A stretch of DNA of 64,000 nucleotides, taken from Pirellulales bacterium (GTDB taxonomy: Bacteria; Planctomycetota; Planctomycetia; Pirellulales; JALHPA01). Where the stretch lies: positions 1 to 64,000 of the forward strand of contig JANRLT010000063.1 of NCBI GenBank assembly GCA_033762255.1, given 5' to 3'. Shown here piece after piece: positions 1 through 64,000 of the stretch. Position 1 is the first letter of the stretch; each line of letters begins with the position of its first letter. Below the pieces are notes generated by a model, which was given only the letters and a program-made list of their open reading frames with translations, searched no databases and had not been told where the DNA came from. A program made the translations under genes and the position numbers.

Positions 1-2576
1 CGTCCCCCGTTCGCCCCGAAACCTCCCGAGGCGACAACCCCAGGACCGATATTGCCGCATCCGCCACGGATTCCCCCAAAGCTTCCCCTCCCTCCAAGCC
101 TCGCGAAGGTTTTTCCGGACGGACTTCGCCCCTGGGGGGGCGCGTGGGCCAGTTGCACAGGGGCGCGTCGGCCACCTCGACCTTGACGGCCACGGGTTCC
201 ACCCTGGACAGCGCTCCCTTGCGTCGGGATGACTACATTCCCCCGGGTGGCGTGGTGCGGGCTAAACCCCAAATGCTAACGGGCCGCAAGGAGCCTGATT
301 CCGAAGGGGGAGAGGATAAAACCAAACAACGCGGCAAAAAAGAACCGCCTAAGCCCACGATTCGCGTCGCCCCTATTAACTTGGCGCCGCTGACCCCCCC
401 CAAACCACAAAAGTCCAACGAGCCCGCGCCGCAAAAGCCGGTGATCCGGTTGCCGGTGGACGTTATCAAATCATCCAAGGCTGGCGGAGCCAAACCGCTC
501 GAAGCGCACATGAAGCGCTCCGAGGCCAAAACCGCCGAACAGCCCAAGGGACGCGCGGTAGCCAAGGCGCTCACCCCTGAGGAAGAAAAGGAAGCCAAAA
601 AGAAGGGCAAAAGCGGCCCCGCCGAGCAACAGGACATGCTGCTGGGGGGACGCGAGGGACGGCTAAAGACCCGCAAAGAAAAAGACGTTCAAAAACCCAA
701 GGCCAAGGTGGAAGATGAGGATGCACCTGTAGGGCGGATTTCCCGTCCGGTCAATCGCAACAAAATCATCCGCCGCGGTTCGGGAAGCACCGCCGCGCCT
801 CGAAAGTCCAAGATTGTGCTGCAAATCCCCTGCTCGGTAAGGGAATTCTCCGAAGCCGCCGGTATCTCCGCGGCCCAAGTTCTGGGTAAATTATTGGGCA
901 TGGGAAAAATGGTCACCATCACCGGCTTGCTGGATGATGAGACGGCGGAGTTCCTGGCGCTGGAATTTGGCGTGGAGGTGGAACTGCGCAAACCGGCGGA
1001 CGCGGAAGAGACCTTATTGTCCGACGCCGATGCCGAGGATGATCCCGCCACCCTGCTGTCCCGCCCGCCGGTCATCACTTTTTTGGGACACGTCGATCAC
1101 GGCAAAACCAGCTTGCTGGATAAGATTATCGGCATTGACGTGGCCAGCGGCGAAAGCGGGGGGATCACCCAGCATATTCGCGCGTATCAAATCGAACATC
1201 ATGGCCGCCAGATCTCGTTTGTGGATACGCCGGGGCATGAGGCCTTTACCGAAATGCGGGCCCGCGGGGCCAATGTGACCGACATCGCCGTGCTGGTTGT
1301 CGCCGCCGACGACGGCGTCATGCCCCAGACCGAGGAAGCGATCAGCCACGCCCGCGCGGCGGGCGTGCCGATTGTCGTGGCCCTCAATAAAATCGACCTG
1401 CCCGGCGTGGACGAACAAAAAATCTTTAGCCAGTTGGCCACGGCGGGACTGCTTCCCACCGAATGGGGGGGCGAAGTTGAAGTCGTCCGCACCAGCGCCC
1501 TCACCGGCAAGGGGTTGGATGATCTTTTGGAAACGCTGTTTACCATCGCCGAATTGCACGAACTACGGGCCAATCCCGACCGTCTGGCGGTCGGCACCTG
1601 TCTGGAGGCCGAAGTGCATGGCGACCGGGGCGTCATTGCAAAATTTATCGTCCAGCGCGGAACGCTGCGCGTGGGTGACGCCGTGGTGTGCGGTTCCGCC
1701 AGCGGCTACATCAAGGCGATGTTTAACACGCTCAAGCCGCGGGAAAAACTGGAAGAAGCCGGCCCGTCGACTCCTGTGAATATCACGGGATTGGACACCG
1801 CCCCCAGCGCGGGGCAGCATTTTTATGCGGTCAAGGACATTTCCCAGGCCCGGGAAGTCGCCTCGAAACGGGAGATTCGGCAACGGGATCTGGTCATCGG
1901 CGGCAAGGGGACCCAGCACATCACCCTGGAAACCATTTTGGAGCGGATCAGCACCGAACAAGCCAAAAATCTGAATCTGATCCTCCGGGCGGACACCCGC
2001 GGTTCGATCGAGGCGATCCTCAAGGAATTTACCAAGCTGGAACATCCCGAAGTAAAAATCAAAGTCTTGCAGGCCAGCGTGGGGGGCATTTCCGAGGCGG
2101 ACATTCATCTGGCCGACGCCTCCGACGCGATTGTGTTGGGCTTTAATGTCGTTCCCGACGAAAAGGCCCGCGGCCTGGCCGAGCAGCGCGGCGTGCAAAT
2201 TCGCCGTTACGAAATCATTTACAAATTAACGGAAGACCTCAAGGCCGCCCTCGAGGGCATGCTTAAACCAGAGCAGCGCGAGATGGACCTGGGCCGCGCG
2301 CTCGTGCAACGCACGTTTGCCATCAGCCGGGTCGGGACCATTGCCGGTTGTCGCGTCCTGTCGGGGATCATTCCCCGCAACGCGCGGATGCGCGTCATTC
2401 GCGACAGCCGCGTTATTGGCGAATATTCGATCGAGACCCTCAAGCGCGAAAAGGACGACGCCAAGGAAGTTCGCGAGGGGCTGGAATGCGGCATTAAGCT
2501 TGCCGGGTACAACGATATCAAGGAAGGGGATATTTTAGAGGCATACCGCATCGAGGAAATCGCCCGCACCTTGTAG
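1..2576 (+). CDS. infB: Translation initiation factor IF-2 (5' end outside window)
   Basis: IF-2 is the GTPase that brings initiator tRNA to the 30S subunit and promotes 50S joining. The reading frame is open from base 3 with no stop, so the gene starts upstream; the GTG at 144 is only the first start-like codon. The N-terminal part is a Lys/Pro/Ala-rich linker. An IF2 N-domain follows at about residues 230-283 (counted from base 144). The GTPase core has G1 GHVDHGKT near 316, G3 DTPGHE near 360 and G4 NKID near 415. The IF2 domain II-IV region runs to the C-terminus. The gene is followed 117 bp downstream by rbfA, the usual nusA-infB-rbfA arrangement. Identification is secure; only the true N-terminus is missing. 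Confidence 0.97.
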   Translation, partial: SPVRPETSRGDNPRTDIAASATDSPKASPPSKPREGFSGRTSPLGGRVGQLHRGASATSTLTATGSTLDSAPLRRDDYIPPGGVVRAKPQMLTGRKEPDSEGGEDKTKQRGKKEPPKPTIRVAPINLAPLTPPKPQKSNEPAPQKPVIRLPVDVIKSSKAGGAKPLEAHMKRSEAKTAEQPKGRAVAKALTPEEEKEAKKKGKSGPAEQQDMLLGGREGRLKTRKEKDVQKPKAKVEDEDAPVGRISRPVNRNKIIRRGSGSTAAPRKSKIVLQIPCSVREFSEAAGISAAQVLGKLLGMGKMVTITGLLDDETAEFLALEFGVEVELRKPADAEETLLSDADAEDDPATLLSRPPVITFLGHVDHGKTSLLDKIIGIDVASGESGGITQHIRAYQIEHHGRQISFVDTPGHEAFTEMRARGANVTDIAVLVVAADDGVMPQTEEAISHARAAGVPIVVALNKIDLPGVDEQKIFSQLATAGLLPTEWGGEVEVVRTSALTGKGLDDLLETLFTIAELHELRANPDRLAVGTCLEAEVHGDRGVIAKFIVQRGTLRVGDAVVCGSASGYIKAMFNTLKPREKLEEAGPSTPVNITGLDTAPSAGQHFYAVKDISQAREVASKREIRQRDLVIGGKGTQHITLETILERISTEQAKNLNLILRADTRGSIEAILKEFTKLEHPEVKIKVLQASVGGISEADIHLADASDAIVLGFNVVPDEKARGLAEQRGVQIRRYEIIYKLTEDLKAALEGMLKPEQREMDLGRALVQRTFAISRVGTIAGCRVLSGIIPRNARMRVIRDSRVIGEYSIETLKREKDDAKEVREGLECGIKLAGYNDIKEGDILEAYRIEEIARTL

Positions 2577-2693
2577 TCCGCCCGTTCGGTTGTCGGACGC
2601 GAAGGCATCATCTCCCCCATAAAAAACATCGCCGGTCCAGCGCTTGCTCCTTCCCCCGCGTTATTACTGGTTTTACCATTTTTTTGAATCCCT

Positions 2694-3296
2694 ATGTCCC
2701 GCCGCCTGCTCAAAGCCGCCGAAGCCATCCGTGAGGTCGTCAGCATGGCGATCCTGGCGGAAATGCGCGATCCGCGCGTGATCGGCGTGACGGTCATCGG
2801 CGTCGATGTCGCCCCGGACATGCGCTCGGCCAAAGTGATGGTCTCGATCATGGGGAGCGAAAAAAAACAGGCCCGCGCGCTGGCGGCCCTGCAGGGGGGA
2901 GCCGGTTTTTTGCAAAGCCGCATTGCCGAAAAGATCGACACGCGCTACACGCCGCGCTTGACGTTTGTGCTGGACAAAGGGGTCAAGCAGTCGTTGGAAG
3001 TGCTCAAAATTCTCAAGCAAGTCCTTCCCCCCGAAGGAGAGTCGGCGGCGCAATCGCCCGCTGTACCCGGCGACGCCATGAGCGGGCATGCCACACCGCC
3101 AGGACCGAACGTGTCGGAAGACGCCCATGATGTTGATCCCCGGGGCGTGCCGACCTCTGACGATGATGATCCGCTTTCCGGCGAATTCGACATGGCGGAT
3201 GGTGATTGGGAAGAAAATGATGATGCAGACGATGTTGATCCCGACGAAGACGAAGGCCCCGACGATTCCGTAAGTGGCCGCGCTCCCCCTTCCTAA
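2694..3296 (+). CDS. rbfA: Ribosome-binding factor A
   Basis: RbfA is a single KH-type domain protein that binds the 30S subunit during 16S rRNA maturation. The first 110 residues show the family pattern: an N-terminal helix with a [14 protein letters not shown] stretch, then [17 protein letters not shown], and [13 protein letters not shown] near residue 80. The protein is 200 aa against about 120-130 aa for most RbfA. The extra part is a long acidic, Asp/Glu-rich tail from about residue 125, apparently disordered. The ATG at 2694 starts directly at the conserved domain. Its place just after infB supports the call. The acidic tail is lineage-specific and its role is unknown. Confidence 0.95.
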
Positions 3297-3406
3297 ACCC
3301 GCCGCCCGCCGTATGGACCGGGCGCGTCCGCCAGTTGCGAATGTTTTTCCCTCTTCCGCTGTTTTACAACCTGGATTAGCGATTTAGCGAAACGAGACTC
3401 TGGCTT

Positions 3407-4471
3407 ATGGCGAATACCAATCGTGCTCCTTTGTTAAACAAACTGACCAAGGCGCTCCGGCATTACAAAGTTTCCCCCCCGCCCAAGGATCGTCCTTTGA
3501 TGGAGACCTTGTTATACGCGGCTTGTTTAGAGAATTCCCCGCCGGCGGCGGCGGACGCCGCGTTTGAAAATCTCCAGACAAAATTTGTCGAGTGGAACGA
3601 GGTGCGCGTCAGCACGATCACGGAATTAGCCGAGGCCATGTCGGGTTGTTTTGAACCAACGGTGGCGGCGGCCAACATGAAGCGCGTGTTGCAGGGTGTG
3701 TTTGAGGCGGTGTATTCCTTTGATCTGGAAGCTTTAAAAAAGCAAAATTTGGGGGCGGCGGTCAAGCAATTGGAAAAAATGGCTAACCCCACTCCCTTTA
3801 TTTTGAATTACGCGGTGCAGCACTCGCTGGGGGGGCATGCCATCCCCTTGGATCGCGGCGCGTGGGAGACGCTGGTCATTACCGGAATCGCCACCCCGCA
3901 AGAAGCGGCGACCGGCGCGCTCACGGGACTGGAACGGGCCATCCCCAAAAATAAAGGCCAAGAGTTTGCCTCGCAATTGCACCAACTGGGTGCGGAGTAT
4001 TTGCACAATCCCCAGGCGCCGGCGGTTCGTAAACTCCTAAGCGGGGTGAACTCCGCCGCGGTCTTTCCCAAGCGGGGAGAATCGGCCCTGAAGCTTCCCG
4101 ATCCCCCCCCCAAGCCGGAAAAGACCGACAAAAAATCCGACAAGCCCGAGGCCGAAAAGTCCAAATCCAAGACCGACAAAACCCCCAAAGGGAAGGAATC
4201 CGTCAAAGCCGAAGCCAAAGCCCCGGCCAAGTCCGACCCCCCCCGTGTCAAAAAAGGGGAAAAGTCCCCCGATAAACCGGCGGATAAGGGCGTGGATAAA
4301 TCCACCGAGAAAACCACGGACAAATCCGCCGAAAAATCCCCGGAAAAGGCCAAATCCGCGGGAAAATCCGAACCCAAGGGAGATGGCAAAAAATCCGCCA
4401 ATGGCAAGGCCAAACCAGCCGCCGCCAAAAAATCCCCCACCAAGCAACTGGCCAAACGTAAGCCGCGCTAA
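3407..4471 (+). CDS. Endonuclease III-like fold protein with lysine-rich tail, probably lacking glycosylase/lyase activity
   Basis: This gene was not recognised by name. Residues 1-215 follow the helical order of endonuclease III (HhH-GPD): LLYAACLENS near 36, an FVEWNEVRVSTITEL stretch near 60-74, then the region where Nth has its helix-hairpin-helix and catalytic Asp. Here the Lys position of the Nth motif reads NPTPF (127-131), while an Asp is kept at 149 (AIPLDRG). Only two cysteines are present (40 and 81), so the Fe-S cluster loop is absent. Residues 225-354 are a Lys/Ser/Pro/Ala-rich low-complexity tail resembling histone H1 or bacterial HU tails. The fold assignment is my own alignment by eye. 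A DNA- or RNA-binding role is inference from the tail and from the position between rbfA and yebC. Confidence 0.7.
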   Translation: MANTNRAPLLNKLTKALRHYKVSPPPKDRPLMETLLYAACLENSPPAAADAAFENLQTKFVEWNEVRVSTITELAEAMSGCFEPTVAAANMKRVLQGVFEAVYSFDLEALKKQNLGAAVKQLEKMANPTPFILNYAVQHSLGGHAIPLDRGAWETLVITGIATPQEAATGALTGLERAIPKNKGQEFASQLHQLGAEYLHNPQAPAVRKLLSGVNSAAVFPKRGESALKLPDPPPKPEKTDKKSDKPEAEKSKSKTDKTPKGKESVKAEAKAPAKSDPPRVKKGEKSPDKPADKGVDKSTEKTTDKSAEKSPEKAKSAGKSEPKGDGKKSANGKAKPAAAKKSPTKQLAKRKPR

Positions 4472-4593
4472 GCGGCCCGCCGCGCGTTCGCTTTTTCAGC
4501 GCGGCTCGTTCCTCCTTCACGTGGGATCGCCTGGGTGGACGCCGATCCGTCCTGATCCTGATTTATCCTTTGTCCTAGCAGTTTTGGTGGCGC

Positions 4594-5346
4594 ATGGCCG
4601 GACATTCCCATTGGGCAAACATCTCCCGCAAAAAAGCGATTATCGATAATAAGCGCGGCAAGCTCTGGAGCAAGCTGGCCAAGGCGATCATCGCCGCCGC
4701 CAAATCCGGCGGAGGCGACCCCGGCATGAATCTGCGCCTGCGGTATGCCATCGACGACGCCAAGGCCGTCAGCATGCCCAAGGAAAACATCCAGCGCGCG
4801 GTGAAGGTGGGCATTGGCGAACTGGAGGGGGGAAACCTGGAGGAGATCATTTACGAGGGGTACGGTCCCGGCGGCGTGGCGGTGATGTGCGAGATATTGA
4901 CCGACAACCGCAACCGCACCGCGCCGGAAATTCGCAAAAACTTTGAAATGTGCGACGGCAAAATGGGGGCCACGGGTTGCGTGTCGTACTTGTTTGAGCG
5001 CAAGGGGGTGTTTGTGCTGGCGGGGGACGCCGTGGCCGAGGACCGCCTGCTGGAGATCACGCTGGAGGCCGGCGCGGACGATGTCAAAACCGTTGAGGAC
5101 AAATTTGAAGTCCACTGCGCGCCCGAGGCTTACACCGCCGTGGCGGAAGCGCTCTCCGCGGCCAATATCACCACCGAATCGCACAGCATTTTGCGCCTGC
5201 CGACCAACACCGTCGAGGTGGACGACCCCGACACCGCGCGCAAGGTGCTTAAACTGATGGAGCTGTTGGACAATCACGACGATGTGCAAAATGTATCGGC
5301 CAACTTTAGCATTCCCGACGAAGCTCTCGCGCAATTAGAACAGTAG
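4594..5346 (+). CDS. yebC: YebC/PmpR family protein
   Basis: The protein is 250 aa, the normal YebC length, and starts with the family signature MAGHSHWANI. The conserved N-terminal helical bundle contains KLWSKLAKAI and the PKENIQRAVK motif near residue 65. YEGYGPGGVAV follows near 88, and then the two alpha/beta domains. YebC proteins were first described as DNA-binding regulators (PmpR); more recent work links the family to relieving ribosome stalling. That second role fits its position close to infB and rbfA. The ATG at 4594 is the only sensible start because the signature begins there. The gene lies 122 bp after the previous gene and may be co-transcribed with it. Confidence 0.95.
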   Translation: MAGHSHWANISRKKAIIDNKRGKLWSKLAKAIIAAAKSGGGDPGMNLRLRYAIDDAKAVSMPKENIQRAVKVGIGELEGGNLEEIIYEGYGPGGVAVMCEILTDNRNRTAPEIRKNFEMCDGKMGATGCVSYLFERKGVFVLAGDAVAEDRLLEITLEAGADDVKTVEDKFEVHCAPEAYTAVAEALSAANITTESHSILRLPTNTVEVDDPDTARKVLKLMELLDNHDDVQNVSANFSIPDEALAQLEQ

Positions 5347-5371
5347 CAAAATGCAATCCCTGGGCCTGGCC

Positions 5372-5416
5372 TGTAGGAGGCAACTCTGTTGCCGAAAAAC
5401 CTTGTTGGCGAAAAAG
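5372..5416 (+). repeat. Hairpin repeat, family A, copy 1
   Basis: This is a 45-bp unit that recurs 66 bp downstream with one mismatch. It contains the core TGTAGGAGGCAACTCTGTTG, in which GGCAAC and GTTGCC flank a 3-base loop. A related inverted copy lies at 15311-15334. It is non-coding and sits just after the yebC stop. Confidence 0.8.
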
Positions 5417-5437
5417 CCACAGGAGGGCAAGGAAAAA

Positions 5438-5482
5438 TGTAGGAGGCAACTCCGTTGCCGAAAAACCTTGTTGGCGAAAAAG
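5438..5482 (+). repeat. Hairpin repeat, family A, copy 2
   Basis: This is the second copy of the 45-bp unit. It differs from copy 1 only in the hairpin loop (TCC instead of TCT). Both copies continue into the same CCTTGTTGGCGAAAAAG tail. Confidence 0.8.
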
Positions 5483-5946
5483 TTGCCGAAGGGGTGTGGA
5501 AAACAACTCTGTCATCACACAAATTCGTGAACGGCGGGGTAGCACCGTTGAAGCTTGCATTTTCAACTAGAGCAGAACATTTCTTGCAGTTTCCATTTCC
5601 TTGCAACAGACTTAGACACTTTGAAAAACCTCGTGTGCCACTGTCATTTTGCCAGAGGCACCAAAAGGGTATGCCATCCCCAATAGGTTAGGAATTCTTA
5701 GTCAAGACTTTTCAGAATTCCTATCTGTTTCATATCATCAAGCTCTCGTCTCTGCACTGGTGTTCCACCAAGGGCACCCGACTATTTCACAAAATGGCCA
5801 AGTTTTTGGTTGTTCGTGGGGGTGCAAGGATATGACTGTCAGCAAGAGTAGGGCAACGCTAGAATAGAATGAATGGTATTCTTCAGTACTACCCAGCCGA
5901 AATCGGTGAGCGGCTCCGGCATTGCCAGGCGCCCCCTCGCCAAACT
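5483..5946. other. Intergenic stretch, no gene seen
   Basis: Small open frames here (5455-5691, 5649-5867, 5869-6147) show no recognisable domain. The last one runs antisense into the DUF1571 gene. I see no structured RNA or repeat beyond the family A units at its left edge. Confidence 0.5.
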
Positions 5947-6780
5947 CTACTTCTTGAAGCTGTAGTTCGGATTTTGCGGATCAAAATCGGCGTCGGTCAG
6001 TCCGGGGTTCAACTTCAAGTCCACATAAGCATAAACTTCGGTCAGCACCGGCGGCCCGCCGGTCTTTTCCGGCCATTCATAAGCTTCGTACCGGACCGGC
6101 ACGTTCATTTCGTCGTCCACATAAATCCGCGTGATATGGAAGAGTAAGTTTTTCCGCGGAACCGGGTGGACCACTTGCATCAACGTGCAGGGGCGTTGGT
6201 TGATTTCGGAAGGGACGATCGACACGTCGCATTCGCCGAATTGGCGGTCGTTTTCGGCAACTTCCACCAGCCGGCGGGTGAGGTTGTATATCCCGACTTC
6301 GGTGATCGCGTAACGATTTCCCTTCATCGCCAGCGCCGAGTTAGGTTTGAGCGACACCATGCCGAGATTGAAGCCGCGTCTTTCGTGGGCCAAGAGATTG
6401 CCGTCGTTGGCCCCGTGGACGAAGATGACCTCGCGGCCTTTGGCGTCGTCGGGCTTTTTGAACTTCATATATACGCTAAATGGCTCGTGGCGAACCTTGG
6501 TCTCGATCTCCTCGACTTCTTGCAGCTTGCCGTCGATCCGTTCCCGTTTGATCAAGGTGCAGGTGTAGTCCTTGATGTCTTCCTTGATATGTTTCAGGCC
6601 TTCATAGGCCCGCTTCAACGCCGGATCCAAGGGGTGTGCATTGGGATCGGCGTTTTGAGCCGGTTGGGAATTTTGTGCCGGTTGCGGGGGAACGGCGTGG
6701 GCTAGGACGGTCGAACCGCAGGCGAGGCTGGCGAGTAGGACGCAATAGAGCCAACGTCGCAAGAGCGAGGGACGGGACAT
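5947..6780 (-). CDS. DUF1571 domain-containing exported protein
   Basis: The 277-aa product starts with a signal peptide (basic SRPSLLRRW, then a hydrophobic stretch to about residue 29 ending in AHA). A short Pro/Gln-rich linker follows. The rest matches the DUF1571 family: DYTCTLIKRERIDGKL near residue 70, VYMKFKKPDDAKGREV near 105, and PVRYEAYEWPE near 230. The family is common in planctomycetes and looks like an outer-membrane lipoprotein carrier-type (LolA-like) beta fold, but no function is established. The ATG at 6780 gives the intact signal peptide. The gene stands alone, with a repeat-flanked AT-rich gene upstream. Confidence 0.88.
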   Translation of the reverse strand: MSRPSLLRRWLYCVLLASLACGSTVLAHAVPPQPAQNSQPAQNADPNAHPLDPALKRAYEGLKHIKEDIKDYTCTLIKRERIDGKLQEVEEIETKVRHEPFSVYMKFKKPDDAKGREVIFVHGANDGNLLAHERRGFNLGMVSLKPNSALAMKGNRYAITEVGIYNLTRRLVEVAENDRQFGECDVSIVPSEINQRPCTLMQVVHPVPRKNLLFHITRIYVDDEMNVPVRYEAYEWPEKTGGPPVLTEVYAYVDLKLNPGLTDADFDPQNPNYSFKK

Positions 6781-6842
6781 GAATCAACTCCTGTTTTTCT
6801 TTTTTTGGATGGGTACGGAATTCACTCCGATGAATTCCTCGC

Positions 6843-6950
6843 AGGTGCCTCAGCTTACTCGTCAACTTTGCCGGCGTAGCCGCAAGAGGAAATAGAGAGA
6901 CGGCTGAACCTTAATCTAGGTCACTACCTGCTCGCAATTCCTTCTGGTCG
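6843..6950 (+). repeat. Direct repeat, left copy, flanking an AT-rich gene
   Basis: About 108 bp starting at AGGTGCCTCAGCTTACTCGT recur at 7810-7917 with four mismatches over 107 aligned bases. Weaker similarity continues for another 40 bp. The copy ends about 50 bp before the stop codon of the gene at 7002-7715, so the two copies bracket that gene. Confidence 0.85.
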
Positions 6951-7001
6951 TTGCGCGGCACCGATAAGCTGGCGTCAATCGGCGCCGGGTGCGCAATACA
7001 A

Positions 7002-7715
7002 CTAACTTAGCACAACTTGTTGATTGACAATATCAATCGCACCATCATTATATAATCTGTTTAACAACATATTAAAATCACTTTTCCCAATCCACTTGCG
7101 ATAATCGCATATTTTCGCGGATAGAGCCACATGCCAAAATGTAATATAGTCACATGATGTCAAGTGTGCTCCACCCCATGGACTAATCTTGCAAACATTG
7201 TTTGATAATATTGTAAGCTCCGGTATCCAATTTACATACTTTTTGAACCAACTTCGATAAAATGCTTCCCCCGCGAGTTCCTCACCCTCAATGAAAATGC
7301 TTTCACCGGCATCAATATTTCTCGTAAAATAAAAGCTGTTATATGAATTTCCAGAGACACCTAACGCAAACCAAAAGTGTTTCATATAGTCAAAGACTAT
7401 AAGTGCGTGTCTATTCGGTTGCACACGTAATTCAGGAAAAGAAGTAAAGGATACTGATTGAATCATGTCCAGCCTAACGTGGGGCTCGTTGATCTTTCCA
7501 TCAGAAGCATTTGCAATCACTATTTTAAAGTCCTTCGGTAACTCAGCGTATTTAATAATTTCAGCCGTTGAATCCATCTTGCCTTCCCAAACGCTTTTAG
7601 CATAAGACTTCCATCGCCTTGTAACTTCACGCTCTGTTCCGATGAGGAATTCAGGATAAACCATGAGGTCAGGACGTGCGAAATCTGCAAAATTAATCAT
7701 GGCAATATCACGCAA
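7002..7715 (-). CDS. AT-rich orphan protein of unknown function
   Basis: I do not recognise this 237-aa protein. It has no signal peptide or membrane segment and is rich in aromatic residues (Trp, Tyr, Phe), with a C-terminal half full of Lys/Asn/Ile. The DNA is visibly much richer in A+T than its neighbours and uses AT-ending codons, which suggests recent acquisition. It is enclosed by two near-identical direct repeats (6843-6950 and 7810-7917). Starts at 7715 or 7700 (an internal ATG, MINFADF) are both possible. The size and composition resemble orphan immunity-type or phage-derived proteins, but nothing in the sequence proves that. Confidence 0.7.
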   Translation of the reverse strand: MRDIAMINFADFARPDLMVYPEFLIGTEREVTRRWKSYAKSVWEGKMDSTAEIIKYAELPKDFKIVIANASDGKINEPHVRLDMIQSVSFTSFPELRVQPNRHALIVFDYMKHFWFALGVSGNSYNSFYFTRNIDAGESIFIEGEELAGEAFYRSWFKKYVNWIPELTILSNNVCKISPWGGAHLTSCDYITFWHVALSAKICDYRKWIGKSDFNMLLNRLYNDGAIDIVNQQVVLS

Positions 7716-7809
7716 TAGTGTAATTATTCCGTCTTTTTTAAAAGGTATTGGAAGTTACTTGTGATATTTGTGAAAATCTCTGAAAGCAAATCTTGCGTAA
7801 AGCTACCTC

Positions 7810-7917
7810 GGGTGCCTCAGCTTACTCGTCAACTTTGCCGGCGTAGCCGCAAGAGGAAATGGAGAGACGGTTGAACCTTAATCTAGGTCACTACCTGCTC
7901 ACAATTCCCTCTGGTCG
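7810..7917 (+). repeat. Direct repeat, right copy, flanking an AT-rich gene
   Basis: This is the second copy of the unit at 6843-6950, in the same orientation and 967 bp away. Similarity fades over the next 40 bp. The region up to 8055 also holds an inverted repeat around CACTGCTGGACAAGCCAGCAGTG, near 7968-7990. The short frame 7859-8242 across it is not judged a gene. Confidence 0.85.
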
Positions 7918-8055
7918 CTACGCGACACCGGTAGGCTGCGCCAACCGGTGCTGCCTGCTGTGGACCGCACTGCTGGACAAGCCAGCAGTGGCACACTTTA
8001 CCGAACACCAAATACCAAGCACCGCTGCGCCGCTAACCGGGAACTCCTCCCTCCC

Positions 8056-9279
8056 CTACGCCCCGTACTTGCCCATGCGGCCCGCGTTGGAGAGCGCCAG
8101 CGTCATCAGGTATTTGGACTCAAAGATGCCCAGGCCTCCCCGCAACGCCTGGCTCTCGCCAAATTTAGTCGTCCCATCGTACCGACAGCAGTCGCTGGCC
8201 AGCACCGTTGGCACCGGATGCCACGAATGGCTCTTTAGATAGCTGGGTGTGCTATGGTCGCCAGTGACAATCAGCACAGTCGGATTAAGCGCGGTGATGC
8301 CGGGGAGGGCGGCGTCCAGTTCTTCGATCCGCTGCACCTTGGCGGGGAAGTTGCCGTCCTCGCCCGTGCTATCGGTGTACTTAAAGTGGATAAAGAAAAA
8401 GTCGTACTGCTCCCAATATTGTTTTAGCGTGTCAATCTGCTCGGCCAGGGTCTGGCATTTGCCCAACAGATTCATCCCCACCAGCCGCGCTAGCCCCTTA
8501 TACATGGGATAGACGGCGATGGCGGCGGCCTTTAGTCCGTACACTTCTTCATAACTAGGGAGCGCGGGTTTGGGGGAAAAGCCCCGTAACGTCAGGCCGT
8601 TGGCTTTTTTCTCATTGGCTAACAGGGCCGTGGCTTGTTTGATAAATTCCGCGGCGACCTGGGCGGTCTTTTCGCTGGCCGCATCCAAGGCCCGCGGAGC
8701 GAGCGGCGGCACGCCAGTCTGCTGGGGATCGGTATCGGCGACGGCCCCGCCCAGTTTGTTTGCCCCCTCCCCTGCCCCGCGCAGGACCACGACAAAGCGG
8801 TGTTCTTTGACCGGTTCGACAAAGACCTCCACGCCGGGGATTTTTACCTGCCGCATGCGCACGGCCAGGGGGGCGGATTCCTCACTGCTAATGCGTCCAG
8901 CGCGGCGATCGCTAATTTTGCCCGCCCCGTCCAACGTACAAAAGTTGCCGCGAATGGCCACATCGTTTGGGCCAAGCTCAAAGCCGATGCCGGTCGCCTC
9001 GAGCGCGCCGCGGCCAATGACGTAGTGCAGCGGATCATAACCAAATAGGCCCAGGTGACCGGGTCCGCTGCCCGGGGCAATGCCGGGGAGCACGGGGATC
9101 GACCCGCCGCAGACACCGCGGCGGCAAAGCGCGTCCAGGTTGGGCGTGCGGGCGGATTCAAGTTCCGTCAGGCCACCCGGTTCCAGGGGAAGGCCGCCTA
9201 GTCCGTCCGCGACCAGCAGGACGATTTTGGAAGAGTTTTTGACGTGCAGTTCGCGGGTCAGGGTATGAATGTCGGTCAT
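8056..9279 (-). CDS. apgM: 2,3-bisphosphoglycerate-independent phosphoglycerate mutase, archaeal (ApgM) type
   Basis: This enzyme interconverts 3- and 2-phosphoglycerate in glycolysis and gluconeogenesis, using two divalent metals and a serine nucleophile. The 407-aa length is normal for the ApgM class. Alkaline-phosphatase-superfamily metal motifs are visible: VADGLGG (Asp25), then RTPNLDAL near 44. The conserved APGSGPGHLGLFGYDP block (68-83) is present, as are VTGDHSTPS (338-346) and SHSWHPVP (350-357). ApgM-type rather than GpmI-type enzymes are usual in planctomycetes. The gene is monocistronic; no clear Shine-Dalgarno precedes the ATG at 9279, so a slightly later start is possible. Confidence 0.93.
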   Translation of the reverse strand: MTDIHTLTRELHVKNSSKIVLLVADGLGGLPLEPGGLTELESARTPNLDALCRRGVCGGSIPVLPGIAPGSGPGHLGLFGYDPLHYVIGRGALEATGIGFELGPNDVAIRGNFCTLDGAGKISDRRAGRISSEESAPLAVRMRQVKIPGVEVFVEPVKEHRFVVVLRGAGEGANKLGGAVADTDPQQTGVPPLAPRALDAASEKTAQVAAEFIKQATALLANEKKANGLTLRGFSPKPALPSYEEVYGLKAAAIAVYPMYKGLARLVGMNLLGKCQTLAEQIDTLKQYWEQYDFFFIHFKYTDSTGEDGNFPAKVQRIEELDAALPGITALNPTVLIVTGDHSTPSYLKSHSWHPVPTVLASDCCRYDGTTKFGESQALRGGLGIFESKYLMTLALSNAGRMGKYGA

Positions 9280-9446
9280 GGGGATGGGAGGAAGTGATTA
9301 TGGGGAAATGCCGGGGGTGAGTGGCAAACAGGATTCGAAGCAAGTTATCAGCAGTATTGGCAACCATCGTAATTTATATCTTTGACGATAAATAGCCAAG
9401 ACTCCTACTGCTATTAGGAGAACGTTCCCCACCAATAGCCCCCAAT

Positions 9447-9773
9447 TTACATCAAATCGCGTCGCTTTACCAAGGATTGGCCTGGCCTGCGAATCGCTAA
9501 AATTCGAACTTCTTGACTAACAATTGTAAAGAGGGCACGAGTGGCAAAACGACTTTTGGTTCTAATAATAACTCTCTCAGCGTATAATTAAATTTGTAGC
9601 TTTCAGATGCGATAGGCCTTTGCTTCGAGATTGATTTCTAGCTTTTTTAAGGCGTTAAGGATTTTTAACCGTCACTGTTCCACAGTTTCCGGGGCAAACT
9701 GGCGGATATAATCACAAGCCTTGTTCAAATCCCGTATGGCACGCGCGGTAAGCAGTACTGCATATCGTTCCAT
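9447..9773 (-). pseudogene. Decayed ParE/RelE-type toxin
   Basis: From the ATG at 9773 the frame reads MERYAVLLTARAIRDLNKAC, typical of the ParE start (strand, then T-x-x-A-x-x-D-L). It then hits an in-frame TGA at 9672-9674, where the family usually has a conserved Trp (EQ-stop-RLKILNALKKL). The same frame continues to another stop at 9603-9605. The C-terminal part is found in a shifted frame between about 9590 and 9447, with ALFTIVSQEVRILAIRR, the usual ParE C-terminal strands. The whole remnant is about 109 codons, a full ParE length, broken by at least one nonsense change and one frameshift. It begins 9 bp after the antitoxin stop. Confidence 0.75.
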
Positions 9774-9781
9774 AAAGTGGC

Positions 9782-10033
9782 TCAAGCTGACTTGCGGGCT
9801 TCTGCCAACAGATCATCCAATGGCCGCATTCGGCTGGCTTCCATATCGGCAATACCCTCGTGAATAGCTTGTATGGTATCCTCGTCCTCTTGCGTGGACT
9901 GAGTCGTGCAAAGCGAAAATTCTTCCCATGCTGATAACGCTTGCCGTAACAAATCGTCTTCATTGGGATAGTTGCCCGTGGACATGCATTGCTGTACCAA
10001 TAGGGCGACGTCAGGTGGAAACTGATAGGGCAC
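9782..10033 (-). CDS. ParD-like antitoxin
   Basis: This 83-aa protein has the ParD pattern: an N-terminal strand (MPYQFPPDVALLV) with helix and SGNYPNEDDLL-like turn (TGNYPNEDDLLRQAL) forming a ribbon-helix-helix DNA-binding half. A C-terminal toxin-binding arm follows, AIHEGIADMEASRMRPLDDLL. Such proteins neutralise the ParE toxin and repress their own operon. The partner gene directly downstream (9447-9773) is broken, so this is probably an orphaned antitoxin. The start at 10033 puts the ribbon strand at the N-terminus, as expected. Confidence 0.82.
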   Translation of the reverse strand: MPYQFPPDVALLVQQCMSTGNYPNEDDLLRQALSAWEEFSLCTTQSTQEDEDTIQAIHEGIADMEASRMRPLDDLLAEARKSA

Positions 10034-10365
10034 GGCGAATTCTTCTGCTAAAAAATCAAAAACGACTTTAATAATATATCACGCGATACTCCAGCATGAA
10101 CGTGCCCACCCCCCGGGAAAAACCAGCCTAAAGTTGAAATTGATACGTTCCTTCTTATAACCCTACCCCATCCCCTGGCACAAAATCAAGCGCGGGGGAT
10201 GGCAAAAACACTCGGGCGCACGTTGATTTTGCCAGCTCCCGCGCAAAGTCGGCGTGAATTCTGCTGGACGATCCGCGCGGGGATGGCTAACATAAAATTT
10301 ACTGAGAATTCTTTGCACCGCGCGCACTTTTTCGATTCCCATCTTGCCAGTTTTCCACCACACAC
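10034..10365. other. Intergenic stretch between divergent genes
   Basis: About 330 bp separate the ParD-like gene and the oxygenase gene, so both promoters should lie here. Overlapping minus-strand frames (10163-10521) run antisense to the oxygenase start and have no recognisable content. No clear operator palindrome was found. Confidence 0.4.
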
Positions 10366-11103
10366 ATGACCGCAGATAGCATCAACTTTACCTCCGGCTT
10401 GCAGGGCGTGCTGCAGCTCCCCCGCGGCAAGACCGTCGCCTGGCACCCCCAGCAACCCATCCAAAACCTGGGGGATCCGCGGATTTTTGGCACGGTGTTT
10501 CAGGACGCGCCTCTTTTTCATCCCGAACTGGTTGAATACATCTGCCGCAAAGCGGCCACCGTTCCGCGCAATAAGCGGGCGGTGGGGGGGAGAAAGGTCC
10601 GCGACGCCGAAACCTGGAATCTGCCCGGCATGCAGTTGATTACCTGGCGGGTGTTGCAGTTTTATCGCCAGGCGCTCAATTTATCGGATGCGTATGTGGT
10701 GGACCGGTGGGCCAATGTCATGGTGGACCGCGATTATTCCACGCCGCACAGCCATTATGACACGGAATCGGCCGTGTTGTATATTTTAGATCCGGGAGAT
10801 GAAGACCTGGAAGAGCCGATGGATGGAAACTTTGAAATTATTGATTCGCGAATACCGCTTTGCTGTCCTTATCAGCCGGAGCGGCCCATCCGCGGCATCT
10901 CGCCCAAGCTTGTGCCGGGAATGATGATCGTGTTTCCGGCGGAGTATTTGCACCATGTGCGTCCCTACAGCGGTCGCCGCCCCCGCATTACGATGGCCTG
11001 GAATGTCAATCCCGGTCCCATGCCGCCGGATTTTCAGTATGATGCCACCAAGCAATTGGAGTTCAAGACCGATGTGATGAAAGGCGTCCCCAAGATGAAC
11101 TAA
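10366..11103 (+). CDS. Putative 2OG-Fe(II) oxygenase
   Basis: This protein of 245 aa has the double-stranded beta-helix iron site of the PF13759-like 2OG-Fe(II) oxygenases. There is PHSHYDTESAVLYIL at 127-141 (candidate ligands His130 and Asp132), and FPAEYLHHVRPYSGRRPRI at 190-208 (His196/197 as third ligand, Arg as 2-oxoglutarate anchor). The last strand AWNVNPGP matches the family's arginine-strand-asparagine ending. Members oxidise proteins or small molecules; the substrate here is unknown. It is not in an operon. The ATG at 10366 is the first in frame and gives a full-length domain. Confidence 0.82.
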   Translation: MTADSINFTSGLQGVLQLPRGKTVAWHPQQPIQNLGDPRIFGTVFQDAPLFHPELVEYICRKAATVPRNKRAVGGRKVRDAETWNLPGMQLITWRVLQFYRQALNLSDAYVVDRWANVMVDRDYSTPHSHYDTESAVLYILDPGDEDLEEPMDGNFEIIDSRIPLCCPYQPERPIRGISPKLVPGMMIVFPAEYLHHVRPYSGRRPRITMAWNVNPGPMPPDFQYDATKQLEFKTDVMKGVPKMN

Positions 11104-11243
11104 GTGTGGCTTATTTGGAATGTAGGGCGGCTAACAGGCGCCCGATCAGGCGCCCGTTCTAAATCAACAAAGCTCAACCCACAACCATTGTGCCTTTTTT
11201 CATTACTCTTTTATTTGTCCACCTCGACATGATACTTTTTCAA

Positions 11244-12149
11244 ATGCGCGTACATTCCTTGCGATTATTGCCTGCTTTGCTGCTATCGTGGCTGTGCGGC
11301 TTGGTCCCTGCACAGGTTAGCGCCGCCGATGTCAAAATCGAAGAGGGGCTGGTCTATGGGCGGGCGGGGGATGTGGAGCTAAAACTCGATCTGGCCAGTC
11401 CGCCCGGGGAGGGGCCTTTTCCGGCGTTGGTGTTTATTCATGGCGGAGGCTGGATGGGGGGGAGCCGCCAGGACTTTCGCGGGGCGATTGTCGATGCGGC
11501 CAACCAGGGCTATGTGGCGGTCTCCATCAGTTACCGGCTGATGAAATTTGACGAAACAAAAAAAGAGACCGGCCAGGCGGATCCCATCTTTCCAGCGCAG
11601 GTCCACGACGCCAAGGCCGCCGTCCGCTGGGTCCGGGCGAACGCGGCCAAATACCGCATCAATCCGGATAAGATCGGCGCGACCGGGGCCTCCGCCGGCG
11701 GGCACTTGTCGCTCATGCTGGGCCTAACCGGTCCCGCGGATAAACTGGAGGGAGAAAGCGGCAGCCCCGACCAGTCAAGCGCGGTCCAAGCCGTGGTGAA
11801 TATCTTTGGCCCGACGGAAATGGTTAGCGGTTACAAAACCAGTTCGGTCTCGTGGATCTTGCGGCTATTCATGGGGGGGACGCCCGAGGAACAACCCGAA
11901 CGATACAAGCTGGCAAGTCCGGTGACGTATGTGGACAAGGATGATCCACCGGTCCTGACGCTGCATGGCGACCAGGACGAACTGGTGCCGGTCGCGCAGG
12001 CCAAACTTCTGGACGAAAAGCTGACCGCGGCGGGAGGCCGGCACACGCTGGTGATTTTTCCCGGCCAGGGGCATAGCTTTGACGTGCTGCACATCGCCAA
12101 AGCCCGCGCCGAGATGTACAAGTTTTTTGACGAGCAGTTAAAGAAGTAG
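11244..12149 (+). CDS. Exported alpha/beta hydrolase (esterase/lipase, BD-FAE-like)
   Basis: This is a secreted serine hydrolase of the acetyl-xylan/feruloyl esterase-like group. From the ATG at 11244 a signal peptide (MRVHSLRLLPALLLSWLCGL, cleavage after VSA) precedes the mature domain. The oxyanion-hole motif HGGGW (66-70), nucleophile GASAG (Ser150), acid near LHGDQDE (243-245) and GQGHSF (His277) complete the catalytic triad. The frame extends upstream to a GTG at 11190 and an ATG at 11229, but 11244 gives the cleanest signal peptide. Planctomycete genomes hold many such enzymes, often for polysaccharide side-chain deacetylation. The substrate cannot be read from the sequence. Confidence 0.88.
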   Translation: MRVHSLRLLPALLLSWLCGLVPAQVSAADVKIEEGLVYGRAGDVELKLDLASPPGEGPFPALVFIHGGGWMGGSRQDFRGAIVDAANQGYVAVSISYRLMKFDETKKETGQADPIFPAQVHDAKAAVRWVRANAAKYRINPDKIGATGASAGGHLSLMLGLTGPADKLEGESGSPDQSSAVQAVVNIFGPTEMVSGYKTSSVSWILRLFMGGTPEEQPERYKLASPVTYVDKDDPPVLTLHGDQDELVPVAQAKLLDEKLTAAGGRHTLVIFPGQGHSFDVLHIAKARAEMYKFFDEQLKK

Positions 12150-12406
12150 CGGTGAGAGTTATTCGCTGTTCTAATTGGGGGAATGTGAGAAGTGAGCATG
12201 CTGACTACGGAATGACTGCTTAGCAGCTTTGGATATTTATTATATTGTCAAGCTGAAGTCGCGCATCGCTGCGGAAACATATTGATTGATAAGCTCTTAA
12301 CATAGGGTGAACGAAAATAGCATATAATTTTATATATTTTTGACAGATGGCATTTTGCGCACTAGCTTTAATTAATGGGATTATCAGAATTTTTTGATTG
12401 AGTCTT

Positions 12407-12913
12407 ATGCGTGCAAAACTCAAATTTGGCTGCCTGCGAAACGCGGTGTCCTTGAATGCTGGCATTCATCCGCTAAGCAACATGCGTCAATGGATGGAGG
12501 AATATTGGTATGAGAGGTTGAACTTTGAATTGCCTGACGAAGGCACAAAATCGGAATCGATAGAATGTCCAATCTGTGCGCAACAGGTAACCATTTGCCT
12601 GTCAAACGCTAAAAGCAAGTATTTTCTTCTACGGGTGGCGCTATTGATTTGGGCGATTGCCTGCTGGGGAGTGGCCGCACTAATATATATTGGCCCTGGC
12701 GCTGATAACACAATCGCGACTTACGTTGCGTATGGAATTGGATTACTTGGGATTATTTGCCTGATCGGTACAATTATGGGAGATCTGCTACCGGCACAAT
12801 GGCTGAAAGATAGTCTTGTTGCAATAACACACGACGAAGTTCGCAACCACGAACAAGCCCCTGGATACTCCGGAATGCGCGGTCACAAGCTAATTGATAT
12901 CGAGGTATCCTAG
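12407..12913 (+). CDS. Small membrane protein with a CPIC motif, AT-rich
   Basis: I do not recognise this protein. From the ATG at 12407 it is 168 aa. A soluble N-terminal half carries one CPIC motif near residue 54 (half of a zinc-ribbon-like pair). Two adjacent hydrophobic segments follow (about 75-95 and 105-125), then a polar tail. The DNA is AT-rich against its neighbours and lies between repeat-bearing gaps, as does the gene at 7002-7715, so it may be acquired. Later starts (for example the Met of MRQWMEEYW) are possible. No function is claimed. Confidence 0.55.
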   Translation: MRAKLKFGCLRNAVSLNAGIHPLSNMRQWMEEYWYERLNFELPDEGTKSESIECPICAQQVTICLSNAKSKYFLLRVALLIWAIACWGVAALIYIGPGADNTIATYVAYGIGLLGIICLIGTIMGDLLPAQWLKDSLVAITHDEVRNHEQAPGYSGMRGHKLIDIEVS

Positions 12914-13546
12914 TTGTTAAAGTGTTACTAAACCTGTCTTGGCAACAAATTCCTTAGGGGCAAATTTGCCCTTGCCGAACTGGTTTTTGGTTAGCCGCGA
13001 CGCGCACCGAAGCGCGGTTGGCTTTTGATCTCTTGTTCCCGGTTAAATGCCAAGGAATATCCCCTAGGGTTGACAGCCCATCGCCAGTGGTTGAGCGTAG
13101 CGATTCCACTGGAACAGATCATAAATATTCATGAGGCTCATACAGAGCTGTTCGCTACATTCCAACCCTGGTCCAATTACCGGGTACCACCGGAACTTGT
13201 TCCGGTGACGCGCAGCGGCGGGAAGCAAACTGTCATTTATACACTCTCAAGCTTAATTTAGCTCGGCTAGCACTTTGTAAAGGCATCAACTATTGGTTGG
13301 GCATTACCGGCTGACACAACCGCGTTGCGGTAGAATTACTGAATTGCGGAGTTCCCTGGGTAGCCGCTGCGCGGCAACCCAGGGCTGAGTTCCATAACCG
13401 CGTTGCGGTAAGATTCGCCTATCGCTTTGCTTTCCCAGAGGCAAAGAGGGAACCGCGAATTACCTTATTGTTTGGAAATACAGTGGAATATTGCCCACGG
13501 GTTGGAGCGCAACGAACAGCCCAGGGAAATTTGTTATTCCCCCTCC
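12914..13546. repeat. Gap filled with hairpin-forming repeats
   Basis: This 630-bp gap has several perfect hairpins: CACCGGAAC/GTTCCGGTG at 13188-13207, ACCGCGTTGCGGT at 13319-13331 and again at 13397-13409, and a two-step stem (CCCTGGGT/ACCCAGGG enclosing GCCGC/GCGGC) at 13354-13384. The CGCGTTGCGGTAG element reappears at about 60688-60700. The frame 13025-13261 crosses these repeats and is unlikely to be a gene. Confidence 0.65.
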
Positions 13547-14971
13547 TCAAAAGTTAATCTTATACTTCTCCGTCATCTCCTGGCGGATGCGGGCGGTTTC
13601 GGCATGGATACGGTCGGACAGTTGCACGGCGTTGAGGGCCGCCGTGCCCCGTTCCTCCGCCCGAATGGACCGCCGTTCGCCATCCACGTTGCGATACCCA
13701 TAATAACCATCGTAGGTGTCGTACACGCTGGCGGTCCGAATTCCCTCGTTGATGTTGCCGGTTTTTACGCCGGTGGCGATCGCCCTTAGGTCTTCGGCCA
13801 CGCCCGCGCTAAAGGCTTGCATAGCGGGATCGACGTTGCTCAGCGGCAGGCGGTCAATCCGTTTGGCGTATTGTTGGATCCAGACAGCCAATTGACCCAT
13901 CGTGACGGTGTCCTGTTTTTGGTCGAGCAGGTTTTTTAGCAGTTGATCGACCGCCTTAAAGTGATTAAGCGTTGCCTGGGGCATGGTCAATTCTGTGTTA
14001 TCGGCGGATTCCAGATCAATCGCGGGCATCTCGAATAAACTCCCCAACCGCAGGATGCCCCCCGTCGAAAATTTGCCGTGCAAGGAAAGGCTTTGCTCCT
14101 TTTTGGTCACTTGCCAATCTGATAAGTCCTCTAGTTCGGCGCCGATCCGCTTTAATGCCGCGCTGACCAACGGCTGCGCGACGGGGGCCAGGAGCGCGGG
14201 ATCAGCGGAAAAATCCAACTGCAAGCGGCCCCAAGCGGCGTCATTCACCACCACCTCAAACTTGATCCCCCGCAAGCCCGCCAACAATTCCGCCAACTCG
14301 GTCGGATTGCCGGCGGCTTGTTTGGTAAATTCCTGGTTGGCCAGCCAAGTTGCCGCCTGCGATTGCAGGATCGCGTCCTCCAGGTCAATTGCCAGAACAA
14401 TTTGGGCGTCGGTGGATTTCATCGACTCGCTGGCGGCTAACAGATATGGGGCGATGCGGCCGGAAGGCTGCTTGATCCAGCGGGACAAAAACTGTCGATT
14501 GGGCGGAAACAAGATCCCCAGCGTGTCCTGGCCTAGGGACAGGGCATACGCGCCGCGGGGGGACCAGACGACTTTGGTATTGGCCACGTTGTCCACAAAG
14601 CCTCGCTCGCGCCGGGCAATATCGGCCAGGGCGGGGAATTTTTCAGCTTTGAGCAGCATGATTTCCCATGCCGCCGCGCGGGATTGCAGATCAATACTAG
14701 CCGCGCGCAGGATTTGAGTGGCCTGCGGAGGTATCGACAGCGGACGCGCGGCGTAGTCCGCGTCCCGCTTTTGCCGCCACTCTTGTTTTTGTGCCAAGGG
14801 GCTGGCAAAAAGTTTGCTGGCGTCAATTAGCATGACCGCATTGGCTTCGCCCGGAACTCTTTTAAGCAGATCAAGGTATTGCGCGTTCGCCGCCAATACA
14901 GGGAACAGCCAACACCAGGCGACTAGCCAATTTCGCAAAACAAAGCTCCGCAACGCGCGTGGTTTCAACAT
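13547..14971 (-). CDS. Exported protein of unknown function
   Basis: From the ATG at 14971 the product is 474 aa with a clear signal peptide (MLKPRALRSFVLRNW, then a hydrophobic stretch ending ANA). The longer frame to 15220 adds residues with no export signal and is rejected. The mature part has no motif I recognise. It begins YLDLLKRVPGEANAVMLIDA, which resembles the start of planctomycete DUF3352-like surface proteins, and continues with mixed helix and strand. The C-terminus is helical and charged, with a Tyr-rich DTYDGYYGYRN stretch near 420. No catalytic motif was seen. It is probably periplasmic. Confidence 0.75.
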   Translation of the reverse strand: MLKPRALRSFVLRNWLVAWCWLFPVLAANAQYLDLLKRVPGEANAVMLIDASKLFASPLAQKQEWRQKRDADYAARPLSIPPQATQILRAASIDLQSRAAAWEIMLLKAEKFPALADIARRERGFVDNVANTKVVWSPRGAYALSLGQDTLGILFPPNRQFLSRWIKQPSGRIAPYLLAASESMKSTDAQIVLAIDLEDAILQSQAATWLANQEFTKQAAGNPTELAELLAGLRGIKFEVVVNDAAWGRLQLDFSADPALLAPVAQPLVSAALKRIGAELEDLSDWQVTKKEQSLSLHGKFSTGGILRLGSLFEMPAIDLESADNTELTMPQATLNHFKAVDQLLKNLLDQKQDTVTMGQLAVWIQQYAKRIDRLPLSNVDPAMQAFSAGVAEDLRAIATGVKTGNINEGIRTASVYDTYDGYYGYRNVDGERRSIRAEERGTAALNAVQLSDRIHAETARIRQEMTEKYKINF

Positions 14972-15280
14972 TTTTAGACTCTGGGCCGCAAGAGATAAGA
15001 GATCCGGCGAACGCCGACGCTCACATAACCATACCCAAAGCGCGGTCGGTAATTCAAGACATTTGTGGTTTTTGGAGGTTGGGTTACGGAAGATGATTGG
15101 AAAATGGGGGCGGTATTTGCGGCCACAGCAAATGGCGATTTGCCGGATTGTGTTTCCAGGATAATCGCTACGCTTTAATGCTGGGCTAAGGTTCGCAACC
15201 GCCTTGTGAGAGTAAAGCAATTATATTAAATCCCGACAACCACCAGCCAAATACCATATTCTAAAAACCAAAGACCTGAT

Positions 15281-15334
15281 CGGCGAGTAAAACTCGCCGT
15301 TACGGGGATATCGGCGACAGAGTCGCCTCCTACA
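15281..15334 (-). repeat. Hairpin repeat, family A, inverted copy, with adjacent hairpin
   Basis: Read on the minus strand, 15334-15311 gives TGTAGGAGGCGACTCTGTCG plus CCGA. This matches the cores at 5372 and 5438 except for one A-T to G-C change on both sides of the stem (GGCGAC/GTCGCC). A second perfect hairpin, CGGCGAG/CTCGCCG, lies at 15281-15299. Confidence 0.75.
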
Positions 15335-15398
15335 TTTTTTTGCACCACACCGAGGCCCCTCCCCCGCACCCCTGCTCCCCAGCACCCCCTCTCTCACT

Positions 15399-17444
15399 TT
15401 ACGCCGCGTAACGCACTTCGCCCGTGGGGCAGCGCAGTTGAAACAGTCCAAAGATTTCCCCCGCCGAGAGTCCCAGCGCGCGGTGCGTTTCTGCCCCGCT
15501 CAGGATCGTGTCAAACAGTTCGCGCTTTTCCTCGAGCACCTGGTTGATCCGTTCTTCCACGGTTCCCAGGGTCAAAAAGCGGGTCACGGTCACTGGCCCC
15601 GCCGCCCCGATCCGGTGTGCGCGATTGATGGCCTGGTCCTCGATGGCGGGATTCCACCAGCGGTCAAAGAGGAACACATATTCGCAAAACTGCAAATTCA
15701 GGCCCACGCTGCCAGCTCCGTAACTCATGAGCAACAGATGCTTGTCCGGGTCGTTGCGAAAATTTTCAATCACCTGTTCTCGCTGTTTGTGCGGGATTTG
15801 GCCGTGGTATTCCAGCAGGCCAAAGCGGTTCAAATGTCCCCGAAGTTTGGCCAGGGTTTCCACCCATTGGCTAAAGAGAATGGCTTTTTTGCCGCTGGCG
15901 GCAATTTCCTCGAGGTCGGCCTCCAGTCGTTCCAGTTTGCTGCTTTGGCCGGTGACGGGGTCGAAGTTACAGATTTGTTTCAATCGCAGCACCAGTTCAA
16001 ACACATGCTGGATCGTGGCTGGTTCGTGCATGTTATTCAGTCGCAGCACCCCTTCCTCTTCGGCCAGACGATACGTCTCGGCCTGCGCCGCGCTCAGTTC
16101 CACATCGGCGTCGCGAAACAGCTTGGGGGGGAGCTCGGTCAACACCTGCGCTTTGGTCCGCCGCAAGATATATTCCCCCGCCGCCTTGCCCAAAGTCTTG
16201 GGTTTCATTCCCTTGTGCAGTTGGCCCGGGGCGACAAAGTCAAAAATCCCCAGCAAATCGTCGGGACTGTTTTCGACCGGGGTGCCCGTGAGGGCCCAAC
16301 TGCGACGGCGATGCAGGGCCTTGACCACTTGGGCGGTGGCTCCGCCGCGGTTTTTGATTCGCTGGGATTCATCCAGCATGACCAGGTCGTATTGTTGTTC
16401 CGGGGCGGTGGCCAGGTCTTTATCCCGTTGAAGAGCTTCGTAATTGGCGATTTTGATCGGGGCATCCACCTGCGACCATTGCCATTCGCGTTTGGCTTGG
16501 TCCCCCTCGATCACCGCCACGGGTAATTCCGGCGCCCAAAGCTGAAATTCCCGCACCCAGTTGCTGACAAGCGGTTTGGGGCAGACCAACAGCACGCGGC
16601 GTAGTTCTCCCGCATGAATGAGCAGTCGCACGCTGGTGATGGCCTGCATGGTTTTGCCCAGGCCCATTTCATCGGCCAGGACCGCGGCCACGCGCGGATA
16701 CAAAAACGCCACGCCTTGAAATTGATAGGGAAAGGGGTGGTGGGGAAAGTGCAAGTCCCCCTCGGTGATCAGAGTTTCCAGCGAGGGCTGCAATAAATAA
16801 AACAGCCGATCCTCTAGCTTGACCAAATCCGTCGGTGGGCGCAGTCGGGTGTATTGGCCCGATGGGGGCAAATGTCTTGGCGGTTGAGAAACGCCCAAGC
16901 TGTCCTGGGCCGGGATTTCAAGATGGGACGGGGTGATCGGGGAAGTAGTCAACGTGGCGTGATCCGGAACATTTTCATCTTGCAATGCCGTATCCGGCAG
17001 CTCCGGCAGTTCCACGGTATTTTCGCACGCTTCCCCTGGTTGACAATTAATGTTGAGCGCTGGGTGCTTTAAAGATACGTCGTCGGGGGAATCACTCTCC
17101 TGGCTAAACCGCACGGGAATTTCTTTATCGCCAAAAGCGGGTGGTGAGTTATGGAGATTTGTAAACGACTTTGCGCGTGAAAGCAGTCGAGGTTCGACGG
17201 GCTGAAACCGGAATGACTTTACCGCCAGCGGAGCGGATCGCATACTTAATGAAAACACCGCCGCGATTTTGAATAGCTGTTCCCACGTCGTGCTTGTGAC
17301 GCTTCCCGCGGGGAATTGCCATGCGGACGTTTCAGGGTGGACCTTGTCGCATGAATGGTTGGCCGGTTCCAGCAGCGACAGCGTCTGAATCGCAAGGGAG
17401 TTATCTGGCATGGCAAAAATTCGCGGGTCAGGGTTTTCCCGCAT
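15399..17444 (-). CDS. SNF2-family ATPase/helicase
   Basis: This is a superfamily 2 double-stranded-DNA translocase of the bacterial SNF2/RapA group. Residues 1-205 are low-complexity and not conserved. The ATPase core starts near 235 (YQFQGVAFL). It has Walker A DEMGLGKT (258-265), TNYEAL-like IANYEALQ (332-339), motif II LDESQRIKN (357-365) and motif III LTGTPVENS. The helicase C domain shows ILFSQWVETL, LLMSYGAGSVGLNLQ, FDRWWNPAIEDQAINRAHRIG and EERI. Motif II is DESQ rather than DEAH, a tolerated variant. No SWIM domain is seen. The start at 17444 or the ATG at 17411 is uncertain. The gene follows 17466-18041 by 21 bp and is probably co-transcribed with it. Confidence 0.92.
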   Translation of the reverse strand: MRENPDPRIFAMPDNSLAIQTLSLLEPANHSCDKVHPETSAWQFPAGSVTSTTWEQLFKIAAVFSLSMRSAPLAVKSFRFQPVEPRLLSRAKSFTNLHNSPPAFGDKEIPVRFSQESDSPDDVSLKHPALNINCQPGEACENTVELPELPDTALQDENVPDHATLTTSPITPSHLEIPAQDSLGVSQPPRHLPPSGQYTRLRPPTDLVKLEDRLFYLLQPSLETLITEGDLHFPHHPFPYQFQGVAFLYPRVAAVLADEMGLGKTMQAITSVRLLIHAGELRRVLLVCPKPLVSNWVREFQLWAPELPVAVIEGDQAKREWQWSQVDAPIKIANYEALQRDKDLATAPEQQYDLVMLDESQRIKNRGGATAQVVKALHRRRSWALTGTPVENSPDDLLGIFDFVAPGQLHKGMKPKTLGKAAGEYILRRTKAQVLTELPPKLFRDADVELSAAQAETYRLAEEEGVLRLNNMHEPATIQHVFELVLRLKQICNFDPVTGQSSKLERLEADLEEIAASGKKAILFSQWVETLAKLRGHLNRFGLLEYHGQIPHKQREQVIENFRNDPDKHLLLMSYGAGSVGLNLQFCEYVFLFDRWWNPAIEDQAINRAHRIGAAGPVTVTRFLTLGTVEERINQVLEEKRELFDTILSGAETHRALGLSAGEIFGLFQLRCPTGEVRYAA

Positions 17445-17465
17445 TTTGCGGTATGCAATGCGAGC

Positions 17466-18041
17466 TTAAGCCGCTTTGGCGGATAGTTTTTGCGCTTCTT
17501 CGATGGCTCCGCGAATTCGCCCAAAGGGTTCTTGCAGGTCCAAGGCCAGCTCAAACTCTTTGGCCACAGCTTGCAAGGTATTTTGATCTTCGTACCGGTC
17601 GGGCCAGACCGCCAGGCTTTGACCCGCACACGAAAAATTCAATAACTCGGCAATCTGAGGCTGGAGGAGCTTGTCTGCGGTTGGTGTTGCGGCTATCCGC
17701 AGGCCCGGGTTATTTTCTGGGATGGCCCAGGCCACGGGTTGAGTGGCATACTCGCGGACCGCTAGCATGGCCCGCAAATCGGTAAAAATCGCTAGCGGAA
17801 TCTGGCTGGCCTTGGCTAACAGGGATTGGCCAATATGTTCGCCATACAGGTAAGGCTCAAGGGTCGGGCCATACAAGATTTGTTGGGCACGATTGGGCTT
17901 GACGGGCGCGGTGCAGTGAAACTCCAGCGGGCGACCATTGGTGTTGAGCAGCAGGTAACCTCCAAACAGCCCAAATTGCTCATGCTCCACAACCGTCAGG
18001 AAACCCCAACAGGGCGAAGTTTTTTGCTCACGTTGGGCCAT
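17466..18041 (-). CDS. Conserved hypothetical protein upstream of SNF2 ATPase
   Basis: This 191-aa soluble protein has no signal peptide, no cysteine cluster and no recognised domain. It starts with a beta-rich half (WGFLTVVEHEQFGLFGGYLLL), and the C-terminus is helical and charged. Its stop codon is 21 bp from the start of the SNF2 ATPase on the same strand, which suggests a two-gene transcription unit and a working partnership. That is inference only. The ATG at 18041 is the first in frame. Confidence 0.7.
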   Translation of the reverse strand: MAQREQKTSPCWGFLTVVEHEQFGLFGGYLLLNTNGRPLEFHCTAPVKPNRAQQILYGPTLEPYLYGEHIGQSLLAKASQIPLAIFTDLRAMLAVREYATQPVAWAIPENNPGLRIAATPTADKLLQPQIAELLNFSCAGQSLAVWPDRYEDQNTLQAVAKEFELALDLQEPFGRIRGAIEEAQKLSAKAA

Positions 18042-18287
18042 AAACTTTTCCGGGTTATACTAACTTCACAGATGCGGCTTGGCGGGATAAGAAACCTCAA
18101 AGCGGTGGACGCCATAGGCTCACCCTATGCATCGGGGACAAGAGGGGGCGGACTTTAGCGGGATGTTCACTGGCAAAAGCGACAATATGGATCGATTAGT
18201 AAATTTAGGTATAGCAAGCGAGTGCTGGCAGAGGGATGCAAGCTAGCGGGAAAGGTTCCCTCTTAGCAACAATTTTTCCAACGGTTA

Positions 18288-18863
18288 ATGCGGCTTATCA
18301 TGGGTGAATTGCGCGTTGTTGAACCGGTCTTGCCGCTGGTGTGTGCTTTTAGCAGCGATCCCAACGCATTGGCCTATGCGAAGGAACGGTCGTGCGAATA
18401 CTGGGGACCGATCGCCCTGGCCAGTCCGGAATTTGAATTTACGGAAACGACCTATTACGCGGCCAGCATGGGTGAGAGAATTCGCAAGTGCTTTTGGGTG
18501 TTCGAAAAGTTGGCCGATCCAGGGCAACTGGCCGATTGGAAGCTGTTGACCAATGGCTGGGAAAATTCACTCGCCACATCGCAGCACTGGATAAGCTGTA
18601 ATAATTCTTTTTCACGGCCGATCAACATTGACCCTGGTTACATCACCCCGGCCAAGTTGGTGCTGGCCTCCACCAAGGATCACGCTCATCGGATCTATTT
18701 GTCACAAGGGATCTATGCCGAGATCACGCTGATGTATCGGCACGGGGGATGGCAGCATCATGAATGGACATTTCCCGACTACCGCCGGGGGGATTATCAA
18801 GAATTCTTTGCCGCGGCCCGGCGACATTTGAAGGAGCTATTGGCGGGGCGGGAACGCCAATAA
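18288..18863 (+). CDS. DUF4416 family protein
   Basis: This 191-aa protein matches the DUF4416 pattern: an N-terminal PVLPLVCAFSSDP segment, Y-G-P near residue 39, F-x-E-T-x-Y-Y (FTETTYYAASMG) near 52, RPINIDPGYITPAKLVLAS near 107-125, HRIYLSQGIYAEITLMY near 132-148, and WTFPDYR near 160. The family occurs mostly in anaerobes and planctomycetes and has no known function; it is sometimes mislabelled GTP-binding although no P-loop is present here. It is divergently placed from the SNF2 pair. The start at 18288 or the ATG at 18300 is possible. Confidence 0.85.
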   Translation: MRLIMGELRVVEPVLPLVCAFSSDPNALAYAKERSCEYWGPIALASPEFEFTETTYYAASMGERIRKCFWVFEKLADPGQLADWKLLTNGWENSLATSQHWISCNNSFSRPINIDPGYITPAKLVLASTKDHAHRIYLSQGIYAEITLMYRHGGWQHHEWTFPDYRRGDYQEFFAAARRHLKELLAGRERQ

Positions 18864-18968
18864 TTTGGCTTAAATTCGAGTGGGGCGGGATTCGCGACAG
18901 TGGCGGACAAATATGGTAAAATGGCGGAAATTGGCGTGTGATTTGCTTTTTACTGTGGGATATTTTCG

Positions 18969-20198
18969 ATGGTCATCATTCGCTCGGCGATTTTTTTGGC
19001 GGTTATTTATGCGTGTGGCGCGGTCATTGGCTGGCAGCTAGCGCGGCAGGATTCCAGCCAACAGGGTAATTTTGCGCAGCAGTTAGGAGTGGCGGAGCTC
19101 CCCTCTGACCCAGTCGCATCCACCGAGGCCCGTGGGGATCAGGCCACTCCCCCCTCCCCTGCCCCGGAGAATGATTTTCCCCGCTGGGAAGTAACAGAAG
19201 GAGTCGAGCATCATTTTGGCACGATGACCATTTCCGGCGAGGGGGCGCACCAGTTTAAGATTCGCAATGTGGGGCAGCGGCCCTTAACGCTTAAGCTGCT
19301 GAATACTTCGTGCAAATGCACGCTGGCACAGATTTCAAATGCGGAAATTCCGGTGGGAGAATCAACCCCGGTGGAGTTAAAATGGACCGCGGAGGGGCGG
19401 CCCGGGCCATTTACGCAGACAGCCGTCATCGAAACTAACGACCCGGTCCGGCCACTTTTGCGATTAACGATTAAGGGGCGTCTGGCCCCTTCCAGTCTGA
19501 TCGATCCGACGGAACTGCTATTTACCGAAATTTCCAGCGGCACTCCGGCCACCGCGGAATTCTCGCTCAGGCATTTTATCTTGCGGGAACTTCCTCAACC
19601 GAACTGGAAATGGCAGGATGCCAGCACGGCGGAGTATTTTCAGGTTGAATTTCGCCCGTTGACCCCCGAGGAATTGGCTGAAAATGGGGTTGCGGCCTTG
19701 ACCGGTTGGCGGGGCATCGTAACGGTGCGTCCGGGGTTGCCCCTGGGGAATTTTCGCCAAGCCTTGCTGCTGAATTGGCCAGGCGGGGAAATAGCGGAAA
19801 CGTTGATTCCCGTGCAGGGAACGATCACCGGGGCGGTCAGTCTGGTGGGGGGGCCAAACTGGAACAGCGATCTGCAGATTTACGAATTTCCAGAAATTGT
19901 GACACGGGAAGCCCGCTCCCAAGGTTTGTATCTCTTATTAAAAGGTGACCAGCGGCAGGTCTTGCAACCACGACTGATAAAGGCCCAACCGTCATTCCTA
20001 AGAGTGGAATTTGGCGATCCCGAGTTCCTAACCGCCACGGAACAGACCAAAGTTCCCGTAACAGTGGTCGTCCCCGCGGATAGCCCGGCTGGCTCTCATA
20101 CGGGCGAAGGGAAGAGCCGCGCGGGACGGGTGATGATCGAGACCGGCATCCCCAATTATCCCCAAGTTCGCATCTTCGCCAAATTTGTAAAGGAATAA
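18969..20198 (+). CDS. DUF1573 domain-containing envelope protein
   Basis: An N-terminal hydrophobic helix (residues about 5-23) anchors or exports this 409-aa protein. Residues 80-180 form a DUF1573 immunoglobulin-like domain: HHFGTMTISGEGAHQFKIRN, then LKLLNTSCKCTLAQIS with the paired cysteines CKC, and TNDP. The rest looks like a second beta domain without recognised motifs. DUF1573 proteins are common in planctomycetes and Bacteroidetes envelopes. The gene is 138 bp from the cytochrome gene that follows in the same direction; the two may share a redox or envelope function. The ATG at 18969 is the first in frame. Confidence 0.85.
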   Translation: MVIIRSAIFLAVIYACGAVIGWQLARQDSSQQGNFAQQLGVAELPSDPVASTEARGDQATPPSPAPENDFPRWEVTEGVEHHFGTMTISGEGAHQFKIRNVGQRPLTLKLLNTSCKCTLAQISNAEIPVGESTPVELKWTAEGRPGPFTQTAVIETNDPVRPLLRLTIKGRLAPSSLIDPTELLFTEISSGTPATAEFSLRHFILRELPQPNWKWQDASTAEYFQVEFRPLTPEELAENGVAALTGWRGIVTVRPGLPLGNFRQALLLNWPGGEIAETLIPVQGTITGAVSLVGGPNWNSDLQIYEFPEIVTREARSQGLYLLLKGDQRQVLQPRLIKAQPSFLRVEFGDPEFLTATEQTKVPVTVVVPADSPAGSHTGEGKSRAGRVMIETGIPNYPQVRIFAKFVKE

Positions 20199-20336
20199 TT
20201 CGCCTGCTAGCACGCATCCCGCGCTGAATTGGCGGGGGAGAGTTGAGTCTTGCTTGATTGTGTGGCTTTTGTGTAGCATCTTGCTCGTTTTGCGGCATTG
20301 CCGTTGGACAGTTTGTCACCCCCGAGGTTGGGACTT

Positions 20337-21971
20337 ATGCTTCGATTTTCGGCACAGCGGATTTGGCCGGTTGTTATCGGCGGGTTGTTTATAGCGGCGT
20401 TGATTCTCATACTGGTCCGGGAGCGTCCCGCCGACCGGCCGGATCATTTACCCTGGCGGCCCGAGCGCGTTTCTTCCGACCAGCGACCTGACAACCAGCG
20501 CGTGTTGGCCGGCCCCGCGGGAGCCGTACGCAACGCTGATGGCACCTTTGGCAAGGATCGGATCGACCCGGTCAAACTGAACGGACCGATTTTTGAGGGG
20601 TGGGATGCCCCCGCCCCCCCGCGGGCGGTGATTTTGCTGTCGGGCGCGCAAAACGGCTATATTGAGCCTTGCGGCTGCGCTGGACTGGAAAATCAAAAAG
20701 GGGGGATGAGCCGCCGTCACGAATTGATTATCAGCCTGGTACAAAAGAAATGGCCGCTCGTGGCGATCGATGCCGGCGGATTGGTTAAGGAACAAAGTTT
20801 TGGCAAGCAGGCCGTGCTAAAGTACACCGCCGCCGTGGCTTCCTTAAAGGCGATGAAATACTCGGTGATCGGCTTTGGAGCGCCTGAACTGCGCTTGCCC
20901 GTGGACGAGGTTATTTCTGTCACCGCCCAGGATGGCGCGGAGCCTAGCCCCTTTGTGTCCGCCAATGTCGCGCTATTGACTTTTGCCGATCAATTGACCG
21001 ATCCCGCCCGTGTCGTGACGGTCAACGGGCTAAAAATTGGCGTAACTTCCGTCATTACCAAACAGGAATTTCAGCAGCTCAATAATCAAAATTTGGAATT
21101 CAAACCCCCCGCGACCGCCCTGGCCGAAATTGTTCCGACCCTGGTCAAGGCAAATTGCCAACGCCTGATCCTGTTATGCCATGGCGAGGAAAAAGACGCG
21201 GTGGAACTCGCTCAAAAATTTCCCCAATTTACCGACATTGTCATCACGCAAGGCTCGGACGAACCGGCCGCACAGCCCAAAACCATCCCCGGCACCAAAA
21301 CCCTCTTGTTAGAAACGGGCCATAAGGGAATGTTTGTCGTGGCCCTGGGCCTATATGACAATCCCCAACAACCGGTTCGCTATCAGCGCGTCCCCTTGGA
21401 TGCCCGGTTTGGCGATTCCCCGGCGATCACCCAAATATTTACCACCTATCAAGAACAACTACGCGATCTGGGCCTCAAGGGCCTGGGGCTGGAAAAATCC
21501 CCGCCGCATCCCAGCGGGCGGGCGTTTATCGGGTCGGAGGCGTGCGGCGATTGCCATACCAAGGCCTACAAGATATGGAAGGATTCCGGCCACGCCGGGG
21601 GAACGGACACGCTGGTGGAGCTGACTCCCCCTCGAATTCATGATCCCGAATGCCTGAGCTGCCATGTGACGGGCTGGGATCCCCAACGTTATTTTCCCTA
21701 CACCAGTGGATATCTGGGTCAAAAGGAAACTCCCTTACTCGAAGCCAATGGTTGCGAAAACTGCCACGGCCCGGGAAAAAAACACGCGCAAGCGGAGTTG
21801 GGCGAGACTCAACTGACAGAGCAGCAGATTGGCGAATTGCGAAATAGCATGAAAGTCACATTGGCCGATATGAAAAAGACGGGGTGCGCCCAGTGCCATG
21901 ATATTGATAACAGTCCCGCGTTCAACTTTGAGACCTATTGGCCCGAGGTGGAGCATTACGGGAAAGATTAA
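20337..21971 (+). CDS. Metallophosphatase-like protein fused to a four-haem cytochrome c domain
   Basis: From the ATG at 20337 (544 aa) there is an N-terminal membrane anchor (about 8-25). A calcineurin/5'-nucleotidase-like domain follows with ILLSGAQNGYIEPCGCAG near 105, VAIDAGG near 140 and VIGFGAPELRL near 170. The C-terminal part has four CXXCH haem-binding motifs at about residues 403, 439, 473 and 517 (CGDCH, CLSCH, CENCH, CAQCH), like cytochrome c554-type domains. The combination is a known planctomycete architecture. It is probably anchored in the cytoplasmic membrane and faces the periplasm; electron transfer is likely, and the substrate of the first domain is unknown. The frame's upstream TTG (20298) is rejected because the anchor begins at 20337. 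Confidence 0.85.
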   Translation: MLRFSAQRIWPVVIGGLFIAALILILVRERPADRPDHLPWRPERVSSDQRPDNQRVLAGPAGAVRNADGTFGKDRIDPVKLNGPIFEGWDAPAPPRAVILLSGAQNGYIEPCGCAGLENQKGGMSRRHELIISLVQKKWPLVAIDAGGLVKEQSFGKQAVLKYTAAVASLKAMKYSVIGFGAPELRLPVDEVISVTAQDGAEPSPFVSANVALLTFADQLTDPARVVTVNGLKIGVTSVITKQEFQQLNNQNLEFKPPATALAEIVPTLVKANCQRLILLCHGEEKDAVELAQKFPQFTDIVITQGSDEPAAQPKTIPGTKTLLLETGHKGMFVVALGLYDNPQQPVRYQRVPLDARFGDSPAITQIFTTYQEQLRDLGLKGLGLEKSPPHPSGRAFIGSEACGDCHTKAYKIWKDSGHAGGTDTLVELTPPRIHDPECLSCHVTGWDPQRYFPYTSGYLGQKETPLLEANGCENCHGPGKKHAQAELGETQLTEQQIGELRNSMKVTLADMKKTGCAQCHDIDNSPAFNFETYWPEVEHYGKD

Positions 21972-22018
21972 CCCTCGAGGTTAATAATCCTATCAACCAG
22001 CCAATCGCCAAAAAACAA

Positions 22019-22079
22019 CAGCCCGTGGTATTCGCCAGATAGCCTTATAGTTCAGGCTAAGGGCAAAAACCACGGGCTG
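22019..22079. terminator. Possible bidirectional terminator
   Basis: CAGCCCGTGGT (22019-22029) and ACCACGGGCTG (22069-22079) are a perfect 11-bp inverted repeat. They enclose a smaller inverted pair (TAGCCT/AGGCTA). The element sits between two convergent genes and is flanked by A-rich sequence on the left. Confidence 0.55.
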
Positions 22080-22148
22080 CGTTATGAATCCAAACTTAAT
22101 TTGGATCAGTGGTCAGTAATAATTTTCAATCCTGGGCAAAAGGGTAAA

Positions 22149-23123
22149 CTAGGCGGCTTTGCGTCGGGCAAAAGCCACGCCCCCGGCAACCGCCAATAAA
22201 CCCAGCATAATGGCCGAAGGTTCTGGCACTGGCAGGGGAGCCACGGCAAAACCGCCGGTAAAGTCATAAGGGGTGGCGGCGGGACCGACGATTGCGCCGT
22301 TGGTCGTGGCACCCGTGGCCAAATCCACATCATATAGTAAATAAGCGCCTCCGGCCGTGGCGGTTCGTTGAAAGACGGCAAAACCGCTGTCGCCTACCAA
22401 CGAGGTGTCTGTGTTACCGGGGATGGTGTAAATATCAAAGCCGATACCACTGAGGGCGTCAATGGTCACGCCAAAAGGCCCGACGCTAGTCACCGTGCCC
22501 GCGTTTGGCGGATTTTGAATGAGCAATTCGTCATTACGCGAGTCCATGTCAAACAAGGTGGTAGCTCCCCCAATGGTGGGATTGTTGTTGATGTAGGCGG
22601 CTCCGTCCACAAACGGGGACGCACCACTGCCAAATAGCAACTGGCCATCCACCCCGGCAATGCCGCCGGTCGCGGAATGCAGCCGCAAATTGGATCCGCC
22701 GCTGGCCACTAACCGAATGCGCATGCTGCCGTCCGACATTTGCAGCGTCGTGGGGTTAAAGTCAAAGCCGAACTTTTGATTGCCTAATAAATCGTAACCA
22801 ACCCCGGTCGAGGTAAAGCCCGCTCCGACGGGCGTCGCCACCGCGGTGTTTAGGTCGATGGTATACAATTGCGAGGTATTAGGCCCGATATCAATCGCAT
22901 ACAGCGAGAGTGAACCAGGGCGAAAGTCGATGGCTTCGGGGATGGAATTCAGCGCGATCCCGCTGATCACGCCCACGTCGTTCACCACCGACGGCGTATT
23001 AACATCAAACCAAAACAGTTTGCCCGTGGAGTCCACGCCATAGGCCTGTTGGGCCGAGGCAGTCGCAGTCCAGCAAACCAAAGCGCAGAGTGTCAAACCG
23101 ACCCAGGCAAGTTGTCGCAACAT
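22149..23123 (-). CDS. DUF4394 domain-containing PEP-CTERM protein
   Basis: A signal peptide (to about residue 24, ASA) is followed by a beta-propeller-like DUF4394 domain. It begins AYGVDSTGKLFWFDVNT and has repeated blocks such as AIDFRPGSLSLYAID and QLYTIDLNTAVATPVG. The C-terminus is a PEP-CTERM sorting tag: PVPEPSAIMLGLLAVAGG followed by ARRKAA. Such proteins are exported and processed by an exosortase, and many reach the cell surface or matrix. No exosortase is in the window. At 324 aa the protein appears complete. It converges on the cytochrome gene across the inverted repeat at 22019-22079. Confidence 0.9.
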   Translation of the reverse strand: MLRQLAWVGLTLCALVCWTATASAQQAYGVDSTGKLFWFDVNTPSVVNDVGVISGIALNSIPEAIDFRPGSLSLYAIDIGPNTSQLYTIDLNTAVATPVGAGFTSTGVGYDLLGNQKFGFDFNPTTLQMSDGSMRIRLVASGGSNLRLHSATGGIAGVDGQLLFGSGASPFVDGAAYINNNPTIGGATTLFDMDSRNDELLIQNPPNAGTVTSVGPFGVTIDALSGIGFDIYTIPGNTDTSLVGDSGFAVFQRTATAGGAYLLYDVDLATGATTNGAIVGPAATPYDFTGGFAVAPLPVPEPSAIMLGLLAVAGGVAFARRKAA

Positions 23124-23372
23124 GTTGTCACCTTACTCAATTGAAGTAAAAAAGCAGAAACTTAGAAACGCAAAACCAACAGCTTCTAGAAACTATGCCG
23201 AACCAAACCAATTCTTGAAATTCAGTAGCTGCTCAAAAATACAGACGTCGAATCCAAATAATTAAACACTAACGGCGCTGATAAATGCCTGTTTCCAGGG
23301 TGCCAAGTTAAACAGAATCTAAAACCTGGCTAGCTGCCTGTCAATGATTTCGTCGATTAAATATTTGTAAGT

Positions 23373-24473
23373 CTAGACCGCTTTCTTGGCCTGATAGGCT
23401 TTTAGCGTCTTTTGCAGTTCTTTTTTTAGCTCTTTCTCGTCCGCGGGGACTTTTTCCACAGCCTGGGACTGAAATTCGATGGCTTTGTCCACATTACCCT
23501 TTTCATAATGAGCGCGGGCGAGGGTGTCCAAAATTTCCGGGGCCTCCCCCTTGGCCACGGTATTGGCACGCTCCGCCACTTTCAGGGATAGGTCCAAATC
23601 CCGTTCGGACAAGTCCTCGGTATCGAGAATCGCCCAAGAGATTTCGTTAAGGGTTTCGGCGTCATCCTTGTATTCCTCTAGCAATTTGTCCCCCATTTTG
23701 TAGGCTTCCGTGGTCGCATCCATCTCGATGAGGGTCAAAAATTTGAGCGCATTGGCTTCTTTGGCGGCATCGGGTTCCAGCTTAACTAGTTCATCGATCG
23801 CGGCCAGGGCCTCGTCCGGTTTTTGACCTTCGATCGCGGCGTCTAATTTATCCTGGATTTCTAGCAATTTGCGATTCTGGATCGCCGCCGCCAGGTATTC
23901 ACTTTTGGCTTTTTCTATATCCCACTTTTTTTCTACAATTTGCGGGAGTATCGGGGCGAGTTCATCGGGATGGCCAATCCAGGCGATTTTTTGGTTTTGG
24001 ACGACAAACACCACGGGGATGGAATCTTGTTCGGCCGCGTCCAGCCAATTGAGCGTCATGGCCCCTTCCTCTCCTTCCTCCATGTCATCTAACGCCATGG
24101 AATAAGTCAGCTTTTTACCCAGTTTTTTTACAAAATCCGCCGCATCTCCTGATTCATCCTCCGAAATGCAAATACCCAAAAACACCACTCCCTGGTCGGT
24201 GAATTTTTGCTGCAATTTGCTCAACTCGGGGATCGTTTTTTTACACGGTTCGCACCAAGTCGCCCAAAAGTCCAGAACGTAAATTTTATCGGGGGCAAAT
24301 TCCGTTACTTTCTCGCCGTTAATCCATTCCGCGACGGCGATTTTTGGAGCGGGTGCACCCGGAAGGAGGTGAGGCTCTGGTTCGGCGGCGCTGCCTTGCG
24401 GCAAACCGTAACCCATGCCCACTACTGCCATCACACCCCAGATGATCCCCATGAGATAGCGAAACATGTGCAT
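23373..24473 (-). CDS. TlpA-like thioredoxin-fold protein with helical repeat tail
   Basis: An N-terminal signal peptide (about 1-29) is followed by a thioredoxin/TlpA domain with VLDFWATWCEPCKKTIPEL; the active-site pair is Cys74/Cys77. The usual cis-Pro segment reads SIPVVFVV. The last 170 residues are helical and TPR-like (LAAIDELVKLEPDA, LDTLARAHYEKGNVDKAIEF). The protein is probably periplasmic and acts as a disulphide reductase or isomerase with a protein-binding tail. This two-part build is frequent in planctomycetes. The ATG at 24473 has weak competition from the Met at position 3. Confidence 0.9.
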   Translation of the reverse strand: MHMFRYLMGIIWGVMAVVGMGYGLPQGSAAEPEPHLLPGAPAPKIAVAEWINGEKVTEFAPDKIYVLDFWATWCEPCKKTIPELSKLQQKFTDQGVVFLGICISEDESGDAADFVKKLGKKLTYSMALDDMEEGEEGAMTLNWLDAAEQDSIPVVFVVQNQKIAWIGHPDELAPILPQIVEKKWDIEKAKSEYLAAAIQNRKLLEIQDKLDAAIEGQKPDEALAAIDELVKLEPDAAKEANALKFLTLIEMDATTEAYKMGDKLLEEYKDDAETLNEISWAILDTEDLSERDLDLSLKVAERANTVAKGEAPEILDTLARAHYEKGNVDKAIEFQSQAVEKVPADEKELKKELQKTLKAYQAKKAV

Positions 24474-24904
24474 CCTTCCTAAAAAAGCGGGAAAAATCGC
24501 GGTTGGAATTCTAGCTGCGTGTCGTGGGTAGGGATAATTGTAACGCTGTCTCAGATAGAATTCACTACCGCTGAAAAAACACGAAACGCAAAGGGATTGC
24601 GATTTTTAGAGTCAAAAATCAAAACCGGGTGAATTTTTACAGAATTCTGTAGCAATTGACCGGGGTCTTGCTGTATGATCACCAAAAGGGAATTGTTGGC
24701 TATTCTGTCGGCATTTTGCCCAAAATTGTCGGGACTTTGGACGTTTATTCAGGTCCCATTGATTGGTAAACCATCTGTTTACCGATGGATTCGTAGGGGA
24801 ATCACACGGTTGGCATTTAGATGTTTTGCGGGATGAGTAAGTCGGCTCCGCGACTGGTAACTCATCGTATTGCCCAGACATCAATTTTCCGGGGGAACAT
24901 ATTT
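24474..24904. other. Intergenic stretch between divergent genes
   Basis: About 430 bp separate the TlpA-like gene and the DUF1559 gene, so promoters for both should lie here. No repeat, RNA or extra gene was recognised; the frames at 24612-24884 (minus) and 24821-24904 (plus) are taken as chance. Confidence 0.4.
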
Positions 24905-25897
24905 ATGCGCTCGACTCGTCATGCCTTTACCTTGGTCGAATTGCTGGTGGTGATTGCCATCATCGGGATTCTGGTTGCTTTGCTGTTGCCTGCCATTCAG
25001 CAGGCGCGGGAAGCCGCCCGTCGCACCGAATGCATCAACAACTTAAAGCAATTGGGATTAGGTTTTCAAAACCACCTGTCCGTGAATAAGTTTTACCCCA
25101 CGGGGGGCTGGGGTTGGTTGTGGACTGGTGATCCGGATCGTGGCTACAACACGCGTCAACCAGGCGGTTGGGCGTACAACGTGTTGGAGTTTTGCGAGGA
25201 AAAAACCATTCGCAACCTGGGCAAAGGTTTAGCCGCCAACCAAAAGCGGGCCGCCGCGACAAAGGCCATTCAATCCCCTTTTACAATGTTGTTATGTCCA
25301 ACGCGCCGCACCAAAGTGCTCTTTGCGTTTAAGCTTGGGACATTGTGCCGGAATTGCGACAATGCCAATCCTCCACTGGTGGCTCGTTCCGATTATGCCG
25401 CGAACGCCGGGACGCGGTTTGCAAATAACGAAATCGGCGAAGGCCCCGGTTCGCTTACCGACGGCGATGCGACATTTTTTAATACTGGCGGTTGGGCTGA
25501 TTACATCAAACGCTGCGATGGCGTTTCTTATGTTCGTTCCAAAGTTACCGTCAAAAATGTCACCGATGGAACTTCCAAGACGATCGCCTTGGGCGAAAAG
25601 TTTTTGGATGTCAGTAAATACGAATCGGGCGATGATCCCGCCGACAACGAGCACTGCTACGTCGGTTTTGACAACGATATGTTCCGCACGGTCTTTAATC
25701 GCAGCGACAATGACCCGCGCGTGGATTCAACCAATAACATCGATACCCGCAATCGATTTGGTGGTCCGCATACGTCCACTTGGAATGCCATGATGACCGA
25801 TGGGTCGGTGCAAACCATCAGCTTTGACGCCAATTTTGAAATTATTCAACGTTTGGCCTCGCGCAATGATGGCAAAACGGTCGCCGTGCCCAAGTAG
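24905..25897 (+). CDS. DUF1559 prepilin-like protein
   Basis: From the ATG at 24905 the product is 330 aa. It starts [20 protein letters not shown], a class III/type IV prepilin N-terminal cleavage and methylation signal, followed by a hydrophobic helix and [16 protein letters not shown]. The remainder is the DUF1559 (SBP_bac_10-like) domain, with the family's closing segment ([20 protein letters not shown]). Planctomycetes carry dozens to hundreds of these pseudopilin-like proteins; their function is unknown. The frame opens at 24821, but the prepilin signal fixes the start at 24905. A strong terminator follows at 25947. Confidence 0.95.
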
Positions 25898-25946
25898 CCC
25901 CCCTCAGCCTTCGTTTGCCAGCTTCTAAGCTCTATTGCCGTAACTC

Positions 25947-25980
25947 CACACCCAGCGCATGCCGCTGGGTGTTTTTGTTT
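25947..25980 (+). terminator. Rho-independent terminator of the DUF1559 gene
   Basis: ACACCCAGCG (25948-25957) pairs perfectly with CGCTGGGTGT (25963-25972) around a 5-base loop. The stem is followed by TTTTGTTTG, giving a canonical stem and T-run about 50 bp after the stop codon. Confidence 0.88.
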
Positions 25981-26068
25981 GCTAAAATAGGCGTAAAAAG
26001 TAACAGGACCGGAACGAGTACACATTTAGAACTTATAAACCGCCAAATCTCTGACCAACCACGCCGCC

Positions 26069-26554
26069 ATGGAAACCCACAGCATTCGCTTGCGCGGTCC
26101 GTGGCTTTTGACTCCCCTGGCCCAGCCTTGGGAGTTATCCGCCAGCCAGGGGAATGAGCGCGCCGGAGGTCTTTCCGCTCCGGTGATCCAGCGGCTGCCA
26201 GCGGATTGGCGGGATGTCCTGGGGGCAGGGTTTTTAGGCACGGTCGCTTATGAACGATCCTTCGGCCTGCCGTCAAATCTTGCTCCGGGCGATCAGGTGC
26301 GGCTGGTTTATGATTTTGCGCCTGGTCAATCCGCGGAAGTACTCCGTCTGCGCTGCTGGTTGAATGGGGATTTGCTGGCGGATGAACAGCGCGGGACGGG
26401 CTATGTTTGGCAGGTGGCTGGCAAATTGATATCGAGAAATCATTTGCGTTTGGAAGTTACTCAAACGCCTGTCCCCAAGGATGCGCAAGCAATCGAAGAA
26501 GCGCGGGGTTTGACGGGTGTGGTGCGCCTGGAAATTTGCCCCGCGGGAGCATAA
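26069..26554 (+). CDS. Hypothetical protein, possible sugar-binding jelly-roll fold
   Basis: I do not recognise this 161-aa protein by name. The order RLRGPWLLTP, LGTVAYERSFGLPSNLAPGDQVRLVYDF, VLRLRCWLNGDLLADEQRG, LISRNHLRLEVTQT recalls the N-terminal carbohydrate-binding jelly roll of glycoside hydrolase family 2. There, a short polypeptide makes an AYERTF strand and a VWLNG strand. No catalytic domain follows, and there is no signal peptide. The ATG at 26069 fits an intact fold. The stretch 26555-26626 to the next, convergent gene is short. Confidence 0.6.
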   Translation: METHSIRLRGPWLLTPLAQPWELSASQGNERAGGLSAPVIQRLPADWRDVLGAGFLGTVAYERSFGLPSNLAPGDQVRLVYDFAPGQSAEVLRLRCWLNGDLLADEQRGTGYVWQVAGKLISRNHLRLEVTQTPVPKDAQAIEEARGLTGVVRLEICPAGA

Positions 26555-26626
26555 ATTTATCCCGCTTGGCTAGCGTTATGTATAGCCCACTAGGTAGGGA
26601 TAGTCCCGCCTTTATGCATGACCGCG

Positions 26627-27595
26627 TCAGGCGGAATCCGCGCCGCCGCGCATCTCGGCGATCCGATCGCGCAAGCGGGCCGCTTCTTCAAATCGTTCAG
26701 CCGCGATGGCCTGTCGCAGTTGCTCTTGCAAACCTTCCAGCACCGCGTCCGCGTCGAGTTTGATGGGGCTGGCGGAGGGACCTTCCCGGCCTGGCGCCGG
26801 GCGACGCCCCGCGGGACGTGGCTGTCCCGGTGTAAAATCGCCAGTGGGCGTAGGAGTTTGGGACACATTCGCCGGGTCGGTTCCACCCGGGGGCGCGGAT
26901 TCTCCTGGCGGGGGCAACTCGCCGGAGGCCAGCGGAGGAGGCAGTTTTTGGTCCCGTTTGTGCCGCCATTCGGTTTGCAAGCGGATCAAATGCTGCAACT
27001 CAAAAAACTGCCCCGCTTTGTGTTGCTGTTGGTATTGCCGCAAAAATTCCTCGATGCGTTCGATGCCGCTGGCCGCCACTTGGATCGCGGCGTCAAACTG
27101 CCGCAACTCGACCAAGGGGGCGGCGACCGCCTTGGTATGCATCATGACCAGATAGGGACGCCACTGGTCAAATTGCAGTTTGTCGCTGTCCTGCCGGGCA
27201 AATTCCCGCACAAATGCCAGCAAATCCAAATTCCGCCGCGTATCCCGAGCACATAACTCAAATAGCCGCAAATGCCAAAAGCCCAGGTAACGGTGGTAAT
27301 ATTGCATTCCTTCGCGTAGCAGCAGCTCGCAGTCCGAAGTCTCTAACATGTATGGCGCGCCGTCCGGACTAGCGCTGTCATGGGCTTTTTGGCGGGACTG
27401 CAGATAAGCCAGGTAGGATTCACTACCGTGGGGTCGCAGTCCATCCGGGCGGCCGTGTAATTCCAATTGCAACAGCCCCAGGTCGTTGCGGATTTGCATT
27501 TTGTCCTGGCCATCCAGGCCGCGAATCATGCGGACCGTGAATTTTTGCGGATCAAATGGCCAATCTTCGAGTATCGGCTGCAGATCTTTGCTCAC
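26627..27595 (-). CDS. UVR-motif protein
   Basis: The 322-aa protein starts MSKDLQPILEDWPFDP. A conserved N-terminal half of about 220 residues (VRMIRGLDGQDKMQIRNDLG, ETSDCELLLREGMQYYHRYL) is followed by a Pro-rich linker and a C-terminal UVR motif. The motif reads EGLQEQLRQAIAAERFEEAA then RLRDRIAEMR. UVR motifs mediate protein contacts in UvrB, UvrC and some McsA/Clp regulators. No nuclease or helicase domain is present, so it is not UvrB or UvrC. The planctomycete family has no assigned function. It lies alone on the minus strand. Confidence 0.82.
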   Translation of the reverse strand: MSKDLQPILEDWPFDPQKFTVRMIRGLDGQDKMQIRNDLGLLQLELHGRPDGLRPHGSESYLAYLQSRQKAHDSASPDGAPYMLETSDCELLLREGMQYYHRYLGFWHLRLFELCARDTRRNLDLLAFVREFARQDSDKLQFDQWRPYLVMMHTKAVAAPLVELRQFDAAIQVAASGIERIEEFLRQYQQQHKAGQFFELQHLIRLQTEWRHKRDQKLPPPLASGELPPPGESAPPGGTDPANVSQTPTPTGDFTPGQPRPAGRRPAPGREGPSASPIKLDADAVLEGLQEQLRQAIAAERFEEAARLRDRIAEMRGGADSA

Positions 27596-27898
27596 AACTT
27601 CTGACCTTGGAAAAATACACCCGCCCTACGGCTGGATTTGGCATGCGGCCCGGCCTGGGGGAAAAGCCTTTCCATCGATAGTAAAATCTTATCGTAGTCC
27701 CCAGGGCCAAATTTGCCCACGGGTCAGCCACGGGCAAAAATTTTTGAAAAGTAATTTTGAAAAGGTCGAAAATCGCTCCACAATGAAAATTCGCCCCGAA
27801 TTTAGCGCGGGGCGGAGTTTTAATGAGATATTACAAACAGACCCGCGGAACGGGGGCATCATCCGTGATGCTGAAATCCAGGATGCCGCGGCGTCGGG
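27596..27898. other. Intergenic stretch, no gene seen
   Basis: This 300-bp gap lies between two minus-strand genes. It should hold the promoter of the UVR-motif gene and the terminator of the DUF4912 gene, but I see no clear stem with a T-run. Confidence 0.35.
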
Positions 27899-29341
27899 CT
27901 ACTCTTGGACGTTTTCCCGCTGCAAGGGTTCCATGGTTTTGGTATTGCGTTCCACGGCTAAAACGACAGTCCGTTGTTGCACGCTGTCTTTGCTATTAGC
28001 CACGATGGGGATGACCTGCCGCCGGTTGGGAAAATCCATCCGCACGTTAAATGAGCCGTCGGAATGGACGGTGATCGGTTCCCCCTGCATGGTGATCGTC
28101 GCGCCGGGGGCTGCGGTCCCATGCACGACAATTTCCGCCTCTACCTGCAGGCGAAATTCTCGATCGCGCGGCACCAGGGTCTCGGTATGGGGGGTACGGG
28201 AATTCATGGGCCGGCGAAGCCGTTCTTCAAAGACTTCGCGCAAATCACCCGCCCCATTTTCACTGTAACCACCGCTCAAAGCGTAGATTTTCTCGCAATT
28301 TTCAGATATATCACCCCAATGAGTGTCCAGGCTGTCCCCCTGTTGCGCCGGGGGAGTTGAAACCGTATTGCTGCGGGCCAGGCAAAAAAACTTTCCTTTG
28401 GAGGTGAGATAACCAATTTCCAAACGATAAGTCTGGGGTGGATCGTTGACGTCGATATACCAGTTTTTTACGCCACCATGAATCGGAATATCACGGGAAA
28501 CACGTTCCGAAGAGGTGCTAGAGTTGGACGTGCTGAGGGTGATGACCCGCAAGATGGGCCGGACCGTATGCCAGTCCTGGGCCAAGGCCGCCTGGGCGCG
28601 TTGCACTCCCGCGGGGGTTAATTCCCAACTGGCATGCAGCCAAAAGGGCCCGCGAACCATGACAATCAAGCGATCCTTGGCGGGGGTCGCTGGCAAACGT
28701 TGGTCGTGAATGGCTAATTTAGCCACGGAGGGAGTGGTAGGGGGCAAAGCGGCAACCACCGCTTTATCTGTGGTGGATTTCGCAGGGGGGGCCTTGGTGG
28801 TCGAGTGGTCGTTCTTGGCAAATCCGTTCTTGTGATGACCGTTTTTTCCCACTGTGGAATTTTTAGTTGCCGGGGAACTTTTTGGCTCGGATGGGGAGGT
28901 AGAAGGAGAGGAAGCCAAGTTCTTGTAATCCCACTGCTTCGTTTTTGCCTGCTCAATTTTAGTTAAAATCTTCTGTTTTTTTTGCTCGTTTTGCAGCTTT
29001 TGCACGACTTTGGTGGTAGCCGCCACCGACCGGCTCGATTTAACAGAAGCGGCTCGACCGACGGACGCTCCATTGACAGTTGACCCACTGACTAATCCCC
29101 GATTGATACGTCCCGTCGAGGGGACACGCCCACCTGCCGTACTAGGGTGGCTGTTTGTCCTTTTGGAAATGGCGGGTTTCTTGGTGTGCGTGCCATTTGC
29201 AGGCTTTTCTTTGGCGGTTGACCGCAAAATAGCCTTTACAAGCTCATCCTTACGCATCTGATTCCAACCAGAAACGCCAGCACGCTGCGCCAGACGGGTT
29301 AGGTCTTTGAGGGTTTGGGTTTTGAGGGTCGCCGCGGTCAT
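27899..29341 (-). CDS. DUF4912 protein with Rho N-terminal-like domain
   Basis: The 480-aa protein begins with a Rho-N/SAP-like helical domain (TLKDLTRLAQRAGVSGWNQM, KDELVKAIL; residues 1-40), often seen in nucleic-acid-binding proteins. A long Ser/Thr/Lys-rich linker runs to about 215. DUF4912 follows (RLIVMVRGPFWLHASWELTP, then WYIDVNDPPQTYRLEIGY). The C-terminal 100 residues contain a second beta domain with FRLQVEAEIVVHGTAAPGA and GSFNVRMDFPNRRQ. DUF4912 is found in Firmicutes, cyanobacteria and planctomycetes with no proven role. The predicted product is intracellular, as there is no signal peptide. The ATG at 29341 is certain because Rho-N begins there. Confidence 0.87.
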   Translation of the reverse strand: MTAATLKTQTLKDLTRLAQRAGVSGWNQMRKDELVKAILRSTAKEKPANGTHTKKPAISKRTNSHPSTAGGRVPSTGRINRGLVSGSTVNGASVGRAASVKSSRSVAATTKVVQKLQNEQKKQKILTKIEQAKTKQWDYKNLASSPSTSPSEPKSSPATKNSTVGKNGHHKNGFAKNDHSTTKAPPAKSTTDKAVVAALPPTTPSVAKLAIHDQRLPATPAKDRLIVMVRGPFWLHASWELTPAGVQRAQAALAQDWHTVRPILRVITLSTSNSSTSSERVSRDIPIHGGVKNWYIDVNDPPQTYRLEIGYLTSKGKFFCLARSNTVSTPPAQQGDSLDTHWGDISENCEKIYALSGGYSENGAGDLREVFEERLRRPMNSRTPHTETLVPRDREFRLQVEAEIVVHGTAAPGATITMQGEPITVHSDGSFNVRMDFPNRRQVIPIVANSKDSVQQRTVVLAVERNTKTMEPLQRENVQE

Positions 29342-30208
29342 GGGAAGGATCCTTGCGGGACAAAATCGATTTTTTGCGGGAGCGTCACTTTATAGGTGAC
29401 TCCACCCAATACGATCGGGAAAAATCGTCCCTGACCAAAGAACATCCACTTGGCGAGATCCCTTCAGCCAAAGTGAAAACACGGTACATGGCGGTAACAG
29501 GTGTAAAGTCAAAACCCGTATGGCTGAATGACTTGCGTTGATTCAGCGCCTGTCGTTAGTACGCTGTAACACGCTCGCTGGTTCAGTCGTTATGGCGGGA
29601 CATTCTCACGCGGAGAATGCGTGGATTTTGACTTGCCCCCAAACTGTCATACGTAAGCCTGTAACTTATTAGGCAGTCATGACTTGCAAAAAATCCCCAT
29701 TCTTTGCCAGGATGAATGTGGGAAGGAACTGCTAGCAGTCCCTCGCCGTTGCCTCACTCGTAACGCAGCTTTTAACGCATCTCTTGCACTGTAACAAATT
29801 TGCCGCTGAAAGTAAATCATTTTGTACAAAGAACTCACAATTAGCCTAAAACCCTGCCCAGGCCTGGTTTTTATCCGGTTATTTGCGCGAAGTGCGAAAA
29901 ATTGATGTTAAGCTCCAGGTTTTTAGATTAGCACAAAAAATTGAGGGGACTGGCCGCTCGTACCTTATTGAATTTAGGGGAAATAAATTATTGGTTGGCT
30001 TTTAGTAAATCTAATGATTTCAATGACTTACGTAAACAATCCAGATTTTGTGAAAAAAATCACAAATACTCATTGACGCTCTCGGCGGAGAGCATTAAAT
30101 TGCTGTCAAGACAGTTGTTTGTTGAATTTGCAACCATTTTTGCTGCTCTTTGGCGATCTGGACCGTTTCCCACGGGTCCACGATCCCAATACCCATTTGC
30201 CGCAAAAG
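29342..30208. other. Long leader/intergenic region before the ATP synthase operon
   Basis: About 870 bp lie between the DUF4912 gene and the divergent ATP synthase operon. The AT-rich part at 29780-30110 is likely to hold the operon promoter and a long leader. The frames at 29353-29541 and 29941-30228 have no recognisable content and unconvincing starts. No repeat family was recognised. Confidence 0.4.
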
Positions 30209-30247
30209 ATGGCAATTGCCTTATTTAACAAACCGCAAGGTGTGTCG

Positions 30248-30604
30248 ATGGCCCCTTCCCCTCCCGCTCCGCGTAGTCCCCTGGCGGATGGTTTGGAATG
30301 GGCGGCCAGAATCATGGCTTGTGCCTTGCTGATGGTTGGCCCCGCGGTGTTTGGTGGCTGGCTGGATTCGATTTGGCAAACAAAATTTTTGTTTTTGGTT
30401 GGAATGTTACTGGGATTGGTGCTGGGTGGGGGGGCTTTGTTGGTCATGACCGGGGGCAAGCAGCGTTCCATGAAAGAGCGCCCCATCAAGCAGCGGCCTA
30501 GCGGCGAATTTCAGCCAGAGGCGGAAAGATCCAAACCGCAACCGCTTGATCCGCTTGGTGACGTTAAACCTCCACCAGCAAGTGAACCGCCGGGGGAAAA
30601 TTGA
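30248..30604 (+). CDS. AtpZ/AtpI-family ATP synthase accessory protein
   Basis: From the ATG at 30248 this is 118 aa. It has two hydrophobic helices (about 20-35 and 45-65) separated by FGGWLDSIWQTKFLF. The family motif GGWLD-x(n)-P/L and a GxxLGLVLGGG second helix are typical of AtpZ (AtpI-like, DUF4118-type) proteins. These lie first in many atp operons and help assemble the Fo part or move Mg2+ and Ca2+. An upstream ATG at 30209 is possible; an AAGGTG-like ribosome site 6 bp before 30248 favours the shorter form. The polar C-terminal tail is rich in Pro and Lys. Confidence 0.75.
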   Translation: MAPSPPAPRSPLADGLEWAARIMACALLMVGPAVFGGWLDSIWQTKFLFLVGMLLGLVLGGGALLVMTGGKQRSMKERPIKQRPSGEFQPEAERSKPQPLDPLGDVKPPPASEPPGEN

Positions 30605-30690
30605 TTTGGCGGCAAGTTTCATAAGCCGGGTTTGTGAGGGTTGCCGTCGTTGACCCAGCGGTTTTTTGCCTTTATCGACCAGACTCGGTT

Positions 30691-31143
30691 ATGTTGCGCC
30701 GGTTGATAATTGCCTGGGGGGCGCTCGCCATGAGTGCGGTGCTCAGTTATCCCTTGATCACGGGATTGGCCTTTAACGGTTTTGGGTTAAATAGGCGGGA
30801 AAACGTCAGCCCGGGTGTATGGGTGGTTGGCTTGATTGCGGTCGGTATTTGCCTCTTGACGGGAGGGGTGGCGTTGGGGATTACCGCGTTGCGTCCGCGG
30901 GACGCGCGGGGAGTCTCCTACATCCTGGGGGCGATGCTGTTGCGGATGTCCGTTCCTTTGCTGGCTTTGGCGATGTTGTCGCAAAAATTAGATGAATTGG
31001 GCTTGGTAAAGTTTTCTTTACAGTTGGTTCCCTACTACCTGATTATGCTTGCCATAGAGACGTTGTTATCGCTGTGGATTGGAAGCGCAACGGACGCCGA
31101 CACGGCGACTGCCAGCGGAAAGGAGCTGTCCCATGGCCGCTGA
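30691..31143 (+). CDS. atpI: ATP synthase subunit I-like membrane protein
   Basis: From the ATG at 30691 this 150-aa protein has four hydrophobic helices (about 5-27, 42-65, 75-95, 105-125). That is the AtpI topology, although the sequence itself is poorly conserved. AtpI assists c-ring assembly in some bacteria. It sits between atpZ and atpB. Its end overlaps the atpB start by 11 bp, which suggests translational coupling. The frame extends to 30634, but the membrane topology fits better from 30691. Confidence 0.72.
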   Translation: MLRRLIIAWGALAMSAVLSYPLITGLAFNGFGLNRRENVSPGVWVVGLIAVGICLLTGGVALGITALRPRDARGVSYILGAMLLRMSVPLLALAMLSQKLDELGLVKFSLQLVPYYLIMLAIETLLSLWIGSATDADTATASGKELSHGR

Positions 31144-32230
31144 CCCACTCTTGCACATTAAGGACTCGTACTACTTCGAAGTCCCCCGCTTTTTGTGGCA
31201 ATACACCAACATCAACCAAATTCCCCAGTGGCTGCGCGACTCCCACGCCGACGACCACTTTACCCTCGCCGATTATCAAGAACACCTGAACGGCAAGATC
31301 ATCATCCCGCAGTTTTTTGGCACGCCCAAGAACCTGTATGAGCCGGGGACGGGCTTTAGCGTCTCCAAGTTCATGATCATCATGTTGGTCGTGGCCTTGA
31401 TCATGATCTTTTTGTTTACCCGCTTGGCCCTGCATATTCGGTCAGAGGGGGCTCCGCGCGGGCGGTTGTGGAATCTGCTCGAAACGTTTGTGGTGTTTTT
31501 ACGCGATCAAGTGATTCGCCCGGCGATTGACGGCGGACACGACGATCATGGGCATGGAGATCACGCGGCGGATGGTCATGTGCACGATGACCCACGGCAC
31601 GCGGAGTTGGTGCCAGCAACGGCAGGGCACGGCCACGGAGCGGTTGCGGCCGGACATGCGGTCGGGGGTCATGCCGCGCACGCCCATCATGCCCGCGAAT
31701 CCGATAAATTCCTGCCGTACCTGCTGACGCTGTTTTTCTTTGTATTGGGTTGTAACCTATTTGGCATTTTGCCGTGGTTAGGCTCACCCACCGGGATGTT
31801 TACGGTCACGCTTGTTTTGGCTGGTTGCACGATGTTAGCGGGTTTGATAGGTGGGATCATGAAATTTGGTCCGCTGGGTTATTTAACGAACTTGGTCCCT
31901 GGAATGGACTTGCCAATTTACATGGCAGTGATACTAAAGCCGTTTATATTTGTGATTGAGGTCTTTGGATTGTTGGTCAAGCATGGCATCTTGGCGGTGC
32001 GGCTATTGGCGAATATGGTGGCGGGGCACTTGGTGATTGGTGGGATAATGGGGCTAATAGTCGCCGCGGCGGCTTCCAGCAGCGCGTTTAGTTATTGGCT
32101 GACGGTGGTCATAGTGTGTTTCGGCAGCATGGCGTTTTTCCTGCTAGAGTTATTCGTGGCTTTTTTGCAGGCATACATATTTACGTTTTTGTCGTCGCTG
32201 TTTATCGGCGCGTCGATTCATAAACATTAA
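31133..32230 (+). CDS. atpB: F1Fo ATP synthase subunit a, with histidine-rich loop
   Basis: Subunit a forms the proton half-channels next to the c-ring. The ATG at 31133 has a good ribosome site (AAGGAG 6 bp before). At 365 aa it is about 100 longer than E. coli AtpB. The first helix is near 78-98. Later come FVLGCNLFGILPWLGSPTG near 202, VIEVFGLLVKHGILAVRLLA (the essential Arg lies in the RLLANMVAGH motif), and the final helix with LELFVAFLQAYIFTFL. Between helices 1 and 2 (about residues 135-188), a loop carries about fifteen histidines (HDDHGHGDH, GHGHGAVAAGHAVGGH). By the known topology that loop should face the cytoplasm. Confidence 0.96.
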   Translation: MAADPLLHIKDSYYFEVPRFLWQYTNINQIPQWLRDSHADDHFTLADYQEHLNGKIIIPQFFGTPKNLYEPGTGFSVSKFMIIMLVVALIMIFLFTRLALHIRSEGAPRGRLWNLLETFVVFLRDQVIRPAIDGGHDDHGHGDHAADGHVHDDPRHAELVPATAGHGHGAVAAGHAVGGHAAHAHHARESDKFLPYLLTLFFFVLGCNLFGILPWLGSPTGMFTVTLVLAGCTMLAGLIGGIMKFGPLGYLTNLVPGMDLPIYMAVILKPFIFVIEVFGLLVKHGILAVRLLANMVAGHLVIGGIMGLIVAAAASSSAFSYWLTVVIVCFGSMAFFLLELFVAFLQAYIFTFLSSLFIGASIHKH

Positions 32231-32295
32231 TAGCCTCGGCAATACCGTGGCTGGCGTGCGATTTCTTTCCTTTTTTGCCTTAGGAGATTTGTCCC

Positions 32296-32595
32296 GTGAA
32301 CAAGATTGCTCAACTGTTGTTGGTGGTGGCTTTGGTGACGCTGTTTGCCGTTCCGGCGATGGCCCAGGGAACGGCCCCCGTGGCCCCGGCACCGCTGATT
32401 GATTTTTCCAAATATTTTGGCGCGGGATTGGTGACGGTGGGAGCTGCCTATGGCATTAGCAAGCTGGCTTCTTCCGCTTATGAGGGGATGTCCCGCCAAC
32501 CGGAAGTCGCGGGTAACATTCAGACCGCGATGATTATCGCCGCGGCGTTGATTGAAGGGTTTACGTTCTTTGCGTTGTTTATCTGCTTTAGCTAA
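32296..32595 (+). CDS. atpE: F1Fo ATP synthase subunit c
   Basis: Subunit c forms the rotating ring. The GTG at 32296 gives 99 aa. Residues 1-23 look like a cleavable signal peptide (MNKIAQLLLVVALVTLFAVP, AMA), which some bacterial c subunits have. The first helix is rich in Gly/Ala (GAGLVTVGAAYGISKL), the polar loop is MSRQPE (65-70), and the second helix contains the ion-carrying acid as Glu87 (ALIEGFTFF). The residues next to it do not match the known Na+-binding signature, so H+ coupling is likely. It lies between atpB and atpF, as usual. Confidence 0.95.
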   Translation: MNKIAQLLLVVALVTLFAVPAMAQGTAPVAPAPLIDFSKYFGAGLVTVGAAYGISKLASSAYEGMSRQPEVAGNIQTAMIIAAALIEGFTFFALFICFS

Positions 32596-32656
32596 GCGGA
32601 TCGATGGTGCTTGACTGGGCGTTGATCTTTTCCTTTATCACAAACACAGGACTGAC

Positions 32657-33457
32657 ATGACCAAGCGTGCCTGGGATTGTGTGTTGTCACACTGGACTTT
32701 TGCTAGTTTGGCAATGGTTCTCTGGATTGTTGCCTTTTGCCCTGGTTTTGCCGGATTGGCAGCAGGCGCAGAAGATCCGGCCGCCTCAACTCCGGCCGCC
32801 TCAACTCCGGCTGCCGAGGCCACGGATAACCATTCAAAAACGGAAAAGTCCGATGTCGCGGGCCATGGCGGCGATGCGAAACATTCCACGGGCCATACCG
32901 CCGGCGGTCATGATGACCACGCCCATCCCGGTCACAAAGGGATGGGCCAGGCGCAGGCGGTCGATTGGCGGAGCGATCTGGCGATTTACTCGTTTGTGGT
33001 GTTCCTCTTGCTGATGGCCGTTTTGACCAAGTTTGCCTGGGGACCCATTAGCCAGGCCCTTGACCAGCGGGAGGAGAGCATTGCCGACAATATCGCCAGT
33101 GCCCAACGAGCCGCCGCCGAGGCCAAGTCGATGCTGGGCGAGTACGAGGCAAAGCTAGCTAACGCGGCCGATCAGGTCCGCGCCATGCTAGAAGAAGCCC
33201 GCCGCGACGCCGAAACGACCAAGGGAGAAATCATCAACGAAGCCAAAGTTGCCGCTCAACAAGAGCACGATCGGGCTTTGCGCGACATTCGCACCGCGAC
33301 TGACGGCGCGATGAAGCAATTGGCCGAAAAGAGTGCGGATTTGGCCACGGAACTGGCGGGCAAAATGCTGCGGGCCCAAATGAACAAGGCCGACCATTCC
33401 CGCCTGGTGCAGGAAAGTCTCGCCCAGTTTGTCGCGGGCTCCGCCAGTAATAACTAA
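32657..33457 (+). CDS. atpF: F1Fo ATP synthase subunit b, with long histidine-rich N-terminus
   Basis: Subunit b is the peripheral stalk. It is 266 aa, against about 156-170 aa in most bacteria. Residues 1-38 look like a signal peptide. Residues 40-95 form an Ala/Pro/Thr- then His-rich segment (His at 59, 70, 76, 80, 85, 88, 90, 93). The transmembrane helix follows near 107-125, then the long charged coiled coil (AKSMLGEYEAKLANAADQVR, EEARRDAETTKGEI) that contacts subunit delta. If the N-terminus is exported, the His-rich part lies on the periplasmic side. The ATG at 32657 is the first with a plausible context. Confidence 0.93.
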   Translation: MTKRAWDCVLSHWTFASLAMVLWIVAFCPGFAGLAAGAEDPAASTPAASTPAAEATDNHSKTEKSDVAGHGGDAKHSTGHTAGGHDDHAHPGHKGMGQAQAVDWRSDLAIYSFVVFLLLMAVLTKFAWGPISQALDQREESIADNIASAQRAAAEAKSMLGEYEAKLANAADQVRAMLEEARRDAETTKGEIINEAKVAAQQEHDRALRDIRTATDGAMKQLAEKSADLATELAGKMLRAQMNKADHSRLVQESLAQFVAGSASNN

Positions 33458-33588
33458 ATTTCCGACCTTAAAAAAACCAATGCGGCCGGAGTGTCACGTC
33501 GAGAATCGTTTTTTTGATGCGCGGCGTGTCCTGATTTTTCTCGGATGATGGCAACGTCACCCCCGTATAGCAGTCAACTTATCGTTCC

Positions 33589-34233
33589 ATGAGCAGCGAA
33601 GCTACCAATTCCGCGCCCGCCGAAAGTATGCACGCCGATAATCCCGATGGCGTGGCCGCTACCTATGCCAAGGCGCTCTTGGGCGCTTGTTTGGCAAAGA
33701 ACGAGGCAGCGGCGGTGGTGGCGGAGTTGGATTCCTTTGTGGCGGATGTCTGGCGGCAGCTTCCCCGGCTGTCGGCGATTTTATCGTCCGGCTTGGTTGC
33801 TCCCGATGAAAAAGCGGCCCTGTTGCAAAAGTCGTTGGGGAACAAGGCTTCGCAGACTTTTATGAATTTTTTATTGGTTTTGGCGCGGCATGATCGGCTG
33901 GCCAGCCTCCCCGCGATCCAGCGGGCGGTACGGGCCCAGCAGGACCAGGCGGCGGGGCTGGTCCGCGTCCGCGTGACCACGGCCGATCCCCTCGAGGCGG
34001 CCCAACTGACTCAATTACAGCAGACCCTGACCGGTCTGCTGGGTGGTAAACCCGTTTTAGATAATCACATCGATCCGAATATCATCGGCGGACTGGTTTT
34101 GCGCGTCGGAGACAAAGTCTTTGACGGTTCGCTGGCCATGCAGCTCGATCGTGTTCGCCAACAGATGATCCAGAGGAGCGTCCATGAAATTCAAAGCCGA
34201 CGAGATCGCTTCAGTACTGCAGAAGGAAATTGA
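33589..34233 (+). CDS. atpH: F1Fo ATP synthase subunit delta
   Basis: The delta subunit joins the b stalk to the top of F1. This one is 214 aa, a little longer than usual because of about 30 extra N-terminal residues before [12 protein letters not shown], the start of the helical domain. Family features include [39 protein letters not shown] and the C-terminal [20 protein letters not shown]. The end overlaps the atpA start by 50 bp, suggesting coupled translation. The 131-bp gap to atpF is large for an atp operon. Confidence 0.93.
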
Positions 34234-35713
34234 GCTTTACCAATCGCAAATCGACGTGCGCGAAGTGGGTCGCGTGCTAGAGGTGGGCGACGGTATCGCG
34301 CGGGTCTACGGACTCTCCGGCGTGATGGCCGGTGAAATGGTCGAGTTTCCCAACGGTACCGCCGGGTTGGCCTTCAACCTGGAGGAAAACTCCGTCGGGG
34401 TGATCATTTTGGGGGATTACCTGCAAATTCGCGAAGGGGACGAAGTCCGCTCGACCGGCCGCCTCCTGAGCGTGCCCGTGGGTGACGCCGTCATTGGCCG
34501 GGTGCTGGACCCTTTGGGCAATCCCCTTGATGGAAAAGGTCCGGTCGTCACCAGCGAGCGCCGTCCGGTCGAAACCAGCGCCCCCGGCGTGGCCGAGCGT
34601 CAGCCCGTGCGCGAGCCGCTGCAAACCGGCATTAAGGCGATCGACGCCATGACCCCCATCGGTCGCGGCCAGCGGGAACTGATCATTGGGGACCGCAAGA
34701 CCGGCAAAACAGCCATTGCCATCGACGCCATCATCAATCAAAGGCACAGCGGCGTGAAGTGCTTTTACGTGGCGGTCGGTCAAAAAGAATCGACCGTGGC
34801 CACGGTGATCGAGGCTCTTCGCCAACAGGGGGCCATGGACTACACCACGGTCATTGTCGCCGGTGCCAGCGCGCCCGCCCCGTTGCAATACATCGCTCCT
34901 TACTCCGGGACCGCGATGGCCGAGTACTTTATGTACAAAGGCGAACACGCACTGATCGTCTATGACGATCTTTCCAAACAAGCCACAGCGTATCGCCAGT
35001 TGTCGCTGTTAATGCGGCGTCCCCCCGGACGCGAGGCCTACCCCGGGGACGTGTTTTACGCCCACAGCCGGTTGCTGGAGCGTTCCTCGAAACTGAGCAA
35101 GGAACTCGGCGGCGGCTCGCTTACCTCGTTGCCGATCATTGAAACGCTGGAAGGGGAAGTTTCAGCCTATATTCCCACCAACGTGATCTCCATCACCGAC
35201 GGCCAGATTTACCTGCAGCCGGATTTGTTCTTTGCCGGGCAACGGCCCGCCATGAATGTCGGTATTTCGGTATCACGCGTGGGTGGGGCCGCCCAAATCA
35301 AGGCCATGAAAAAGAAAGAAGTCGCGGGGGGGTTGCGGTTGGCCCTGGCCGCGTTTCGCGAGTTGGAGGCCTTTGCCCAATTGGGGACCGACCTGGACGC
35401 GGACACCCAAGCTCGCCTGGACCGTGGTTACCGGATGGTGGAACTGCTCAAGCAGGGACAGTACCAGCCGATGAATGTGGTTGATCAGGTGATGAGTATT
35501 TTTGCGGCCAATCAAGGGCATTTGGACGCGATTCCCCGCAATGAGGTGGCCGCCTGGGAAAAAGGCTTTTTGACCTTTATGCGGGATCAACACCCCGAAG
35601 TGGTCAAGCAAATCACCGACAGCGGCGACCTGGGGGAAGCGACCGTGACCGCCATTAACAACGCTATTCAGCAGTACCAGCAACAATACGCCAGCAAGAA
35701 AAAATCGGCCTAG
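34184..35713 (+). CDS. atpA: F1Fo ATP synthase subunit alpha
   Basis: The alpha subunit forms the non-catalytic half of the F1 hexamer. It is 509 aa, the usual length. The N-terminal beta-barrel has [14 protein letters not shown], and the P-loop is GDRKTGKT near 169-176. The ATP-synthase alpha/beta signature region contains [20 protein letters not shown]. The C-terminal domain is helical. The ATG at 34184 lies inside the end of atpH. No insertions or lost motifs were seen. Confidence 0.98.
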
Positions 35714-35822
35714 TGCGATGGCACGGGTTTTAGCGCGTAACCCTGTAAACACCACCACAGGCTTCACCACTGGAACTTCATTTTTAATTTTTCATTCTTA
35801 ATTTTTAATTCACCCCGTACTC

Positions 35823-36710
35823 ATGGCCAAAGCCCGCGCTCTGGATAAACGCCGCAAGTCCGTCAAAAACATCCGCAAAATCACGCGGACGATGGAGTTG
35901 ATCGCGACCGCCCGCTTTAAAAAAGCGATGGACCGGGCCAGTGCCGCCACGGCGTACACCCGGCGGATTACCCAGTTGGTGGCCGACCTGGCCAATGCCG
36001 GGTTAAAGGTTTCGCATCCCCTGCTAGAGGAACGTCCCGAGGTAAAGACCGCGCGGCTGCTGGTCTTGACCGCTAACCGCGGGCTGTGCGGTGGGTATAA
36101 CGGCAACGTGGTGCGGCAGGGATTATCCCGTTGGGAGGAGCTTCGCTCGACGCTCCCCGCGGCCAAACTAGAGATATCTGGTAAACGGGGAATTTCCGCG
36201 TTTAAGTTTCGCGGCCATGCCCCGGATTTGACCTATTTGCACTTTGAGGACAAGCCTAGCTTTGCCCAGGTGGAAGAACTGGCCAACCGTTACTTAGAGG
36301 AATTTTTGCGGGGAGAGCTTGACCGGCTGGACGTGGCCTACATGCGGTTTGAGGGGATCGCCCGGCAGACAGCCGTGGTGGAGACACTCTTGCCCTTGGG
36401 CGCCATTGCCGGGGCCGCCGCCGCCCAACCCGCCGCGGGGGCCACCACCGATTACGAATTTTTACCATCGGCGGAAAGTATTTTAGAAGAAGTCGTTCCC
36501 ACCAGCTTTAAGATCAAGCTCTTTAAGTGCTTTCTGGACGCCGCGGTAAGCGAGCAAGTCGCCCGCATGACCGCCATGAAGGCTGCGACCGAAAACGCCG
36601 GCGATTTGATCAAAGCGCTGGGTACCGCCTACAACCGCGCCCGCCAAAGCCAGATCACCGGCGAAATCATGGAGATCCTGGGGGGTGTGGAGGCCCTCAA
36701 GGCCAAATAA
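35823..36710 (+). CDS. atpG: F1Fo ATP synthase subunit gamma
   Basis: Gamma is the rotating central shaft. It is 295 aa, normal length. The N-terminal helix starts AKARALDKRRKSVKNIRKIT with RTMELIATARFKKAM, and the Rossmann-like part contains LTANRGLCGGYNG. A short Ala/Pro-rich insertion lies near 200-213. The C-terminal helix has SEQVARMTAMKAATENAGDL, ending in the ITGEIMEILGG signature. The 109-bp gap to atpA contains an AT-rich stretch that resembles one near 42190. The ATG at 35823 is certain because the family begins there. Confidence 0.97.
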   Translation: MAKARALDKRRKSVKNIRKITRTMELIATARFKKAMDRASAATAYTRRITQLVADLANAGLKVSHPLLEERPEVKTARLLVLTANRGLCGGYNGNVVRQGLSRWEELRSTLPAAKLEISGKRGISAFKFRGHAPDLTYLHFEDKPSFAQVEELANRYLEEFLRGELDRLDVAYMRFEGIARQTAVVETLLPLGAIAGAAAAQPAAGATTDYEFLPSAESILEEVVPTSFKIKLFKCFLDAAVSEQVARMTAMKAATENAGDLIKALGTAYNRARQSQITGEIMEILGGVEALKAK

Positions 36711-36759
36711 ACTGCCGCTGGATCGACACAAATCACGTACATCACACATCTTTTCATAA

Positions 36760-38247
<1,488 letters not shown>

Positions 38248-38362
38248 CTCGCTGTGACGGCCTTCAAAGAGCCATGTACATTGCCAGCAGAGAAAAATTT
38301 CCATTGTAATTCCTGCGGGAGAATGGCATTTGTTCCTTGCGGGCCAAAGGCATTTGATCATT

Positions 38363-38456
38363 GCGGGCCAAAGGCCCGACCTATCCCAGCCTAGGGCAAG
38401 CGCAGCGTCGCCCTAGGTAAAGAGTAAACCACCATCGGTAGGGCCAACGGCCCGAT
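38363..38456 (+). repeat. Hairpin repeat, family B, copy 1, between atpD and atpC
   Basis: About 94 bp contain three hairpins: GGGCC/GGCCC around AAA, CCTAGGGC/GCCCTAGG around a 12-base loop, and GGGCC/GGCCC around AAC. A near-identical inverted copy is at 43172-43262. A partial extra copy of the first hairpin lies just upstream near 38338-38352. The whole 38248-38587 gap has no gene. Confidence 0.82.
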
Positions 38457-38587
38457 CCATTAACCTTAACTAGATTTCAGAGTAGTTAAGCCCAGTACCT
38501 CGGGCGCGAGTGATTGCCGACCTCTATTGACAGCTACTTTTTATATTCCCACATTAACTTTTTGCCGACTGTTCACATTTTTGACCC

Positions 38588-38992
38588 ATGGCCAAAGCCC
38601 AATCCATCCAGGTGATCGTGGTCACGCCCGAAACCACGCTCCTTGACACCACGGCCGAGTTCGTGGCGCTCCCCTTATACGATGGCGAGCTAGGCGTGGC
38701 CCCCGGGCATGCCCCGTTTATTGGCCGCCTGGGTTACGGCGAGTTGCGGGTGGCCCAGGCAGGCGGGGGACAAAGCTACTACGTGGACGGGGGTTTTGCG
38801 CAGGTGGCCGGGGATGTGGTGTCGCTGCTGACCAATTATGCCGCACCGGCAGCGCAACTGGACTTGGCCGCCGCCCAGCGACAATTAGCCGACATTACCG
38901 CCCGTCCGGCCAAAACCGACGAACAGATTCAGGCAAGGCTGAAGGCCCAGGAACAAGCGCGGGCCAAGATTCGCCTGGCGGGAAAACGGTAG
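38588..38992 (+). CDS. atpC: F1Fo ATP synthase subunit epsilon
   Basis: Epsilon is the bacterial inhibitor subunit on the central shaft. It is 134 aa with the usual N-terminal beta-sandwich (VIVVTPETTLLDTTAEFVALP, GELGVAPGHAPFIGRLGYGE) and two C-terminal helices. The repeat-bearing 340-bp gap from atpD may mean that it has its own promoter or is differently expressed. A strong terminator follows its stop codon. The ATG at 38588 is the first suitable start. Confidence 0.95.
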   Translation: MAKAQSIQVIVVTPETTLLDTTAEFVALPLYDGELGVAPGHAPFIGRLGYGELRVAQAGGGQSYYVDGGFAQVAGDVVSLLTNYAAPAAQLDLAAAQRQLADITARPAKTDEQIQARLKAQEQARAKIRLAGKR

Positions 38993-39022
38993 GCGGGGGC
39001 ATGATCAATCCGCCGCAAAGTT

Positions 39023-39060
39023 AAAAAAAAACGCCCCTGAAAATACAGGGGCGTTTTTCT
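39023..39060 (+). terminator. Terminator of the ATP synthase operon
   Basis: ACGCCCCTG (39031-39039) pairs with CAGGGGCGT (39046-39054), followed by TTTTTCTTTTCCC. An A-run precedes it, so it can also work from the minus strand for the cysteine-rich gene at 39127-39597. Confidence 0.92.
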
Positions 39061-39126
39061 TTTCCCTATCAGTGGAAATCAAGGAGATTGCCAAATTTTG
39101 GCAGTACTACCTCATCAGATGCGACA

Positions 39127-39597
39127 TTAGCATGTGCCGCAGCAGACGGGAGTGTTATTGAACGAAATATAGCAGCAGCAACCATTGTCGCAGCAGCAGC
39201 TTAGACAGTCGCAGCACGCTTGCAGCATGTCGCAACAGGCCTTATCGCCGCTGGTGCAGGTGATGCAGCAGCCATCTTTCGTCAAATCGCACTTGCAGAT
39301 GCCCACGGTCAGGTTGCATTGGCAAACGGTGATGCCATTGCAGGTGCAGCAACAACTGCAAGTCCCTTCGCAGAGCATCTTGCAGAGATTTTGCAGTGTG
39401 GCGCAGGACATTTCATCATCGCAACTGCAAAAAATCTTAAAACCTCCGGCACACTTTTCGAACTTCAATTCACAGCGGGGCAGCACGCACCAATTGGCCG
39501 CGGCCGGGGTGCCTACTGGAGCGGTGGCGGGTCCCCAGCTCACGTGTGGACCGCTAGCGGCGGTAGCGGGACGTTCCAACATAACAGCACTCGACAT
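39127..39597 (-). CDS. Cysteine-rich protein of unknown function (34 Cys in 156 aa)
   Basis: I do not recognise this protein by name. The ATG at 39597 has a strong ribosome site (AAAGGAG, 8 bp before), so the longer frame to 39660 is rejected. The first 45 residues are Ala/Pro-rich and lack a signal peptide. From about residue 36 cysteines come every few residues: FCSCDDEMSC, GTCSCCCTCNGITVCQC, CKCDLTKDGCCITC, ACCDMLQACCDCLSCCC, DNGCCC and VCCGTC. The count is 34 of 156, with several CC, CCC and CxC clusters, and hardly any histidine. This suggests metal (Zn, Cu, Fe-S or Cd) binding or a heavily cross-linked fold, as in metallothionein, but the length is greater than usual and the family is unknown to me. 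It lies alone, convergent with atpC. Confidence 0.85.
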   Translation of the reverse strand: MSSAVMLERPATAASGPHVSWGPATAPVGTPAAANWCVLPRCELKFEKCAGGFKIFCSCDDEMSCATLQNLCKMLCEGTCSCCCTCNGITVCQCNLTVGICKCDLTKDGCCITCTSGDKACCDMLQACCDCLSCCCDNGCCCYISFNNTPVCCGTC

Positions 39598-40060
39598 AAC
39601 ACAGACTCCTTTCGGTGGCCGGGTGTCAAACGGGAAGCAATTCCCCAAAGATACACCCAAACACTTGTGAAAGCGCGACTTCTGGGCTTCCAGTCAGAAT
39701 GCGCCGGCAGAAAAGATAAACCTTCCGCTTGTCGGGTCGGCATGTGATTAGCTGTATTGTTCAGATGAGATGGATTTTGACAACGCTATTTTTTAAAAAT
39801 GGTGGAAGAATTTTTGCAAGCAGAATAAATGTTTAGTTATGAAGTGATCTTTTAGTAAAGGTTTAGCTAGCAAAAGAGGAAAAGTGGAAAGATTTATGGT
39901 TTGCGTAAGATCTTACCTTTATTGGGCTTGCGCAATGCTCACGTGAATAAAAGCCATGTTTTTTAAGGATTCCTAGAAATTCTAGATTGAACTTGGAATC
40001 TTTCCCGCTACGATACATTAGTAAGTTCATCAACTAACTTATTTTAAGTTTCGGTGTTCC
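39598..40060. other. AT-rich intergenic stretch
   Basis: About 460 bp are AT-rich from 39740 on and contain the promoter and leader of the cysteine-rich gene. No gene, repeat or RNA was identified. Confidence 0.4.
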
Positions 40061-40288
40061 ATGAATCGAATTCGCTTTCAAATTGGCAACTTTGCAACTC
40101 CCCAGGCTCGAACAAAAGCTAGAAAACTGGCTAAAACGAGTGCGGCTTTTGCCACGGTACCTGCTTTTGCCCAGTCCAGTGGCCTCTTGCAAGTTTATCA
40201 GCATGCCGCCGATCAGGCCCGCCTGCAAATTCTTAAGAAACGCCAGCGGGCCGAGTTGGCCGAGGCGCATGCATTTCGCTGGAATTAA
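40061..40288 (+). CDS. Small basic protein, uncertain
   Basis: A 75-aa frame starts MNRIRFQIGNFATPQARTKA and is rich in Ala, Arg, Lys and Gln; the C-terminal half would form one amphipathic helix. No domain or signal is visible. It occupies an otherwise empty position in front of a convergent gene and has GC-balanced codons, so it may be real. The coding call is weak. Confidence 0.35.
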   Translation: MNRIRFQIGNFATPQARTKARKLAKTSAAFATVPAFAQSSGLLQVYQHAADQARLQILKKRQRAELAEAHAFRWN

Positions 40289-40367
40289 TGGCTGAAAGCC
40301 AGCTACATCTCGGTATCACTAAGCGTGTGCGGCTTTAAATGGCAAGAATTGATGGCGTAAATTATTA

Positions 40368-41300
40368 TCACTCAACAGGTGGCAAGCTTTCGCTCTGCAG
40401 GGGAATTGATTGCTCGACGATGCCGCCGCTCGTTGACATAATCCCGGGGGCCGGATTTTGACTTTCCGATATATTCCCAACAGTTGTTCCCTGCTCTCCG
40501 TTTAGCATTTTGCCTTCTTCCATGGCAAAAAATATTGACTCTTCCAACTGTTGCAACGGAAAATCACATTTCCTGCCCAGCCAGCGGTGGGACCACATTC
40601 CAAATGTATCTTGCCGCGCCTGAGCCAGACCATGCTTGAACGCGACGGTTTGCACGCACTGGCGTTCGTCATAATTGACGGCAAATGCCAAGTTCTTTCC
40701 TCCCCGCCATTCGTCCGAGTTGCGATAATGCAGCGGTTCGTTATAAACCTCGGCCAGGTTTTCCGGCTGTAAATCGCGTTCTTCCAGGCCCACATTCGCC
40801 AAACCGGCTTTGATTTCGGCTTGCCGTTGCCGTTCCTTTGCGGCCTCGGCGGCGGCGATTTCGTCCCGTTGGTCAGCATGATCGCGATGCGCGACTTGCA
40901 GTTTTTCAAATTCCCGTTTGCGCTTTTCCCAATCGGCGATTTTGGCAGGATCGCCGGGCCGGGGTTCTGGAAATGGGGGATTAAAATCCGTATCCCCGGA
41001 ATTGATAAGAAGTTGGCCGAAAGCGGAAACGCCATCCGCAATATGCGTGGCGGGTTGGGTAAGCAACTGATGGGGTAATGAATAACCCTGATAGAACGCG
41101 TAGATATCGATGTCTTGTCCCCGGTGCCGCACCACCCGGGCTGGCGGACCCAGTCTTTCGCGCACTAGGGATCTGGTCGTTCCGGGCAACAGGACGCTTA
41201 AATCACGCTTGGACGTAAAGTGACAGCCAGCCGAACCCAGCGCGCAGGTTATCGCCAAGCATGTCACATGGCGAAGCATGCCGCAATAGAGGGATGACAT
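40368..41300 (-). CDS. Lipoprotein with SmpA/BamE-like segment
   Basis: A lipoprotein signal peptide ends in the lipobox GSAGC (Cys26). After a short linker, VLLPGTTRSLVRERLGPPAR (36-55) has the pattern of SmpA/BamE-like domains (G-x-x-x-x-x-V-x-x-x-L-G-x-P). A charged coiled-coil region lies at about 120-160 (Lys/Arg/Glu/Ala-rich), then a region with several aromatic residues. The protein would sit in a membrane on the periplasmic face. It follows another lipoprotein gene (41327-41974) after 26 bp, so the two probably form one operon. Function unknown. Confidence 0.72.
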   Translation of the reverse strand: MSSLYCGMLRHVTCLAITCALGSAGCHFTSKRDLSVLLPGTTRSLVRERLGPPARVVRHRGQDIDIYAFYQGYSLPHQLLTQPATHIADGVSAFGQLLINSGDTDFNPPFPEPRPGDPAKIADWEKRKREFEKLQVAHRDHADQRDEIAAAEAAKERQRQAEIKAGLANVGLEERDLQPENLAEVYNEPLHYRNSDEWRGGKNLAFAVNYDERQCVQTVAFKHGLAQARQDTFGMWSHRWLGRKCDFPLQQLEESIFFAMEEGKMLNGEQGTTVGNISESQNPAPGIMSTSGGIVEQSIPLQSESLPPVE

Positions 41301-41326
41301 GGCTGCCCGCCATAAAAAGGTTCTTC

Positions 41327-41974
41327 CTACCGCAGCGCCGTGCTATCGGTGGCTTGGTACGCCCGCGAATCATAATCATAGAAGTTGCGGGCCAGGGTGT
41401 CGGCGACGATGTCCACAAACTGGTTGCGGAAATCGGCTTCTTGGCGTTCCGCGCTAGAGATAGGGCTATTGGGCGGAAATTTAATCGTCCGCGGCTTTAG
41501 CTCGTACACCAATTTGCCCCCCTCTTTCATATCATAGACGGCAATGCGGGCGTCCGCTTGTCCCTGTAAGAGGGTCGATCCCTGGCTAATTGTAAAGCGT
41601 TCTAGCTCGATTCCGACCACCATGTCGGCCTTGAGGGCCTTGCCAATCTGGCGAAATTCGGTCCAGTCGTTGCGGTCGGTCCAGTCTGCCAGCTTTTCGG
41701 GGTCGATCACCATGATCCGGTCGTCATTTTTCTGCATGAGCATGCCGATGCGGGCGGCCAGTTCGCGGCTGACGCCAGGTTCGGCAAACTCCAAAGACGC
41801 CGCACGGCAGACCACGGCGGTTTTTTTGCCCCGTAGGCCGGGAAAGTGCGCTTTCACATCGTTAGGAAACAGCACATACGCCCCCGCGGCCAAAAAACTG
41901 CATCCCGTCACGGCCAACAGCAAGCCCAGGCCGATTCCGTACAGCAACAGTCCGCGTGTCAATGGATAGTTCAC
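41327..41974 (-). CDS. Conserved lipoprotein of unknown function
   Basis: The GTG at 41974, with GGGAGTGG just before it, gives 215 aa starting MNYPLTRGLLLYGIGLGLLL and the lipobox AVTGC near residue 25. The longer frame to 42076 lacks a sensible signal and is rejected. The mature part has an alternating beta/alpha pattern (TAVVCRAASLEF, RIMVIDPEKLADW, ADMVVGIELERFTI, DARIAVYDMKEGG), which resembles LptE/GNA1162-type or TolB-N-like lipoproteins. That resemblance is weak. It is first in an operon with 40368-41300. Confidence 0.72.
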   Translation of the reverse strand: MNYPLTRGLLLYGIGLGLLLAVTGCSFLAAGAYVLFPNDVKAHFPGLRGKKTAVVCRAASLEFAEPGVSRELAARIGMLMQKNDDRIMVIDPEKLADWTDRNDWTEFRQIGKALKADMVVGIELERFTISQGSTLLQGQADARIAVYDMKEGGKLVYELKPRTIKFPPNSPISSAERQEADFRNQFVDIVADTLARNFYDYDSRAYQATDSTALR

Positions 41975-42214
41975 AGCACCACTCCCTGGCAATGAGGCCC
42001 CCCTGTCCCCACCGTGGGTCAGGCGGTTGCGCGCCAATTTGGCGGGAAAGATAGTAAAACAGGCGGACCTTGGCAAGAGCGTTTTAGAAACTTACGAATC
42101 TCACATTTTGAATTTGCGGCAGACGGATTCTACGCGTTACCCTGATTCTCAATTTACGGTTAGCTAGCAAAAACCATAATTCTTCCTTTTTAATTCTTAA
42201 TTTTTAATTGAATC

Positions 42215-43036
42215 TCACTCTTCCGCCAAGCGTGGTATATCCCCCGCTGGGAGGTCCGCCTCGCGAATGCAAATTCGGCGAATGGCGGTCGCCTTGCCGG
42301 TGGTGCGCTCGACCTCGATAATGCTGCCGTTGAGCCGCACATCCCCCGTGGCCACGTCAAAATGCGTGGGGATAAAATTAAGCGTGGTTTCCTGCACGCG
42401 TTCGATCCGGCGTCCTAAAATGCTATCGTGCGGTCCCGTCATGCCTAGATCGCACTGAAAGGCGGTCCCCCCCGGTAAAATCTCCTCGTCGGCGGTGGGG
42501 ACATGCGTGTGGGTGCCGACAACCGCGCTGACCCGACCGGCCAAGTACCTGCCCAGTAGTTGCTTGTCGCTGGTAGCTTCGGCGTGAAAGTCGACCAGCC
42601 GAATGCGTGTTTCTGCGGGAATTTGCGATAACACGCGGTCCGCCGCGCGAAAGGGGCAATCCATGGGCTTCATAAAGACGCGGCCCATCAGGCTAATCAC
42701 GGCGACGGCGATGCCATTACGGGCATTGACGATGGCAAATTCGCGGCCGGGGGCTTCGGCGGGATAGTTCGCCGGCTTGACAATGTTGGTCTCGCGTTGG
42801 AGGACGCCGATGATCTCGGCCCGGCGGTAAATGTGGTCGCCCAGGGTGACGCAGTCCACCCCCGCGGCTACCAGTTCGCGGTAAATGACCGGGGTAATGC
42901 CCGACCCGGCGGCGGCGTTTTCGCCATTGGCCACGACCAGGTCCAGCCGCTCCTGCCGGATCAAGTTGGGCAGCGCGCGGACCAGGATAGACCGCCCCGG
43001 CTTCCCCACGATATCACCGATCATCAAAATACGCAC
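42215..43036 (-). CDS. ymdB: YmdB-family metallophosphoesterase
   Basis: The 273-aa protein begins MRILMIGDIVGKPGR. It contains the conserved metal-binding residues of the YmdB (TIGR00282) family: Asp8, the GENAA motif near 38-42, GDH near 67-69, and later HAEATSDK and GTHTHVPTADEEI. The family hydrolyses 2',3'-cyclic nucleotides and occurs next to rny in many bacteria. Here rny is directly upstream on the same strand. The 359-bp gap between them contains a family B repeat. The start at 43036 begins right at the metal site, as expected. Confidence 0.93.
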   Translation of the reverse strand: MRILMIGDIVGKPGRSILVRALPNLIRQERLDLVVANGENAAAGSGITPVIYRELVAAGVDCVTLGDHIYRRAEIIGVLQRETNIVKPANYPAEAPGREFAIVNARNGIAVAVISLMGRVFMKPMDCPFRAADRVLSQIPAETRIRLVDFHAEATSDKQLLGRYLAGRVSAVVGTHTHVPTADEEILPGGTAFQCDLGMTGPHDSILGRRIERVQETTLNFIPTHFDVATGDVRLNGSIIEVERTTGKATAIRRICIREADLPAGDIPRLAEE

Positions 43037-43171
43037 TATTTACACCAGTTGAACGAGTATAGTAATCATGACAAGCCGCTAACACGCGGGATTCGCACAG
43101 GTTGTCACAATGCGGATTTCAGCCCGCAAGTCAAGATACGGCGGCTAAATCACTCTTGCTAAAATTGTTGA

Positions 43172-43262
43172 ATCGGGCCGTTGGCCCTTCCAATTTGTCT
43201 TACTTTTAACCTAGGGCGACGCTGCGCTTGCCCTAGGCTGGAATAGGTTGGGCCTTTGGCCC
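43172..43262 (-). repeat. Hairpin repeat, family B, inverted copy
   Basis: The minus strand of this segment matches 38363-38456: the GGGCC/GGCCC hairpins and the CCTAGGGC/GCCCTAGG stem are kept, and the intervening sequence differs at several bases. It lies between rny and ymdB. The remaining gap (43037-43171 and 43263-43395) shows no gene. Confidence 0.82.
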
Positions 43263-43395
43263 ACAGAGCATTAAATACCTTTGTCCCGTGCCCCGCACCC
43301 CTGCATTGCCTATCCATCCCGCGTCCCTGCCCTTCCCGCGCTCCGCTACGCGTCGCGGCTAACCTCCCCCGTCTCCCGTCGTCCGCCTCCCGCTA

Positions 43396-44955
43396 CTACT
43401 TTGCCAGTTCCATCACCCGCGTTTCGCGAATAACGGTTACTTTGATCTCGCCGGGGTAGGTCAGTTGCTGTTCATAGGCACGGGCGATATCGTGGCAAAT
43501 CTTTGTCGCGCTGGCGTCGGTGGTGTCGCGGGCGCTGGCGATAACCCGGACTTCGCGGCCCGCCTGAATGGCAAAGGCCTGCTCCACTCCCTGAAAGCTG
43601 CGGGCGATGGTTTCTAGTTCTTCCATCCGTTTGATGTACCGTTCCAACGATTCCCGCCGCGCCCCGGGGCGCGACGCGCTGACCGCGTCCGCCGCCGCCA
43701 CGATCACCGTGTAGGGATTATCAATGCGGATATCGTCATGATGGCCCAGGGCCGCGTGGACGACTTCCGCCCCTTCGCCGTATCGCTTGAGCAGGTCCGC
43801 CCCGATCTTGGGGTGCCCCCCTTCGGTTTCGTGGTCGGCCGCCTTGCCAATGTCGTGCAACAGGCCGCAGCGGCGGGCCAGGTCCCCATCCAGGCCGATT
43901 TCCTCGGCGATAAGACCGGAAATAAACGCCACTTCGATGGAATGCCGCAGCACATTTTGGCTGTAGCTGGTCCGAAACCGCAACCGGCCCAAGAGGTGGA
44001 TCACCTTGGGATTGAGCCGGGAAATGCCGACCTCGGTGGCGGCTTCTTCGCCAAATTTTTGGATATGGCCTTCCATTTCCTTGGTGGTTTCGGCGACCAG
44101 TTCCTCGATCCGCGTGGGGTGGATGCGTCCATCGGCGATGAGCTTATTGAGCGACATGCGGGCGATTTCCCGCCGAACGGGGTCAAATCCGCTGACGATC
44201 ACCACGCCCGGCGTGTCGTCGATAATCACATCCACGCCGGACGCTTTTTCAAAAGCGCGGATATTTCGCCCCTCGCGGCCAATGATCCGCCCCTTCATTT
44301 CGTCGCTGGGGATGTCCACCGTGCTGGTCGTGGTCTCGGCGGTGTGGGCGGCGGCATACCGCTGGACGCTGGTAATGAGCAGGTCCTTGGCCTTGGCGTC
44401 GCAAACCTCGCTATATTGCCGTTCAAACTGCTGGATGCGCTGGCCCTGCTCGTCCGCCAGTTCGTTGTCTAACTTTTCCAGCAGGGTTTGCACGGCTTGC
44501 TCGCGCGACATGCCGCTCAGTTGGTACAGCGTCTGCTTTTCCTTTTCCAGGATTTTATTCAGTTCCTCATTGCGGCGGTTCGTCTCTTCAATCCGTTCGG
44601 TCAGCCTCCGCTGGGTGGTTTCGACCATTTTTTCTTGCTTGCGGATTTGCTCCATGTGCTGGTCGATCGTGTCCTGCCGCTTGTCCAACTGCCGCTGCTG
44701 GTCGTGCAATTCATTGCGCAGTTTAGCGGTTTCTTTTTCGGCGGAAGCTTTTTGTTGGATCAGGATCTCCTTGGCCTCGAGTTCGGCTTCTTTTTTACGA
44801 TTGGTCGCCTCCCGCCCGGCCACTTCCAAAATTTCCCGGGCTTCGGCTTCGGCATCGCGACGGCGCAGGCGATCCCTTAAATAAGCGATCCCATAACCGG
44901 CGGCAATGCCCGCCAGCCCCGCCAAGACTCCGCACAAAATCAGTTTCTCATCCAT
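43396..44955 (-). CDS. rny: Ribonuclease Y
   Basis: RNase Y is a membrane-anchored endoribonuclease that starts mRNA decay. From the ATG at 44955 it is 519 aa. It has an N-terminal membrane helix ([20 protein letters not shown]), then about 170 residues of coiled coil rich in Glu/Lys/Arg. A KH domain with [20 protein letters not shown] follows near 215, and an HD domain with [18 protein letters not shown] and [14 protein letters not shown]. The frame runs to 45183, but the N-terminal helix fixes the start at 44955. It pairs with ymdB, the usual arrangement. Confidence 0.95.
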
Positions 44956-45179
44956 AATTTTGCAGACTTTCTCTGGCAAATGGTCAGCGCAAATCCGTGC
45001 GTGGTGGGTCCTCAGCCAACGACTCGCCGCCCGGGCCGCTGCGGCGCGGACGGGGGTCGCCTGATCTTTTGGTCCAGTGCGCGGGTGCGGGAAAAAGCCC
45101 TGTGGGCAGGGCCAAAGTTTGGTCACTTGACGCTCCCGGAATAAACACCCGCGGCCAAATTGCTTGGCCAGAAAGGTGG

Positions 45180-45500
45180 GCATTCTAGGCGCGATTTCTT
45201 GCCTATGGCGCTATGGCAAAAAAAGAAAGAAAGCCCCGCAAGGACGGCAGTCACAAGAGCTAAGGCTTGTGAAACATGCCGCACCGCGAATTAGCGGATA
45301 TCCGCCATCGCTGCACAAAGAGCGCCTGCTCCGTATCCCTGGGGGGCAGGCAAATGGCTTTTCAGCCACTTCCCGCAGCCCCGCAAAATGGGGTCGGTAT
45401 CCGCCCGCCCACGCAAGGGGGGCGAACCAGGCCACACTAACAGTGTCAGCCACGAGATCAACTCCCATTGACGCCCCGGCACCTCACGTTGCATGAGAGG
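45180..45500. other. Structured-looking intergenic region, possible RNA gene
   Basis: Within the 1-kb gap 44956-45959 this stretch is GC-rich. It contains many short hairpins: CACAAG/CTTGTG near 45251, GCGGATATCCGC near 45294, GCCTGC/GCAGGC near 45328, and GGCTTTTCAGCC near 45355. On the minus strand it is followed by a T-rich stretch (45227-45240). I could not match it to RNase P, 6S, SRP or tmRNA by their conserved cores. Overlapping frames (45164-45496 plus, 45211-45468 minus) look non-coding. The rest of the gap shows nothing. Confidence 0.3.
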
Positions 45501-45959
45501 AACCGGTGGTAACATGTCGGCGGCAGGGGACAGCGTCATTACAAAAGCTGCCTGACGCCGGGTATTCCAGCGCAACAAGCAACCGACAAATAACGCAATG
45601 ACCAATACCAAAAACATGAAACGATGCCAAATTGGAGAAAGTGATCGTGTTCAGCTTTCCAACATTCTTTGCCAACAAGGTTTTTTGTACGCAAAACCCC
45701 TTTCGGTGGATAAGCCACCGCGGATTCGTGTGCATAAACCATTGCAAGGCAAGCGTTTAAGGAAAGTGCGAATTTTATTCGTCGATTTCCGTAACCGCTC
45801 AACTTATCTTAACAAAGTCTGCTAAAACTGCAATTGGCACCGCTCAAGGGGGAAGCTGAGAATTATTTACAATTTTATTGCAAATACTTATGAAAAAAGT
45901 CAAAGTAGACTCCCAAAAACCAGCTTTAGCGTAGTGAATAATTTCGATGGAATGAGTCG

Positions 45960-47036
45960 ATGCGGGACGTACTTTTAAGATTTTGCACAGCCTGGCCTAG
46001 CGAATCGCGGTCGGAACGAACGCTGGTTGCGGTTTCCGGTGGAGCCGACAGTGTCGCCCTGCTGCGGCTCCTGCTGGCCAGCGGCCATTCCCGGCAAAAG
46101 CTCTGGGTGGGGCATTTTGATCACAAATTACGGCCAGAGTCGGCGGAGGATGCCCAGTTTGTTAAAAGTCTAGCAGCCACCCTGGAAGTGCCCTTTGAAT
46201 GGGGCCAGGATAATGTGCGGGAAGCGGCGATCATGGCGGGAGACGGCGTGGAGGCGGCGGCACGGCAGGCGCGGTATGGTTGGCTGCGGGGGACAGCGGA
46301 ACGGCTGGGGGCACGGTACGTGCTAACCGGACACACGGCGGACGACCAGGCCGAGACCATCCTGCATCGCCTGTTGCGCGGGACGGGTTGGCGGGGGCTG
46401 GCCGGCATTCGGCGTGTGCGGGATTTAGGTCCGGCGGTCAGTCTGGTCCGGCCGTTGTTGGAATTTCGCCATGCGGATTTAACGGAATATTTGCAAAGCA
46501 TTCCCCAAACCTGGCGCGAGGACGCCACCAATCAGGAGCGACAATTTATGCGCAATCGCATTCGACTGGATTTGCTGCCGCAGCTTGCGGAAGTGTACAA
46601 CCCCGAGATTTCGCAATTGCTCCATCAACTGGGGACCGCGTGCCAGGGGCTTGAGGAAATTGTCGACCAAGAACTAGCACGGGTGTATGCGCGGGTTGTG
46701 AGTTGCCAAGCACCGGGCAGTCGTTATCTGGTGGACGCGGCGACAATCCTAGGTAACGGCACCGCAACGGAAAATCAGTTTTTGCTCCAAGAGTGCCTGG
46801 CGCGGTTGTGGCGAATGGCCGAGTGGCCCCGGCAAGAGATGACTAGCCGGCATTACCAGGAACTGGCGGAATACGTATTAAACTGCGCCGCGGAAAAAAA
46901 TAGTCCCCCACAGCAGAGCGCGAACACGCAGGGCGGAGAGAGTCAAGTGATTGCGAGGCAATGGAATCTCTGTTTTCCCGGCGGCATCCAAGCGCAAAAA
47001 ACAACCGCCGGAGTGGAACTCCGGCGGTTGGGGTAA
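45960..47036 (+). CDS. tilS: tRNA(Ile)-lysidine synthase
   Basis: TilS converts the wobble C of tRNA-Ile(CAU) to lysidine, using ATP and lysine. The PP-loop motif is SGGADS (26-31) in TLVAVSGGADSVALLRLLLA. The conserved GHTADDQAETIL motif lies near 126-137, and LRGTGWRGLAGI follows near 141. At 358 aa it is short compared with E. coli TilS (432 aa), as in many bacteria that lack the last C-terminal domain. The end of the gene, just before the TAA at 47034-47036, contains a strong hairpin that acts as a terminator on the opposite strand. The ATG at 45960 is the first reasonable start. Confidence 0.93.
   Translation: MRDVLLRFCTAWPSESRSERTLVAVSGGADSVALLRLLLASGHSRQKLWVGHFDHKLRPESAEDAQFVKSLAATLEVPFEWGQDNVREAAIMAGDGVEAAARQARYGWLRGTAERLGARYVLTGHTADDQAETILHRLLRGTGWRGLAGIRRVRDLGPAVSLVRPLLEFRHADLTEYLQSIPQTWREDATNQERQFMRNRIRLDLLPQLAEVYNPEISQLLHQLGTACQGLEEIVDQELARVYARVVSCQAPGSRYLVDAATILGNGTATENQFLLQECLARLWRMAEWPRQEMTSRHYQELAEYVLNCAAEKNSPPQQSANTQGGESQVIARQWNLCFPGGIQAQKTTAGVELRRLG
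46995..47029 (-). terminator. Terminator for the MFS gene, inside the 3' end of tilS
   Basis: AACCGCCGGAG (47003-47013) pairs perfectly with CTCCGGCGGTT (47019-47029) around a 5-base loop. Read on the minus strand, the stem is followed by a T-run (complement of the A-run at 46996-47001). It lies about 70 bp past the MFS stop codon and within the last codons of tilS. Confidence 0.85.
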
Positions 47037-47099
47037 ATGGGTTAGAATAATAGACTCGGGCTAATTGCCGTGCATCTATGTCCCTGTGGTTAACTGTTA

Positions 47100-48650
47100 T
47101 TAATACTCACTGGGGGCTTCCGCTTCTTTATGCAGATGCTCCATCTTGTAACCCCCAGTTGCCTGGAAGTAAAGGAACAAGATCAAATAGCAAACAGCCA
47201 TAAAGGCGGGCACGGCGGCGGTAATCCTTAGTGCCATGCGTCCACCAAAGGTATCGGCGGCTTCAATCTTGGGCTTATCCACATCCGCATAGGATTTCGC
47301 GGATTCCCACCACTTTTGCAAAGCCAGGACTTCATGCGCGTCGGTAAGCTTATTTTGCTTTGTTAACTTATCGATAGTATCCTGCAAGATTGTTCCAGGA
47401 CCGGACTTGCTGGGGTCTAAAATCACTTCTTTCTTAGCCCCATCCAATCCAAAAATTTTGGGGAAAAACAAGAAACCATTTTCCTTGGAGGATTTGAAGC
47501 GATCAAAGGTTTCTTGGTAATTGTTATCCACTGTCAGGTTTTGCGTGGCAAAAAAGTCCTGCTTGTAGCCAATACCGGGGTCACCCAGCAATCCCGCCGA
47601 AAGCATGCCAATACCCCCCATGGCACCCATTGTTACCGCCCCGCCCCGGGGAAATTTATCACCCACCACACCCAACATCGTGGGCCAGAGGAAGGTTTTT
47701 CCCAAGGCATAAATCGTCATGGTGATCCAAACCATGAGTACAGTTGCGGAATTACTGATCAAATACAACCCGACCGCGCCAAAAATCGCACTGACTAACA
47801 GTAAGCCGATGGGATTAATCCGCTCCACAATTGGACCGGCAAAAAATCGCAAGAAGAACATCAAGGTTGAGGCATAAATGAACAAGATGGGACCTTGTCC
47901 GTCACTGAACTTATTGGTGATGGTTTGGATCCAGCTATCAGTACCCAATTCGACGTAGCCGACACAGGCATGGATCAACAACAAAAAGAGAAGAATGGGG
48001 GAGCTAAACTGGCTAAACATTTCCCCATAGGAAATGCCGGCGGTTTTAGTTTCGGGTTCAGGAAAATGTTCTTTAATTGTAATGAAGCCATAAATGACCG
48101 TGGGCACCAAAAACAAGAGCATGGGAACTTCCCACATCTTAACTCCCATATTTCCACTAACCATCGTCACCAAAGAGCCCAGAACGAGCCCACCCGGCCA
48201 TCCAGCGTGCAAAATATTGAGATAGTGGGTTTTGGCATTGGGATACAGTGTCGCCACGAGGGGATTGATGGCGGCCTCGGCCAGGCCATTACCCACAGAA
48301 AAAATAAACATCCCTAAAAACAAACACCAATACGCGGCCCCCTGCCCTTGGCTTTCAAATAACGGTGTCGCGGCCAGCATAATTCCGCCGGAGATAAGAT
48401 GGCATAAGAATGCCAATAGCATGAGCACCTTATAGCCGACGCGGTCAGCGAATAAACTAGCGGCCAAAATGACCAATCCAAAACCCGCCAAACCCATACC
48501 AGAGATTTGTCCGATTTCGGTATTGGTAAAGCCGTACTGCGCCCCCCACAGATCCTTGATACCACCGCGGGCACTAAACCCCATCCCTGCCGCGATCAAG
48601 GTTAAAAAACTCGCCAAAAAAATTTGAAACCGCTTGGATTGATCTGTCAT
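47100..48650 (-). CDS. MFS transporter with large cytoplasmic/periplasmic insertion
   Basis: From the ATG at 48650, preceded by GGGAG, the protein is 516 aa with about 12 hydrophobic helices. The MFS loop 2-3 motif appears as FADRVGYKVLMLL near 63-75. A non-membrane insertion of about 115 residues interrupts the last part (DPGIGYKQDFFATQNLTVDN to ADVDKPKIEAADT) before the final two helices; it is rich in Lys, Asp and Phe. The family resembles sugar transporters common in planctomycetes, but the substrate is not readable from the sequence. The gene is convergent with tilS. Confidence 0.85.
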   Translation of the reverse strand: MTDQSKRFQIFLASFLTLIAAGMGFSARGGIKDLWGAQYGFTNTEIGQISGMGLAGFGLVILAASLFADRVGYKVLMLLAFLCHLISGGIMLAATPLFESQGQGAAYWCLFLGMFIFSVGNGLAEAAINPLVATLYPNAKTHYLNILHAGWPGGLVLGSLVTMVSGNMGVKMWEVPMLLFLVPTVIYGFITIKEHFPEPETKTAGISYGEMFSQFSSPILLFLLLIHACVGYVELGTDSWIQTITNKFSDGQGPILFIYASTLMFFLRFFAGPIVERINPIGLLLVSAIFGAVGLYLISNSATVLMVWITMTIYALGKTFLWPTMLGVVGDKFPRGGAVTMGAMGGIGMLSAGLLGDPGIGYKQDFFATQNLTVDNNYQETFDRFKSSKENGFLFFPKIFGLDGAKKEVILDPSKSGPGTILQDTIDKLTKQNKLTDAHEVLALQKWWESAKSYADVDKPKIEAADTFGGRMALRITAAVPAFMAVCYLILFLYFQATGGYKMEHLHKEAEAPSEY

Positions 48651-48946
48651 GCCACGCTCCCACGTAGGTGATGTCTGGTTCACTCTCCCCCGCCGGGCGG
48701 CAGAAGGCCGCTAGCGAAAATGTACTGCGAGTATAATCTCTGTCTCTTAGAAGTAAATCAAGGAAATTGCCACATTCGGGCGATTTTTCCCCTCTCCCGG
48801 GCTTTTCAGAGGTACTTTGGCCCGCCCGCTAGCAACAACCCCCCCGGTAAGTTCCCTTGCCCCAATTTTCCCCCCCGCATAACATAACCCCCTATTTTTC
48901 CTATCCCTTACATCTGCGATAGTCCGCCAACCCACGCCCCGGCGCG

Positions 48947-51900
48947 GTGGAGGGACCGCGGCACGGGGGGGGAACGATTGGCGGTTGGACGGCGAATATT
49001 GGGGACGGATTTATTATCTCGCGGTTGATCAACGGCTGTTGGTGGGTCTTTAAGGTTGCGTTTTTGCTGGCGCTCGCCGGTGGAATCGGTGCCGGGGTCT
49101 ACTATTTTCAGCATCTGCATGACGAAATTCGCCTATCGATTTTACAGAAATTGCAGGGACATTATGCCCAGCTAAAAGTTGAAATCCGCTCCGCCCAGTT
49201 GATTCAGGATGAGGGGATCGTGGTGCGGGGGATAAAAATTCTGGATCCCCAGGCTCCGCCCGAAGAACAATTGCTGCTCAGTTGCGATGAATTGCTGTTG
49301 TCCTGCGCGACCGATTTGGCCCAATTGGCCAAAGGGGAGCCAGAATTTCGGTCGTTTACTTTTCGGCATCCCCAGTTATTTGCCCGGCGGGGGTTGGATG
49401 GCCGCTGGAACGTGGAAAAGCTGCTTCCCGCTCCGCGGTTTAGCCGGAAGAGCGTGGAGATGCAGTTATTAAATGGCGCGGTCGAAATCATCGACCCCAC
49501 CCGCGCCGTGCCGGCGCAGTGGTCGCTGCGTGATTTGCAGGTTCAATTGACACCGCGGGTGGTCAGCCAGTATTTGACCGAGCCTGGCTGGGATGCCCGT
49601 GGACAATGCCGGGGGGACCACTTGCGGCAGATTCATTTTCAAGCGCGGGTCGAGCCATTTACCAATGCCGCCCGGGTGACCGGCTCGATCCAGGGTCTGC
49701 AAATCGGCCCGGAACTTATTTCCGCGCTCCCCACTGAGCTAGCCACACAGTTGCAACCCGCCAGTGTGCTGCGGGGTGAACTGAATTTGGATTATGAGAT
49801 TGGCTATGAGGCGGCCGCGGCGCGCCCCTGGACGTTTGAAGTGGTTGGCCGGTTGCAGCGGGGACGCATCGATGACGAGCGCATCCCCCAAATTTGGGAA
49901 GATGTGCATGCCGATTTTCAAGCCAACACCCACGGGATGCTCTTGCGGGAATTGACCGCCTATAACGGCAAAACCCGGCTGACTCTGGCAGCGGAGCGGC
50001 GCGGCTATGCGGCGGATTCGCCGATAAGCCTGTCGCTCAACGCGCGTAATCTGATGATTGGCCGCGATTGGGAAAAATCGCTCCCTCCGCCGCTCCTGGA
50101 AATGTGGCAAAAATTCTTGCCCGCGGGAGAAGTCGATGTTAGTGGTCGGCTGGATTACGACGGCCAAAACTGGCGTCCATCCGGGGAAATTCGCTGCCTG
50201 AATGTCAGCTTTACCTATCACAAATTTCCCGTCCGATTGGACCGGACCCATGGCACGCTGACCTGGGCCGAAGATCGCCTGCGCATGAACCTTACATCCC
50301 ATTTGGCGGGACGGCCCGTGCAAATCAGCGGACTCATTGAACAACCGGGGCCAAATTACACCGGGGTGGTGACCATTCAGGGGCAAAAGTTGGGTCTGGA
50401 TCAAAGCGTGTTGGCGGCACTGCCGGAAAAACCCCGCGAGGTCATGGAGTCGTTGCATCTAAATGGCCAATTTCAATTTTTTCTGCAAGTGACCAAAAAC
50501 CAGGCCCAGGATTTGATACCGCACATGGCCGTGCGGGTCGATCTGGAAAATTGCACGGTAAAGTACGACAAGTTCCCTTATCCGCTGCACTCGGTGCGCG
50601 GGACGGTGGAGCTGCGCGACAACGTCTGGACGTTTCGCGATTTAGAAGGATACAACGACACGGGCCGCGTGACGCTGCGCGGCGAGTTGGTACCCGTGGC
50701 CGATGGCAACGAACTGCGATTGACCTTTACCGGCACCGAGATCGCCATCGAACCGGAGCTGCGGGACGCGCTTCCCCCGCGGGCCAAGGTATTTTGGCAA
50801 CGGCTGCAACCCCGCGGCATGCTGGATTTGCAAATGGCCGTGGTGACGTATCGCACCGCGGATAAGTCGCTGCAAATTCAAATTACCGCCACCCCCGTGG
50901 GTGAGACGGTGATGTTTGAGCCGGAGTTTTTTCCCTTGCGGCTGGAAAAGGTGCGGGGAGTGTTTCGTTATTCGCCCGGAAAGCTGGAATTTGCCGACCT
51001 GACCGCCGAGCAAGAAAGGCTTCCCGTGCGGGCCAGCGGTTATTGCGAGTATGACAACCTGGGGGCCTGGCATGTGCGGTTTGATAAATTTGTGGCCGAC
51101 CGGGTGCGCCCGGAACGACAAACCTTGCAGGCGGCCCTGCCGGCCAAGCTACGCAAGATCGTGCAACTGCTGCACCTAGAGGGAGCTCTTAATCTGGCGG
51201 GGAGCTTTGACCTGTGGGGAAATACCGATGTGCCGCAACCGGTCACCGCCGCCTGGGACGGTGTGGTTGACTTGCGCGATGCCAAACTCAAAAGCGGTAT
51301 CGAGCTGGCGCATGTCGATGGCACGGTCCGCCTCCAGGGAAAAACCAACGGCACGCAACTGTGGCTCTCGGGCGAACTGGCCATCGACTCACTCTCCACC
51401 GCCGACTTGCAACTCTCGAACCTGGCTGGACCATTTTATATCGATGAAACCCAGGCCATCTTTGGCAGCCAGGCCATCCCCAAGAATAGCTCACCCGCGC
51501 CGAGGCACCTGCAGGCCCGCTGCTACGATGGCAACGCGCTGGCGGATGTGTGGGTGGGGTTTGGATCGGTGCCGCAGTTTTTGCTGCTGACGCGACTGGA
51601 AAACATCGACCTGGCAAAAATCGGCCAGGAGCAGGTCCCCGGAAAACAACAACTTAGCGGCAAAGTCAACCTGGGCATGGAGCTGCGCGGCAGTGGCGCG
51701 GGTGTGCATACATTGGCTGGCAAAGGAGAAATGCAACTGCGTGACGCGCAACTGGGGGAATTGCCCGTTATGGTGGCCATGTTAAAGCTACTGAGTATTC
51801 GCGAGCCGGACCGGACGGCGTTTGACGCGGGGGATATTCGCTTTCGGGTGGAGGGGGAACACATTTACCTGGATAGCATCGAACTGAGTGGCAACGCGAT

Positions 51901-52153
51901 CAGTCTGTTGGGAACCGGGGAAATGAACCTCCAACGGGAATTGCAACTGGTCTTTGCCGCGGTGGCGGGGCGCAGCGATTGGCAATTGCCGGGGTGGAAA
52001 TCGTTCTTAGGTCAAACCAGCCAGCAATTTATGGAAATCCACGTCGGCGGCACGCTAATGGAGCCAGAGATCAAACGCGAGAATTTTCCGGCGCTTAAAG
52101 AAGCCCTGGATCAACTGCAGGCGGAACGCCGCGAACGCCGGCAGCAGCGTTAA
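48947..52153 (+). CDS. Large AsmA/TamB-like envelope protein
   Basis: A 1068-aa protein with one N-terminal membrane helix (about 33-55: WWVFKVAFLLALAGGIGAGV) is followed by a very long beta-rich region. The region resembles AsmA-like/DUF3971 proteins, which form lipid-transport grooves: repeated segments such as VRGIKILDPQA, EIIDPTRAVPAQWSLRDLQ, VDVSGRLDYDGQNW and RDLEGYNDTGRVTLRGEL. The C-terminal 220 residues (LSGKVNLGMELRGSGAG, KGEMQLRDAQLGELPVMVAM, FPALKEALDQL) match the AsmA-like C-terminal domain. A role in lipid movement between membranes is inferred from the family. The GTG at 48947 gives the whole helix; no ribosome site is clear. Confidence 0.82.
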   Translation: MEGPRHGGGTIGGWTANIGDGFIISRLINGCWWVFKVAFLLALAGGIGAGVYYFQHLHDEIRLSILQKLQGHYAQLKVEIRSAQLIQDEGIVVRGIKILDPQAPPEEQLLLSCDELLLSCATDLAQLAKGEPEFRSFTFRHPQLFARRGLDGRWNVEKLLPAPRFSRKSVEMQLLNGAVEIIDPTRAVPAQWSLRDLQVQLTPRVVSQYLTEPGWDARGQCRGDHLRQIHFQARVEPFTNAARVTGSIQGLQIGPELISALPTELATQLQPASVLRGELNLDYEIGYEAAAARPWTFEVVGRLQRGRIDDERIPQIWEDVHADFQANTHGMLLRELTAYNGKTRLTLAAERRGYAADSPISLSLNARNLMIGRDWEKSLPPPLLEMWQKFLPAGEVDVSGRLDYDGQNWRPSGEIRCLNVSFTYHKFPVRLDRTHGTLTWAEDRLRMNLTSHLAGRPVQISGLIEQPGPNYTGVVTIQGQKLGLDQSVLAALPEKPREVMESLHLNGQFQFFLQVTKNQAQDLIPHMAVRVDLENCTVKYDKFPYPLHSVRGTVELRDNVWTFRDLEGYNDTGRVTLRGELVPVADGNELRLTFTGTEIAIEPELRDALPPRAKVFWQRLQPRGMLDLQMAVVTYRTADKSLQIQITATPVGETVMFEPEFFPLRLEKVRGVFRYSPGKLEFADLTAEQERLPVRASGYCEYDNLGAWHVRFDKFVADRVRPERQTLQAALPAKLRKIVQLLHLEGALNLAGSFDLWGNTDVPQPVTAAWDGVVDLRDAKLKSGIELAHVDGTVRLQGKTNGTQLWLSGELAIDSLSTADLQLSNLAGPFYIDETQAIFGSQAIPKNSSPAPRHLQARCYDGNALADVWVGFGSVPQFLLLTRLENIDLAKIGQEQVPGKQQLSGKVNLGMELRGSGAGVHTLAGKGEMQLRDAQLGELPVMVAMLKLLSIREPDRTAFDAGDIRFRVEGEHIYLDSIELSGNAISLLGTGEMNLQRELQLVFAAVAGRSDWQLPGWKSFLGQTSQQFMEIHVGGTLMEPEIKRENFPALKEALDQLQAERRERRQQR

Positions 52154-52270
52154 GCCCCCCCTGAAAAATAACGTATGCTTGAATAACCCTTTTTGTTTTC
52201 CCCCTTGGATTGCCCCTCCTGATTTTTACCTCAATACCCCGCATGCACCGAATTACTGGGAAGGATTGCC

Positions 52271-52618
52271 ATGTCGATCGGACCTTTGGCGGTGATTGGC
52301 GGTATTGCCGCCACACCCACGAATCAGCGGAATGCCGCTAGCGAACGGACCACGGCGGATGCCGCCCGGCAGCAGGCGGAGGCGAAAAACGACCTGGCGG
52401 CCGAACTGGCCGCGGGGATTGGCCAGACCGAACAGGATGAACATGCCACCAACGAGCGCGACGCCGATGGCCGCCTAATGTGGCAACGGCGCAAAGCCCC
52501 CCCCTCTCCCGCTGAATCAGAGCCAACGGCCGCGCCAGACGAAGAACAGCATGGCTCGGCCCCTCCCCTGGGTTCGGAAGATTCCTCCAGCGGCCACAGT
52601 CTGGATTTATTAGTCTAA
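52271..52618 (+). CDS. Small polar protein of unknown function
   Basis: This 115-aa protein starts MSIGPLAVIGGIAATPTNQR and is mostly Ala, Glu, Asp, Ser and Pro, apparently disordered or helical. The ATG has a good ribosome site (GGGAAGGA, 6 bp before), which favours real coding. No cysteine or signal peptide is present. A conserved N-terminus of this sort (SIGPL) recurs in planctomycete hypothetical proteins as I recall, but I cannot check this here. Confidence 0.65.
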   Translation: MSIGPLAVIGGIAATPTNQRNAASERTTADAARQQAEAKNDLAAELAAGIGQTEQDEHATNERDADGRLMWQRRKAPPSPAESEPTAAPDEEQHGSAPPLGSEDSSSGHSLDLLV

Positions 52619-52736
52619 CGAGTTTGCCATCCGCTCTGGGGGAATAACCGAGCGCTGGTACTGCCATTTGGCCAATGCGCCAAATCGTATAGAATAGGGT
52701 TAATCATTCGACAACCGTAGCTAGCAAATTTTTTCA

Positions 52737-53591
52737 ATGCGATTTACCAAACTTCAAGGCGCGGGCAACGATTACGTATATATCGAGGGCTTTACCCAGG
52801 CCCCCCCCGCCGATCCCGCGGCACTGGCCCGACGGATCGCCGATCGGCATTTTGGCGTGGGGGGGGATGGCCTGATTTTGATTCTTCCCAGCGATGTCGC
52901 CGATGCCCGCATGCAAATGTTCAACGCCGATGGCAGTGAATCCGGCATGTGCGGTAACGGCATCCGTTGTGTCGCAAAATATGTGTACGATCACGGCATC
53001 GCCCCCAAAACCAGCCTGAAAATCGAAACCGGACGCGGAATCTTGCCGATCGAACTGGAACTGCGGCAGGGTAAAGCCGCCCGCGCCACGGTCAACATGG
53101 GTGAACCGATCCTCGAGGCAAAACTTATTCCCACAACGCTTGCGGGCAAATCCGCGGATTCGCCGGTGGTGAATGCCAGCCTGACGGTGGCCGATAAGCA
53201 TTTAACAGTCACCTGTGTTTCAATGGGGAACCCCCACTGTATCACTTATGTCCCGGAACTGAACGATGATTGGGTGTTGCGGATAGGTCCCTTGGTGGAG
53301 CAAAACTCGCACTTTCCCCAGCGGGTGAACGCGGAATTTGTGCAAATTTTATCACCTACCGAAGTACGGCTGCGGGTGTGGGAGCGTGGCTCTGGCGAGA
53401 CGCTGGCCTGCGGCACCGGTGCGAGCGCGGTTTGTGTGGCGGGCGTGCTAACTGGTCAAACGGAACGGCGATTGGTAACACACTTGCCGGGGGGAGATTT
53501 GGAGTTGGAATGGGATGCCGCCACGAATCAGGTGTTTATGACCGGTCCGGCGGTGGAAGTCTTTTCCGGAGAATGGCCGGACGAGGTTTAA
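52737..53591 (+). CDS. dapF: Diaminopimelate epimerase
   Basis: DapF converts LL- to meso-diaminopimelate in lysine and peptidoglycan synthesis. The 284-aa length is normal. The two catalytic cysteines are Cys72 in [11 protein letters not shown] and Cys225 in [11 protein letters not shown]. The N-terminal [16 protein letters not shown] and GGDGLI blocks match the family. Planctomycetes retain a DAP pathway, consistent with peptidoglycan. The ATG at 52737 begins the conserved FTK motif, so the start is secure. Several hairpins follow the stop codon. Confidence 0.96.
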
Positions 53592-53598
53592 TGTATTG

Positions 53599-53695
53599 AT
53601 CACACTCCGTGTGATGAACAACGCGGAGTTTTTTGGTGTGTCGGAACTTTTGCAAGTTCCGCTACAGGTTACGAACCCTCTCACGGAGTGAGAGG
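53599..53695. repeat. Three consecutive hairpins downstream of dapF
   Basis: ATCACAC/GTGTGAT (53599-53615), CGGAACTT/AAGTTCCG (53642-53661) and CCTCTCAC/GTGAGAGG (53677-53695) are perfect inverted repeats with 3- to 4-base loops, within 100 bp. The middle stem ends right before a short spacer. They could end dapF transcription or be a mobile repeat. Confidence 0.7.
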
Positions 53696-53736
53696 AAGAC
53701 ATTATCGTTACATTCATTAGTTGATTTTTTGCACGG

Positions 53737-54654
53737 ATGCGAGTTATGAAATTTACCGCCCCCCGTTGGGTGAATCGCTGTGCCGCGCTGGCGGGATCGA
53801 TGCTAGTCAGCCGTTGGATGGAAACGCTTGACTACCGCGGAGCCTTTTATGATCCCACGGTCAATCCCGTCCATCCAGAATTTGCCGGAGCCAAGATATA
53901 CTGTTTTTGGCACGAATACATGCTGCTCCCGCTGTATTTGCAGGGAAATCGCGACTTTACCATGCTGCTGAGCCAGCATCGCGACGCCGAAATCATGTCG
54001 CATGTCGCGCATTTTATGGGGCACGGCTGTGTCCGCGGTTCCACCTACAAAGGGGCGGCGGCGGCGCTCCGCGAACTGATGAAAGTCAGCCAACGGGGAA
54101 ATCTGTCCATCACGCCCGATGGTCCCCGCGGACCCCGGCACCATCTGGCCCAAGGACCGATCTATCTGGCCAGCAAATTGGGCCTGCCGCTGGTAATGGT
54201 TGGTTTTGGCTGTGATCGCCCCTGGCGGCTGAAAAGTTGGGACAGGTTTGCCATTCCGCGGCCTTTTAGCCGGGCTAGGGTTGTTTGCGGCCCGGCAATC
54301 CACCTACCGCGGGATTTGGATCGCGCGGGGATAGAGCATTATCGACTCCAAATGCAAACACTCTTGCAAAGATTAAGCGACGAGGCTAACGCCTGGGCGG
54401 AAAGCGGCACGCCCAAACGAGGAGAGATTCGCCTGATTCGGGAACCGTTGCGGCGGCCGTTTCCGTCTGTGACGGCGGTCGCGGGGGTAAAAACCAAAGA
54501 ATCGACGGGGGCTCTCGCTACGTCCGGAATGTCGCCCGATGCCACCCCTTCCCGCATGGCGGCGGATGTAATGTCGGGCGTTTCCCCACCCCACTTTGCC
54601 ACCACTGGCGGGACCGCTTACAGTCATCCGCCGGAGGAGCGCAAAGCGGCATAA
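53737..54654 (+). CDS. DUF374 lysophospholipid acyltransferase-like protein
   Basis: The 305-aa protein belongs to the DUF374 family, distant relatives of lipid A and glycerolipid acyltransferases. Landmarks are YCFWHEYMLLPLYL near 50 (the H-E pair replaces the usual HX4D), MLLSQHRDAEIMSH near 72, and LSITPDGPRGPRHHLAQG near 127-144. A hydrophobic N-terminal segment suggests membrane association. The last 60 residues (Pro/Ser/Thr-rich) are an extension with no motif. A plausible role is acylation of an outer-membrane lipid, which is inference. The ATG at 53737 or the one at 53746 may be used. Confidence 0.87.
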   Translation: MRVMKFTAPRWVNRCAALAGSMLVSRWMETLDYRGAFYDPTVNPVHPEFAGAKIYCFWHEYMLLPLYLQGNRDFTMLLSQHRDAEIMSHVAHFMGHGCVRGSTYKGAAAALRELMKVSQRGNLSITPDGPRGPRHHLAQGPIYLASKLGLPLVMVGFGCDRPWRLKSWDRFAIPRPFSRARVVCGPAIHLPRDLDRAGIEHYRLQMQTLLQRLSDEANAWAESGTPKRGEIRLIREPLRRPFPSVTAVAGVKTKESTGALATSGMSPDATPSRMAADVMSGVSPPHFATTGGTAYSHPPEERKAA

Positions 54655-54673
54655 AGTTGACTTTCCAGGAAAG

Positions 54674-54922
54674 CTACTCTTCCCAATTTTCGTCTTCCGG
54701 ATTAAGGGGGGGTAAATCGCTCCATTCGTCCAGCCTGGCCAGTAGTTCATCGCGATCGATCAAGTTCGCCCAGATCGATTCCCCCTGTTCCAGGCAAACC
54801 TCGTACTGGCCTTCGCGTTCGCAATCTTCGTGGCCGCAAAAATGCGGCGTGGCCGCCACCCAAAGGACCCGGTGCAGGGGTAGGTATTTGTCGTCAACCT
54901 TGTGCATATTGCGGTATTTCAT
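54674..54922 (-). CDS. Small conserved protein, possible zinc-binding
   Basis: This 82-aa acidic protein starts MKYRNMHKVDDKYLPLHRVL and contains one CGHEDCEREGQYEVC stretch that could bind zinc. It has no signal peptide. The length and amino-acid make-up are those of a real small gene, and it is convergent with the DUF374 gene (19 bp between stops). I do not recognise the family. Confidence 0.68.
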   Translation of the reverse strand: MKYRNMHKVDDKYLPLHRVLWVAATPHFCGHEDCEREGQYEVCLEQGESIWANLIDRDELLARLDEWSDLPPLNPEDENWEE

Positions 54923-55098
54923 GGCTTTCCTCGGGTGATATGGGTCTGTGGAAATTTTACTCTCGCAGGGGTATAAAATCTATCGCCGTATTGCTAGCCG
55001 ACATGGGGGCAAATGGTAAACAATCAAAAGTGTTATCCGCCGCGCGGGGAATAACCCATAAATTTCAGTAAAAACGACAATTTGTCAATTGGCCCGGA

Positions 55099-55929
55099 TT
55101 ACATCGCCGACAGTTCCGCCGCGCGGCGGGTGGCGGCGGAGACTGCCTCGATCAGGGCCGAGCGTAAGCCGTGGCTTTCCAGGGCCGCTAGCCCCGCGAT
55201 GGTCGTCCCGCCGGGACTGGCCACGCGGTCCTTCAGCACCGCCGGATGCTCACCGGTCTGTATCTGCAGGCTCGCGCTGCCGCGGACGGTTTGCGCCGCC
55301 AGGGCCAGGGCCACATCCCGCGGCAGTCCCATGCGCACACCCCCGTCGGCCAGGGCCTCGATCATTAACATTACATACGCCGGTCCCGATCCGGACAGAC
55401 CCGTCACGGCATCCAGTAAATTTTCCGGCACTTTAAATGCCTGGCCCACAGCCCCAAACAGTTTTTGCGCGAGGGCCGCATCGGCGGGCGTCGTCAGTTC
55501 GCTCACAGAGTACGCGCTCGCGCTTTCACCAACCAGGCAAGGCGTGTTGGGCATGATGCGAATCCACCGTCCACGGCTAAATTCCCGTTGTAACCGCGCG
55601 AGGGTCCACCCCGCCACGATCGAAAGCAAGAGGGGTTGTTGGCGACTGGCGGACCAATGTTCCGTCGCGACCTGCAGTTGTGCCAGGACCGGCGCGGTTG
55701 ATTGGGGCTTTACCGCCAAGAGAATCACCGGCGCTTGATCGAGCAACTGCAAATTGTCATCGCAAAACTTGGCTCCCGGCAACTGTTGGCAAAATAGTTC
55801 CCGGGCGCGCGGGTTGGGATCGGCGGCCAAAAATTGCTCCGGCCTAGCCAAGCCCGCCCGCACCCAACCTTGGGCCAGGGCCAACGCCATTTGCCCCGCA
55901 CCAATTAAACCCAGCGGTTCCGCTAGCAT
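55099..55929 (-). CDS. proC: Pyrroline-5-carboxylate reductase
   Basis: ProC makes proline from pyrroline-5-carboxylate with NAD(P)H. From the ATG at 55929, preceded by GAGGAG, it is 276 aa. The N-terminal dinucleotide-binding motif is IGAGQMALALAQG. VILLAVKPQ follows near 71, then RIMPNTPCLVGESASAYS near 121 and VTGLSGSGPAYVMLMIEALADGGVRMGLPRD, the family signature. The C-terminal SPGGTTIAGL motif is present. The frame extends to 56004, but the conserved start and ribosome site support 55929. Planctomycete proC genes often stand alone like this one. Confidence 0.96.
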   Translation of the reverse strand: MLAEPLGLIGAGQMALALAQGWVRAGLARPEQFLAADPNPRARELFCQQLPGAKFCDDNLQLLDQAPVILLAVKPQSTAPVLAQLQVATEHWSASRQQPLLLSIVAGWTLARLQREFSRGRWIRIMPNTPCLVGESASAYSVSELTTPADAALAQKLFGAVGQAFKVPENLLDAVTGLSGSGPAYVMLMIEALADGGVRMGLPRDVALALAAQTVRGSASLQIQTGEHPAVLKDRVASPGGTTIAGLAALESHGLRSALIEAVSAATRRAAELSAM

Positions 55930-56199
55930 GTGCAAACTCCTCAATTTCGAAACAATGACGCCGCTATCATTAGCATAACTTGCGGAGGGAAATAGGGTAA
56001 GCACGGGGTTATGCCGATTATACCGGGTGGCGCGCGGCGGGGCTGCACGGAAGGGACTGAACCGCTAGCTAAGCGGAGCTAAAGGGAAAAATTCCCCTGG
56101 ACACCCGCTGGTTTTTCTGCGAAAGTTGCCCGCCGGTCAAATTGGCAGAGGCTATTTTCAGCGTCTCTGCGAACACAAAAGCTAGTTTTGGAGGGTGTG

Positions 56200-56430
56200 A
56201 TGCGGTTGCACAAGTGGAAACAGTTCATTCAAGGTCGGTTCATTGTCAAAACATGCTGTGCGCTGGGGGCTATGTTTTGCGGGATGTTGATGTTGACCCA
56301 GGGTGGGTGTTCATCGCTGGATTGGACCGGTAGCCCGCCACAGGGTCGCTATAAGCCGCGCGCAGAAGGGACCCCGCAGACTATGAAGGAATGGGGCGAT
56401 TTGCCCCGGTCCCGGCCCTTGGGGGATTAA
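56200..56430 (+). CDS. Small lipoprotein 1 of 3
   Basis: The ATG at 56200 (GGAGG 6 bp before) gives a 76-aa lipoprotein. A basic N-terminus (MRLHKWKQFIQGRF) is followed by a hydrophobic stretch and the lipobox TQGGC. The mature part is only 40 residues, rich in Gly, Pro and Arg. The preceding TTG at 56188 is not needed. It is first of three short lipoproteins in a row on the plus strand. Function unknown. Confidence 0.72.
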   Translation: MRLHKWKQFIQGRFIVKTCCALGAMFCGMLMLTQGGCSSLDWTGSPPQGRYKPRAEGTPQTMKEWGDLPRSRPLGD

Positions 56431-56569
56431 CAAATTTCAAAAAAGGCAAAATCCCCGATCATTGGGGATAAATTCCAAAGCCGCTTCATTTGCATGGTTG
56501 TGACTTATCTAGCGCACACTTTTTAAGAGCGAGACCTTGCCACTACAGCGGGAGAGTTATTACCGATGG

Positions 56570-56773
56570 ATGCGCCGGGCGCTTTGCGGCTGCTGCCTGG
56601 CGGTTATGCTGCCTGGCTGCGCCTGGTTTGGCAGCGCGCCCGCGAACACAACTCCCTCGTTTCGATTTCGGGACGCGGGGGCCAAGGATGATTTTCGCCC
56701 CAACTACGAGCATTGGCGGGAAGTGGAGCGCACCGCGCACCCGTTGAATTCTTCTAAATTTTCCCCACGGTAA
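56570..56773 (+). CDS. Small lipoprotein 2 of 3
   Basis: The ATG at 56570 gives 67 aa: a signal peptide (MRRALCGCCLAVMLPGC) with the lipobox LPGC and a 50-residue mature part rich in Asp, Phe and Arg. The TTG at 56537 would add eleven residues. It is similar in build, not in sequence, to the lipoproteins on either side. Function unknown. Confidence 0.6.
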   Translation: MRRALCGCCLAVMLPGCAWFGSAPANTTPSFRFRDAGAKDDFRPNYEHWREVERTAHPLNSSKFSPR

Positions 56774-56791
56774 ATTACCAGGGCCAATATC

Positions 56792-57034
56792 ATGAACCGA
56801 CTTTCGGAAAAAATTGGTTGGCTACGCCGGATCGTCGCGCTAGGGCTGCTGCTAGTGGCCGCAGGCTGTTCCAACTGGCAAGCGCGTCGGGCTAGTGCCC
56901 CCGGCTGGTCACGGGGGATATTTTCGGGGAACAATCAATCGTCTGCCTCTGCCACTAAGGCCGATCCTCCGGCAGTAAAGATTACCGGCCAAGATGATAT
57001 TCCAGCGGCCACCTCGGCGGGGATTGCACGGTAG
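56792..57034 (+). CDS. Small lipoprotein 3 of 3
   Basis: The ATG at 56792 gives 80 aa: a signal peptide (MNRLSEKIGWLRRIVALGLL) with the lipobox VAAGC and a 55-residue mature part rich in Ala, Ser and Gly. It starts 18 bp after the previous lipoprotein gene, so the pair is probably co-transcribed. Function unknown. Confidence 0.68.
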   Translation: MNRLSEKIGWLRRIVALGLLLVAAGCSNWQARRASAPGWSRGIFSGNNQSSASATKADPPAVKITGQDDIPAATSAGIAR

Positions 57035-57122
57035 CACTACGCGGCCTGGTCATATCTAAACCATAGCTTTCGCGGCCTGGCCACTACAATAGATTCTTAC
57101 TTCCGCGCGCGAATGATCGGGA

Positions 57123-58217
57123 CTAGCGTTTTTTGGCCCCTTTGGCCATGGGGGAAGGTGGTTCGTCCCCTTCCTTGATAATCGTGACCTTGTAGCTTTT
57201 TACATCGCGGTCAAAGCGATACTCGCTAATGGCGTTGGCCCCCAGCATATTGCCAAAGTCCTTGGCCTCGGCGGGCATCGCCAAGCCCTCGATATTTTCC
57301 CAAACATATTTACCCAGGCGCAGCTTGGGGATTTTAATCTGCTTGCATTCAAATTTTTTATCTCCCGCCGTCAGAGTCACGGTGGCGGCGTCGGCCTCGG
57401 GAGTGATGCCGGCCTCTGCCAAGTCTGACTGTTGAAACAGGGAAAATTCTTGGTCGGGGTTAAAATGCACTAGCAACGGCCCCTTTTCATTGACCAGGGA
57501 CATCACCACCACCCGCTGCCGATCCCGGAGCAGCGTGTGCGTGTGGCCCAGCAGCTCGGTATCGTAGAGGGCCAGTTTGCGTTTATCCAGTTTGTAGCTT
57601 TTGGCGGGGCCAAGTTTTCCCCCAGCCGCCTTGAGCGCGGCCAGGACTTCCTCGTTTGACTTTAGCTCGGCGTATTTTTCGTCCAATTGGGGCAAACCCT
57701 CTTTGAGCACCGCAAAAGACGCGGTCAGTGCGTTCTTGGCGGCGCAATACGCCGTGGAAAGTTCCTTGTACGTCGGATTTTCATCCTGGCCGTCCAAGAT
57801 AACTAGGAGCGGTTCCGCCTGCTTGATCAATAACACACGCTGGTTGTATTGGGCGGTCAGTTGCGCTTTTTGGTTGGGGGGCGTGGTCGGAGCTTCCAGC
57901 AGCGGCTCGATCTTTTTCAGTTCGTCCAGCGCTTGGTCAAAAACCTTGCGGGCCTCGATGCTTTGGGCCACAAATTGATTGAACTTTTTGGCGATTTCGG
58001 TGTATTTTTTTTCCAGCGCGCCAAAGTTGGCGTATTCCTTGGCGATCTCGGCCTCGGCGGGCAAGATCCACGCCGATCCTTGCTTGGACAGGCTGTATTT
58101 GGCCAAGATGTCCTGCGCATCGGCGGGCGTTACCTGGGCCGCGAGCGGATGAATAATCGCCAAGTTCGCAATTGCAATAATAAGCGGCAAACACCAGCCG
58201 CAATAGCTTTTCCGCAT
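57123..58217 (-). CDS. Exported protein with aspartic-protease-like C-terminal region lacking catalytic Asp
   Basis: From the ATG at 58217 the product is 364 aa with a signal peptide (MRKSYCGWCLPLIIAIANLA, to about residue 28). The middle part (about 40-200) is helical and coiled-coil-like. The last 130 residues resemble a clan AA (retropepsin-like) domain: VVVMSLVNEKGPLLVHFNPD, then ITPEADAATVTLTAGDKKFE, LRLGKYVWENIEGLAMP, and GNMLGANAISEYRFDRD. The position of the catalytic D-T/S-G reads NPD, so the domain is probably inactive or only structural. The assignment is by eye. A lysine-rich tail (AKGAKKR) ends the protein. Confidence 0.6.
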   Translation of the reverse strand: MRKSYCGWCLPLIIAIANLAIIHPLAAQVTPADAQDILAKYSLSKQGSAWILPAEAEIAKEYANFGALEKKYTEIAKKFNQFVAQSIEARKVFDQALDELKKIEPLLEAPTTPPNQKAQLTAQYNQRVLLIKQAEPLLVILDGQDENPTYKELSTAYCAAKNALTASFAVLKEGLPQLDEKYAELKSNEEVLAALKAAGGKLGPAKSYKLDKRKLALYDTELLGHTHTLLRDRQRVVVMSLVNEKGPLLVHFNPDQEFSLFQQSDLAEAGITPEADAATVTLTAGDKKFECKQIKIPKLRLGKYVWENIEGLAMPAEAKDFGNMLGANAISEYRFDRDVKSYKVTIIKEGDEPPSPMAKGAKKR

Positions 58218-58309
58218 GATACAACCCCAATCCAAAGAGTGGCCCGGGCATGTGACAGTAATTAATTTTAGACAGATTTGTCACCGGGCCGCAATCAACT
58301 TCCCGCCGC

Positions 58310-58933
58310 TTAGGCGTTAAATTGCACACCCGCCGACTGCAAATCCCGCACTAAGGTCGGCGTGTCCACATATTGCACCGCGTAAAAACCGACTCCCCGC
58401 GCGCTTTGCACGTGCCCCGGCATATCATCACAATAAAATATTTCCGCTGGAGAAAATCCGGCCATTTTTGCCGCGGTGGTAAAAATTTGCGGGTCGGGCT
58501 TGATCCGGCCTACTTTGTAACTGAGAACCGTGACCTGGAACGCCTGGGGAAGGATCGCGGCGTAATGTCGCGTCGCAAACTCCCAATGGCTGGGGCAGGT
58601 ATTGCTAAGCACGCCCAAGGGGTAGCGGGCGTATTGTAATTGAGAGATCACACGAAGCAGCGAGGTATTTTGGGTAAAGATGTCGCTGGCGGCATGCTCC
58701 AGGAGGGCCAGATCGGGCTGGCTGCCGGTCTGGCGGCAATATTCGGCATAAAAGCCAGCTGTGTCCAGTTCGCCAGTTTCGTATTTTTGCATGAGGTCGC
58801 CAGCAAAGACCAAATCCCACACGGACTGTTGGGAAATGCCGCTCAGTTCCGCCATCTGCCGCGCCGCGCGGACATGATCGAAATACAGCAGCACGTTTCC
58901 CATGTCAAAATAGATAAATTTGATTTGCGACAT
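58310..58933 (-). CDS. HAD-family hydrolase (YihX-like)
   Basis: From the ATG at 58933 the protein is 207 aa. It has the HAD motif I YFDMGNVLLYFD (nucleophile Asp10; the usual second Asp is Gly, as in YihX), motif II near VLSNTCPSHW, motif III Lys near SYKVGRIKPDPQIF, and motif IV in EIFYCDDMPGHV. Related enzymes dephosphorylate sugar phosphates; the substrate is unknown. The frame to 58942 adds three residues. The gene precedes the coiled-coil/protease-like gene by 92 bp on the same strand. Confidence 0.88.
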   Translation of the reverse strand: MSQIKFIYFDMGNVLLYFDHVRAARQMAELSGISQQSVWDLVFAGDLMQKYETGELDTAGFYAEYCRQTGSQPDLALLEHAASDIFTQNTSLLRVISQLQYARYPLGVLSNTCPSHWEFATRHYAAILPQAFQVTVLSYKVGRIKPDPQIFTTAAKMAGFSPAEIFYCDDMPGHVQSARGVGFYAVQYVDTPTLVRDLQSAGVQFNA

Positions 58934-59023
58934 CGATGACAAAAACAGGAAAAGGAAACAAGAAAAAAATTACAGGGGAGCACGTCCGTTCTCTAACAGC
59001 AATTTATGAGCCTTGGAAAACAA

Positions 59024-59728
59024 TTAGTCGGGAAGCGGCGTCAATTCGATATCCTTGAAAGAAGCCGCGGATGGGGGGCCGCCATGAATTTGCAGGGCGA
59101 TGTGTCCCGTTTGCTCGATGCCTTGGTCCTCTTCGGTGTAATCCACGGTCGGTTGGCCGTTGATCCAAAGCTGGATGCGCGGTCCTTCGCAGCGGATGCG
59201 GTAGTCGTTCCACTCGCCCGGTTTGAGGATTTTTTCGATTTTGGCCTGGTCCGGACCGGATAGTATTTTATTGCGGCGCGATTCGTCATACAGCGCGCCA
59301 AAATAGCCGCTTCCCAGGTCGGCCTGATAACCGATCATTTCGTGATGGTTGGGAATGCGGCGGCTGCGAAGTTGAATGCCGGAATTGATCCCCTCCCCCG
59401 CGAGTTTAAATTTCAACCGCAGTTCAAAGTTTTTGTATTCTTTATCCGTGGCCAGGAAAAAATTATGCGGAATCTTTTCCGCCAAGGTGCCGCACACTAT
59501 CGCGTTGTCCTCCACGCGAAACATTTTTTCATCTCCCGACCAACCGGTGAGGGTTTTGCCGTCAAACAGGGTAGTGGTCCGCGGGTCGGCGGCGGGGGAG
59601 GCCGCGGGTTTGTCCGCGGAAAATGCGCTCTGCAAAATACAGCCCAGGAGCGCCCAGGCGGCCAAACCGCGCGGGAAGCCGCGCGCTATGTGATGGTAAT
59701 TGCGTAAAAAACGCTGTTGGCAAAGCAT
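59024..59728 (-). CDS. DUF1080 family exported protein
   Basis: The 234-aa product has a signal peptide (to about residue 38) and a DUF1080 (3-keto-disaccharide hydrolase-like, concanavalin-like jelly roll) domain. Its parts are LFDGKTLTGWSGDEKMF (54-70), FELRLKFKLAGEGINSGIQL near 117, EMIGYQADLGSGYFGALYDE and HIALQIHGGP. Planctomycetes encode many such proteins. A 3-keto-glycoside hydrolase activity is known for some family members; whether this one has it is not readable. The start at 59728 gives the intact signal. Confidence 0.9.
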   Translation of the reverse strand: MLCQQRFLRNYHHIARGFPRGLAAWALLGCILQSAFSADKPAASPAADPRTTTLFDGKTLTGWSGDEKMFRVEDNAIVCGTLAEKIPHNFFLATDKEYKNFELRLKFKLAGEGINSGIQLRSRRIPNHHEMIGYQADLGSGYFGALYDESRRNKILSGPDQAKIEKILKPGEWNDYRIRCEGPRIQLWINGQPTVDYTEEDQGIEQTGHIALQIHGGPPSAASFKDIELTPLPD

Positions 59729-59888
59729 ACGGCACCAAGTTGGAATATAGTTTTGGGAACTTGTGGGATTGCGGGGGGATGCGATTGATTACCCCTAGTG
59801 GCGGGTGGGGATGCTGTTTAACTTAAAGGGAGCGGGAAGTGCTGGCAAGCTGCCCGTTCCGAGAAACTTTTACCGGAGTTTCACCGCG

Positions 59889-60281
59889 ATGACGGCTGTC
59901 ACACCCACCCCGCGCCAACCCGCGCCTGTTTCCCGATTATCCAGAATCGGCCGCGCTCTGACCCTGCGCTGCCCCGCCTGCGGCCAAGCGATACTGGTCA
60001 AAAATTGGTTGGGCATGGTCGCGCATTGCCCCCACTGCGGCCTAAAAACAGAGCGCGAACCAGGTTATTACCTGGGTTCGATTTATATCAATTACGGTCT
60101 GACCGCGCTGACGGTCACAATCGCCTATTTTGTGCTGCTGTTTGGATTTGAAGTCCCTTCCAAGTGGCTCACCTGGGGGAGTCTGGCATTTGTGGTAATT
60201 TTCCCGCTGTTGTTTTTTCCCTTTGCCCGGATGCTCTGGCTGGCGTTTGACCTGGCCTGGGACCCGCCGGAAGAATCGTAA
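59889..60281 (+). CDS. DUF983 family membrane protein with zinc ribbon
   Basis: The ATG at 59889 gives 130 aa. Residues 25-53 form a zinc ribbon (LRCPACGQ with Cys28/31, then HCPHCG with Cys47/50), followed by YYLGSIYINYG and two hydrophobic helices (about 70-90 and 95-115). This is the DUF983 pattern. The family is seen near cytochrome oxidase genes in many alphaproteobacteria, and here it lies close to the SCO1/DUF420 cluster, though in the opposite direction. The upstream frame to 59805 is rejected because it adds no conserved sequence. Confidence 0.88.
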   Translation: MTAVTPTPRQPAPVSRLSRIGRALTLRCPACGQAILVKNWLGMVAHCPHCGLKTEREPGYYLGSIYINYGLTALTVTIAYFVLLFGFEVPSKWLTWGSLAFVVIFPLLFFPFARMLWLAFDLAWDPPEES

Positions 60282-60741
60282 GTGAGTTCGCCAGAATTCC
60301 GCTTGCCGCGTCATCCAGGGATAATGCCTCAGCCCGCAGCGTGAGCAAGGGAAGAAACTCAGCCCGCAGCCTCAGCAAGGGACTCTTATCAGTTCGTAGC
60401 GGAATTCGCCAGAATTCCGGTTTTCGTTCTGCTCGTTCTCATTCAGCCCGCAGCGTGAGCAAGGGCAGAAAATGCAATAGCACGCAGATGTCACAGATTT
60501 CACCGATAAACACTGATCAATTAGGTAGCGGAATTCGCCAGAATTCCGTCGTGTTCTGAGACTATTCGATCCAAGTGTGAGCGTATTGCGAGTTTAGCAA
60601 CTTATACCAATCGCCCGCCTATTTTCACGGGGTTGCTCGCTGCGCTAACCCGTGGGCTTTGTTACACTGTATTACCAATAAACAGGGCGCGTTGCGGTAG
60701 AGGAGTACCACTCCCCGAAGAGATCATGGGCGAGGATTTGT
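60282..60741. repeat. Gap with two interleaved short repeats
   Basis: The motif CAGCCCGCAGCGTGAGCAAG recurs at 60330-60351, 60360-60381 (one variant) and 60443-60465. A palindrome-like unit, GTAGCGGAATTCGCCAGAAT, with TTCCG, is at about 60397-60419 and 60525-60548, and a partial copy is near 60288. A CGCGTTGCGGTAG element (also in the 12914-13546 gap) is near 60688. No gene is seen in this gap. Confidence 0.75.
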
Positions 60742-61035
60742 CTATTTGTCCTCGACGATGGCATTCTCATGCAAATTCATCGTAGAATTTGCCTTTTCAG
60801 CCTGGACCATGCGGTAGATCGCGACACCCCAACCGGTCAAAATGAGCGCCGGCATCGAGAGCATAAACATGACGCTATAGCCAAATCCCCGAGCGTAGTT
60901 GTTTTCTTGCGGGTCTTGGGATTGCAGGCCATCCTTGCAATTGGGGCACGCCAGCGCGGCGGTTGCCAGGCCTAATGCCAGGAATGCCGTCAACAGCAGT
61001 CGTAGGGCACCACGGTAGATTTGGCGATGGAACAT
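60742..61035 (-). CDS. Small membrane protein with CPNC motif
   Basis: This 97-aa protein has an N-terminal signal or membrane helix (LRLLLTAFLALGLATAALAC), a CPNC motif (Cys30, Cys33), a polar loop, and a second helix (YSVMFMLSMPALILTGWGVA). The Cys pair could bind copper or take part in disulphide exchange. It ends a run of genes for respiratory assembly (ABC transporter, SCO1, DUF420), so a link to cytochrome oxidase assembly is likely, by context only. Confidence 0.78.
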   Translation of the reverse strand: MFHRQIYRGALRLLLTAFLALGLATAALACPNCKDGLQSQDPQENNYARGFGYSVMFMLSMPALILTGWGVAIYRMVQAEKANSTMNLHENAIVEDK

Positions 61036-61139
61036 GGGAACATCCCCGTAGAGTTGATTCAGTATAAAAATTTACCGGAGTCGTCACGCACCAATAATCT
61101 TCGTCCTAGGGCTTGCGTATACATTATTCTAGCTTTCCC

Positions 61140-61589
61140 CTACCCCGCCGAAAAGCTCGGAAACAAGACATAATTCAATAAATACACCACCACTCCGGTG
61201 ATCGACACATATAACCAGATTGGAAATGTCAATTTGGCCCAAAATCGGTGCCGAACGCGGGCGTTGACCAAGCCCAGCCAAATGGTCCAAATTGCCAAAA
61301 AAGGGACCGCCGCCGCCAAAATGACGTGCGAAATCAAGATGGCATAATACAGCAAACGGACGCTTCCCGTCCCTCCAAAGGGTACGCTGCCATGCAACGT
61401 GTGATGCCACAAATAAAAGCCCAAAAATATCGTGGAGACGCCAAATGCCGCCAACATGACACTCTTATGGGCGGCCTCTTTTCGCTGGCGGATAAGGATA
61501 TAGCCGCAGATCAACAGGATCGTGGCCAACCCGTTCAGCGCGGCATTGGTCAGAGCCAGGGGATAGGTAATTGCCCAAAGGAGCGGCAT
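61140..61589 (-). CDS. DUF420 family membrane protein
   Basis: From the ATG at 61589 the protein is 149 aa with four hydrophobic helices. DUF420 landmarks are ALTNAALNGLATILLICGYI, the AAHKSVMLAAF turn, FYLWHHTLHG near 60, and the last helix ending in YLLNYVLFP. The family clusters with cytochrome c oxidase assembly genes, but its role is not settled. The next gene upstream on the same strand is SCO1, 37 bp away. The longer frame to 61703 is rejected because it adds no conserved sequence. Confidence 0.88.
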   Translation of the reverse strand: MPLLWAITYPLALTNAALNGLATILLICGYILIRQRKEAAHKSVMLAAFGVSTIFLGFYLWHHTLHGSVPFGGTGSVRLLYYAILISHVILAAAVPFLAIWTIWLGLVNARVRHRFWAKLTFPIWLYVSITGVVVYLLNYVLFPSFSAG

Positions 61590-61626
61590 GCGGGTATCTC
61601 GCGGAGACTGTGCGTAAGTTGGTGGA

Positions 61627-62322
61627 CTAAGGAGACGAAGACGCGGCGGTTCGTGGTGGAGTGGATTGAGCGGGACTGGCCGGCGACCGCGACTGATCGG
61701 CATTCACTTCGGCGGCTAATTTGGGCAATTCCGCCATCATGCGGTCAACTTCCTCAGCATTTAATAGATTGACATATTTTCGCACGCGGCCATCGCGCCC
61801 CACAACCACCGCGGTTTCGTTATGATTGCCATTTTCATAGATCAGGTGCAATGGCTGGGCCACTTGTCGCAAGATATAAGCAAAGTCCCCGGTCAAAAAT
61901 TTCCATCGCCGAGTGTCGGCGTTAAAGCGCGTGGCATACTCGCGCAGCACGTCAGGTGTGTCCAGAATAGGGCTGCAACTCACGCTAAGAAACGTAATGT
62001 CGTGCAGTTCAGGCCGCAAATGCAGTTTGGCCAGAGTCTGGTTGATTGTTAAACAATGGGAGGGGCAAGTTGAAAAAAATGTGCTTAACACCCAAACCTT
62101 GTCCCGTAGTTCGCTCGAGGCAAACAAATTTCCAGCCTGATCGGTCAGCACGAACTCCCCGGGACGCAGATCGCGCTTTTTGGCTTCTTCCCAATAGTCA
62201 AAAGCCTCTTGCCGGGGACCGGACCGGGCGACATCGCGAATTTTTGTGAGCTTAAAAATACCATAGGCAAAGACCGCCGCGACCAACAGCATCGCCCAGA
62301 TGAATGATAGTCTGACTTTCAT
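61627..62322 (-). CDS. SCO1/SenC family copper chaperone
   Basis: SCO proteins deliver copper to the CuA site of cytochrome c oxidase and keep its cysteines reduced. From the ATG at 62322 the protein is 231 aa. It has one N-terminal membrane helix (about 8-22), a thioredoxin-like fold, the CPSHC metal motif (Cys86, Cys90), and a candidate His167 ligand before ETAVVVGRDGRV. The ATG overlaps the stop of the ABC permease gene (ATGA), which indicates translational coupling. Cytochrome oxidase genes are not in the window but probably lie upstream. Confidence 0.92.
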   Translation of the reverse strand: MKVRLSFIWAMLLVAAVFAYGIFKLTKIRDVARSGPRQEAFDYWEEAKKRDLRPGEFVLTDQAGNLFASSELRDKVWVLSTFFSTCPSHCLTINQTLAKLHLRPELHDITFLSVSCSPILDTPDVLREYATRFNADTRRWKFLTGDFAYILRQVAQPLHLIYENGNHNETAVVVGRDGRVRKYVNLLNAEEVDRMMAELPKLAAEVNADQSRSPASPAQSTPPRTAASSSP

Positions 62323-63251
62323 AATAGATCTCCCGCGGTCCGGCGACCGGCGCTCCACCAGGCCAACGCCAACGTACCAGCCAAAAACCCCCCCGTGACC
62401 GCCACGGACATTCCCCAACTGGGCAATTCGGCGGGCAACGCCGCCGCTTGGGTGGCGGAATCAGCCGTCAGGTACAGCACCCGCCGCAGCAGAGCCACGC
62501 CATAGGTCAGGGGGTTGAATGCCGCCACCCAGCCTATCCAGTTGTTTGCCGGTGGAAAAAACGCCCCGCTTAATAGCCACATTGGCAACAAGACTAAACT
62601 CATGACCGCGTGATAACCCTGGGTGGAATCAATTTGCCACGCCAAGGAGAATCCTAAGGCGGTCAACGCTAAACCAAGTATGGCCAGGACCGCAAAGATC
62701 GCCGTCATTGTTAATAGATCTAACCGAGGGACGCCGGGCCAGTTTAACCATGCCGCCACCGCTGCCAACAGCACAAATAATCCCGCCTGAGCCACGGCTA
62801 TGGCCGTTCCCCCTAGCAGCTTGCCCAGGACCATCGCCCAGCGGGGGGCGGGACTGACCAGAACCCCCTGTAAAAAACCTTCGCGTCGGTCCTCTATAAT
62901 GGAAATCGTGGCAAATATCGCGGTAAATAATAATATAAGGGCCAATGTGCCGGGAAAGTAATATTCGGCATAACTCAGCGCGGGAATCGCGTTTGTCGGG
63001 GGATTCAAGGTTGAAATTTCCCCCTGTGTGGTAGCCAGTCGAAATGACGGCCCCAGTCCCGCCCCAAATAAAATCCAAAACAAGATCGGTTGGCCAATCG
63101 CCCCTACCACCCGGTTGGGCTGGCGAATAAACCGGGCCCACTCGCGCCAAGCCAGGGACTGGACGGCGGACCAAGCCATTCCCCGGGAGGACAGTGCCGT
63201 GGCGTCCCGGGGAAGGGTCTGGGTCACGGTGATGGTGGAGGAAACGCCCAT
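62319..63251 (-). CDS. ABC-2 type transporter permease
   Basis: The 310-aa protein has six hydrophobic helices and the ABC-2 membrane pattern: EWARFIRQPNRVVGAIGQPI before helix 1, LALILLFTAIFATISIIEDRREGFLQGVLVSPAPRW in the middle, and VMSLVLLPMWLLSGAFFPPAN near helix 5. It pairs with the ATPase gene 40 bp upstream. The same cluster in other planctomycetes sits among cytochrome oxidase genes and may export a cofactor; the substrate is unknown. The ATG at 63251 is the first in frame. Confidence 0.9.
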   Translation of the reverse strand: MGVSSTITVTQTLPRDATALSSRGMAWSAVQSLAWREWARFIRQPNRVVGAIGQPILFWILFGAGLGPSFRLATTQGEISTLNPPTNAIPALSYAEYYFPGTLALILLFTAIFATISIIEDRREGFLQGVLVSPAPRWAMVLGKLLGGTAIAVAQAGLFVLLAAVAAWLNWPGVPRLDLLTMTAIFAVLAILGLALTALGFSLAWQIDSTQGYHAVMSLVLLPMWLLSGAFFPPANNWIGWVAAFNPLTYGVALLRRVLYLTADSATQAAALPAELPSWGMSVAVTGGFLAGTLALAWWSAGRRTAGDLL

Positions 63252-63291
63252 AGCGGAAGAGACGAATCAAAAACGCGTAAATGTTGGTGGA

Positions 63292-64000
63292 TTAAGCCGC
63301 CGCGGCGTCAAACCGGCAGCCCGTGCGGGCGATAAAAACATCTTCCAGGCTGGGACGGCCCAGCGTGAGGGAGTCAATCCGCCCCGGCACGGCGGCATAA
63401 ATCCGCGCGATCCATTCGGTGGCGGCGGGTAATTCATACCGAACCGAGTCGGCAAAAATTCTACCGGTAATGCCCAACTTTTCCTGGAGTGTCCGGGCTA
63501 ATTCCGCGGGTGCGCTGGTTTGCACGGTCAGGCTTTCGCCGGCGATCGTTCCCCGCAAGGTGGCGGGAGAGTCGCAGGCCACCAGGCGGCCCTGATGTAA
63601 AATGGCGATGCGGTCGGCCTTGTCGGCTTCTTCCAAGAGGTGCGTCGTCAATAAAATCGTGATTTGGTCTGTTTGGCGTAATTCCTGAAATAACGACCAC
63701 AGTTCGCTGCGCACCAGCGGATCAAGGCCAGTGCTTGGTTCATCCAGCAGCAAAATCCGCGGTTGATGCAGTAGTGCCTTGGCAATTTCGACTCGGCGCT
63801 TTAACCCGCCGGAAAGCTTTTCCACGGTTTCATGGGCACGGTCGGCAAGTCCCAGCCGAGATAACAGGATTTCGCCGCGTTGGGTGATAGCCCCGGTCGA
63901 TAATCCGTACAACCGCCCCTGACACCACAGGTTTTCCCGCACAGTCAGTTTTTTATCCAAGCTGGGGGCCTGAAACACCACGCCCATCTGCTGGCGGACA
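63292..64000 (-). CDS. ABC transporter ATPase (5' end outside window)
   Basis: This is a nucleotide-binding subunit of the DrrA/CcmA-like type. The visible part begins in the Q-loop region (VRQQMGVVFQAPSLDKKLTV), so the Walker A segment lies beyond the window edge. Signature LSGGLKRRVEIAKAL, Walker B ILLLDEPSTGLDP, and the switch HLLEEADKADRIAILHQGRL are all present. The C-terminal 80 residues form the usual DUF4162-like extension. The gene runs into the permease gene 40 bp later. The ATG at 63987 is inside the coding region and is not the real start. Confidence 0.93.
   Translation of the reverse strand, partial: VRQQMGVVFQAPSLDKKLTVRENLWCQGRLYGLSTGAITQRGEILLSRLGLADRAHETVEKLSGGLKRRVEIAKALLHQPRILLLDEPSTGLDPLVRSELWSLFQELRQTDQITILLTTHLLEEADKADRIAILHQGRLVACDSPATLRGTIAGESLTVQTSAPAELARTLQEKLGITGRIFADSVRYELPAATEWIARIYAAVPGRIDSLTLGRPSLEDVFIARTGCRFDAAAA

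Follow-up and report, generated by a model that had tools for sequence, protein, structure and literature searches.

A family of cysteine- and methionine-rich bacterial proteins, its probable sulfur regulon and its possible role as a sulfur reserve

The sulfur-rich protein encoded near the ATP synthase operon of the window (i.e., the whole 64,000-nucleotide stretch of Pirellulales DNA analyzed here) is, judged by sequence comparison, a member of an undescribed bacterial protein family. The protein very probably belongs to a sulfur regulon, and its function within this regulon may be that of a sulfur-amino-acid reserve, a role to which we give an even chance. The broader proposal is more tentative and stands somewhat below even, namely that this would be the first bacterial protein reserve of sulfur amino acids, with a fold of its own and two forms, one rich in Cys and the other in Met, under the control of a new tandem-hairpin RNA which reads the sulfur status (as a candidate riboswitch or a protein-binding leader) and is common to Planctomycetota and Clostridium.

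The ORF runs from 39597 down to 39127 on the minus strand (stop codon at 39127–39129) and encodes 156 aa, which include 34 Cys, 5 Met, 1 His, 2 Trp, 1 Tyr, 7 Lys, and 2 Arg. The preliminary description had reported 34 Cys in 156 residues with almost no His, a real gene and a strong ribosome site, and these points are borne out. The site AAAGGAG (39606–39612, minus strand) is located 8 nt before the ATG, homologues were found in 14 of 57 genomes of the same order (47–69% identity, with the exception of one short fragment), and six homologue pairs gave dN values of 0.04–0.28 versus dS values of 0.53–1.5. A dN well below dS is an indication of protein-like evolution and, together with the homologues, of a true gene. 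Further upstream, directly before the RNA element described below, a promoter-like site (TTGTCA-16-AACAAT, 39756–39783, minus strand) is a consensus match only, as one match was observed versus 0.7 expected by chance. The window protein has no signal peptide and would thus be placed in a reducing compartment.

The proximity to the ATP synthase operon, to which attention had been drawn, is true but not meaningful. The last gene of the operon ends at 38992 on the plus strand and is convergent with the sulfur-rich gene, a terminator-like hairpin (39027–39058, plus strand) is placed between the two, and homologues have other neighbors. For the latter reason, a function deduced from the ATP synthase neighbor was dropped. 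As a separate observation, the ATP synthase subunits a and b (window positions 31079–32230 and 32657–33457) contain long His/Asp-rich stretches (e.g., HDDHGHGDHAADGHVHDD in subunit a), which are unusual and possibly metal-binding.

Single-sequence and profile searches of Pfam, NCBIfam, and PDB gave no match to the window protein, in agreement with the family having been called unknown from the outset. Similarly, 16 members showed no relevant match in Pfam and none of note in NCBIfam, and the literature search found no paper on Cys/Met-rich planctomycete proteins or on bacterial sulfur storage proteins. A wider draw from the same order showed a match in 31 of 396 genomes, and the scan of named genomes revealed 52 loci. 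Homologues are present in Pirellulales, Gemmataceae, Isosphaeraceae (e.g., Singulisphaera acidiphila), Phycisphaerales, Verrucomicrobiota, Omnitrophota, and Clostridium. The clostridial locus of the named-genome scan is that of Clostridium luticellarii, and within the family of this species 7 of 195 genomes had matches, five of them full length. Plasmids and phages gave no match.

In the tree (midpoint-rooted and without a support test), the Met-rich members cluster in a single large group, and those of Clostridium branch next to Omnitrophota and Verrucomicrobiota. This placement suggests a transfer of the gene between phyla. In some planctomycete genomes (G036, G044, and G051), both forms, Cys-rich and Met-rich, are present as one copy each. 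Remnants of the gene, either short or disrupted, occur in planctomycete and clostridial genomes (L014, L090, L091 and L214, L215, L217) and suggest its repeated loss.

The alignment of 43 sequences showed 18 invariant columns and 20 nearly so, including about 14 Cys, each kept in >90% of the sequences. The spacing of the cysteines, which the preliminary description had proposed to check, is therefore conserved in distant species including those of other phyla, and the cysteines do not drift freely. The members range from 34–38 Cys with 3–5 Met to 15–18 Cys with 50–72 Met, the named extremes being 34 Cys and 5 Met for the Cys-rich form and 18 Cys and 72 Met for the Met-rich form. Among the 43 members, Cys and Met together make up 30–56 of the 119 core residues and their counts are anticorrelated (−0.74), which is an indication that total sulfur is kept and not its kind. 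Exchange of Cys to Met is just 1.17 times the expectation from composition and BLOSUM, and Met is mostly found in place of Leu, Thr, Val, and Ile. The idea that Cys and Met are interchangeable metal ligands was thus unsupported, Met being located mostly at hydrophobic positions.

The chief rival explanation regards the protein as a sink for soft metals, with Cu(I) as the likeliest ion (Ag and Hg being alternatives), in which a cytosolic domain filled with thiols and thioethers would bind many ions, with a function akin to that of bacterial Csp proteins or metallothioneins, and the sulfur genes would be coregulated through the high cysteine cost of the protein. The 34 Cys with almost no His, the CC and CxC motifs and the thioethers of the Met-rich relatives are in its favor, since thioethers suit Cu(I) and not Zn. 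Moreover, about 14 Cys that are invariant across phyla are better explained by a Cu(I) or other soft-metal partner than by a store. On the other side, Cys is not preferentially swapped for Met, and overall we consider such a sink unlikely.

The AlphaFold2 model, which was built with 43 sequences, predicts a disordered N-terminal tail (residues 1–37, 39487–39597, minus strand; pLDDT <50 for residues 1–35) and a core with pLDDT >90. The tail is rich in Ala, Pro, and Ser in the window protein and in Met in other members. The predicted core consists of two strand-strand-helix-strand-strand units, i.e., a duplicated beta-beta-alpha-beta-beta arrangement, with repeat 1 at residues 39–97 (39307–39483, minus strand) and repeat 2 at residues 98–156 (39130–39306, minus strand), the latter ending in the conserved TPVCCGTC. 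The two halves align with each other (hhalign probability 95.3%, E 2.4e-8, 31% identity, 45 columns) and, on this mutual match, the core domain is an internal duplication. Foldseek and VIA-align comparisons of the predicted model with the PDB gave nothing above chance level (best Foldseek E 0.54; Z 4.2, unrelated proteins).

A compact predicted fold with a high Cys density could also be that of a structural protein held by disulfides. This explanation is scarcely credible for a protein that has no signal peptide, and hence would lie in a reducing compartment, and whose family members have anywhere between 15 and 38 Cys, in odd and even numbers alike. Furthermore, Met is abundant in many members and cannot form disulfides.

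The neighbors of the family genes were scanned by phmmer with representatives confirmed by Pfam, and the sulfur set comprised Rrf2, sulfate ABC permease and binding protein, CBS/cysteine synthase, and CGS/CGL. There were 85 phmmer matches in 1,069 kb around the family genes versus none in 400 kb elsewhere in the same genomes, with control and enrichment counts both taken from simple ORF calling and not from curated annotation. A gene of the sulfur set is found within 10 kb at 37 of 64 loci, which include related genomes and hence are not 37 independent events, and within 2.5 kb at 32 of the 64. In detail, the partners in Pirellulales are the transsulfuration pair in some cases and a sulfate transporter in others, those in Gemmataceae are Rrf2 with or without cysteine synthase, and the partner in Isosphaeraceae, Verrucomicrobiota, and Omnitrophota is Rrf2. 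As the partners differ between lineages, a functional tie is indicated and not an inherited gene order. The untargeted Pfam tally of three genes on either side is headed by PALP (6), DUF1559 (6), and Rrf2 (5), followed by CBS and Cys_Met_Meta_PP (3 each); metal pumps and methionine sulfoxide reductase are absent among the flanking families shown. The window copy itself is without a nearby sulfur gene and is linked through its RNA element and its family.

Eight Rrf2-adjacent family genes (L039, L044, L047, L049, L050, L052, L061, and L064) are without the hairpin and have short similar motifs upstream, GTCGNNATTG in Gemmataceae and TCATGNTACAT in Isosphaeraceae, which are possible Rrf2 sites.

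These neighborhoods also bear on the metal role, possibly metallothionein-like, that had been proposed earlier. Binding of metals by so many thiols is chemically likely, but no recurring neighbor points to metals, as neither a metal transporter nor a chaperone nor a metal regulator recurs beside the gene. Sulfate transport, the enzymes of cysteine synthesis and transsulfuration, Rrf2, the shared RNA element and the SAM riboswitches all favor sulfur supply over metal.

The same neighbors are compatible to some extent with a thiol redox or sulfane-sulfur buffer, in which Cys (through persulfides and disulfides) and Met (through sulfoxide) would absorb oxidants or reactive sulfur during sulfur assimilation. 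Both residues are oxidizable, Rrf2 regulators include redox and reactive-species sensors, and further neighbors make cysteine and handle sulfide. However, thioredoxin, peroxiredoxin, and methionine sulfoxide reductase are not prominent beside the gene and strict anaerobes, Clostridium among them, also carry members, so that we hold a buffer to be rather improbable.

The RNA element is placed in the 5′ untranslated region of the window gene (39671–39744, minus strand), as located by two covariance models and by covariation, and also stands 5′ of many homologues. It is formed by two tandem YY-GA-stem-loop-stem-A-GG hairpins, the second of which has an outer stem. Hairpin 1 (39720–39741, minus strand) is GCC-GA-CCCG-ACAAG-CGGA-A-GGT, with one C-A mismatch in the window copy, and hairpin 2 with its outer stem (39673–39704, minus strand) is GCGC-ATT-CTGA-CTGG-AAGC-CCAG-AAG-TC-GCGC. 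The window copy scored 39.7 bits (E 1.7e-7) with model R1 and 51 bits (E 6.9e-8, whole-genome search) with model R2. The element is previously uncatalogued and absent from Rfam. At the gathering score, Rfam 15 gave no match in the window and only a tRNA in seven loci, and at E up to 1 the window's untranslated region was still without a match, as was the element in six loci.

The seed of the element alignment was limited to equal loops; MAFFT misplaced the 3′ arm where loops differed. For 34 distinct sequences in a model-fitted alignment, which favors structure, 97.6% of the cells pair versus 89.5% in shuffles, changes on both sides are seen in 11 of 15 pairs versus 3.0 in shuffles (0 of 500 as high), and pairing falls to 40–62% when the partner is slid. 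An independent test, without fitting to the covariance model, is offered by a clostridial stem position outside the search pattern, with 44 A-U, 11 G-C, 1 G-U, and 1 A-C (Fisher p 8e-10). The folding energy of the window element is not better than that of shuffles (z −0.09) and the single-hairpin pattern is not rarer than chance within the window; the case for an RNA is therefore made by the covariance model and the covariation.

Within the order, the element is present in 26 of 396 genomes. It is followed by the family gene, cysK, a gene for a Porin_O_P protein, or DUF1559 and lipoprotein genes. The element is 26 nt upstream of cysK, and a sulfate transporter is encoded there in the divergent direction, whereas the element-borne DUF1559 and lipoprotein genes come after sulfate transporter operons and the porin genes are near sulfate transporters. 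Five Clostridium genomes contain 57 hairpins versus 4 for the reversed pattern, upstream of genes that include those for the sulfonate-binding SsuA (which exceeds the NCBIfam cut-off), for related ABC ATPases, and for nitrogenase-like reductases. Several of these genomes have 2–6 hairpin copies ahead of the family gene. The recurrence of the element before cysK, before porin and DUF1559 genes in the vicinity of sulfate transporters, and before clostridial SsuA is one of the links between the family and a sulfur regulon.

Some further occurrences of the element were recorded. The two-hairpin element is present as three consecutive copies before a DUF1559 gene (L176/L178, G051 contig 86). The Porin_O_P gene follows the element at L184–L187, L189, L191, and L195–L197, in planctomycetes without a detected sulfur-rich gene, and possibly encodes a sulfate or organosulfur porin. 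Nitrogenase-like component I genes, which score below the NifD cut-off, are found 3′ of the clostridial hairpin at L242, L250, and L226 and are candidates for sulfur scavenging of the methylthio-alkane reductase type. At L236, the clostridial hairpin precedes a nitroreductase and then a P-type ATPase with a heavy-metal-associated domain. This second gene is the only metal-related one seen in the regulon and counts in favor of the metal sink.

The linkage of the family to the RNA element, kept in two phyla, and to Rrf2 genes could also mean that the protein is itself a regulator or scaffold of the sulfur pathway and binds, for instance, the tandem-hairpin RNA or Fe-S clusters. We find this improbable, because its basic residues are few for an RNA binder (7 Lys and 2 Arg) and the element is present in genomes without a detected member, e.g., several of family f8.

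In three of the five clostridial genomes (L218, L220, and L065), a SAM riboswitch (RF00162; 84.7–89.7 bits) is located ∼220–260 nt past the family gene, on the opposite strand and pointing into the gene. At L218, it has a perfect TTGACA-17-TATAAT promoter before it and an intrinsic terminator after it. At L220, the stretch read contains no alternative target gene on the same strand. A riboswitch that is antisense to the gene, downstream of its 3′ end and equipped with promoter and terminator is the layout of ubiG, where the antisense RNA is cut short at high SAM and the gene is turned on (PMC9943018, PMC2940859). According to this published logic, the clostridial family gene would be on when SAM is high. 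Regulation by SAM has no link to metal and counts against the metal sink.

The reserve reading draws on the extreme Cys and Met content kept in the family, on the indifference to Cys or Met and on the predicted expression at high SAM, in genes that are tied to sulfur supply. The protein would be a cytosolic store, a small duplicated folded domain with Cys, and in many relatives Met, packed into its strands and helices. Cells would synthesize it while reduced sulfur is available and consume it in shortage. In the regulon, it would be joined by the uptake systems for sulfate or sulfonate, by cysteine synthase, by the enzymes of transsulfuration, and by Rrf2 regulators. The 5′ tandem-hairpin RNA would exert the control in Pirellulales and Clostridium and probably the neighboring Rrf2 regulator in other lineages, either of which may sense sulfur status. 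In three clostridia, further control would come from an antisense RNA shut off by the SAM riboswitch at high SAM.

Certain observations speak against a reserve. Genes with the element, such as those for sulfonate uptake, are typically expressed when sulfur is scarce. A store should then be emptied, and the SAM-antisense logic would appear to point in the opposite direction. The two may be reconciled if cells in scavenging mode that meet a sulfur pulse fill the store. In addition, mere storage gives no reason for about 14 Cys to be invariant, and the cost of any very Cys-rich protein might by itself be enough to link it to sulfur supply.

Known bacterial stores are those of carbon, nitrogen, phosphate, and elemental sulfur, and no protein that stores sulfur amino acids was described in the papers searched. 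If true, the proposal would add a new class of reserve, offer slow-growing planctomycetes and acetogens a way to ride out sulfur pulses and provide an RNA tied to sulfur, whose ligand or protein partner could be looked for directly. Should the protein prove to bind metal, soft metals would be bound at high capacity by a new fold. In both cases, a sulfur regulon comes to light that is common to Planctomycetota and Clostridium.

Among known systems, the Csp copper storage proteins (Csp1 and Csp3) likewise have very many Cys and a possible storage role. They are Cys-lined four-helix bundles, and the cytosolic Csp3 is a precedent in favor of the metal sink (PMC5171941). A duplicated beta-beta-alpha-beta-beta fold is predicted here (core pLDDT >90), and single-sequence and profile searches of the PDB gave no sequence match, while the fold comparison gave no clear one. 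Metallothioneins resemble the family in their Cys content of around 20%, their CC and CxC motifs and their few aromatic residues. The family differs in its greater length (core of 119 residues), its confidently predicted fold, its Met-rich members and its sulfur-gene neighborhood, and no metallothionein profile of Pfam or NCBIfam matched. Its long spaced layout had been noted from the start to differ from that of classical metallothionein.

Plant 2S albumins and delta-zeins also exist in Cys-rich and Met-rich versions, and a Cys/Met reserve is the function proposed here. They are secreted eukaryotic seed proteins to which no homology was found, whereas the present family is bacterial, apparently cytosolic, and seems to be controlled at the RNA level. 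The ubiG-mccBA operon of Clostridium acetobutylicum shares with the clostridial members a downstream SAM riboswitch on the opposite strand, with its own promoter and terminator, directed into a sulfur-related gene. That operon encodes Met-to-Cys enzymes, whereas the target here is a Met-rich protein with a new hairpin element at its 5′ end. Lastly, mini-ykkC (guanidine-II) similarly places two or more short tandem hairpins in the 5′ untranslated region; the element described here has no Rfam match and is distinguished by its YY-GA-stem-loop-stem-A-GG consensus and by the sulfur genes downstream of it.
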